Assembly (NCBI GenBank): GCA_017646685.1 | Contig: JAGCLZ010000017.1 | Coordinates: forward strand, 1-38,749 | Source: Bacteroidales bacterium | GTDB taxonomy: Bacteria; Bacteroidota; Bacteroidia; Bacteroidales; P3 | Length of the DNA: 38,749 nt | Reading direction: 5' to 3' | In this document: positions 1-38,749 of the stretch, piece after piece | How positions within the stretch are numbered: position 1 is the first letter of the stretch | Layout of the letters: every line of letters begins with the position of its first letter | Notes under the pieces: model-generated | What the model was told of the DNA's origin: nothing | The model's database searches: none | What the model saw: only the letters and a program-made list of their open reading frames with translations | Program-made: the position numbers and the translations under genes

Positions 1-30
1 CTCAGTCTCTTTTTTTCTCTTTTTTAAAAT

Positions 31-76
31 ATATACCGCTAACCACGCTAACCACGCTAACCGATAACCCCTTTAC
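31..76 (+). repeat. Left copy of border inverted repeat
   Basis: It starts ATATACCGCTAACC, continues with two further ACGCTAACC units and ends near GATAACCCC. The reverse complement of 4585-4629 reads almost the same, with the second and third units slightly changed. The pair therefore faces inward around the three-gene block. Whether this is a transposon end or a genome-wide repeat cannot be decided from one window. Confidence 0.6.
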
Positions 77-80
77 TGTA

Positions 81-138
81 AAGTCTACAAGTCTTAAAGA
101 TTACTTGTAGTCTTGTTGTCTCGTAGTCTTGTTGTCCC
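81..138 (+). repeat. Octamer-register repeat, copy 1
   Basis: The stretch divides exactly into 8-base units: AAGTCTAC, AAGTCTTA, AAGATTAC, TTGTAGTC, TTGTTGTC, TCGTAGTC, TTGTTGTC, then CC. The left half is close to the reverse complement of the right half, so 81-114 can fold as a 12-bp stem with one T-T mismatch around a loop of about 10 bases. Related copies lie at 1867-1916, 4502-4575 and 4643-4689. No reading frame of note crosses it. Confidence 0.7.
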
Positions 139-233
139 AAAAACAATAAAAAAAAGGATATATGTGATACACCTCTACCATTGATTTTGTGTATTTTAGA
201 CTGTATTTTTCCATTTATGAAAAAAAATCTTCA

Positions 234-306
234 AAATCTTTCCAATTTTGTGAAAAAAAATATTCCGCAAATGGTTAAAGAGATGTAAGGATTGATAAAA
301 TATAAA
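234..306 (+). promoter_or_regulatory. Leader block shared with the HAD gene
   Basis: Two segments, 234-254 and 281-306, are nearly identical to 1233-1253 and 1279-1304 upstream of the next gene, with similar spacing to each start codon. The first contains CAATTTTG, one base from the Bacteroidota -7 consensus TAnnTTTG, but no clear TTG lies 19-21 bases upstream. The duplication suggests a shared promoter or leader. Its exact role is inferred. The rest of 139-323 is AT-rich with nothing else recognisable. Confidence 0.45.
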
Positions 307-323
307 TTTTAAAATATAAAAAG

Positions 324-1163
324 ATGAATAACAAGGTTTTAAAAAGTTCAAAAGTAGAGAATGTAAATTGGTCAAAAGTAGAGAATGTAAATTGGTCAAA
401 AGTAGAGAATGTAAATTGGTCAAAAGTAGAGAATGTAAATTGGTTGAAGATGGAAAATTACAGCGGTAGAAACGTGATTGCCTTTAGTAAAGGAGAGCTA
501 AAGTGGAATGGTGTTGAATTGCGACTTAGCAATATGTGTACGAGTCCCATCAAGTTGGGTGATTTGGAATTTCAATCGGCCGAGGCTGCATATATAGCTT
601 GCGGTTTTGATGGAAGAATACCACAAGCTACTGAAATTCAACACAAAATAGCTAGCATGAATAATGGTATGATGGTGAAAAGAAAGTATAGGTTTAAGAA
701 AGAGTATGAATGGTTGGAAACAAATGGTATGCATCAATCGATTTGGAGATTGGAGTTGATGTTGTGGCTGAATTGGCAAAAATGTTTGAAGGATAGAGAT
801 TTTAGAAACAGACTACTCTCGATACCAGATAGTTATGTAATTGTAGAGAATCAAAATCGAATTTTGCGAGACAAAGGTCGTTGGGGTTGTAAAAATAAGG
901 AGGCACAATTGGAGTGTGATAGAATTATGAAAGAGCTTGAATCTGTGGCAGATGAAGTGGGTTTGAGTAAGAAGGAAATAGAAAATAGGGCTGAACTTGG
1001 TAGTTGGAAGAAAGGCACTTGGGTAGGTAGAAATTATCAGGGTAAGATATTGATGGAATGTCGCCGTGCGTTGCGGGAGGGTACGCTTCCTAGGATAAAT
1101 ATTGACGATTTGAATAAGGCGGATATATATATTTTGGGTAAAAAAGTTAAGTTTGAGTTGTAA
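324..1163 (+). CDS. NADAR-family (YbiA-like, DUF1768) protein with N-terminal octapeptide repeats
   Basis: This 279-residue protein matches the NADAR fold by motif. It has a LSN segment near residue 68, an SAEAAY helix at 85-90 (the family's SE..aQA position), YVIVEN at 171-176 followed by RWG at 186-188, and the closing GRNYQGKILMECR at 235-247. NADAR proteins act on ADP-ribose linkages or NAD-derived metabolites, and some reverse ADP-ribosylation of DNA guanine. About 45 residues between RWG and the closing motif form a charged insertion. Residues 9-40 are four identical copies of SKVENVNW, encoded by perfect 24-bp repeats. An ATG at residue 43 (position 450) is an alternative start that would leave the repeats untranslated. 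The gene is followed by a terminator and then a HAD phosphatase gene. Substrate is unknown. Confidence 0.75.
   Translation: MNNKVLKSSKVENVNWSKVENVNWSKVENVNWSKVENVNWLKMENYSGRNVIAFSKGELKWNGVELRLSNMCTSPIKLGDLEFQSAEAAYIACGFDGRIPQATEIQHKIASMNNGMMVKRKYRFKKEYEWLETNGMHQSIWRLELMLWLNWQKCLKDRDFRNRLLSIPDSYVIVENQNRILRDKGRWGCKNKEAQLECDRIMKELESVADEVGLSKKEIENRAELGSWKKGTWVGRNYQGKILMECRRALREGTLPRINIDDLNKADIYILGKKVKFEL
348..443 (+). repeat. Four perfect 24-bp tandem repeats at the start of the NADAR gene
   Basis: The unit begins TCAAAAGTAGAG and ends AAATTGG. It occurs four times without a mismatch at 348, 372, 396 and 420, and a diverged fifth start follows. The length is a multiple of three, so copy-number change would alter protein length rather than frame. 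Confidence 0.9.
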
Positions 1164-1187
1164 AAAAATGTGTGTTTAACTTATGTA

Positions 1188-1213
1188 GGGGCGTATCGCA
1201 TACGCCCTTTTTT
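1188..1213 (+). terminator. Intrinsic terminator after the NADAR gene
   Basis: An 8-bp stem GGGCGTAT / ATACGCCC with a CGC loop is followed by six T. It sits 25 bases after the stop codon, so the HAD gene downstream probably has its own promoter. Confidence 0.85.
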
Positions 1214-1232
1214 AATACATCATGAATGAAAA

Positions 1233-1304
1233 AAATCTTTCCAATTTTGTGAATTTTCTGTGTGAATAGTGGTTAGGTAGATGTAAGAGTTGATAAAATA
1301 TAAA
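1233..1304 (+). promoter_or_regulatory. Leader block upstream of the HAD gene, duplicate of 234-306
   Basis: The segments 1233-1253 and 1279-1304 repeat the leader of the NADAR gene almost base for base, with a variable middle that keeps TGGTTA. It holds the same CAATTTTG near-match to the Bacteroidota -7 element. It follows the upstream terminator directly, which supports a promoter role. No transcription start can be proven here. Confidence 0.45.
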
Positions 1305-1324
1305 TATTAATTAAAGTACATATT

Positions 1325-1861
1325 ATGAAGAATATAAAAGTAATCATCTCGGATTTCGACCAAACTCTTTTGGACACAAAAAGCGTTGGAGCATTGCGTG
1401 CTCAGTCGGGAAAAATAAAGGAAGTGGTGTCTATCGCTAAAAATTTTGAGTTGTACCACGGGTGGCGAGAGGTGTTTGAAGGTTTAAAGGAAAGAAAAAT
1501 AACATTTGGGATACTCAGCCACGGTACAAAAACGTATCTCGAACCTTTGCTAAAGAGAAATAAAGTGCCTGCCGAGTTTTTGCTAAGTCGCTACGGTTTA
1601 TTTCAAAAATGGCCCAACCTTAAACCTGTCCCTAAGTCCGAACTGCTAGAGCAATCTTTGCAGTTACCTATTATGCAAGATATTAAGCGTGAGGAGATAC
1701 TATATATCGGCGACCAAGCTAACGATATTTCTCAGGCTCATAAGTTTGGATGTCGTGCTGCTGCTTGCATTTGGGACACCGAGGATAAGTTGGAGAATAT
1801 TTTTGCTCAAAACCCCGACCTCGTGCTAAACCACCCGACGGATATTCTTAGGGCAGTGTAG
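1325..1861 (+). CDS. HAD-superfamily hydrolase, phosphoglycolate phosphatase-like
   Basis: The 178-residue protein carries the haloacid dehalogenase motifs in order: motif I DFDQT with nucleophile Asp10 and acid/base Asp12, motif II Ser65 in ILSHGT, a motif III lysine near residue 100, and motif IV GDQAND at 129-134. The C-terminal NPDLVLNHPTDIL resembles the tail of Gph-type phosphatases. The space between motifs I and II is short, so the cap domain is small. It is likely a cytoplasmic phosphomonoesterase. The substrate is unknown. It lies 161 bases after the NADAR gene and shares its leader, so it may act on a phosphorylated ADP-ribose product, but that is only a guess from position. Confidence 0.8.
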   Translation: MKNIKVIISDFDQTLLDTKSVGALRAQSGKIKEVVSIAKNFELYHGWREVFEGLKERKITFGILSHGTKTYLEPLLKRNKVPAEFLLSRYGLFQKWPNLKPVPKSELLEQSLQLPIMQDIKREEILYIGDQANDISQAHKFGCRAAACIWDTEDKLENIFAQNPDLVLNHPTDILRAV

Positions 1862-1866
1862 ACCCC

Positions 1867-1916
1867 AAGTCCACAAGTCTTAAAGATTACTCGTTGTCTC
1901 GTTGTCTTATTGTCCC
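1867..1916 (+). repeat. Octamer-register repeat, copy 2
   Basis: It reads in 8-base units AAGTCCAC, AAGTCTTA, AAGATTAC, TCGTTGTC, TCGTTGTC, TTATTGTC, then CC. It begins six bases after the HAD stop codon and is related to the copies at 81-138, 4502-4575 and 4643-4689. The hairpin potential is weaker here because the right half is more diverged. Confidence 0.65.
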
Positions 1917-1918
1917 AA

Positions 1919-1952
1919 CATTTTGTGAAAAAAATATTTTTAAAATGGTTTT
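1919..1952 (+). promoter_or_regulatory. Partial third copy of the leader block
   Basis: TTTTGTGAAAAAAATATT followed by AAATGGTT repeats the part of the NADAR leader at 246-276. It lies 27 bases before the primase-helicase start. Here TTAATTTG differs by one base from TAnnTTTG. Confidence 0.35.
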
Positions 1953-1978
1953 TAATTTGAAATAAACATATCATATAT

Positions 1979-4468
1979 ATGATTTATAATATAAAAAATA
2001 AATCTGAGGGAGTGGTGAAGAACAGTAGCCAACCCTCGCAGGAAGAAAAAAGCAGTGTGGTCAGGTTCTTGACCAACAGGAGTAAACAAGGAGTAAGAGC
2101 TACCTTGGAGATGTTCGAAAATGATACCCAAAGTGCTCAAGTGCAGCAAGTATGCCAACAATTGGCAGAGCTTGACCCTGCTGCCGAAGACTACCAATCT
2201 CGCAAAACCAATCTTAAAGCTCAGTTGCCTTTGTATGCCTATTGTGGTTATAATGAGGCAGATAACAGAAGCGAAGAGTTTGTAAGTAATGGCAACGTGA
2301 TTATAGACCTTGATGGTCTGGAGAAGGAAACATTGGAGAACTGCAACCAGCTGGTCAAGAAGTGGAACGTGGCTACCAAGGCTCAAAAACTTTTGCTACT
2401 GCACCTAACGCCTAGTGGTAGAGGATTGCGAGTAGTGTTTCGTGGTAATCCCGAGTGGGATATGGTTCAAAATCAGCTTCAGTTTGCTAAGGAAACGGGT
2501 ATAGCCGCAAGTTTATTGGACACTGCCGTAAAGGATTTTAAACGACTAAGCTACATAGTGCCAGATAGTTATATATATTACATAAATAGAGATATGCTTT
2601 TTGGTGCTCCAGGCGAACCTTTGAAAGAGTATAAACACAATGCCGATACTACTACGGCAAGAGAAGTTAGTAGTACTAATAATAATTTATTAATCAATAT
2701 TTTAATGAAAAAAAATTCTACAATTGAAATTAATCGAGAGCTTGTTGACAACTATTTCAATAAGCACGGGTACAAGAGGAGGCAAGGACAACGCCACAAC
2801 GCCGATTTAGAGTTCGGTCGTACATTGAAGTATTATAATGTGCCTGAAAATGAGATAGGTGAATACTATCGATACTATATAAGTAAGTATGCCTCAGAGG
2901 GTATACTTGAGGGTGATGACCCTATAGAGACTCGTGAGGGATATGATGCTGTACTATGGGGGTATAATCATAATACTGCCCAAGATTCTGAACCTGAAGC
3001 ATGTACAACTACGCCAACAAATTGTGCAGAGCATACTTCGGATGCTGTGGCCCCGTTCTACCATTGTTCGTGGCAACAGCTTGAGAATGACTTCAATAAC
3101 ACGGCTTTCCTTGTTGACGAACTAAACAAGATAAAGCTGCCAAAGGCGATGGAAGCTACATTGAAACCAATTGTGAAAGATGAACGCCAAATGGCATCAA
3201 CTATACCTTCGTTCTTTGCAATATACACTGCTGCAAGTACTTATATGAATCATACTACATATACTACATCACAAGAGGGTGATAAGAAACGCATTGCGTT
3301 GAATACACTTGTAAGTGGTTCATTTGCAAGCGGTAAAGGTAATATCGAAAAAATAGTTCGCTTGTGGTCAAAAAAACTTCGAGAAGAAACTCGTAAATAT
3401 GAAGTCGCTCATAAAGAATGGAAGAAAGCAGTAAAAAGAGCTGAAAAAAATGGTGAAGAACTTGATTTGCCTGAACCTGTCAATCCTACTCTCTTTATGG
3501 GTGGTGATATAACTGAAGCTGCCATTAAGCACGTGCTGGAAAGAAGTAATGGGTATCGGTTGCTTACTTATACGAGTGAAGTAGATAGTGTGGGTAAAAA
3601 TAAATCGAACTTTTCGTTGAGTACAGCTACGTTGCGAAAACTATATGACAGTGAGAACCTTGACTATTCAAGAGCGGGTAATGCTCAGAATAAAGTAGGA
3701 GAATGGGATAACGACCAAACTCACACTGTGCCAGGGCTGGCCAACTATATCTTTTGTGGTACTCCTATGGCTATAGCTAAGTTTTGCCCAATGGAGAGTG
3801 CAGAAGATGGTACAGCATCCAGACAGATATTGTGCGAAATAGAAGATGTAGTTTTTGGTAAAAAACCTCTGGATTATCCTTACAATTACGTAGATAATCT
3901 GAAAGTAATAGACCCCGTTTGTAATGCTCTATTTAAGTGGGATGGTAATATGTATGTTCAGGAACTTGTAGAGCTTATGTATGATTGGGATGCTCAATGG
4001 ACTGATTATGCACGTGCTATAAACGATGTAGCTGTTGATAAACTTAAACGTCGAGCTTCGGAGCTTGGGTTGCGTATAGCATTAACGGACTATGCTGTCA
4101 AAGCTATCGAGGCTGGATATACTTTTAGTGGTGGTAGTTATAAGAAGAAAGGTAAAGCGTGTACTGCTCCTAAAGTATCGGAAGATACTAAGAATCTATT
4201 TATATTTGCGTCTAACTATATAATGATGAAGCAGATAAAATATTATGGTGCTCGTGTAAGAGAGATAAGTAAAAAAGCTATAGATTATTATACATATAGT
4301 GCATCAGTTGCTAAGGGTGGTTATTTTGATAAACTTCCTGAGATATTTACGGATGATGATATGGCTATATATTATAGAAGTAAAGGAAGTAGGAAAGTAG
4401 CACGTTGTAAATGGAATAAGCACAATATGATAAAGAATTTAGGTGATGGTAGGTATCAGAAGATATAA
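1979..4468 (+). CDS. Primase-helicase: BT4734-like (VirE N-terminal) primase domain plus DUF3987 helicase-like domain
   Basis: This 829-residue protein has an N-terminal primase-polymerase-like module. It shows IIDLDGL at 108-114, TPSGRGLRVVF at 144-154 and a DTAVKDFKRLSY segment from 181, the usual acidic, SGxG and Asp motifs of the family. A helical PriCT-like segment around 255-330 joins it to a DUF3987 region with a P-loop-like GSFASGKGN at 447-455 and a possible Walker B LLTYTSEVD at 528-536. Such proteins are expected to prime and unwind DNA, but that role is known from the family, not shown here. No replication partner (integrase, HU-like protein, amidase) follows, although these genes often have such neighbours in Bacteroides. 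A terminator follows immediately. Confidence 0.8.
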   Translation: MIYNIKNKSEGVVKNSSQPSQEEKSSVVRFLTNRSKQGVRATLEMFENDTQSAQVQQVCQQLAELDPAAEDYQSRKTNLKAQLPLYAYCGYNEADNRSEEFVSNGNVIIDLDGLEKETLENCNQLVKKWNVATKAQKLLLLHLTPSGRGLRVVFRGNPEWDMVQNQLQFAKETGIAASLLDTAVKDFKRLSYIVPDSYIYYINRDMLFGAPGEPLKEYKHNADTTTAREVSSTNNNLLINILMKKNSTIEINRELVDNYFNKHGYKRRQGQRHNADLEFGRTLKYYNVPENEIGEYYRYYISKYASEGILEGDDPIETREGYDAVLWGYNHNTAQDSEPEACTTTPTNCAEHTSDAVAPFYHCSWQQLENDFNNTAFLVDELNKIKLPKAMEATLKPIVKDERQMASTIPSFFAIYTAASTYMNHTTYTTSQEGDKKRIALNTLVSGSFASGKGNIEKIVRLWSKKLREETRKYEVAHKEWKKAVKRAEKNGEELDLPEPVNPTLFMGGDITEAAIKHVLERSNGYRLLTYTSEVDSVGKNKSNFSLSTATLRKLYDSENLDYSRAGNAQNKVGEWDNDQTHTVPGLANYIFCGTPMAIAKFCPMESAEDGTASRQILCEIEDVVFGKKPLDYPYNYVDNLKVIDPVCNALFKWDGNMYVQELVELMYDWDAQWTDYARAINDVAVDKLKRRASELGLRIALTDYAVKAIEAGYTFSGGSYKKKGKACTAPKVSEDTKNLFIFASNYIMMKQIKYYGARVREISKKAIDYYTYSASVAKGGYFDKLPEIFTDDDMAIYYRSKGSRKVARCKWNKHNMIKNLGDGRYQKI

Positions 4469-4475
4469 CCATGGA

Positions 4476-4502
4476 GGGGCGAATGCGATTCGCCCTTTTT
4501 TG
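4476..4502 (+). terminator. Intrinsic terminator after the primase-helicase gene
   Basis: Stem GGGCGAAT / ATTCGCCC with a GCG loop, followed by at least six T. It is built like the terminator at 1188-1213. Confidence 0.85.
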
Positions 4503-4575
4503 TGTCTACAAGTCCACAAGTCTTAAAGTCTTAAAGATTACTTGTAGTCTCGTAGTCTTGTTGTCTTGTTGTCCC
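4502..4575 (+). repeat. Octamer-register repeat, copy 3
   Basis: This is the longest copy, nine 8-base units from 4502: GTGTCTAC, AAGTCCAC, AAGTCTTA twice, AAGATTAC, TTGTAGTC, TCGTAGTC and TTGTTGTC twice, then CC. Compared with copy 1 it has an extra AAGTCTTA unit, so the family varies by whole octamers. Confidence 0.7.
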
Positions 4576-4584
4576 TAATTCCGT

Positions 4585-4629
4585 GTAGGGGTTAACGGTT
4601 AACGGAGGTTAGCGAGGTTAGCGGTATAT
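4585..4629 (-). repeat. Right copy of border inverted repeat
   Basis: Read on the minus strand it starts ATATACCGCTAACC and ends near GTTAACCCC, matching 31-76 with a few substitutions and one-base length differences. It lies between octamer repeat copies 3 and 4. Confidence 0.6.
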
Positions 4630-4642
4630 GTTTTTTTGTCGA

Positions 4643-4689
4643 AAGTCTACAAGTCCACAAGTAACTCGTTGTCTTGTTGCCTTGTTGTC
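4643..4689 (+). repeat. Octamer-register repeat, copy 4
   Basis: Units AAGTCTAC, AAGTCCAC, a 7-base AAGTAAC, TCGTTGTC, TTGTTGCC and TTGTTGTC are followed by a T run. It lies outside the right border repeat and ends 27 bases from the 3' end of plsY. Confidence 0.65.
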
Positions 4690-4716
4690 TTTTTTTGTTT
4701 GTGACGTATATTACCC

Positions 4717-5361
4717 CTACTCGGTTTTCTTGAATTGAAATTTCTTTTCCTCGCCACGCACCAATCGTCCGATATTTTTGCGATGGGTAATAACAATGAA
4801 TATTGCCACTCCCAAGGCAAAAAAGAAGAGTATGAGATGAAAATCTTCGGTGCGGTACACCGCATTGAGGGTGTATACCACGGGGAAACATACAGCGGCA
4901 GTAATGCTACCAAGTGATATGTATCGCCAAATCAAGAATACTACCACAAAGATAATCAGAAGGATAAGAAAAATATCGTGATACAGATATATAAGTACTC
5001 CAAGCATTGTGGCCACGCCTTTTCCGCCACGAAACTGTTCGTACACAGGAAACACGTGCCCAAGCACCACTGCTGCCGCTGATGCTATACCAAAGAGTTC
5101 CATTTCGCTACCTTCGAGAAAGGCTTGCACAAAAATACTGCTCAACCATAGGGCGAACCATCCTTTCAACACATCGATTACAAACACTATGATGCCTGCC
5201 CGTAGTCCAAGTACACGTATGGTGTTGGTGCTTCCAGCGTTGCAACTACCTTTGGTGCGAACATCCACACCGTAAAATATTCGGCCTATCCATATCGACG
5301 GACTGATGCTGCCTATCAGATAACTAACCATCAATCCCAATGCTATACATACTATTTCCAT
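4717..5361 (-). CDS. plsY: Glycerol-3-phosphate acyltransferase PlsY
   Basis: PlsY transfers an acyl group from acyl-phosphate to sn-glycerol-3-phosphate, making lysophosphatidate for membrane phospholipids. The 214-residue protein is of normal length and strongly hydrophobic, with several membrane segments. The conserved motifs are visible: GSCNAGSTNTIRVLG in the first third, VLKGWFA, and GHVFPVYEQFRGGKGVAT in the middle. The ATG at 5361 opens directly onto the first membrane helix. It stands alone on the minus strand, divergent from mtaB, with a TATCTTTG promoter box about 170 bases upstream. Confidence 0.95.
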   Translation of the reverse strand: MEIVCIALGLMVSYLIGSISPSIWIGRIFYGVDVRTKGSCNAGSTNTIRVLGLRAGIIVFVIDVLKGWFALWLSSIFVQAFLEGSEMELFGIASAAAVVLGHVFPVYEQFRGGKGVATMLGVLIYLYHDIFLILLIIFVVVFLIWRYISLGSITAAVCFPVVYTLNAVYRTEDFHLILFFFALGVAIFIVITHRKNIGRLVRGEEKKFQFKKTE

Positions 5362-5533
5362 TGTCGTTTATTATTTTATTTTTCGGCTGTGAGTTTTTTA
5401 GTACTACGAGATTTTTGGTTCATTTTCATCTTCCAAGGCTGTACCATCGGAAATGGTATTTTAATAATACCTTTTCAAAAAAAGAAACTCATTACCCATT
5501 ACTCTATACCCACTACTTCTATTATAGATTTTG

Positions 5534-5563
5534 CAAAGATACGACTTTTTTTAGTATTGACAG
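5534..5563 (-). promoter_or_regulatory. Bacteroidota-type promoter for plsY
   Basis: On the minus strand, TATCTTTG (5534-5541) fits the -7 consensus TAnnTTTG exactly. CTG at 5561-5563 lies 19 bases upstream, one base from the -33 TTG. The rest of 5362-5700 is AT-rich and holds no supported gene. Confidence 0.6.
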
Positions 5564-5616
5564 ACATATTTTGGAATTAAAATCGAAAAATATTATTTTT
5601 ATTGCATTTTTATTGC

Positions 5617-5624
5617 TAATTTTG
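5617..5624 (+). promoter_or_regulatory. Candidate -7 box for mtaB
   Basis: TAATTTTG matches TAnnTTTG and lies 76 bases before the mtaB ATG. No good TTG is present 19-21 bases upstream, so the call rests on the -7 box alone. Confidence 0.4.
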
Positions 5625-5700
5625 CATTGGCGTTGCTGTTTCTGAAACAGTAATAAACACATTGTAAAACAATAGGATATACACAGAAAAGAATAATACG

Positions 5701-6993
5701 ATGAACACAGTGGCGATACATACATTGGGGTGTAAGATGAACTTTGCCGAGTCTAGCGATTTGGTACGCAAGTTTGTGAAACATGGATTCCGTGTGGTGG
5801 ATTTTAAAGAGAAAGCGGATGTTTATATCATCAACACCTGTACCGTTACGTCATTGGCCGAAAAGAAATGCCGCAGTATGATACGCAATGCCATCCATAC
5901 CAACCCCTCGGCAATAGTTGCTGCCGTTGGATGTTTTGCACAAAACAATGCCGAAGAGATTTCAAAGATTGAGGGTGTGGACTATATACTTGGCAACGCC
6001 GATAAGCACAAGCTACTCGATTACATCCTTAATCCTACTTGTACCAACCACACCAAGGTGCTACCCATGGGCAATGACGATGAGTTTGTTCCCTCCTACT
6101 CTACAGGCGACCGCACACGGGCGTTTTTCAAAGTGCAAGACGGTTGCAACTACTTTTGCTCCTACTGTGCTATACCTTTTGCAAGAGGGCGAAACCGCAG
6201 CATGAACGTGAAGGACACTGTAGCAATGGCATGGGAAATAGCCAACAGAGGCATGAAAGAGGTGGTGCTTACAGGTATAAATACGGGCGAGTTTGGTTCG
6301 CAGCATGGCGAAACGTTTTTCGACCTTGTAAAGGCATTGGACGAAGTTACGCCCATCAGTCGATACCGCATAAGTAGCATAGAACCAAACCTTATCACCG
6401 ACGAGATGATTGACTACATAGCCCACAGCCGTGCTTTCCTGCCCCACTTTCATATTCCCTTACAAGCAGGTAGCAACGAGGTGCTACAACTAATGAACCG
6501 ACGCTACACCACAGAGCTATATGCCCAAAAAGTAATGAAGATAAAGGAGGTGATGCCTCATGCCTGCATTGCCTGCGACATTATTGCAGGTTTTACGGGC
6601 GAAACCGACCAACTGTTTGACGATGCCTGCCGCTTTGTGGAGAGCTTACCAATATCGTACCTCCACGTGTTTACCTACAGCGAACGCCCCAACACAAAAT
6701 CATTATCCCATACAGGCAAAGTACCTGTAAACCAACGCAGAGAACGCAGCAGAATACTACACGAAATATCACAAAAGAAAAAGACAGAATTTTACCGTGA
6801 AAACGAACAGCAGCAACGTACAGTGCTGTGGGAAAGTGACCGCCATGGTACATACATGCAGGGATTTACGGACAACTACATTAAGGTACGTACACCTTAC
6901 AACGAGATGCTCGTAAACCAAATAACCCCTGCCCTACTAACCCAACTCCACAACATTGACGGCGATGATGTGTTCGACTGCGAAATAATATGA
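5701..6993 (+). CDS. mtaB: tRNA t6A37 methylthiotransferase MtaB
   Basis: MtaB is a radical-SAM enzyme that adds a methylthio group to N6-threonylcarbamoyladenosine at tRNA position 37 (ms2t6A). The 430-residue protein has the N-terminal UPF0004 domain with cluster cysteines Cys11, Cys47 and Cys78. The radical-SAM motif CNYFCSYC gives Cys149, Cys153 and Cys156. A C-terminal TRAM-like stretch follows about residue 370. The opening TLGCKMNFAES separates it from MiaB and RimO. It is monocistronic, with a promoter box upstream and a strong terminator downstream. Confidence 0.93.
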   Translation: MNTVAIHTLGCKMNFAESSDLVRKFVKHGFRVVDFKEKADVYIINTCTVTSLAEKKCRSMIRNAIHTNPSAIVAAVGCFAQNNAEEISKIEGVDYILGNADKHKLLDYILNPTCTNHTKVLPMGNDDEFVPSYSTGDRTRAFFKVQDGCNYFCSYCAIPFARGRNRSMNVKDTVAMAWEIANRGMKEVVLTGINTGEFGSQHGETFFDLVKALDEVTPISRYRISSIEPNLITDEMIDYIAHSRAFLPHFHIPLQAGSNEVLQLMNRRYTTELYAQKVMKIKEVMPHACIACDIIAGFTGETDQLFDDACRFVESLPISYLHVFTYSERPNTKSLSHTGKVPVNQRRERSRILHEISQKKKTEFYRENEQQQRTVLWESDRHGTYMQGFTDNYIKVRTPYNEMLVNQITPALLTQLHNIDGDDVFDCEII

Positions 6994-7030
6994 TAATATC
7001 CATTCATCCATAATTTAACATCCTAACTAA

Positions 7031-7058
7031 AGGGGCGTATCCCACGCCCCTTTTTTTT
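7031..7058 (+). terminator. Intrinsic terminator after mtaB
   Basis: Stem GGGGCGT / ACGCCCC with a five-base loop, followed by eight T, 37 bases after the mtaB stop. Confidence 0.85.
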
Positions 7059-7337
7059 CATTTACATTTCCATTAAACCTTCATTCAAACGAAAAGACAT
7101 TATTTAAACAACTGACATACTAATAGATTATTTTCTCACTCTACATTTACTACATTATCGTATTTGCACATTTTTTCAACAAAAAGTATTCGCAAAAAAC
7201 AAACGCACAATAGAATATTTATACATTTTAATATTTTTTATGAAATATATTTTATACACATTATGAATCATTTTGCGTTATATAGGGTCAAATAGGCATA
7301 TGTAAAAAACAAAACTACAATAATCAATAATGCACCT
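7059..7337 (+). other. AT-rich intergenic leader before the secreted protein gene
   Basis: No supported open frame or RNA gene is visible. TCATTTTG near 7268 is one base from the Bacteroidota -7 consensus and could start the transcript of the next gene about 60 bases upstream of its ATG. Confidence 0.35.
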
Positions 7338-9455
7338 ATGCGACGAATTATTGCATTCATATTGACAGTTACTGTAAGTTTGCACAGCTATTCGCAACTG
7401 CAGATTACTCCAGGTCCTGAACTACCCTATGGATGGACAGCCGAGAGTTTGGTGCGTTTTGTGCTTTTGGGAAGTGGTGTAGAAGTATCCAATGTGCGTT
7501 TCAACAACAGTACCGATATCTCGTGCAACGCCATAGGACGTTTTCGTACAGGCACCATAACTACCAACCTAGGCATATCGGAAGGCATAATCATATCCAC
7601 CGGATATGCCACCGGAGCCGACGGACCCAACGATACGGGACAGCACAGCGGTCAACCACGATGCAGTACATACGTTTATCCCGGAATACGTGAAATAAGC
7701 AATGGACGACATATATACGATGTGGCAACATTGGAATTTGATTTTGTACCAAAATCTAACTACATTAAGTTTAAATATGTGTTTGCCAGCGAAGAATACC
7801 CCGAATATGTAGGGCAAAACTACAACGATGTGTTTGGTTTCTTCATCACAGGACCCAACCCCAATGGTGGCAACTACAACAATGAAAATATTGCCATAGT
7901 ACCAGGAGGTGGAATGATACCCGTATCGGTTGCTACAATAAATGCAGGTGCAAATGCAAACTACTATGTAAACAACTACCGAGGTGGTCATATACAATAC
8001 GACGGTTTTACAGTACCCCTCACCGCCTACGCCGACGTTGTACCCTGCAATACCTACCATGTGGCTATGTCCATCTGCGACGTTGGCGATGATATATACG
8101 ACTCTGGTGTGTTTTTAGAAGCCGAAAGTTTCTCGGCAAATAGTTTGATAACAACAGTAACAAACCCCACCAACCCTACCGATATATATAGTCTCAACGA
8201 AAGTTGCGGTGGTGCCGAAATAAGATTTAGCCGCCCCTATACCGAACTTACAGGCATAACATACCCCATCCAAATAGAAGGAACCGCCATCAACGGAATA
8301 GACTACGAACTTATAGAAGACCACATATATTTTGCTGATAGCACCCTACAACTAAGCCTGTTTATAAACCCCATAACCGACAGCATAGCTGAAGAAGACG
8401 AAACAATAACACTTATATACAACCCCTCGCCATGCGAAACAGACACTATAACGTTTACCCTGCATAATAGCGAAGCTATGGAAGCATACATAGCCTATAC
8501 TCCACCCGTAGCTACCGACACTGCAGTAGAACTAACCGCAATGGTAAGAAAAGGATTGGTAGATACCGTTACCGACTACCGGTACCTGTGGAGTACCGGC
8601 GAAACAACACAAGTAATAACAGTACCAACAGTGCCCACCGAACACTATTGGTTTGAAGCATACGACAAATGCAACAGCATAGCGTATAGCGATACCATAA
8701 CGATAGGCATATTGGTTAATTTTACATTCCACAGCAAAGACACCTCTTGCTGCCCCGGCGACACGGTGATACTACATGTGGAAGGTGGCGACTACCAAGT
8801 GTGGAGTACCGGCGACACATCAGCATCAATAATAGTATCGCCAACACAAACCACCGAATATACAGTGGTGTCGTACAAAATATGGAACAATTCTGTATGG
8901 GAAGATAGTGCAACGGTAAAGGTAGACATGTCGTCAGTACCCAAAGCTCAAATAGCAGCAAAACCACCCTATGTAACTACGGAAAATATGAAAACTACCC
9001 TTATAGATATCAGCGTTGGCGGAACATCAAGAATATGGATTTTGGATGACGGAACAAGAATGGACGGCAAAACGATAGACTATAACATGCCTTTCAAAGA
9101 CTCGGCAATAGTAGAATTAATATCTATCAACGCAAAAAAATGTACCGATACCACCCAACGAACCATATACTTGATAAACGAAGTACTATGGATTCCACTA
9201 GCATTCACTCCCAATGCCGAAACCAACAACCTATTTGATGTAAAAGGTTCCAACTTGGAAAGCTATGAGATATACATATTCAACCGTTGGGGAGAACAAT
9301 TATTCTATGCCAATGACATAACACAATCATGGGACGGAACCTACAATGGAGAATTGTGTATGAAAGACCACTATGTGTATCTAATCAAATACTCTCATTC
9401 CGCTACTCCAAACGAAACATTAATAAGAAAAGGAACAGTTTTCCTAATGCAATAA
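7338..9455 (+). CDS. Secreted choice-of-anchor L protein with T9SS type B sorting domain
   Basis: The 705-residue protein begins with a signal peptide (MRRIIAFILTVTVSLHSYS). Residues 25-260 match the choice-of-anchor L domain, including FKYVFASEEYPEY and a DVFGFFITGP segment. A Calx-beta-like stretch around 275-375 follows (GTAINGIDYE, then EEDETITL). Two Ig-like segments, each with a WSTGET or WSTGDT turn, and a PKD-like region come next. The last 90 residues are the gliding-motility-associated C-terminal domain: IPLAFTPNAETNNLFDV, then IYIFNRWGEQLF and SWDGTYNG. This domain directs export by the type IX system and surface anchoring. The ligand or adhesion partner is unknown. It converges on mnmA with only 29 bases between stops and no clear terminator. 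Confidence 0.88.
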   Translation: MRRIIAFILTVTVSLHSYSQLQITPGPELPYGWTAESLVRFVLLGSGVEVSNVRFNNSTDISCNAIGRFRTGTITTNLGISEGIIISTGYATGADGPNDTGQHSGQPRCSTYVYPGIREISNGRHIYDVATLEFDFVPKSNYIKFKYVFASEEYPEYVGQNYNDVFGFFITGPNPNGGNYNNENIAIVPGGGMIPVSVATINAGANANYYVNNYRGGHIQYDGFTVPLTAYADVVPCNTYHVAMSICDVGDDIYDSGVFLEAESFSANSLITTVTNPTNPTDIYSLNESCGGAEIRFSRPYTELTGITYPIQIEGTAINGIDYELIEDHIYFADSTLQLSLFINPITDSIAEEDETITLIYNPSPCETDTITFTLHNSEAMEAYIAYTPPVATDTAVELTAMVRKGLVDTVTDYRYLWSTGETTQVITVPTVPTEHYWFEAYDKCNSIAYSDTITIGILVNFTFHSKDTSCCPGDTVILHVEGGDYQVWSTGDTSASIIVSPTQTTEYTVVSYKIWNNSVWEDSATVKVDMSSVPKAQIAAKPPYVTTENMKTTLIDISVGGTSRIWILDDGTRMDGKTIDYNMPFKDSAIVELISINAKKCTDTTQRTIYLINEVLWIPLAFTPNAETNNLFDVKGSNLESYEIYIFNRWGEQLFYANDITQSWDGTYNGELCMKDHYVYLIKYSHSATPNETLIRKGTVFLMQ

Positions 9456-9484
9456 AAGCATCAGAAAAATACATAAAAAAAGAA

Positions 9485-10546
9485 CTATATAATCACTCCA
9501 CTACCTACACATAGTTTGGCATCATTGTCGTAAATTACACCAAACTGGCCGGATGCTATACCCTGTATCTTATCCTCCGATTCTATATGAAACACATCAC
9601 CTATTCTAGTAAGTTTACCCTGTGTAAACTGCGGAGTATGACGTATTTTAAATTTAATATCCAACTCATCAAAGTCGCCCCAAATATCTTTTGAAATATA
9701 TTGGAACGCCGAAAGATTTACCACATTGCCATATTGATTTTGGGTATCATACCCCTTTGAAACATAGAGTACATTCTCGTCGACATCTTTTTTTATCACA
9801 AACCATGGACCTTCACCTAATCCCAAACCTTTACGCTGACCAATGGTATGGAACCAATAGCCCTTATGACTCCCAAGTACTTTACCTGTTTCAAATTCTA
9901 CTATCTTTCCCTCTTTCTCACCAAGATAACGCTTAATAAAATCGTTATAATGTATCTTACCCAAAAAACATATACCTTGACTATCCTTACGTTCGGCACT
10001 TGGAAGCCCTGCCTCCAAAGCAACCTTACGCACCTCGCTTTTCAGCATGTGTCCAATTGGAAACATTAGTTTCGACACCTGCATATAGTTTATCTGCCCA
10101 AGAAAATAGGTTTGATCCTTCACATGGTCTTTGGCAGTAGAAAGAAACACAGTTCCATCCACATCAGTAGTGGTAGCATAATGACCTGTAGCTATCTTAT
10201 CAAAATTCTTTCCCCACTTCTGTTCAAAACTACCAAACTTTATCAATTTGTTGCACATCATATCGGGATTTGGAGTAAGACCACGACGAACACTTTCAAT
10301 GGTATAGCTCACCACATTTTCCCAATACTCCTCGTGGAGCGACACTATTTCAAATTTACAACCATATTTCTTTGCAATATAGGTTGTTATTTCAATATCT
10401 TCCTCCGACGGACAATCAATATATCCATCTTCGTCCTCCATACCTATTCTTATATAAAAAATGGTAGGGTCGTAGCCCATTTCTTTCAAATTATGAACTA
10501 CCACCGAACTATCAACACCACCTGAAACTAATGCAGCTATATTCAT
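9485..10546 (-). CDS. mnmA: tRNA-specific 2-thiouridylase MnmA
   Basis: MnmA puts sulfur at position 2 of the wobble uridine in tRNAs for Lys, Glu and Gln, using ATP and a persulfide relay. The protein shows the PP-loop SGGVDSS at 8-14, [13 protein letters not shown] with nucleophile Cys98, and DSQGICFLG with the second cysteine Cys193. The C-terminal beta-barrel ends at [12 protein letters not shown]. At 353 residues it has normal length. I chose the ATG at 10546. A TTG codon directly before it adds one residue if used. A terminator hairpin lies just upstream, separating it from enolase on the same strand. Confidence 0.93.
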
Positions 10547-10560
10547 CAATATTTTATTTA

Positions 10561-10595
10561 AAAAAGGGTTTCACCCATACGTGCAAAACCCTTTT
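10561..10595 (-). terminator. Intrinsic terminator after enolase
   Basis: AAAAGGGTTT pairs with AAACCCTTTT around a loop of about 13 bases. On the minus strand the stem ends in a T run. It lies about 40 bases past the enolase stop and 15 bases before the mnmA ATG. Confidence 0.75.
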
Positions 10596-10631
10596 GTATG
10601 ACAAAAATCATTCTTTTTTTCGACTAAAATC

Positions 10632-11927
<1,296 letters not shown>

Positions 11928-11954
11928 TTATTTATAAATTAAACACTTAAACAC

Positions 11955-11988
11955 AAAAAAAGCCATCTTAACAAGACAGCTTTTTTTG
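11955..11988 (-). terminator. Terminator or attenuator between rplQ and eno
   Basis: A 9-bp outer stem (AAAAAAAGC / GCTTTTTTT) and a 4-bp inner stem (TCTT / AAGA) are separated by a two-base internal loop. On the minus strand it ends in a T run, 15 bases after the rplQ stop. Confidence 0.75.
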
Positions 11989-12002
11989 ATGTTTCTATTT
12001 CA

Positions 12003-12491
12003 TTATTCTGCCTTAGCTTCTTCAGCAGCAGGAGTTGTCTCTGCATTAGCAACAGGAGCTTCTGTAGCTTTTTTCGAACGACTTCTACGAGTTGTTTTAG
12101 CTTTTGCAGTTTTTGTTTCTTTCAACATGTTTTCGTTGTAATCAACAAGCTCAATAATAGCCATTTCTGCGTTATCACCATGACGGATACCTGTTTTAAG
12201 AATACGAGTATAACCACCAGGACGATTAGCAACTTTTTGAGAAATTTCTCTGAAAAGTTCAGTAACAGCTTCTTTATTTTGCAAATAACTAAATACTACA
12301 CGACGAGAATGAGTCGAGTCCTCTTTAGAACGGTTTATTAGAGGCTCAACATAAACTCTAAGTGCTTTAGCTTTTGCCAAAGTTGTTTCAACTCTTTTAT
12401 GCAATATCAACGAGGTTGCCATATTCGACAACATAGCAACTCTGTGTGCATGAGTTCTTGATAATTTATTTACTTTACAACCGTGTCTCAT
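12003..12491 (-). CDS. rplQ: 50S ribosomal protein bL17
   Basis: The first 125 residues are standard bL17: [17 protein letters not shown], then LTNM-type helix [21 protein letters not shown] and RPGGYTRI. The last 35 or so residues form an Ala/Lys/Glu-rich low-complexity tail not found in the short E. coli form. Such tails are common in Bacteroidota. It starts 4 bases after rpoA, as in most alpha operons. Confidence 0.97.
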
Positions 12492-12495
12492 TTGT

Positions 12496-13488
12496 TTATT
12501 CTTTATCTAATTTATACTTTGCTATATTCATTCCGAAATCTAAATTCTTAGATGCAACTAGATTTTCGAGTTCGGCCAACGATTTTTTACCGAAGTTTCT
12601 AAACTTCAACAAATCAGCTTTATTAAATGCAACCAATTCACCCAAAGTTTCAACTTCAGCTGCTTTCAAACAATTTAATGCTCTCACAGACAAATCCATA
12701 TCTGTCAACTTTGTTTTCAATAATTGACGAATATGTAATGTATTCTCATCAAATTCTTCATTTATCTGAGTTGAAGGAGTTTCCAAAGAAATCTTCTCAT
12801 CTGAGAACAACATAAAATGCTGTATTAATATTGTAGCAGCTTCCTTCAATGCTTCTTTTGGATGAATAGAACCATCTGTTTGAATATCAAAAAGCAATTT
12901 TTCATAATCCGTCTTTTGTTCCACACGATAGTTTTCTATTTCGTATTGAACATTCTTTATCGGAGTATGAATAGAATCAATAGCTATTACACCTAATTTA
13001 TCCGAAGGCTTTTTATTTTCCTCTGCAGGTATATAACCACGACCTTTTTCTATAGTAAATTCCGCATTAATGGTTACCGAAGGGTCCATGTGACAAATCT
13101 CCACTTCAGGATTTAAAACTTGAAATCCACTCAAGAAATTATTCAAATCGCCAGCAGTGAGAACATCTTTACCAGTTATGCTACACGATACTTTTTCGAA
13201 ATCGTTATCTTCTATTTGTTGACGGAAACGTATTTGTTTTAAATTTAATATTATATCCGTCATGTCTTCAACAACACCTTCTAGAGTATCAAATTCATGA
13301 TCAATACCCTCTATACAAACAGATGTTATAGCATAACCCTCTAACGAATTCAAAAGAATACGTCTCAATGCATTTCCTATTGTCACACCATATCCTGACT
13401 CCAAAGGGCGAAATTCAAATTTCCCACGAAAGTCATCTGATTCTAACATGATAACCTTATCAGGTTTTTGAAAAGCTAATATTGCCAT
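12496..13488 (-). CDS. rpoA: DNA-directed RNA polymerase subunit alpha
   Basis: The alpha dimer nucleates RNA polymerase assembly, and its C-terminal domain contacts UP elements and activators. The 330-residue protein has the N-terminal assembly domain with [20 protein letters not shown] near residues 33-52. The helix-hairpin-helix CTD follows ([20 protein letters not shown], then [13 protein letters not shown]). Length and both domains are intact. It lies between rpsD (65-base gap) and rplQ (4-base gap). Confidence 0.98.
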
Positions 13489-13553
13489 TTTTTATCCTTT
13501 CTCGTTGTTTCTTATTAAATTGATTTCAGTCGCTGATTCTATTCTAAATATTA

Positions 13554-14159
13554 TTATTTAGAGTATAATTCAACGATGTATTGTTCCTTTATGTTTTCAG
13601 GAATGTCTGCACGTTGAGGATAATTCAAGAATTTTCCAGACATGTTAGCTTCATCCCATTCCAACCAAGAATAACGAGTAGCGTGACTTGCTAATGAATC
13701 TACAATAATTTCTAAAGACTTAGAGCGTTCTCTCACAGAAACAACATCTCCTTCTTTCAACGAATAAGAAGGTATATTAACTACATTGCCATTTACTACT
13801 ATATGACGATGAGACACCAATTGACGTGCTTGAGCACGTGTTCTAGCTATACCTAAACGATAAACTACATTATCCAAGCGAGCTTCTATCAATTGCAATA
13901 ACACTTCACCTGTGATACCACCTCTACGAGATGCTTCATGGAACAAATTTCTAAATTGTTTTTCCAAAATACCATAAGTATATTTTGCTTTTTGCTTTTC
14001 TTGCAATTGAGTACCATACTCCGAAATTTTTGCACGACGTCTATTTTGTCCATGCATTCCCGGAGGATAATTTTTCTTTTCGTAAGACTTATCTGCTCCA
14101 AAAATGGGTTCTCTAAATTTTCTTGCTATTTTACTTTTAGGTCCAGTATATCTTGCCAT
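13554..14159 (-). CDS. rpsD: 30S ribosomal protein uS4, zinc-free form
   Basis: uS4 binds the 16S 5' domain early in 30S assembly and, in E. coli, represses the alpha operon. The 201-residue sequence starts [15 protein letters not shown] and has the S4 RNA-binding domain [23 protein letters not shown]. The N-terminal region lacks the CxxC...C zinc cysteines, so this is the C-minus form. A stretch [13 protein letters not shown] is typical of the family. Confidence 0.98.
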
Positions 14160-14205
14160 TTCAAATTAAGATATAAAAATTAAAAACTCAGTTAACTTTC
14201 CTCCA

Positions 14206-14595
14206 TTAAACGCGACGACGTTTAGGAGGTCTACAACCATTGTGTGGAAGAGGAGTAATATCTACTATTTCCATAACTTCGATACCACAAGTGTTAATTG
14301 CACGGATTGCAGATTCTCTTCCTGAACCAGGTCCTTTTACAAAGACTTTAACTTTGCGCAAACCTAAATCATAAGCAACTTTACCGCAATCTTCCGCAGC
14401 CATTTGAGCAGCATACGGAGTGTTTTTCTTCGATCCACGGAAACCCATTTTTCCCGATGAAGACCAAGAAATCACTTGACCGGCATTATTTGTCAACGAT
14501 ACTATCACGTTGTTAAAAGAAGCGAAAATACACGCTCTTCCCATCGGTTCAACTTTTACAACTCTTTTCTTAGTTGGTTTTGAAGTTTTTGCCAT
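14206..14595 (-). CDS. rpsK: 30S ribosomal protein uS11
   Basis: uS11 sits on the 30S platform near the mRNA exit and pairs with bS18 and bS21. The 129 residues include [28 protein letters not shown] and the basic tail [11 protein letters not shown]. The gap to rpsM (98 bases) is the widest within the operon. Confidence 0.98.
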
Positions 14596-14633
14596 TTTTT
14601 AAACTTTACTTGTTTAATTAAACCATTCATTAG

Positions 14634-14670
14634 CCAATTGCTCCTAAATCACACAATTATCCGCAATTGG
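14634..14670 (-). other. Inverted repeat in the rpsM-rpsK gap
   Basis: CCAATTG (14634-14640) and CAATTGG (14664-14670) can pair with a 23-base loop in the longest spacer of the alpha operon. It could be a control or processing site. It could also be chance in AT-rich sequence. Confidence 0.3.
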
Positions 14671-14693
14671 ATGCACCATTTTTACACTATTTT

Positions 14694-15071
14694 TTACTTA
14701 GGTGCTTTTTTCTTGTTAGCAATTGTTTTCTTTTTACCCTTACGAGTTCTTGCATTGTTCTTTGTGCTTTGACCACGCAATGGTAATCCCAAACGATGAC
14801 GAATACCTCTATAGCATCCAATATCCATCAATCGCTTGATATTCATTTGAACTTCCGAACGCAATGCTCCTTCGACTTTATACTCTTCGTTGATAATGTT
14901 ACGAATAGCATTTTGTTCATCATCTGTCCAGTCTTGCACTTTTTTGTTTACATCAATTCCTGCCTTATTCAAAATTTGTTGGGCAGTACTCTTTCCAATG
15001 CCAAAAATATAGGTCAAACCTATTTCTCCTCTTTTGTTTTTGGGTAAATCAATACCTGCAATTCTTGCCAT
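14694..15071 (-). CDS. rpsM: 30S ribosomal protein uS13
   Basis: uS13 forms bridges B1a/b with the 50S subunit and touches P-site tRNA. The 125-residue protein begins [14 protein letters not shown], carries a helix-two-turn-helix segment around [14 protein letters not shown], and has the [17 protein letters not shown] core and lysine-rich tail. It lies 29 bases after rpmJ. Confidence 0.98.
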
Positions 15072-15100
15072 AAACTGATTTCTATTCTTTTAATTAATTA

Positions 15101-15217
15101 TTATCCTTGTCTTTGTTTAAACTTAGGATTTTTTTTGTTGATTACATACACGACCCCTTTTCTGCGGACAACTTTACATTCTGGGGATCTTTTCTTTACA
15201 GATGCTCTTACTTTCAT
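15101..15217 (-). CDS. rpmJ: 50S ribosomal protein bL36, zinc-free form
   Basis: The frame encodes 38 residues, starting [15 protein letters not shown] and ending PKFKQRQG, a clear bL36. Zinc-binding bL36 uses CxxC and a later Cys/His pair. Here only one cysteine (residue 14) remains and the distal ligands are Asn and Phe, so this is a C-minus form. It fills the gap between infA (28 bases) and rpsM (29 bases). Confidence 0.96.
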
Positions 15218-15245
15218 TTTATTTTAAATTTATCTGTTTTTATTC

Positions 15246-15464
15246 TTATTTGTGTCGATAAGTAATTCTTCCCTTTGTCAAATCATAAGGAGACATCTCT
15301 ATCTGCACTTTATCTCCTGGTAATATTTTTATATAATGCATACGCATCTTACCCGAAATATGTGCAATAATAACATGTCCATTCTCTAATTCTACACGAA
15401 ACATAGCATTTCCCAATGACTCTATAACTGTTCCATCCAATTGTATAGAAGATTGCTTTGCCAT
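15246..15464 (-). CDS. infA: Translation initiation factor IF-1
   Basis: IF-1 blocks the A site during initiation. The 72-residue protein is a single OB fold, with [20 protein letters not shown], the [16 protein letters not shown] segment and an ending RGRITYRH-like KGRITYRHK. Length is standard. It begins 8 bases after map, which fits translational coupling. Confidence 0.97.
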
Positions 15465-15472
15465 AACTATTG

Positions 15473-16252
15473 TTATTTAGTATTTATTATTTTTTCTATC
15501 TCTTCAAAAGACGACAATAAATCTGATTTTTCCTTACCAACAGCTACATCATGTTCAAAATGAGCTGAAACTTTTCCATCTTTAGTTATAGGAGTCCAAC
15601 CATCATTAATAAATTTGATATTTCTCGAACCTATATTAACCATTGGCTCTATTGCAAAAACCATCCCTGCTTTCAAAAGTGGTCCAGTTCCCGGACGACC
15701 ATAGTTGCATATATTTGGATCTTCATGCAATCTTATTCCTACCCCATGCCCACACATTTCTCTAACTACAGAAAAACCATTTTTCTCAACATGAGTTTGT
15801 ATTGCATAACCAATATCTCCAACACGGTTCCCTTCAACGCATTTTTCGACTCCTAAATAAAGAGCCTCCTTGGTAACTTTCAACAGTTTTGTTATTTCTG
15901 GATTTACCTCACCTACAGTAAATGTATATGCTGAATCACTAATAAAACCATTTAAATTTGCGCCTCCATCTATCGAAACAATGTCACCATCTTTTAAGAA
16001 ACGATTATCTGAAGGGAATCCATGAACAATTTCGTCATTTATAGAAATACAAAAAGCACAAGGAAATCCATCATAACCTTTAAATACCGGTGTTGCACCG
16101 CTATCTCGAATAAATTGTTCTCCAATTCTATCCAAGAAAGCAGTTGTAACACCTGGTTTTATATACTTTCCAATTTCTGCCAAAGCTTTCCCTATAAGTA
16201 AGGAACTCTTTCTGATTAATTCTATTTCTTCTTGAGTCTTCAGAAGTATCAT
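15473..16252 (-). CDS. map: Methionine aminopeptidase, type I
   Basis: This enzyme removes the initiator methionine from nascent proteins. The 259-residue sequence has the pita-bread metal ligands: two Asp in [19 protein letters not shown], His in [14 protein letters not shown], Glu in FAIEPMVN and Glu in HFEHDVAV. There is no N-terminal zinc finger, as in the bacterial short type. It lies between secY (19 bases) and infA (8 bases). Confidence 0.96.
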
Positions 16253-16271
16253 TACTAACTATATTAAGTCT

Positions 16272-17618
16272 TTATGCTGGCAACGATGAACGTCCTTTTA
16301 TACGTCCAGTTTTTGTCAATCCATCATAGTGACGCATCAACAAATGACTCTCTATTTGTTGCAAGGTATCCAATATTACACCTACCATAATCAACAAAGA
16401 TGTACCACCATAAAATTGTGCAAATTGAGAATTAACACCTAGCAAACTAACAAATGCTGGCAATACTGCCACAATTGCTAAGAAAATAGAACCTGGTAAA
16501 GTAATTTTAGACAATATACCTTCTAAATATTCTGCTGTTTTCTTTCCTGGTTTCACTCCTGGTATAAATCCACCATTTTTCTTCATGTCATCTGCCATCT
16601 GATTAGGATTAATTGCAATAGCAGTGTAGAAAAATGTAAAAGCAATTATCAATATCGCAAAAACAAAGTTATACCAAAAACCATTAAAATCCGAAAAAGC
16701 AGCTAAAAATCCTGATTCAGAATTCGAAAATCCCAACAATGTGATAGGAACAAACATTATAGCTTGTGCAAAAATTATTGGCATAACACCCGCAGCATTA
16801 ACTTTTAGAGGTAAATACTGACGAACACCACCATATTGTTTATTTCCAACTACTCGTTTTGCATATTGCACCGGAATTTTTCGTGTTCCTTGAACCAATA
16901 AGATACATAACAAAATTACAACTAACCAAATTACAATTTCTACTAAGAACATAATCAATCCACCACCTTCTTCCATACGAGAACCAAATTCACCAACAAG
17001 AGCGAAAGGTAGACGAGCAATAATACCAACCATAATCAACAATGAGATACCATTGCCAATACCTTTGTCAGTAATACGCTCTCCTAACCACATCACGAAT
17101 AAAGTTCCACTCGTCAATATCAATATACTTGATACCCAAAAAAACCATGATGGATCAGTTCCATCGAAAGGATATATAGCTGTTGGAGAGGCACCCAACT
17201 GAGACATCATGTTAGCAATGTACGCAGGCCCTTGTAAAATAGTAACGAGAATGGTCAAATAACGTGTTATTTGAGTCATCTTACGACGACCACTCTCTCC
17301 TTCTCGTTGCATTTTTTGAAAATAAGGTACTACCATCACGAACAACTGTACAACAATTGATGCCGTAATGTAGGGCATAATTCCTAATGCGAAAATAGAC
17401 GCATTAGCAAATGCTCCTCCTGAAAACATATTCAATAACCCCATAATACCTTCTTGAGTTTGGCTTTGCAGTCCTCCAAGTTGGCTAGGGTCAACACCAG
17501 GAAGTACAACATACGAACCAATACGATAAACTAATACCAATCCTAACGTATATAGTATACGTTTACGAAGGTCTTCTATAGCCCAGATGTTCTTAATTGT
17601 AGTGATTAATCTCTTCAT
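16272..17618 (-). CDS. secY: Protein translocase subunit SecY
   Basis: SecY is the channel of the Sec translocon in the inner membrane. The 448-residue protein has about ten hydrophobic segments. It starts with the family's IWAIEDLRKRILYTLGLVLVYRIG-type region, split here at residues 12-35. It also has the plug-region FSGGAFANASIFALGIMPYI and the cytosolic loop KRVVGNKQYGG. Its place after rplO and before map is the standard spc-operon order, except that adk is absent. Confidence 0.97.
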   Translation of the reverse strand: MKRLITTIKNIWAIEDLRKRILYTLGLVLVYRIGSYVVLPGVDPSQLGGLQSQTQEGIMGLLNMFSGGAFANASIFALGIMPYITASIVVQLFVMVVPYFQKMQREGESGRRKMTQITRYLTILVTILQGPAYIANMMSQLGASPTAIYPFDGTDPSWFFWVSSILILTSGTLFVMWLGERITDKGIGNGISLLIMVGIIARLPFALVGEFGSRMEEGGGLIMFLVEIVIWLVVILLCILLVQGTRKIPVQYAKRVVGNKQYGGVRQYLPLKVNAAGVMPIIFAQAIMFVPITLLGFSNSESGFLAAFSDFNGFWYNFVFAILIIAFTFFYTAIAINPNQMADDMKKNGGFIPGVKPGKKTAEYLEGILSKITLPGSIFLAIVAVLPAFVSLLGVNSQFAQFYGGTSLLIMVGVILDTLQQIESHLLMRHYDGLTKTGRIKGRSSLPA

Positions 17619-17637
17619 AGAAAATTAACTTATTAAT

Positions 17638-18105
17638 TTATTCTTCGTTGTCTTTAGAACCTAACAAAGTAACAACTCCACCTTTGTCTTCAATAGCTTT
17701 TCTAGCTGAATTAGATATAGCATGAACTGTAACATCAATTTTCACATTCAATTCACCTCTACCTAAAACTTTTACTTTGTCCTTCGAAGATATTAAACCA
17801 TTTTGCTTCAATGTCTCAACATCAAAAGATGTGATATTCTTAGTTGCAGCTAAATCATTCAACACATCAATATTAATGGCGATGTATTCAACACGATTTA
17901 TATTTTTAAAACCGAACTTAGGAACTCTTCTATACAAAGGCATTTGACCACCTTCGAATCCAATCTTACGTGAGTAGCCCGAACGAGATTTTGCTCCTTT
18001 ATGACCACGTGTAGAAGTACCACCTTTACCAGATCCTTGACCTCTACCTATACGTTTTGATTTTTTTACAGAACCTTCTGCCGGTTTAAGACTACTTAAA
18101 TTCAT
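17638..18105 (-). CDS. rplO: 50S ribosomal protein uL15
   Basis: uL15 is a late-assembly 50S protein that reaches into 23S rRNA with a glycine-rich N-terminal tail. This tail is visible as RIGRGQGSGKGGTSTRGHKG, followed by FEGGQMPLYRRVPKFGF. The 155-residue length is slightly above the E. coli form. Confidence 0.97.
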   Translation of the reverse strand: MNLSSLKPAEGSVKKSKRIGRGQGSGKGGTSTRGHKGAKSRSGYSRKIGFEGGQMPLYRRVPKFGFKNINRVEYIAINIDVLNDLAATKNITSFDVETLKQNGLISSKDKVKVLGRGELNVKIDVTVHAISNSARKAIEDKGGVVTLLGSKDNEE

Positions 18106-18137
18106 ATCTCTTTATTTATAAATTAATTATAGTGCGA

Positions 18138-18317
18138 TTATATTTCTTCTACTGTGATTAAGTGTTTTACAGTATCTATCATTCCCAATACTTGAGGAGT
18201 TCCTTGAACTTCACGTTCGTGATTGATCTTTCTTAATCCCAATGCTTCCAAAGTTCTTTTTTGGCGTTCAGGACGACCAATTATACTTTTTATCTGCTTA
18301 ATTCTTAATGTCTTCAT
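18138..18317 (-). CDS. rpmD: 50S ribosomal protein uL30
   Basis: The 59 residues begin MKTLRIKQIKSIIGRP and continue RQKRTLEALGLRKINHE, which is the uL30 core, and end with a VKHLITVEEI helix. The start at 18317 fits the 23-base gap after rpsE. The gap to rplO is 32 bases. Confidence 0.96.
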   Translation of the reverse strand: MKTLRIKQIKSIIGRPERQKRTLEALGLRKINHEREVQGTPQVLGMIDTVKHLITVEEI

Positions 18318-18340
18318 ATTATAAATATATTAGTCGTTTA

Positions 18341-18859
18341 TTAACCATTAAAAACTTTATCCATAGAAATACCTCTCAATTGAGACACCATATAAGGATC
18401 TTTCATTTGCAACAATGCATTGATAGTTGCTTTTACCACACTATGAGGATTTGATGAACCTTTAGATTTAGCTAACACATCTTTTACTCCTACACTTTCC
18501 AATACAGCACGCATAGCACCACCCGCAATAACTCCAGTACCTGGAGCAGCAGGTTTCAAAAATACTTTTGCTCCGCTATACTTGCCAATCTGTTCATGAG
18601 GAACAGTTCCCTTTAAAATTGGAACCTTTATAAGGTTTTTCTTAGCATCATCCACACCTTTTTGAACAGCAGCTGCTACTTCTTTAGCTTTTCCTAAACC
18701 ATAACCTACTACACCATTTTCATTGCCGATAACAACGATAGCGGAAAAACTAAATGTTCTACCACCTTTGGTTACTTTAGTTACTCTATTGATTGCTACG
18801 AGACGATCTTTGAACTCAATTTCGCTCGATTTTACTCTTTTTACGTTTACGTCTGCCAT
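18341..18859 (-). CDS. rpsE: 30S ribosomal protein uS5
   Basis: uS5 controls decoding accuracy and mRNA entry. The 172-residue sequence has the dsRBD-like N-terminal domain ([19 protein letters not shown], then FSAIVVIGN). It also has the C-terminal region [20 protein letters not shown] and [17 protein letters not shown]. It starts 6 bases after rplR. Confidence 0.98.
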
Positions 18860-18865
18860 AATCTT

Positions 18866-19219
18866 TTAGAATTTTAGTCCTCCTTCTCTGGCTGCATCAG
18901 CCAACGATTTAACACGTCCATGATATAAATAACCATTACGATCAAATACCACAGAATTAATTCCTGAAGCAAGAGCTCTTTCTGCTACTAACTTACCAAC
19001 CTTAGCTGCCATTTCTATCTTTGTACCACCCTTTTCAACAGCTTTTTCTAACGAAGATGCTGCTACTAGTGTTACACCTTTTACATCGTCAATTAATTGA
19101 GCATAAATTTCTTTATTGCTTCTAAATACGGTCAAGCGAGGTGTTGTTTCTGTTCCACTCACTTTATGACGAATTCTATACTTAATTTTTGTTCTTCTTA
19201 TATCTTTTCTTGTTGCCAT
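18866..19219 (-). CDS. rplR: 50S ribosomal protein uL18
   Basis: uL18 binds 5S rRNA with uL5 and helps form the central protuberance. The 117 residues include [20 protein letters not shown] and the closing [25 protein letters not shown], split across the final 40 residues. The length is standard. Confidence 0.97.
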
Positions 19220-19240
19220 TAGTATCTACTTTAAAAATTA

Positions 19241-19795
19241 CTACTTAGCAGCAGCTTTACCAGCCTTCTTGCGCACCTCTTCACCTTGGAAACGAATACC
19301 TTTACCTTTATATGGTTCAGGCTTACGCAACGAACGTATTTTTGCTGCAACTTGTCCTAATAATTGTTTATCTATTGAAGATAAAGTAATCAAAGGATTC
19401 TTACCTTTTTCTGTCAAAGTTTCTACTTTTACTTCTTTGGGTAATTCAAAGTATATATTGTGAGAATATCCTAACGATAATTCTAACACTTGTCCGTTAG
19501 CTTGTACTTTGTAACCCACTCCGATAACTTCTTGTACAGTTTTAAATCCTTGAGACACTCCTACAACCATATTAGCAACCAAAGCTCTATACAAACCGTG
19601 TTTTGACTTATGTTCTTTGGCTTCTGACTGACGTGTCAAACTAACGACACCATTGTCTATGGAAAAAGAAATACAAGGATCCACTTTTTGAGTCAATACT
19701 CCTAGAGGTCCCTTAACTGTTACTTCATTTTCAGAAGACACAGATAACTCTACTCCTGCCGGCAATTGTATGGGTAATTTACCTATTCTTGACAT
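19241..19795 (-). CDS. rplF: 50S ribosomal protein uL6
   Basis: uL6 lies near the sarcin-ricin loop and the factor-binding site. The 184-residue protein opens MSRIGKLPIQLPAGVE. It has the repeated alpha/beta halves and the signature PEPYKGKGIRF near the C terminus, followed by an Ala/Lys tail. Confidence 0.98.
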   Translation of the reverse strand: MSRIGKLPIQLPAGVELSVSSENEVTVKGPLGVLTQKVDPCISFSIDNGVVSLTRQSEAKEHKSKHGLYRALVANMVVGVSQGFKTVQEVIGVGYKVQANGQVLELSLGYSHNIYFELPKEVKVETLTEKGKNPLITLSSIDKQLLGQVAAKIRSLRKPEPYKGKGIRFQGEEVRKKAGKAAAK

Positions 19796-19825
19796 TTCTC
19801 TTATTCTCCTATCTTTTTAATTGAA

Positions 19826-20224
19826 TTAGCTGATGTAACATAATACTTCTCCACCCACATTCAAACTACGAGCTTCTTTATCAGTCATCAAACCTTTAGA
19901 CGTAGAAACAATAGCGATACCTAATCCATTCAATACTCGTGGCATTTTTTCCACTCCTACATATCGACGCAACCCTGGGCTACTAACTCTAGTTAAAGTT
20001 GTAATAGCCGACATTTTAGTTACAGGATGATATTTCAAAGCTATCTTTATAGTTTGAGGTTTAGTTTCTTCATCAAATTTATAATTTAAAATATAACCTT
20101 TTTCAAAAAGAATCTTTGTTATTTCTTTCTTCAAATTTGATGCAGGTATCTCAACGACTCTGTGTTTTGCCATTATGGCATTTCTCATTCGAGTCAAATA
20201 ATCTGCAATTGGATCTGTTACCAT
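19826..20224 (-). CDS. rpsH: 30S ribosomal protein uS8
   Basis: uS8 binds the central domain of 16S rRNA and, in E. coli, represses the spc operon by binding its mRNA. The 132 residues start with [14 protein letters not shown], and the C-terminal signature is [18 protein letters not shown] with GGEVLCYIS at the end. No rRNA-like mimic of its target is obvious by eye in the neighbouring gaps. Confidence 0.98.
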
Positions 20225-20265
20225 TTTCGTTACTATTTAATGTTTAACGATTATTTATTTTCTTT

Positions 20266-20565
20266 TTACCAACTTGCTTTTTTAACGCCCGGTATTAATC
20301 CAGAAATAGCCATTTCGCGGAAGTTGATACGCGAAATACCAAATTGACGCATATATCCCTTAGGACGACCTGTCAATTTACAACGATTGTGTAAACGAAC
20401 AGGCAATGCGTTTTTAGGCAACTTTTGCAAAGCTATAACAGCTTTTTCAACCTCTTCTGGATTACCAACACGTACCATTTCTTTTAAAGTAGCACGTTTA
20501 GCAGCATATTTTGCCACCATTCTTTCTCTTTTGCGTTCTCTTGCTTTTATTGATTCTTTTGCCAT
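20266..20565 (-). CDS. rpsN: 30S ribosomal protein uS14, zinc-free long form
   Basis: uS14 sits in the 30S head. This 99-residue version is the long C-minus type. The CxxC pairs of the short zinc form are absent, and the core [19 protein letters not shown] and the end [12 protein letters not shown] are clear. It starts 5 bases after rplE. Confidence 0.97.
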
Positions 20566-20570
20566 TTTCT

Positions 20571-21128
20571 CTATTTTTGATTTTTAAATGGTAAACCAAA
20601 CTCCTTCAATAAAGACATTGCTTCTTTATCAGTTTTTGCAGTTGTTACAAAAGTAATGTCCATACCTTGAATACGTCCAATTTTATCGATATCAATTTCA
20701 GGAAAAATAATTTGTTCAGAAATACCAAATGTATAATTACCTTTTCCATCAAATCCTTTATCATTGATACCTCTAAAATCTCTAATTCGAGGAATTGAAG
20801 CAGTGATCAAACGTTCCAAAAATTCATACATTCTATCACCACGTAGTGTCACACGAACACCTATAGGCATACCTTTTCTCAACTTAAAGTTAGAAATATC
20901 CTTTTTCGACTTAGTTGCAACTGCCTTTTGACCTGTTATCAATGTCATTTCTTCAATACCTTGATCAATAACTTTCTTATCAGCTATTGCAGCCTTACCA
21001 AGACCTTGGTTCAAAGTTATTTTTACCAAACGAGGCACTTGCATTACTGTTCCATAGTTATACTCTTTTGTTAATGCTGGAACAATTTCTTTCTTGTATC
21101 TTTCTTTTAATGCTGGTGTATATTCCAT
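20571..21128 (-). CDS. rplE: 50S ribosomal protein uL5
   Basis: uL5 binds 5S rRNA and contacts the P-site tRNA elbow. The 185-residue sequence includes [21 protein letters not shown] (in two segments) and the later [20 protein letters not shown] region. Its ATG overlaps the rplX stop as TAATG, so the two are probably translationally coupled. Confidence 0.98.
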
Positions 21129-21445
21129 TATTTAATCACCTCCCCTGTTTTTTTAGAATAACGAACTAATTTTCCTGATTTTTCGTCAATTCTTCTACCT
21201 ATTCTTGTAGCAACTTTATTTCCTACTACAACCATAAGGTTCGAAATATGAATAGGAGCTTCTTTTTCTATTATGCCACCTTGCGTATTCTTAGCATTCG
21301 GTTTCGTATGCTTCTTAATTACGTTAACTCCTTCTACAATGGCGCGGTTCTTTTCAGGATATACTGCCAAAATTTTTGCTATAGTTCCTTTATTGTCACC
21401 AGCAAGGACCTTAACCATATCCCCTTTCTTTACGTGCAATTTCAT
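21128..21445 (-). CDS. rplX: 50S ribosomal protein uL24
   Basis: uL24 starts 50S assembly and lies near the tunnel exit. The 105 residues begin with a KOW motif ([20 protein letters not shown]) and contain [18 protein letters not shown]. Its stop codon overlaps the rplE start by one base. Confidence 0.97.
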
Positions 21446-21468
21446 ATCTTTTCCAAGTATTTTTACTT

Positions 21469-21837
21469 TTATAAAACTTCAGGAGCTAATGAAACAATTT
21501 TCATATATTGCTTTTCACGTAATTCACGTGCCACAGGGCCAAAAATACGTGTTCCTCGCAGTTCATCTGTAGCTGTCAACAATACACATGCATTGTCATC
21601 AAAACGAATATAAGAACCATCTTGGCGTCTTACTTCTTTCTTTGTACGAACTACAACAGCTTTTGAAACAGCTCCTTTCTTTACGTTGCCCGAAGGTAAT
21701 GCATCCTTTATAGCAACAACTATCTTGTCACCTACCGATGCATATCTTCTTTTTGTACCTCCTAGTACTCTTATACAAAGTGCATTCTTTGCACCACTAT
21801 TATCGGCAACAACTAATCTTGTTTCTTGTTGTATCAT
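21469..21837 (-). CDS. rplN: 50S ribosomal protein uL14
   Basis: uL14 forms intersubunit bridges and is the docking site for the silencing factor RsfS. The sequence starts [17 protein letters not shown], contains [20 protein letters not shown], and ends [16 protein letters not shown]. At 122 residues it is full length. It begins 2 bases after rpsQ. Confidence 0.98.
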
Positions 21838-21839
21838 AA

Positions 21840-22094
21840 TTATTTAGCTCTTTCTATTATTTCAACTAATCTCCAACATTTGTTTTTACTCAATGGTCTT
21901 GTTTCCATTATTCTAACAGTATCTCCAATGTTGCTCTCATTCTTTTCGTCGTGAGCCATAAATTTGGTACTTTTCTTTACGAATTTTCCATATTTTGGAT
22001 GTTTTACTTTACGTTCTACCAAAACAACAATGGATTTTTCCATTTTATTGCTCACTACAAGACCTATTCTTTCTTTTCTTAAATTCCTTTCCAT
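21840..22094 (-). CDS. rpsQ: 30S ribosomal protein uS17
   Basis: uS17 is a primary 16S-binding OB-fold protein. The 84 residues include [40 protein letters not shown] and [20 protein letters not shown]. It sits 29 bases after rpmC and 2 bases before rplN. Confidence 0.98.
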
Positions 22095-22123
22095 CTTCTA
22101 ATTTGGATTAAATTTAATTACTC

Positions 22124-22333
22124 TTATTGCCTGCCGTTTTCAGCAATTTCTCGTTTGCGAAGTTCAGTCATGCAACGGGCAATAATTTTTCTACTTTCTT
22201 TAATTTTGTTTGGATTTTCGATTGGAGATATTGCGTGATTAATTTTCATCTTTTGCAATAATGTTTTCTCCATATCTAATCTCTCCTGAACTTCAGCAGT
22301 CGAAAGCTCTTTTAATACTAATTGGTTTTTCAT
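22124..22333 (-). CDS. rpmC: 50S ribosomal protein uL29
   Basis: This 69-residue, two-helix protein near the tunnel exit contributes to the docking site for trigger factor and SRP. ELSTAEVQERLDMEKTLLQK and the second helix IKESRKIIARCMTELRKRE identify it. The C-terminal IAENGRQ is short. Confidence 0.95.
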   Translation of the reverse strand: MKNQLVLKELSTAEVQERLDMEKTLLQKMKINHAISPIENPNKIKESRKIIARCMTELRKREIAENGRQ

Positions 22334-22348
22334 CTTTTCTTTTTGTTA

Positions 22349-22774
22349 TTAAGCTTCTTCTACATAATCTCTCTTTACAACAAACTTAGTTGTAACAGGT
22401 AATTTCTGAGCAGCTAAACGCAAAGCTTCTTTTGCTATCTCCATAGAAACACCCTCACATTCGAACAATACTGTACCAGGCATAACACGAGCTACAAAAT
22501 ATTCAGGAGCACCTTTACCTTTACCCATACGAACCTCATTAGGTTTCTTGGTTATAGATTTGTCCGGAAATATACGTATCCATATCTGTCCCTCACGTTT
22601 CATGTGACGTGTTACCGCTTGACGTGCAGCCTCTATTTGTCTTCCTGTTATAAAACATGTTTCCAAAGATTTTATACCAAAAGTACCAAAAGATAATTCA
22701 TATCCTCTGTGAGCATTACCTTTGATTCTACCTTTCTGCTGCTTTCTATATTTTGTTTTTTTCGGCTGTAACAT
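22349..22774 (-). CDS. rplP: 50S ribosomal protein uL16
   Basis: uL16 helps position tRNA in the A and P sites. The 141-residue sequence starts [16 protein letters not shown] and includes [20 protein letters not shown] and [19 protein letters not shown]. Length is normal. Confidence 0.98.
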
Positions 22775-22798
22775 TGTTACTTTTCTTTATTGAAATTT

Positions 22799-23545
22799 TT
22801 AACCTTTATTATTTCTATTTCTTTTTGGACGAGAACCCGATGCTTGACGATTAGATCCATGCGAAGCTAATCTTTTTTCCTTTTGAGAACCACCTACTGT
22901 TGATGGAACCAACTCTCTCTTTCCATAAACAAGTCCACGACATATCCATACTTTTACTCCTATTCTACCATAAGTAGTATGTGCTTCAGCTTGAGCATAA
23001 TCAATATCAGCACGCAATGTATGCAATGGAGTTCTTCCTTCTTTATAATGTTCAGTACGAGCCATTTCAGCTCCACCTATACGACCAGATACAGAAACTT
23101 TTATTCCTTCTGCACCAATACGCATTGTAGAAGCGATAGCCATTTTAATAGCTCTACGATATTGAACACGTCCTTCAATTTGCTTTGCTATATTTTGAGC
23201 AACCAAAACAGCATCAAGTTCTGGACGTTTCACTTCAGAAATATTAATTTGAACTTCTTTTCCTGTTACCTTCTTTAATTCTTCTTTCAACTTATCAACT
23301 TCTGAACCAGCTTTTCCAATAATCAAACCTGGTCTAGCGGTATTGATAGTTACGGTCAACAGTTTCAAGGTTCTTTCGATATAAATTTTTGATATACCAG
23401 CTTTTGCAAGACGAGCATTAAGGTATTTTCTGATCTTATCATCTTCTACCAATTTTTGTTCGAACTTTCTGCCACCATACCAATTGGAATCCCATCCTCT
23501 GATGATTCCTAATCTGTTACCTATTGGGTTAGTCTTTTGTCCCAT
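22799..23545 (-). CDS. rpsC: 30S ribosomal protein uS3
   Basis: uS3 lines the mRNA entry channel and has helicase-like activity with uS4 and uS5. The 248-residue protein opens [14 protein letters not shown] and has a KH domain with the IGKAG loop (residues near 77-81). The C-terminal domain follows with [20 protein letters not shown]. The basic tail KRNRNNKG extends the usual end. Confidence 0.98.
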
Positions 23546-23576
23546 TCTGTTTTATCTCTTTGTGAAATTACTAATT

Positions 23577-24014
23577 TTATTCTTCTTCTTTTTGAGGAAT
23601 TGCAGTCTTTGCTTTTTCGTCTAATCTATTTCCCAATATCATTGTGATATGATTTGAACGTTTCTTTATTCTGTATCCTCTTCCTTGTGGTGCAGTGCGT
23701 AATCTTTTCATTTGACGACCGCCATCAACCATAATATATTTGATGTACAATTCGTTATCTTCAATTCTCTTACCTTCATTTTTTGCTTGCCAATTAGCAA
23801 TAGCAGATAATAAAAGTTTACGCATTTTAGGTGCAGATTCTCTTGGGCTATATTGTAATATACCCAATGCTTTATCTACATCTAATCCACGAATTAAGTC
23901 AGCCACTAAACGAGTCTTTCTTGGCGAAGTTGGGTTATTAACCAACTTTGCCATATATATAGTTTTTTTGGCTTCTTTGCGCACTTCGGCACTATCATGT
24001 TTTCTACGTCCCAT
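23577..24014 (-). CDS. rplV: 50S ribosomal protein uL22
   Basis: uL22 sends a loop into the peptide exit tunnel near the macrolide site. NPTSPRKTRLVADLIRGLDV and the loop-and-end region RTAPQGRGYRIKKRSNHI are clear. The N-terminal MGRRKHDSAEVRKEAKK is a lineage extension, giving 145 residues. Confidence 0.97.
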   Translation of the reverse strand: MGRRKHDSAEVRKEAKKTIYMAKLVNNPTSPRKTRLVADLIRGLDVDKALGILQYSPRESAPKMRKLLLSAIANWQAKNEGKRIEDNELYIKYIMVDGGRQMKRLRTAPQGRGYRIKKRSNHITMILGNRLDEKAKTAIPQKEEE

Positions 24015-24029
24015 CTCTGCGAATTAATT

Positions 24030-24308
24030 TTATTTATTACCTTTATCTTTTTGTCCGGCATGTCCGCGGAAAATTCTTGTTGGGGCAAATTCTCCTAATT
24101 TATGTCCTACCATGTTTTCAGTAACATATACAGGAATAAATTTATTTCCATTATGAACAGCTATAGTCTGTCCAACGAAATCAGGAGAAATCATAGAAGC
24201 TCTCGACCATGTTTTTATGGTAACTTTTTTATTAGCTTCTTGTGCCTCTATCACACGTTTTTCCAATTTATGGAAAATATACGGACCTTTCTTTAAAGAA
24301 CGACTCAT
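24030..24308 (-). CDS. rpsS: 30S ribosomal protein uS19
   Basis: uS19 pairs with uS13 in the 30S head. The 92 residues start [18 protein letters not shown]. The core [20 protein letters not shown] and the end [18 protein letters not shown] are standard. Confidence 0.98.
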
Positions 24309-24333
24309 CTCTAATTAATTTAATAATCGTTTA

Positions 24334-25158
<825 letters not shown>

Positions 25159-25166
25159 TTCTCTTC

Positions 25167-25460
25167 TTAAATATTGCTATAAAAATCTATTGTATTACCT
25201 TCTGCTAATGTTACTATAGCTTTCTTAAATGCTGCAGTTTTACCTGTCAAAAAACCTGATTTTGTGTAACGTGATTTTACTTTTCCGCTATAATTCATCG
25301 TATTCACATCAACAACTTTCACATTGTAAAAACTCTCTACAGCGTTTTTAATTTGAATTTTATTCGCCCGTTTATCAACAACAAAGCCATAACGATTCGA
25401 CATTTTCTCGGTGGCTTTGTTCATTTTTTCACTTATCAGCGGTTTTACTATAATATTCAT
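25167..25460 (-). CDS. rplW: 50S ribosomal protein uL23
   Basis: uL23 stands at the tunnel exit and is the main contact for trigger factor and SRP. The 97 residues include [17 protein letters not shown] and [19 protein letters not shown]. It begins 32 bases after rplD and ends 8 bases before rplB. Confidence 0.97.
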
Positions 25461-25492
25461 CGTGTTAAAGTTTCTTAAGTTTGTTCACACTA

Positions 25493-26128
25493 CTATTTAT
25501 TTGTTGCCAAAACACGGGCAATTTCTACTAAAGAAGCCTCAGAAATGATCAAATTTGATGCATTAACTATGTCATAAGTATTTAATTGCGACACATTTGC
25601 AACCTTTACATTCTGTAGGTTTCTAGCTGACAAAGATACGAAATTATTTGGTTCTGAGAAAATAAACAGCGATTTTTTTTCTGCTATGTTTAAATTCTTC
25701 ATTATTTCAACCATTTTTTTCGTTTTTGGAGCTTCCATTGTGAAATTTTCCACTACTGTAATATTGTTTTCAGCAGCCTTATAGCTTAATGCCGAACGAC
25801 GTGCCAAACGTTTCAATTTTATGTTCAATTTGAAACGATAATCTCTTGGTCTTGGTCCAAAAACACGACCACCACCTACCAAAAGAGGAGAGTTGATGTC
25901 ACCACGACGTGCACCACCACCACCTTTTTGACGTCCTAATTTACGAGTGGATCCGCTTACTTCGCTTCTTTCTTTTGATTTATGAGTTCCCTGACGTTGA
26001 TTTGCCAAATATTGTTTTACATCCAAATATATAGCATGGTCATTAGGCTCTATTGCGAATATAGAATCATCTAAAACAACAGTTCTACCTGTTTCGCTTC
26101 CATTGATATTATATACTTTTAGCTCCAT
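25493..26128 (-). CDS. rplD: 50S ribosomal protein uL4
   Basis: uL4 extends a loop into the exit tunnel and, in E. coli, represses the S10 operon. The 211-residue protein has the loop region [19 protein letters not shown] followed by [15 protein letters not shown]. Its start overlaps the end of rplC by 10 bases, so translation is likely coupled. Confidence 0.97.
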
Positions 26129-26748
26129 CTCTCTATTTTTAAAATTGATCCTTTAGGTCCTGGTACAGATCCTTTTACTAACATCAAATTCTTTTCGGGA
26201 ATTATTTTCACGATTTGAAGGTTTTGAACCTTTACACGTTTTGCACCGGTTTGACCAGCCATACGCAATCCTTTAAACAAACGTGAAGGATACGAAGAAG
26301 CTCCAACTGAACCCGGAGCTCTCAAACGGTCATGTTGGCCGTGAGTTACATCACCAACACCACTAAAGCCATGTCTTTTTACTACACCTTGGAAACCTTT
26401 ACCTTTAGATGTACCTACAACATCAACAAATTCTCCTTCTTGGAAAACTGTAACGTCCAATACTTCTCCAAAAGATTTCTTACTTCCTTCTTCAAAACGA
26501 GAAAATTCTGCCAAATACTTCTTAGGAGTTGTATTTGCCTTAGCAAAATGACCCCTCATTGGTTTTGTAGTACGGCTTTCTTTCTTTTCTCCGAAAGCTA
26601 ATTGGATGGCCTCATAACCATCTTTTTCAATTGTTTTAACTTGTGTTACCACACAAGGACCAGCTTCTATCACTGTGCACGGAAGTTGTTTTCCGTTGGC
26701 ATCAAACAAACTGGTCATTCCTACTTTTTTTCCTAATAATCCTGACAT
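26119..26748 (-). CDS. rplC: 50S ribosomal protein uL3
   Basis: uL3 is one of the first 50S assembly proteins and reaches toward the peptidyl transferase centre. The 209 residues include [33 protein letters not shown] and the central loop ending [20 protein letters not shown]. The conserved Gln that is methylated in E. coli lies in the MAGQ segment or just before it. Confidence 0.97.
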
Positions 26749-26815
26749 TTCGTTTTTAATTAATCAGATTTGTTTTAAATCAGCATGTTTCTAAATAAAC
26801 CTCAACTGATTGTTA

Positions 26816-27121
26816 TCACACTTTAATTTCTACTTCTACACCGCTCGGCAACTCTAGCTTCATCAATGCATCGATGGTCTTTGCAGATGTACTGTAAATA
26901 TCCATCAATCTCTTGTAAGAACTCAATTCAAATTGTTCTCTTGATTTTTTATTGACGAAAGTCGAACGGTTTACTGTAAAAATCTTCTTGTTAGTTGGTA
27001 ATGGAATTGGACCATTAACAACCGCACCCGTCATTTTTACGGTTTTTACGATCTTTTCAGCTGACTTATCAACCAAATTGTGATCGTACGATTTCAATTT
27101 AATTCTAATTCTTTGACTCAC
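26816..27121 (-). CDS. rpsJ: 30S ribosomal protein uS10 (NusE)
   Basis: uS10 is in the 30S head and, with NusB, acts in antitermination and in coupling through NusG. The 101-residue sequence starts [20 protein letters not shown] and has [20 protein letters not shown] in two segments. It follows fusA by 28 bases, so the str and S10 groups are joined. The 67-base gap to rplC is AT-rich. Confidence 0.98.
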
Positions 27122-27149
27122 GGTTTTCGATTTTTTATAAACTCGTTTA

Positions 27150-29234
27150 TTAATAACTTTTCTTTAGAATGTTTTCTGATATATCCTTAGGCAACTCGGC
27201 ATAATGAGAAAATTCCATTGTCGAGTTGGCTCGTCCTGATGTTATAGTACGTAGAGCTGTTACATAACCAAACATTTGTTGCAATGGTACTTTTGCTTGA
27301 ATAGCTTGTACTCCAACCTTAGCTATGACATTTTCCAATACTCCACGACGACGATTCAAGTCTCCGGTTACATCTCCTAAATATGCATCAGGCGTCAATA
27401 CTTCCAACTTCATTATTGGTTCCAACAAAATTGGATTTGCCTTACGACATGCTTCTTTAAAGCCTACTCGCGCACATAACTCAAACGACAATGCATCTGA
27501 ATCAACAGGATGGTAAGAACCATCTATGATACGCACTTTCATACTTTCCATAGGATAACCGGCTAATACGCCATTATCCATTGCTGATTTGAAGCCTTTT
27601 TCTATTGCAGGCATATATTCTTTTGGAATATTTCCACCCTTAACTTCATTAATGAATTGCAATCCTTTGAAACCTTCGTCTGCAGGACCTATTTCAAATA
27701 TAATATCGGCAAACTTACCACGACCACCAGTTTGTTTCTTATATACTTCACGGTGCTGATAACTTGCAGTTATAGCTTCTTTATATGCTACTTGAGGTGC
27801 TCCTTGGTTTACTTCTACATTAAATTCTCTTTTCAAACGATCTAATATAATATCCAAGTGCAACTCTCCCATTCCATTGATAATAGTTTGGCCCGAAGTT
27901 TCATCACTTTTTACAACAAGTGTAGGATCTTCTTCTACCAATTTTATCAATGCGTTGTTCATCTTATCGATATCTCCTTGTGTTTTAGGTTCTATTGCTA
28001 TACCGATAACAGGTTCAGGAAATTTCATCGATTCCAATATTATTGGATGATTTTCATCGCATAATGTATTGCCGGTTTTGATATCTTTAAAACCTACTGC
28101 TGCTCCAATATCACCTGCAGAAATTACTTCCATAGGATTTTGCTTATTAGCATGCATTTGCATAATGCGAGAAATACGTTCTTTCTTTCCTGTTGATGCA
28201 TTATATACATACGAACCAGACTCTAATTTTCCAGAGTAAACACGGAAGAAGCAGATACGTCCAACATAGGGATCTGTAGCTATTTTAAATGCTAATGCCG
28301 AAAATGGTGCTTTTACATCAATAGGACGAATTTCTTCTTCATCTGTTTTTGGATTAACTCCCTCTACACCTTCTATATCCATAGGGCTAGGCAAAAATGC
28401 TGCAACAGCATCCAATAAAGATTGAATACCTTTATTTTTGAACGATGCACCGCATAATACAGGAGTTATACGCATTTCCAATGTAGCTTTACGTATTTGA
28501 GCCAACATCTCTTCTTCTGTGATCGAATTAGGATCATCAAAGAATTTGGCCATCAACTCTTCATTGTCTTCAGCCACACCCTCAATCAATTTTTGACGAT
28601 ATTCATCAGCGATATCTTTCAAATCATCAGGCATTGGAACTTCGTAAAACTTAGTTCCATTTGAAGCCTCGTCCCAAATGAGAGCTTTGTTGCGTATTAA
28701 ATCCACAACTCCTTTAAACAAATCTTCTTGTCCAATAGGAATTTGCAATGGAATAGGATTTGTACCTAAACGTTCTTTAATTTGGCCTATAACCGAAAAG
28801 AAGTCGGCACCTGCTCTATCCATCTTATTGATGAATGCAATACGTGGCACTTTGTACTTATCAGCTTGACGCCATACCGTTTCCGATTGAGGCTCAACAC
28901 CACCTACAGCACAAAATAATGCCACAGCACCATCTAATACTCTCAAGGAACGTTCAACTTCTACTGTGAAATCCACGTGACCCGGAGTATCTATTATATT
29001 ATATTTGTATTGATTATTCTGATAATTCCAAAACACAGTAGTAGCGGCAGAAGTAATTGTTATACCTCTTTCCTGCTCCTGAGCCATCCAGTCCATTGTA
29101 GCTGATCCATCGTGGGTCTCTCCCAATTTATAGTTCTTTCCTGTGTAGAACAAAATACGCTCGGTTGTGGTTGTTTTTCCGGCATCGATGTGAGCCATAA
29201 TGCCTATATTTCTTGTAAATTTCAGTTCAGACAT
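27150..29234 (-). CDS. fusA: Elongation factor G
   Basis: EF-G is the GTPase that moves tRNA and mRNA after peptide transfer and, with RRF, recycles ribosomes. The 694 residues include G1 AHIDAGKT at 14-21, the switch [12 protein letters not shown]3 DTPGHVD and G4 NKMD. Domains II-V follow, with GYPMESMKV and a C-terminal half without gaps. The str group here is rpsL-rpsG-fusA without tuf, which must lie elsewhere. Confidence 0.97.
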
Positions 29235-29271
29235 ACTGTTTCGGTTATCTTTGTAATCTTTTGTTTCTTAA

Positions 29272-29739
29272 TTAAAATCTAAAGTGAGAGAATGCTTTGT
29301 TAGCTTCTGCCATTCTGTGGGTTTCTTCTTTACGTTTGAAAGCTGCACCCTCTTCTTTGTAAGCTGCTTGAATTTCGCTAGCCAACTTCAAAGCCATTGT
29401 TTTCTCACCTCTTTTACGAGCATAACCTATAAGATTCTTCATTCCTATAGACATCTTACGTTCCGGACGGATTTCTGATGGGATTTGGAATGTTGCTCCA
29501 CCAATTCTACGACTACGTACTTCAACAGAAGGAGTTACATTAGCCAATGCTTTCTTCCATACTTCCAAACCGTCTTCTTTTGTACGGTCGGCTACTACAT
29601 CAATTGCTTCGTAGAATATCTTATATGCTGTTGTTTTCTTGCCGCCTAACATCAAATTGTTGACAAACTTTGTAACTAGAGTGTCGTTAAACTTAGGATC
29701 CGGTAAAATAATTCTCTTTTTTGGTCTTGCTTTTCTCAT
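29272..29739 (-). CDS. rpsG: 30S ribosomal protein uS7
   Basis: uS7 nucleates the 30S head and shapes the E site. In E. coli it represses the str operon. The 155-residue sequence opens [19 protein letters not shown]. The signature [20 protein letters not shown] and the ending [11 protein letters not shown] are clear. It lies 32 bases after rpsL. Confidence 0.98.
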
Positions 29740-29771
29740 TACTCTATAAAAGCTCTAATGTTATTATTATT

Positions 29772-30155
29772 TTATTTTGCTGCTTGTTTTGGACGTTTTG
29801 CACCGTATTTAGAACGTCTTTGTCTTCTACCATCTACTCCCGATGTGTCTAATGCACCACGGATGATGTGATATCTTACACCTGGTAAATCTTTAACACG
29901 ACCACCTCTGATCATCACGATAGAGTGCTCTTGCAAGTTGTGTCCTTCGCCTGGAATGTAAGCATTAACTTCTTTTTGATTTGTCAAACGAACCCTGGCA
30001 ACTTTACGCATTGCCGAATTAGGTTTCTTAGGAGTAGTTGTGTACACACGTGTACAAACTCCTCTACGTTGAGGACAAGAGTCTAGTGCAGGAGATTTAC
30101 TTTTGTACTCCATTTGCTGACGTCCTTTACGGATTAATTGTTGAATTGTTGGCAT
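29772..30155 (-). CDS. rpsL: 30S ribosomal protein uS12
   Basis: uS12 is part of the decoding centre. The 127-residue sequence contains [18 protein letters not shown] with lysines at 43-44, the wild-type state at the streptomycin-resistance position. It also has [13 protein letters not shown], including the Asp that RimO methylthiolates in many bacteria. It is the first gene of the long minus-strand translation cluster and has a promoter-like box upstream. Confidence 0.98.
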
Positions 30156-30234
30156 ACTGTACTTTAAATACTATACTTTTAATGTTTAAAATTTAATATG
30201 TTTTGTCTATTACTTATCCCATAATTTGGGACTG

Positions 30235-30242
30235 CAAAATTA
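30235..30242 (-). promoter_or_regulatory. Candidate -7 box for the translation supercluster
   Basis: On the minus strand TAATTTTG fits TAnnTTTG and lies 80 bases before the rpsL ATG. No TTG is placed well for the -33 element, so confidence is moderate. The rest of the 322-base gap 30156-30477 is AT-rich with no gene I can support. Confidence 0.4.
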
Positions 30243-30477
30243 CTATTTTTTTCCCACATAGAGAGTATTACTTTTTATTTCGAGACAAAAAAAAAGTTAA
30301 AATCCTAGATAGGCATTATCTATCAGCATATTAGAGAACACAAAATATGCACAAAAAGTTTGCATCACCAATAAGTTTTCAACAGTTCGTGCGCCTTTTA
30401 TATCGCCAAATATTAGTTTTTTACAGCATTTTGTACACATTTTTGTTCATTTTATCCCTGTTAAAACACTGCCCAAA

Positions 30478-31119
30478 CTAAAGCACTCCTTCTCTCAATT
30501 CCAAGTTACACATAAACAACTGCTCCATTGTTTCGCCACCTGTAAGGTGATAGGCGTTGAGCCCAACCGTACGAGCTGCCGCTACATGTTGGGGACTATC
30601 GTCGATGAAAAGGGTTTCTTCGGGCAGGAGACCTTGCTCCTCAATTATGGCTTTGAAGCCTTCGGGTTTGGGCTTGCGTATCTGAAGCAGCTGCGAGAAA
30701 TAGGCTTTTTTGAACGTTACCTCGAAGATGTCAAAACCGTACTTTGCACGAAGATCGGTGGTAAAACGGTCGTAGTTTATCTGATTGGTGTTGCTGTATA
30801 GAAATATATTGTACTTCAGCCGTAGCATTCCAAGCAGTTCGAGGCGAGGTTTGGGTATGTCTATCAGTATTGCATTCCAAGCATCGTCGATTTGGCTATC
30901 GGTCAGAGGCACGGGCGAAAGGCTGCGTATATAATCGCGAAAGTCGGCCGGGCTGATTTTTCCCTCCTCAAAGAGGTCGATTGTGTCGGTTTGCGAAGCC
31001 TTCGAATAAAGCTTCTCAAAATCGGTGATGCCATAGCTGCGAAACTTGTCGGCTATGTTTTCGTAGCGTATGTCGTAGATAACGCCACCCAAATCAAATA
31101 TTATGTTCTTTATAGCCAT
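30478..31119 (-). CDS. HAD-superfamily hydrolase, YihX-like
   Basis: From the ATG at 31119 the protein has 213 residues. Motif I FDLGGVIYD keeps the nucleophile Asp and has Gly in the second acid position, as in the YihX and HAD-IA variant 3 group. A short helical cap, motif II LYSNTNQ, the motif III lysine in IRKPKPEGF and motif IV FIDDSPQHVAAA follow. YihX releases glucose from alpha-glucose-1-phosphate, but the substrate here is unknown. An in-frame ATG at 31335 would add 72 residues. I reject it because a TATCTTTG promoter box (31171-31178) falls inside that extension, which is also unlike the family. Confidence 0.85.
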   Translation of the reverse strand: MAIKNIIFDLGGVIYDIRYENIADKFRSYGITDFEKLYSKASQTDTIDLFEEGKISPADFRDYIRSLSPVPLTDSQIDDAWNAILIDIPKPRLELLGMLRLKYNIFLYSNTNQINYDRFTTDLRAKYGFDIFEVTFKKAYFSQLLQIRKPKPEGFKAIIEEQGLLPEETLFIDDSPQHVAAARTVGLNAYHLTGGETMEQLFMCNLELREGVL

Positions 31120-31170
31120 AGTATTGTCAATATATATGTTATATAGTTTTCTTGTTTTGCTCTGCTGTTG

Positions 31171-31178
31171 CAAAGATA
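31171..31178 (-). promoter_or_regulatory. Promoter -7 box for the YihX-like gene
   Basis: TATCTTTG on the minus strand is an exact TAnnTTTG match, 52 bases before the chosen ATG. The expected -33 site reads GTG rather than TTG. Confidence 0.55.
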
Positions 31179-31339
31179 CGCATTGTGTACGAATTTTCAC
31201 CCGCCAAGGTTTCGTTTCTATCCAAAACTTGTTGCATTCGCCTACAGGCATACCCAAATATTTTTGGTCCATGCACCATATCGACACACATACCCGTTTC
31301 AACCCCCTCGCCCTCACGAGCGGACAAAGCGTCACAGCC

Positions 31340-31381
31340 GTCTGATAAACTATTTTTAATCAAGTAGATAAATTATCAGAC
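31340..31381. repeat. Intergenic inverted repeat
   Basis: GTCTGATAA (31340-31348) and TTATCAGAC (31373-31381) are perfect inverted copies with a 24-base AT-rich spacer. It lies between two divergent genes and lacks a T run, so it is not an obvious terminator. Function is unknown. Confidence 0.5.
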
Positions 31382-31439
31382 TCGATTAATAAAATAATTC
31401 CATAGCTTGAAATTAATTTTTCTGCCGGAACTGAGTTTT

Positions 31440-31587
31440 TTTTCAGTCGGGTCCGGGAAGTTTTTCAGTCGAGTCGGAGGTATTCTTTCAGTCGGGTCGG
31501 AGAAGTTTTTCAGTCGGGTCCGGGAAGTTTTTCAGTCGGGTCGGAAAAGTTTGCCTATCGGGTTTGAGAAATTTTGCTGTCGGGTCG
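31440..31587. repeat. Seven-copy 22-bp tandem array
   Basis: Units with the core CAGTCGGGTC start at 31444, 31466, 31489, 31511, 31533, 31555 and 31577. The period is 22 bases, with one step of 23. The consensus is TTTTTCAGTCGGGTC then SGRGAAGT. The first five copies are close and the last two are diverged (CTATCGGGTT, CTGTCGGGTC). The period is not a multiple of three, so the array is unlikely to code for protein. It is near two turns of DNA, as in arrays bound by a protein on one face. It ends 113 bases before a consensus promoter. Confidence 0.85.
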
Positions 31588-31699
31588 TTGCCCAAAACAG
31601 GAGCTGACTGCGGCAGCCATTTTCCGCCAAGGAAAAGAAATACAACCGTATACCATTGGTCGATGAGATGACTTTGAACGAAAAAAATTTCGCAACCGC

Positions 31700-31730
31700 T
31701 TGGTTTAATGACCGACATTGTGTAAATTTG
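31700..31730 (+). promoter_or_regulatory. Consensus Bacteroidota promoter for the barrel-lipoprotein pair
   Basis: TTG at 31700-31702, a 20-base spacer and TAAATTTG at 31723-31730 match the -33/-7 consensus fully. The expected transcript starts about 36 bases before the ATG at 31773. Confidence 0.75.
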
Positions 31731-31772
31731 CTGACGGATGTAAACTGTAATTAATCACAAAGACAACAGATT

Positions 31773-32372
31773 ATGAAACACTTAGGATTATTTATTGCGA
31801 TGCTTGCGATGTCATTTTCAGTCTTATCGCAAAGCAATTCGGGCAAAAGCCTTGCCCCCAAGCCTGCGAGAGAGGGATTTGTAATGCTGAACGGAGCTTA
31901 CTCCATTGCCCCACAGTTTTCCGTTGGCTTTACGGCCGGCATGCAACGCACATGGGGCTGGTGGGTAAGCATGGCCACGGATTTGAATTCGGGCTTCCCC
32001 GAGTTTACCAAAACGGATGCCGATGGCAGAAGCGATTACTACTACACCGGTAGCAAGAAAACCTCGCGCCTATCGCTACAAGCAGGCGGCATGTACAAGT
32101 TCAGCCGGCTGTTTTCGGCCAAACTTGGTGCCGGCTACGGCTACCGCAAGGTGGGATACAAAACCATGGGCAACGACTTTGTGAAGATAGCCGACCAAAG
32201 TTTTCAAGGTCTCGAATATTCCGTAGGGCTACACCTTGGCTTGGGCGAAACCTCGTTTTCGGCCGACCTTTCCACCATCGGCTTCAGCTTCCGATATGCC
32301 GAAGTGAAGATTGGCGTAGGCTACAGCTTCAAGATAAAAAATTCCAAACCTCGTAAAAACATTAAATCATGA
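31773..32372 (+). CDS. Small outer-membrane beta-barrel-like protein
   Basis: The 199-residue protein has a signal peptide (MKHLGLFIAMLAMSFSVLSQ). It then runs through alternating hydrophobic and polar strands rich in Gly, Tyr and Phe, for example FSVGFTAGMQRTWGWWVSM, LSLQAGGMYKFSRLFSAKLG and AEVKIGVGYSFKI. This fits an eight- to ten-strand barrel in the outer membrane, but no named family is certain. Its stop overlaps the start of the next gene as ATGA, so the two are coupled and likely act together. A tail KNSKPRKNIKS follows the last strand. Confidence 0.65.
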   Translation: MKHLGLFIAMLAMSFSVLSQSNSGKSLAPKPAREGFVMLNGAYSIAPQFSVGFTAGMQRTWGWWVSMATDLNSGFPEFTKTDADGRSDYYYTGSKKTSRLSLQAGGMYKFSRLFSAKLGAGYGYRKVGYKTMGNDFVKIADQSFQGLEYSVGLHLGLGETSFSADLSTIGFSFRYAEVKIGVGYSFKIKNSKPRKNIKS

Positions 32373-33892
32373 AACGATTACTTACATTGGCAGTATTGGC
32401 CCTATTGGCCATGCTGCATGGCTGCCAACGCGATTTGGACGAGCCTATAAACATTCCCATCATTAGCGACGAAGTTAACCCAAACGCAAGTTTTGCCATC
32501 ATAAGCGGCAGGCTGCAAAGCCCCGTTGCCACGGCAAAACTGGAGGTGCACGTATATACCACCGCCACGGCCGCCAACCCTGCTGTGCACACCGTTGTGC
32601 TGAAGGCCGACAACAGCTTCGAGACTACCATCGATGGCCTGGTGGCAAACACAGACTACCTATATAAATATATTGTGTATAGCAAGGTGGACCGTGCCGA
32701 ACTTACACCGCTAAAGTTTCGCACCAAGGATGGCAACTCGCCACTGGTAAAGACCGGCAAGGCCGAATTTGCATCGAAAGCCGCGGCTATGTGTGGCGGC
32801 GAAGTTACGTCGGACGAAGGTTTTGCCGTAACGGCACGCGGCGTATGCTGGAACACACAGCCCAAGCCTACCATAGCCGACAGCCATACCACCGACGGTA
32901 CGGGTGTGGGAACTTTCAAATCCATGATGACAAAACTTGATGAAAACACCACCTACTACGTGCGTGCATACGCCACCAACAAAAACGGCACCAACTATGG
33001 CGAGCAGATAACCGTAACAACCAACGAGGGGCTACCGGTGGTAACAACCCATGCACCTACGGATATTGTGGTGAACGCTGCCTCGGCAGGTGGCTACATC
33101 ATATCAAACAGCGGCTACGCCATAACGGCACGTGGTATCTGCTACAGCACTGCCGAAAACCCGACCACAGACGACAACCGCATAGAAGTGGGTAACGGAG
33201 TAGGACGTTTTTACACACGGATAACCGGCTTGAGCAAAAACACAACCTACTACGTGCGTGCCTACGCCACAAACATCAACGGCACAGTGTATGGCGAGCA
33301 ACGAACCTTTACCACCCAGGACTACGAGCAGATATGCGGCCACGACTATGTGGACCTCGGGCTGCCGAGCGGCCTAAAGTGGGCAACCCACAACATCGGG
33401 GCCGACAACCCGTGGGACTACGGCAACTACTACGCCTGGGGCGAAACCTCAACCAAGGAATTTTATAGGCAAAACAACAGTCGCACTTTCGGCAACAGAG
33501 CAATAGAAGACATAAGCCGCATACCCGATTATGATGCCGCTGCCGCCAATTGGAAATGCACTTGGCGAATACCTACAAAAGATGAGATGATTGAATTAGT
33601 AGAAAATTGTGCCTTCGAATTAACAAGTGTGAACGGGAAAAACGGTGCCCTATTTACCGGAAGCAACGGCAACACCCTATTCCTGCCTGCCGCCGGAGGA
33701 CTTGAATATCGTGAGCCACCTTATGATGGACTTTTGGGACACTACTGGACTTCTACCGTTTATCATGCAAGCACATTAGAGGGCAGGTATTCGTATACGC
33801 TTTTTTTCTATACAGATTCTAATAATCCACAAGCATTTCTTCACATAGCGCTTCGTTACCTTGGTCTTCCCATCCGCCCTGTATCGGACTAG
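32369..33892 (+). CDS. Lipoprotein with FN3-like repeats and a FISUMP domain
   Basis: This 507-residue lipoprotein has a lipobox ending LHGC with Cys19. The following QRDLDE resembles the acidic lipoprotein export signal of Bacteroidota, which would place it on the cell surface. A beta-sandwich region (40-120) is followed by two repeats at about 128-219 and 222-316, each with TARGVC or TARGIC and NTTYYVRAYATN. The C-terminal 180 residues start VDLGLPSGLKWATHNIG and contain WRIPTKDEM and YWTST. This is the Fibrobacter succinogenes major paralogous (FISUMP) domain. Function is unknown; adhesion or substrate binding is plausible. The DNA turns more AT-rich from about 33460. Confidence 0.8.
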   Translation: MKRLLTLAVLALLAMLHGCQRDLDEPINIPIISDEVNPNASFAIISGRLQSPVATAKLEVHVYTTATAANPAVHTVVLKADNSFETTIDGLVANTDYLYKYIVYSKVDRAELTPLKFRTKDGNSPLVKTGKAEFASKAAAMCGGEVTSDEGFAVTARGVCWNTQPKPTIADSHTTDGTGVGTFKSMMTKLDENTTYYVRAYATNKNGTNYGEQITVTTNEGLPVVTTHAPTDIVVNAASAGGYIISNSGYAITARGICYSTAENPTTDDNRIEVGNGVGRFYTRITGLSKNTTYYVRAYATNINGTVYGEQRTFTTQDYEQICGHDYVDLGLPSGLKWATHNIGADNPWDYGNYYAWGETSTKEFYRQNNSRTFGNRAIEDISRIPDYDAAAANWKCTWRIPTKDEMIELVENCAFELTSVNGKNGALFTGSNGNTLFLPAAGGLEYREPPYDGLLGHYWTSTVYHASTLEGRYSYTLFFYTDSNNPQAFLHIALRYLGLPIRPVSD

Positions 33893-33991
33893 AAGGGAAC
33901 AATCTTCCCTTGCGATACAACCAAAACTCACTTGCGAAGGAATTCCAAATAAGGCAGAAAGAAAGAGAGAAAGAAAGCCATAGCAGATGAA

Positions 33992-34033
33992 ACACGCAAG
34001 GCGATTGCCCCATGGGGTAATCGCCTTGCGTGT
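33992..34033. terminator. Long hairpin between convergent genes
   Basis: ACACGCAAGGCGATTGCCCC pairs along its whole length with the following inverted copy, centred on ATGGGG, with only one G-T pair. It lies between the lipoprotein stop and the stop of the opposing PPDK-like gene and would block transcription from both sides. Neither strand shows a long T run, so the call rests on position and stem strength. Confidence 0.6.
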
Positions 34034-34045
34034 AAAAATAAAGTT

Positions 34046-36679
34046 CTACAGTTCTTGTATCATACGGTTGTAGCGGTCGCGGTTCCATGGCTGGCTTAGG
34101 TCGAAGACCTCTTCGGCCGGGCGTGAGAGTTTTTGGATAAGCAGCAGGGTATTGTCCTGCATGCTGTCAAACTTGCGGCATTCGGCTTCCACCGCGTCCC
34201 AGTCGACTCCAATATGTATGAGAGTGGCAAAGTTGAAGAGGTTGAAGGTGCCTATGTTAAAGTTGTGCATCCCTTCCGACACTATTTTGGAGTGTGCTCT
34301 CGTCAGCTTTGTTTCGCCTACCTCTTCCAATACTTGTAGGTACTTTTCATATAGTATGTACTCGTTCAGCATGTATGCTACTTCCGCTGGGGTAAAGTCG
34401 CACCAAAAACGACAGGGCAATGGCTTAGCCACAAAGCGCCCCAGCATAAACGAGCCGGCACTCAGTCCCGAAAGATTTTGTTTTATGCAGTTGCTTATCA
34501 CTTGCTTGAAGAAGTCTATCTTTTTGGTCATATCCAGTAGGTCGAACACACGGGATTGATCCTGATGCGAACCCATCTTGCTTTCTAGCACCTGGTGGAT
34601 GTAGCGGTTGGCGTTTTCGTCGTACCACGAGTTTACCACCTCCTTGGCCTTTTCGGGGTTCTCCTTCAGGTCGCAACGGATTATGCGAGCCAGAGTGTCA
34701 ATGTCGGCTATATAGTTGGTTTGAGTTGAGTTGATAATCTCTTGATATTTGGTGTAGGCCGTTTTTAGGTTTTCAAACACCGGTTTTTCTTTTCCTTCGA
34801 GCACCACGTTTTCACCGTTCAGGTATTTCATAAACCTTGCCGGGCGGAAGTCGGCTTCACCTATATATATGGTTTGATGTTTGCTTGAAAGTGTTATCTT
34901 GTCGCCTTCGCTTATTACTATTCCATTGGCATTTACAAGGGAGTTGCCTTCCATACGTATTCCGTAAGATTGGAGGTTGAGGAAAGCCGGTATTCCATAT
35001 CCGCGACAAGCCGTTACCACATGTATTGCAGCCGGAGTCATACTCAGTATGGCGTCAACCTCGTTCAGCGTTATGGTATCTTCGGGTATAAAACGCTCTT
35101 GGCACAAGCATACCGAATATCCTTGCTTCTTCATCTCGCTGGCTTTGGCAGCACTGAAGCATATCACCGCCGTTATGGCGGTACGCGGAAGCACGTTCAA
35201 TCCCTTTCCGAAGAAGGTGAGTTTGGAAAGCGACTTCTCATCGATACTGTCCGAAATTATCTGTCGCAAGTGGTATGGGCGTATTAGCTGCACCACATCC
35301 TCCTTGTTTATTATCCCCCTCTCGTACATAGCTATACTCGAAAGCAAGGCCGAGCGTCCTGTAAGTTCCGACATATTTAGCTGCAAGACGGCAAACAAAC
35401 TGGCACGATCGGGCACCGTTTCTACCGCAAACTCTATTGTAACCGGCGACTTGAAGCGACTTTCCAGCTTGGTAAGCAAGGGGTCGAAGTGGTATACAGC
35501 CGGAAACTTGGTTTTGATCTCGCTGCGGTCGAAGTATTCGGTGTCTTCGGACGAGATGTAGCCCGTCATAATCTCTTCTCCAAATATGTTCTTGTAACTT
35601 TCTATCTGGGTTCCGCGTCCTGTTCGGCTGTGGCGGCTGTGCATCACACCGGGATAAGACTCGTCGTTACCCACTGTCCATACCATTTTGTGGAGTATAA
35701 AGGAGGGGTATGCGTGCTTGCCCTGCATAAAGGTAAGTATGGAGTCTTGGTTCTCCACATAGAAGTCGCGCACATAGTTCATAAAGGTCTTTACTTGATA
35801 CATTGCGTCGGTAAGCAGTTGGCTACCAGTCTGGGCTTGGCGTATCTCGCTTTCCATCCGTTCTATCTTCTCGCGTTGGAGGTTTACAGGCAGCGTGTTG
35901 TTGTCGCTCTGGTGCTCTTCTTTCAGCGAAAGCATGTCGAATATGTTTTGTAATGTACTTAGGTAAATTCGGTTTGCCATGCTTTCGGGGTATCTTTTCA
36001 GCAGGCCTATGTAGGCATTTTGGGTTACACCGATGTTGAGCAGTGTAGGCATAAGTCCGGGTATGTATTGTGGCATGGCCGTACGTATGGCAAATACCAA
36101 CGGATTATCGTCGGACCCCAGCTTACTGAAGGTCATAATCTCAAGGTTTTCGATAGCAGTCTCTACGAGGGAGTTCCAATAGGGATTGTGAAAACTAAGC
36201 GAGCTGAGTATACAAAAATCTGGCACAGAGTAGCACTGTTGGGTAAGTTCCAACAGCATCCTACCCTTGTAACTAATGTCAAACACCGAATACTCCTGCT
36301 CGGCAGTAGGCGTTACTATCTCTATATCGTTTTGCAAAGGATGGCTGTCCACATACTCTTTACATCGATCATACATAGTGGTTCGCAACCGTTCGAGCTC
36401 TTCGCGCACACTGGTATCGCCTTGCTCTTCGCGTATCAGTAGCGAAAGGAAGTGTTTACTTTTGTGGTGTTCGTTCTTTAGCAGGTAAAATATGTCGTAC
36501 CACCGAGGGGCAATCTCATGCTTGGTGTCGTCACCTTCGAGGGTGTATATCACAGTGCCGGGTTTGTTGCCCTCGCGTTCGTTTTGTTTTTCAAATATGT
36601 CACGTCCGCAGTCGGCATACAGCTTCACCATAAAATAGTTGGGATAGCTAGCACGAATAAGAAATTTGCTTATATTCAT
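34046..36679 (-). CDS. PPDK-like protein: ATP-grasp and phosphohistidine domains, no PEP barrel
   Basis: From the ATG at 36679 it has 877 residues. A GTG start at 36727 would add 16. Residues 137-480 follow the pyruvate phosphate dikinase nucleotide-binding domain. YKGRMLLEL and VPDFCIL match the KGxxLxEM...VPPGF start. RTAMPQYIPGLMPTLLNIG (199-217) matches the PPDK SVRSGA..MPGMMDTVLNLG segment. IEFAVE with Glu416 and LQLN with Gln433 match EFTIE..LQTR, but the last Arg is Asn435. Residues 490-610 match the swivelling domain: IPEDTITLNEVDAIL, then AIHVVTACRGYGIP with His553 and the family's Arg six residues later, and an ending GDKITL...YIGEA. Residues 1-135 and 611-877 are unrecognised, and the C-terminal PEP/pyruvate TIM barrel is absent. 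It may phosphorylate His553 from ATP and pass the phosphate to another acceptor. Confidence 0.7.
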   Translation of the reverse strand: MNISKFLIRASYPNYFMVKLYADCGRDIFEKQNEREGNKPGTVIYTLEGDDTKHEIAPRWYDIFYLLKNEHHKSKHFLSLLIREEQGDTSVREELERLRTTMYDRCKEYVDSHPLQNDIEIVTPTAEQEYSVFDISYKGRMLLELTQQCYSVPDFCILSSLSFHNPYWNSLVETAIENLEIMTFSKLGSDDNPLVFAIRTAMPQYIPGLMPTLLNIGVTQNAYIGLLKRYPESMANRIYLSTLQNIFDMLSLKEEHQSDNNTLPVNLQREKIERMESEIRQAQTGSQLLTDAMYQVKTFMNYVRDFYVENQDSILTFMQGKHAYPSFILHKMVWTVGNDESYPGVMHSRHSRTGRGTQIESYKNIFGEEIMTGYISSEDTEYFDRSEIKTKFPAVYHFDPLLTKLESRFKSPVTIEFAVETVPDRASLFAVLQLNMSELTGRSALLSSIAMYERGIINKEDVVQLIRPYHLRQIISDSIDEKSLSKLTFFGKGLNVLPRTAITAVICFSAAKASEMKKQGYSVCLCQERFIPEDTITLNEVDAILSMTPAAIHVVTACRGYGIPAFLNLQSYGIRMEGNSLVNANGIVISEGDKITLSSKHQTIYIGEADFRPARFMKYLNGENVVLEGKEKPVFENLKTAYTKYQEIINSTQTNYIADIDTLARIIRCDLKENPEKAKEVVNSWYDENANRYIHQVLESKMGSHQDQSRVFDLLDMTKKIDFFKQVISNCIKQNLSGLSAGSFMLGRFVAKPLPCRFWCDFTPAEVAYMLNEYILYEKYLQVLEEVGETKLTRAHSKIVSEGMHNFNIGTFNLFNFATLIHIGVDWDAVEAECRKFDSMQDNTLLLIQKLSRPAEEVFDLSQPWNRDRYNRMIQEL

Positions 36680-36897
36680 AGTCGGTATGCATTTTCGTTT
36701 GATATAGTAAACAACGGAGGTTTCCACATTTTGTTGCCCGTCGGTAACAATTATGTGTCTGTGATTGGTGCCGCAATGATAATGCCGGTTTTCTATCCAT
36801 ATTTCATTGCATCATCGTTTTCACAAGGTTGTTTCACCTGTTGTTTTTTGCTTGGTTTGAAGGCGATGGTTCAAAGAGCCCGAAACTTATAATATTC

Positions 36898-37038
36898 AAA
36901 GTTCGAGATCCATAGTCTCCTTGGATGAAAGACAACTACCCGCCTCGAACTTTCCGGCTATGCAGCCCGCAGCCTGCAGTTGCTATTCCCAAGCCAATAT
37001 GCTTTGGCACCGGACTAAGTGGTTTTTGCCAGACGCAT
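36898..37038. other. Structured intergenic region between divergent genes
   Basis: AAAGTTCGAG (36898-36907) pairs with CTCGAACTTT (36944-36953). Inside this stem, ATCCA (36908-36912) pairs with TGGAT (36922-36926). A second arm pairs ATGC/TGGCA (36999-37009) with TGCCA/GCAT (37027-37038). No tRNA, known riboswitch or T run is recognised. It could be a 5' leader of the PPDK-like gene (about 220 bases from its ATG) or act on the beta-CASP gene on the other strand. No coding frame is supported in 36680-37127. Confidence 0.4.
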
Positions 37039-37127
37039 GATGCTTTTTTTTGCAACAAAAATAATATTTTCAGCTTGTAGGCGTTAGATGTTGCAAACAA
37101 GACAAGTCTATAACACAAATACATTAT

Positions 37128-38537
37128 ATGAATATACAATTTTTAGGTGCTGCCAAAGAAGTAACGGGCAGCAAGCATTTGATTACAACCCGTCGTGGTT
37201 TGAAAATACTGCTGGACTGCGGTATGTATCAAGGTAAAGGTTTGGAAACCGATAGTATGAACCGTGATTTGGGCTTCGACCCTTTGGAAATTGACTACAT
37301 ACTTCTTTCCCATGCCCACATAGACCATTCGGGTCTTATCCCCTACATCTATCGTTTGGGTTTCAGAGGTACTGTGCTTTGCACGCCAGCCACTCGCGAC
37401 CTTTGTGCCATCATGCTTGCCGATGCCGGCAAGATACAAGAGTCGGATACTCGCACATTCAACAAGAAGCGCCGTGCTGCCGACCCAAAGGTAAAGGATG
37501 TTGAGCCACTTTTTACCTCGGCCGATGCCCAGGAATGTATGCAATGTTTTATAAGCGTACCTTATCACAAACCTTTCAACATAGAAAACGAAGTAACGAT
37601 AGAGTTTTATGATGCCGGACATATATTGGGCAGCTCGTCGATATACATTCAAGTACGCGAAGGACGACGAAACATCAAACTATGCTTTACCGGCGATATC
37701 GGTCGCTATTCGTCGCATATACTCAAAGATCCCGAACCATTCCCTCAGGTGGATTATCTGATAATGGAGTCGACCTACGGCGACCGCACCCACTCTACCT
37801 TTGGCAATGCCGAACAAGACCTGCTGATGGCTACCCTCGACACCTGCACCAAAAAGAAAGGCAAACTGATAATACCATCTTTTGCCATAGGTCGTGCCCA
37901 AGAAATAATATACGCTTTCAACTGTTTGAAGAACAAAAAGCTGTTGCCCGACATCGACGTGTTTGTCGACAGCCCGCTAAGTGTGTCGGCTACCAACATC
38001 ATGCGTTTGCATACCGAATGCTTCAACGACAATATAATCGAAGAGATGAAGAAAGACCCCGACCCATTTGGTTTCGACAAGTTGCAGTATATACAAACCA
38101 TCGATGCTTCGAAGGCTTTGAACCAACGCAACAAAACATGTATCATCATCTCGGCATCGGGTATGATGGAGGCAGGACGTGTAAAACACCATTTGGCCAA
38201 TAGTATTGATAACCCCAAAACCACAGTGCTATGTGTGGGTTATTGTGCTCCCACTACTTTGGGCGCCAAAATCATGCGTGGCGACAACAAAGTGTCTATC
38301 TTCGGCCGCCCGATTACCGTTCGTGCCGATCTACGCCGTATAGATGCCTACTCGGCTCATGGTGACTATGAGGAGATGATACAATACATCTCATGCCAAA
38401 ACAAAAAGAAACTGAAAAAGATATTCCTTGTTCATGGCGAAGAAGAAACCCAAGCCAACTTTCAAAAGACTTTGAACGAACGTGGTTTCAAATCGGTAGA
38501 AATACCCTGCCGCCTGGATAGCATAGAGCTAAACTAG
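37128..38537 (+). CDS. Beta-CASP metallo-beta-lactamase RNase (CPSF/YSH1-like)
   Basis: The 469-residue protein has the zinc motif HAHIDH at 62-67, His165 in GHILGS, and Asp190 in TGDIG. The beta-CASP insert carries ESTYGDRTH at 214-222 and PSFAIGRAQE near 250. It ends with the C-terminal motifs SASGMMEAGR, DAYSAHGD and VHGEEET. These are the metallo-beta-lactamase and RMMBL (RNA specificity) motifs of RNA-processing nucleases. Length fits the prokaryotic CPSF-like group and not RNase J. It is likely cytoplasmic and acts on RNA 3' processing or decay. A strong terminator follows. I know no standard gene symbol. Confidence 0.9.
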   Translation: MNIQFLGAAKEVTGSKHLITTRRGLKILLDCGMYQGKGLETDSMNRDLGFDPLEIDYILLSHAHIDHSGLIPYIYRLGFRGTVLCTPATRDLCAIMLADAGKIQESDTRTFNKKRRAADPKVKDVEPLFTSADAQECMQCFISVPYHKPFNIENEVTIEFYDAGHILGSSSIYIQVREGRRNIKLCFTGDIGRYSSHILKDPEPFPQVDYLIMESTYGDRTHSTFGNAEQDLLMATLDTCTKKKGKLIIPSFAIGRAQEIIYAFNCLKNKKLLPDIDVFVDSPLSVSATNIMRLHTECFNDNIIEEMKKDPDPFGFDKLQYIQTIDASKALNQRNKTCIIISASGMMEAGRVKHHLANSIDNPKTTVLCVGYCAPTTLGAKIMRGDNKVSIFGRPITVRADLRRIDAYSAHGDYEEMIQYISCQNKKKLKKIFLVHGEEETQANFQKTLNERGFKSVEIPCRLDSIELN

Positions 38538-38565
38538 TACACAATCAGTTCGCAATACATAAATT

Positions 38566-38605
38566 GGCTACGCAGCACACATCCCTTGCTGCGTAGCCAT
38601 ATTTT
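38566..38605 (+). terminator. Intrinsic terminator after the beta-CASP gene
   Basis: GGCTACGCAGC and GCTGCGTAGCC form a perfect 11-bp stem with an 11-base loop. ATATTTTT follows. It is 28 bases past the stop codon. Confidence 0.85.
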
Positions 38606-38648
38606 TATCTATTACTGTCCGCTAAAACTTATGTCTAAACATAAAAAT

Positions 38649-38686
38649 AAAAGGCTGGCTTCGATTTTGAAGTTCAGCCTTTTTTA
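38649..38686. terminator. Hairpin near the putative IS end
   Basis: AAAAGGCTG pairs with CAGCCTTTT, with an inner CTTC/GAAG stem and a T run. It could stop readthrough into the element from either side, a feature seen in many IS ends. Confidence 0.6.
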
Positions 38687-38719
38687 ATTATATTAGAGTT
38701 GCCACACTAAAATATAATT

Positions 38720-38749
38720 ATGAGCAAAAGTACACATTTTTTCGGACAG
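38720..38749 (+). CDS. Partial N terminus, possible IS4-family transposase
   Basis: Only ten codons are present, MSKSTHFFGQ, running off the window. The FFGQ ending resembles the start of Bacteroidota IS4-family transposases that carry a DUF4372 N-terminal domain. Ten residues cannot prove this. Confidence 0.35.
   Translation, partial: MSKSTHFFGQ

Follow-up and report, generated by a model that had tools for sequence, protein, structure and literature searches.

Palindromes dispersed between genes are familiar from REP and BIME elements, and single-gene partition loci of the plasmid pSK1 par type combine a DNA-binding protein with repeats upstream of its own gene. The closest described system is the BrickBuilt MITE of Porphyromonas gingivalis, in which arrays of short tandem units are dispersed through intergenic DNA (19 copies in one strain); its 23-nt units share a single orientation and are bounded by a leader and a tail, the ends being IS5-like (PMC4596501). 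BrickBuilt_14 (one of the 19) adjoins a gene listed as a DNA-binding protein of the HU family, PF00216 (PMC4596501, Table 1).

Here, we analyzed an array of seven 22-bp units that lies upstream of a surface-protein operon in a Bacteroidales genome (G000); the window is the whole analyzed stretch of 38,749 nucleotides. We consider it probable that these units make up the right arm of an element that has decayed, that the element belongs to a dispersed family, and that the family represents candidate binding arrays for HU-HIG proteins. Our literature searches, with most subscription papers outside their coverage, returned no described DNA target of HU-HIG proteins, and those on six of the palindromes, HU-HIG, the Bacteroidetes HU expansion, and Bacteroidales repeats returned no description of these arrays. 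A study of HU clades published in 2017 may bear on their novelty.

The reported array is one side of a larger element

Tandem Repeats Finder placed the array at 31439-31587 (period 22, 6.7 copies, 76% matches), and reading by hand gave unit starts at 31439, 31461, 31484, 31506, 31528, 31550, and 31572, i.e., five steps of 22 bp and one of 23, with the seven units reaching to 31593. Mean pairwise identity among units was 0.725, whereas shuffling these bases 1000 times gave 0.27 (maximum 0.34), which bears out the seven-unit array that an earlier note on this DNA had claimed. That note was also right that the flanking genes diverge (a hydrolase on the minus strand and the operon on the plus strand) and that a GC-rich core sits in an AT-rich spacer, with a G+C content of 50% in 31439-31593 versus 38% in 31119-31438. 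A promoter had been placed 113 bases past the array, and we found a promoter-like motif, TTG-N20-TAAATTTG, 112 bases after 31587; it is kept in two related operons of the sister genome G001, and we take it to be the Bacteroidetes-type promoter consensus and hence a putative promoter.

A genome search for the core CAGTCGGGTC, as the earlier note had proposed, returned five occurrences on both strands of the 2.45-Mb draft, four in the window array and one elsewhere; the core is thus almost restricted to this array and is useless for finding relatives. What had been overlooked is that the array is half of something bigger, a symmetric element whose start lies near 31336 (Table 1). The window copy has outward-pointing arm units on both sides, clear on the right and degenerate, though aligned with a paralogue, on the left, and it retains one palindrome where full members have four at 21-bp steps. 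The palindrome ("brick") pattern gave 20 matches in the window's genome versus four for a reversed control. No HU-HIG gene was found in the window, and elsewhere in the same genome (G000 C133) a HU-HIG gene is accompanied by an array of this type (TTCCAAA-type palindromes).

Table 1 Features of the window element and its flanking genes (feature, positions in the window, strand, basis)
Left arm, about three degenerate outward 22-bp units	31336..31397 (approximate limits)	-	Reading; aligns with the G001 C221 left arm (BLAST)
Sole remaining center palindrome, TTCCATAGCTTGAAA	31398..31412	.	Exact brick-pattern match
Degenerate join of center and right arm	31413..31438	+	Sequence reading
Right arm (the reported array), seven 22-bp units, one step of 23	31439..31593	+	
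Promoter-like TTG-N20-TAAATTTG ahead of the operon	31700..31730	+	Same motif in G001 C38 and C221
Operon gene 1, 199 aa, outer-membrane beta-barrel-like	31773..32372	+	Weak PF13505 match under the cut-off
Operon gene 2, 507 aa, fibronectin-III-like repeats	32369..33892	+	Weak matches under cut-offs
Divergent neighbor, HAD-family hydrolase	30478..31119	-	PF00702, E 8.9e-14

Elsewhere in the window, an 8-bp tandem repeat, CTTGTAGT, occurs in two copies about 4.4 kb apart (104-136 and 4541-4573), and four copies of a perfect 24-bp repeat occupy 348-444.

The locus in sister genomes

Comparison of unit numbers in relatives, also proposed earlier, showed the same array at the same place in G001, with 98% identity over 171 bases and the same number of units. 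A third genome of the genus (G004) yielded a 43-base match only, at a different place, and in 58 of the 61 genomes searched the window array sequence had no match. At the homologous place of a paralogous operon in G001 (C221, element L125), there is a left arm, four palindromes of the TTYCAAA-N-TTTGRAA type at 21 bp, and 22-bp arm units, GTCGTGTC, and the flanks of this element align with those in the window. Because of this comparison, we read the window copy as a degenerate left arm, one palindrome, and a long right arm.

Between G000 and G001, differences numbered 5/654 in 31119-31772, 19/641 in the HAD gene, and 91/600 in the first surface gene (31773-32372). This gene thus differs by 15% and the region before it by less than 1%; by reading, its initial ~80 bases are alike and divergence follows thereafter. 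Homologues of the operon's first protein outside both operons were mostly distant domains, and arrays were absent from the upstream DNA inspected. Separately, a 6.7-kb stretch is 99.985% identical between G002 and G001 (L147 1-6730 and L172 1-6731), far above their usual identity, reflecting either recent transfer or a binning error.

A dispersed family of palindromes between outward arms

GTDB genomes were searched for two palindromes at 21 bp; the seed demanded one 21-bp pair, and extension allowed 20- and 22-bp steps. At least 117 loci were recovered, of which 112 of those listed are Bacteroidota by title, many of them (among the matches listed) from ruminant or horse gut. The loci outside Bacteroidota (L126, L157, L159, L207, and L215) contain two or three palindromes each and resemble chance or unrelated matches. 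Among the 117 loci listed, 88 have four palindromes, 15 have three, ten have two, three have five, and one has 17, and all 332 of 332 steps are 21 bp. The 17-palindrome case (L154, from 637), at a Prevotellaceae contig end, is a long, minisatellite-like form. Full members consist of four 15-bp palindromes at 21-bp steps between outward-pointing 22-bp units on both sides, and the left flanks (reversed) and right flanks of the listed loci share one base profile, periodic at 22 bp. Length rules removed seven long-arrayed or edge elements from some of the palindrome, flank, and orientation counts.

The elements sit in tandem (35), convergent (16), and divergent (15) gaps, versus 65, 20, and 32 for other gaps, an orientation preference that is weak at best. 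Mechanical ORFs enclose 34 of the 117 listed elements; 24 of these ORFs are at most 126 aa and are probably spurious, and the other ten are longer. Since some elements overlap ORFs, an intergenic position is not sure for every one.

Across 61 genomes, the excess of the palindrome pattern over its reversed control was clearest in the genus of the window (20-59 vs 2-8), with smaller excesses in, e.g., G059 (13 vs 3), G014 (12 vs 4), G031 (10 vs 4), G010 (9 vs 0), G013 (9 vs 1), and G051 (7 vs 0); in G046 and G052, the pattern was rarer than the control. Some of these genomes with an excess (such as G014, G010, G013, and G051) are without a strong HU-HIG homologue, which counts against our preferred explanation. 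A looser 22-bp unit pattern allowing two mismatches, which served only for finding examples and most of whose single matches may be chance, outnumbered its reversed control in five of the six genomes searched; in the sixth, G003, it was the rarer of the two (10 vs 16, both strands together).

Likeness between neighboring arm units ran 0.41, 0.44, 0.38, and 0.30 per side, versus 0.27-0.29 in shuffled sequence, and then dropped to the chance level. Arms in the listed loci thus extend recognizably for some four units on either side, while the right arm in the window has seven. This unusual length, together with the alikeness of its units, speaks for the part of the earlier note that had offered a minisatellite as one option, as do central bases that change between genomes. 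Seven palindromes could be aligned between G000 (C133, C24, and C152 among their sources) and G001 (C23, C19, and C96); the central base, which flips between C and G, differs in five of the seven, the window palindrome being among the two unchanged, and other positions differ in 4 of 98. The central base is therefore free, and the flips suggest, from these alignments, hairpin-linked mutation or slippage. A plain, functionless minisatellite grown by replication slippage is nonetheless improbable, given the same unit number in G001, the low divergence of the 31119-31772 region relative to the HAD gene, and the remainder of the element and its relatives.

A structure at the RNA level, e.g., a long hairpin or terminator, could draw on the fold energy of 31330-31600 (z = -2.3; 2 of 200 shuffles fold as well). 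Arms within one element resemble each other no more closely (0.416) than do arms from separate elements of that genome (0.451). This speaks against a long hairpin and leaves arm-arm pairing unsupported, and a search of Rfam yielded nothing above cut-off, just a microRNA match far below it; we regard this explanation as highly improbable. The earlier note's option of a replication-origin iteron set has in its favor the tandem units of 22 bp, but relatives are dispersed within each genome and no initiator gene was recognized on reading the ORFs of 24000-38749, so that we give it next to no chance.

Some elements lie directly before HU-HIG genes

At one site in G000, G001, G002, and G005, an element precedes the same gene, with palindrome and spacer sequences that differ among the four. 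The gene encodes a 209-aa protein with a match to PF18291 (HU-HIG), for which the linked protein (L231:3224-3850:+) scored 44.8 bits versus a curated cut-off of 26.2. A profile built from this protein and four others found 11 members among the 3460 mechanical ORFs of the 117 listed loci, every one of them immediately next to an element. Four of the 11 had been put in the profile after being seen beside elements, which leaves seven independent finds, including one that is 98% identical to the query. Gene starts face the element in 10 of the 11 cases; in the eleventh (L153, two palindromes), the mechanical ORF is overlong upstream, and beyond the element the first ATG occurs at 4289. Altogether, ten genomes have an element directly before a HU-HIG gene, encoding an HU domain and, here, a winged helix. 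Among start-facing neighbors, 10 of 56 match HU-HIG and every other family has at most three (56 of 58 scanned, two very long proteins being omitted, and six of the 117 loci dropped as chance or unrelated). Homologues at E < 1e-30 were present, among 61 genomes, only in the six of the window's genus and in G059, with a weaker one in G047 (1.6e-15) and weak ones only in three other genomes.

Arrays were also scored without a motif, as four palindromes at equal steps of 20-23 bp, using part of the listed HU-HIG matches and only those regions that had all 420 bp and were free of runs of N (G065:C14 is N). Scores of at least 20 were reached by 23 of 85 HU-HIG upstream regions versus 6 of 554 control upstream regions, the latter from three loci (Fisher p 1e-16, treating genes as independent, which they are not). 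Downstream of HU-HIG genes, 9 of 90 regions scored at least 20, one of them being upstream of the next HU-HIG gene. The remaining 62 of the 85 upstream regions scored below 20, some of these genes sitting inside clusters; in the C120 cluster, the array lies before the third listed gene, not the first. HU-HIG proteins are expanded in this lineage: the window's genome has at least 38 HU-HIG matches, several in tandem clusters (C51, C60, C86, C120, C147, and C159). Within the winged-helix clade (19 of 30 loci, with weak, partial, or fragmentary matches omitted and L263 short of upstream DNA), the best step was 21 bp in 18 of 18 genes, 14 scoring at least 20 and four 17-19.

By eye, tandem repeats of ~21-22 bp are also seen upstream of 1500 at weak HU homologues in other genera (L255 of G016 and L256 of G024).

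Genome-specific palindromes and their candidate proteins

Arrays built in the same way, but from different palindromes and at steps of 21, 22, or 23 bp, accompany further HU-HIG paralogues. Their palindromes include TCCCAAG-CTTGGGA, AAATCATG, and TATCAAG types, five copies of CCTAACTTAGTTAGG, four of CTCACGWCGTGAG, and others. The five copies of CCTAACTTAGTTAGG stand before the C60 HU-HIG gene, and one exact copy occurs on C52; a near form, CCTAAC-N3-GTTAGG, makes seven palindromes at 22 bp on C117 (L387 ~2062-2208, G000), beside a gene that is presumably dinB. No HU-HIG gene was found near the C117 and C52 sites in the stretches inspected.

We compared 58 dispersed arrays from nine genomes in which a HU-HIG-adjacent array is known; for 49 of them the best match was such an array of their own genome, versus a mean of 11.4 and a maximum of 22 in 2000 label shuffles, which overstate the support because elements within one genome are related. 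The match was complete in RUG10906 (19/19), G002 (12/12), Minthosoma (7/7), CACZXN (4/4), and CACXKA (2/2), and poorer in CACZBS (3/5), G001 (1/2), JAFYQQ (1/2), and G005 (0/5). Functionless homogenization within genomes could also produce it.

Such homogenization would fit a non-autonomous, mobile or duplicating repeat of the MITE kind, as BrickBuilt is, that lies between genes with no regulatory role and whose HU-HIG link is hitch-hiking. Three loci of G000 (C24, C55, and C152, with two, four, and four palindromes) share ~400 bp with 82-89% identity, consistent with duplication or transposition, and the lack of a strong orientation preference points the same way. Against this stand the linkage of arrays to HU-HIG genes, the filling of the same site in four species with differing brick sequences, and the variation of palindromes by HU-HIG paralogue; moreover, BrickBuilt-type ends are not enriched, the IS5-like GAGACCTTYGCA having two matches at two mismatches in the whole window versus 4.1 expected, and none near the array. 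We therefore judge a mobile repeat of this kind unlikely, though worth keeping in view. The earlier note would have taken many similar arrays at random sites as refutation; dispersed relatives do exist, but the HU-HIG link makes their placement non-random.

An AlphaFold2 model of the G001 orthologue of the linked protein (pLDDT 85, pTM 0.50, nine sequences) indicates, from the order of helices and strands, a predicted HU-like part followed by a C-terminal winged helix, whose relative placing is not fixed because of the low pTM. Its best PDB matches were chains of 4FMR (E 2.5e-5), a Bacteroides vulgatus protein annotated as putatively DNA-binding, and further matches were HU proteins and winged helices (E ≥ 0.005). 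Among 21 proteins compared, the recognition helix reads SAHREL in four, the same four that are labeled TCCCAAG, though their palindromes are partly mixed; the fifth member of this group, in G001, has SAYREL and TTYCAAA palindromes. With so small and related a sample, this apparent correspondence of helix and palindrome is a lead, not a test.

Candidate binding arrays for HU-HIG proteins

Returning to HU-HIG binding arrays as the reading we favor, protein dimers would sit on the 15-bp palindromes, which, being 21 bp or two helical turns apart, would all face the same side of the helix; DNA bending would come from the HU parts, and the complex might spread into the outward 22-bp arm units as weaker sites. 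The repeated protein contact on one face suggested in the earlier note is the best of its options, with the amendment that the primary sites are likely the neighboring 21-bp palindromes and not the 22-bp units. By its position, an array before a HU-HIG gene suggests autoregulation, and arrays elsewhere would be additional targets of the same protein. With its center reduced to one palindrome, the window copy might still modulate the surface-protein operon; this is a conjecture prompted by its position and conservation, and the weaker part of the case.

These arrays suggest that HU-HIG proteins have DNA addresses of their own. A more tentative proposal, to which we give somewhat less than even weight, is that Bacteroidales HU-HIG paralogues might be parallel sequence-specific systems with private palindromes, winged helix and palindrome co-changing, each having four or five copies at 21-23 bp before its gene and sometimes other chromosomal sites too, and that the window would be a worn outpost of one such system. 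If so, one cell would contain many independent DNA addresses. If the arrays are HU-HIG sites, each paralogue becomes testable with defined DNA, a code linking winged helix to palindrome may be readable from sequence, and repeats that otherwise pass as minisatellites would acquire a meaning.

Comparison with known systems

Set against HU-HIG and HU-related proteins (PF18291; TIGR01201), the linked protein lies above the cut-off of the former and below that of the latter. The pSK1 par type is alike in having a DNA-binding protein gene with an upstream repeat array, but its protein has another fold, and the arrays here are also spread over the chromosome. REP and BIME elements are likewise dispersed, intergenic palindromes, whereas here four stand in tandem at 21 bp with arms. 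Among the elements whose descriptions our searches returned, BrickBuilt is the closest: both are dispersed, intergenic Bacteroidales arrays with flanks unlike the repeats. They differ in unit, ends, and build, with 23-nt direct units in BrickBuilt versus, here, palindromes at 21 bp between two outward arms, whose unit in the window is 22 bp, and the link to HU-HIG genes is a feature of the arrays described here.
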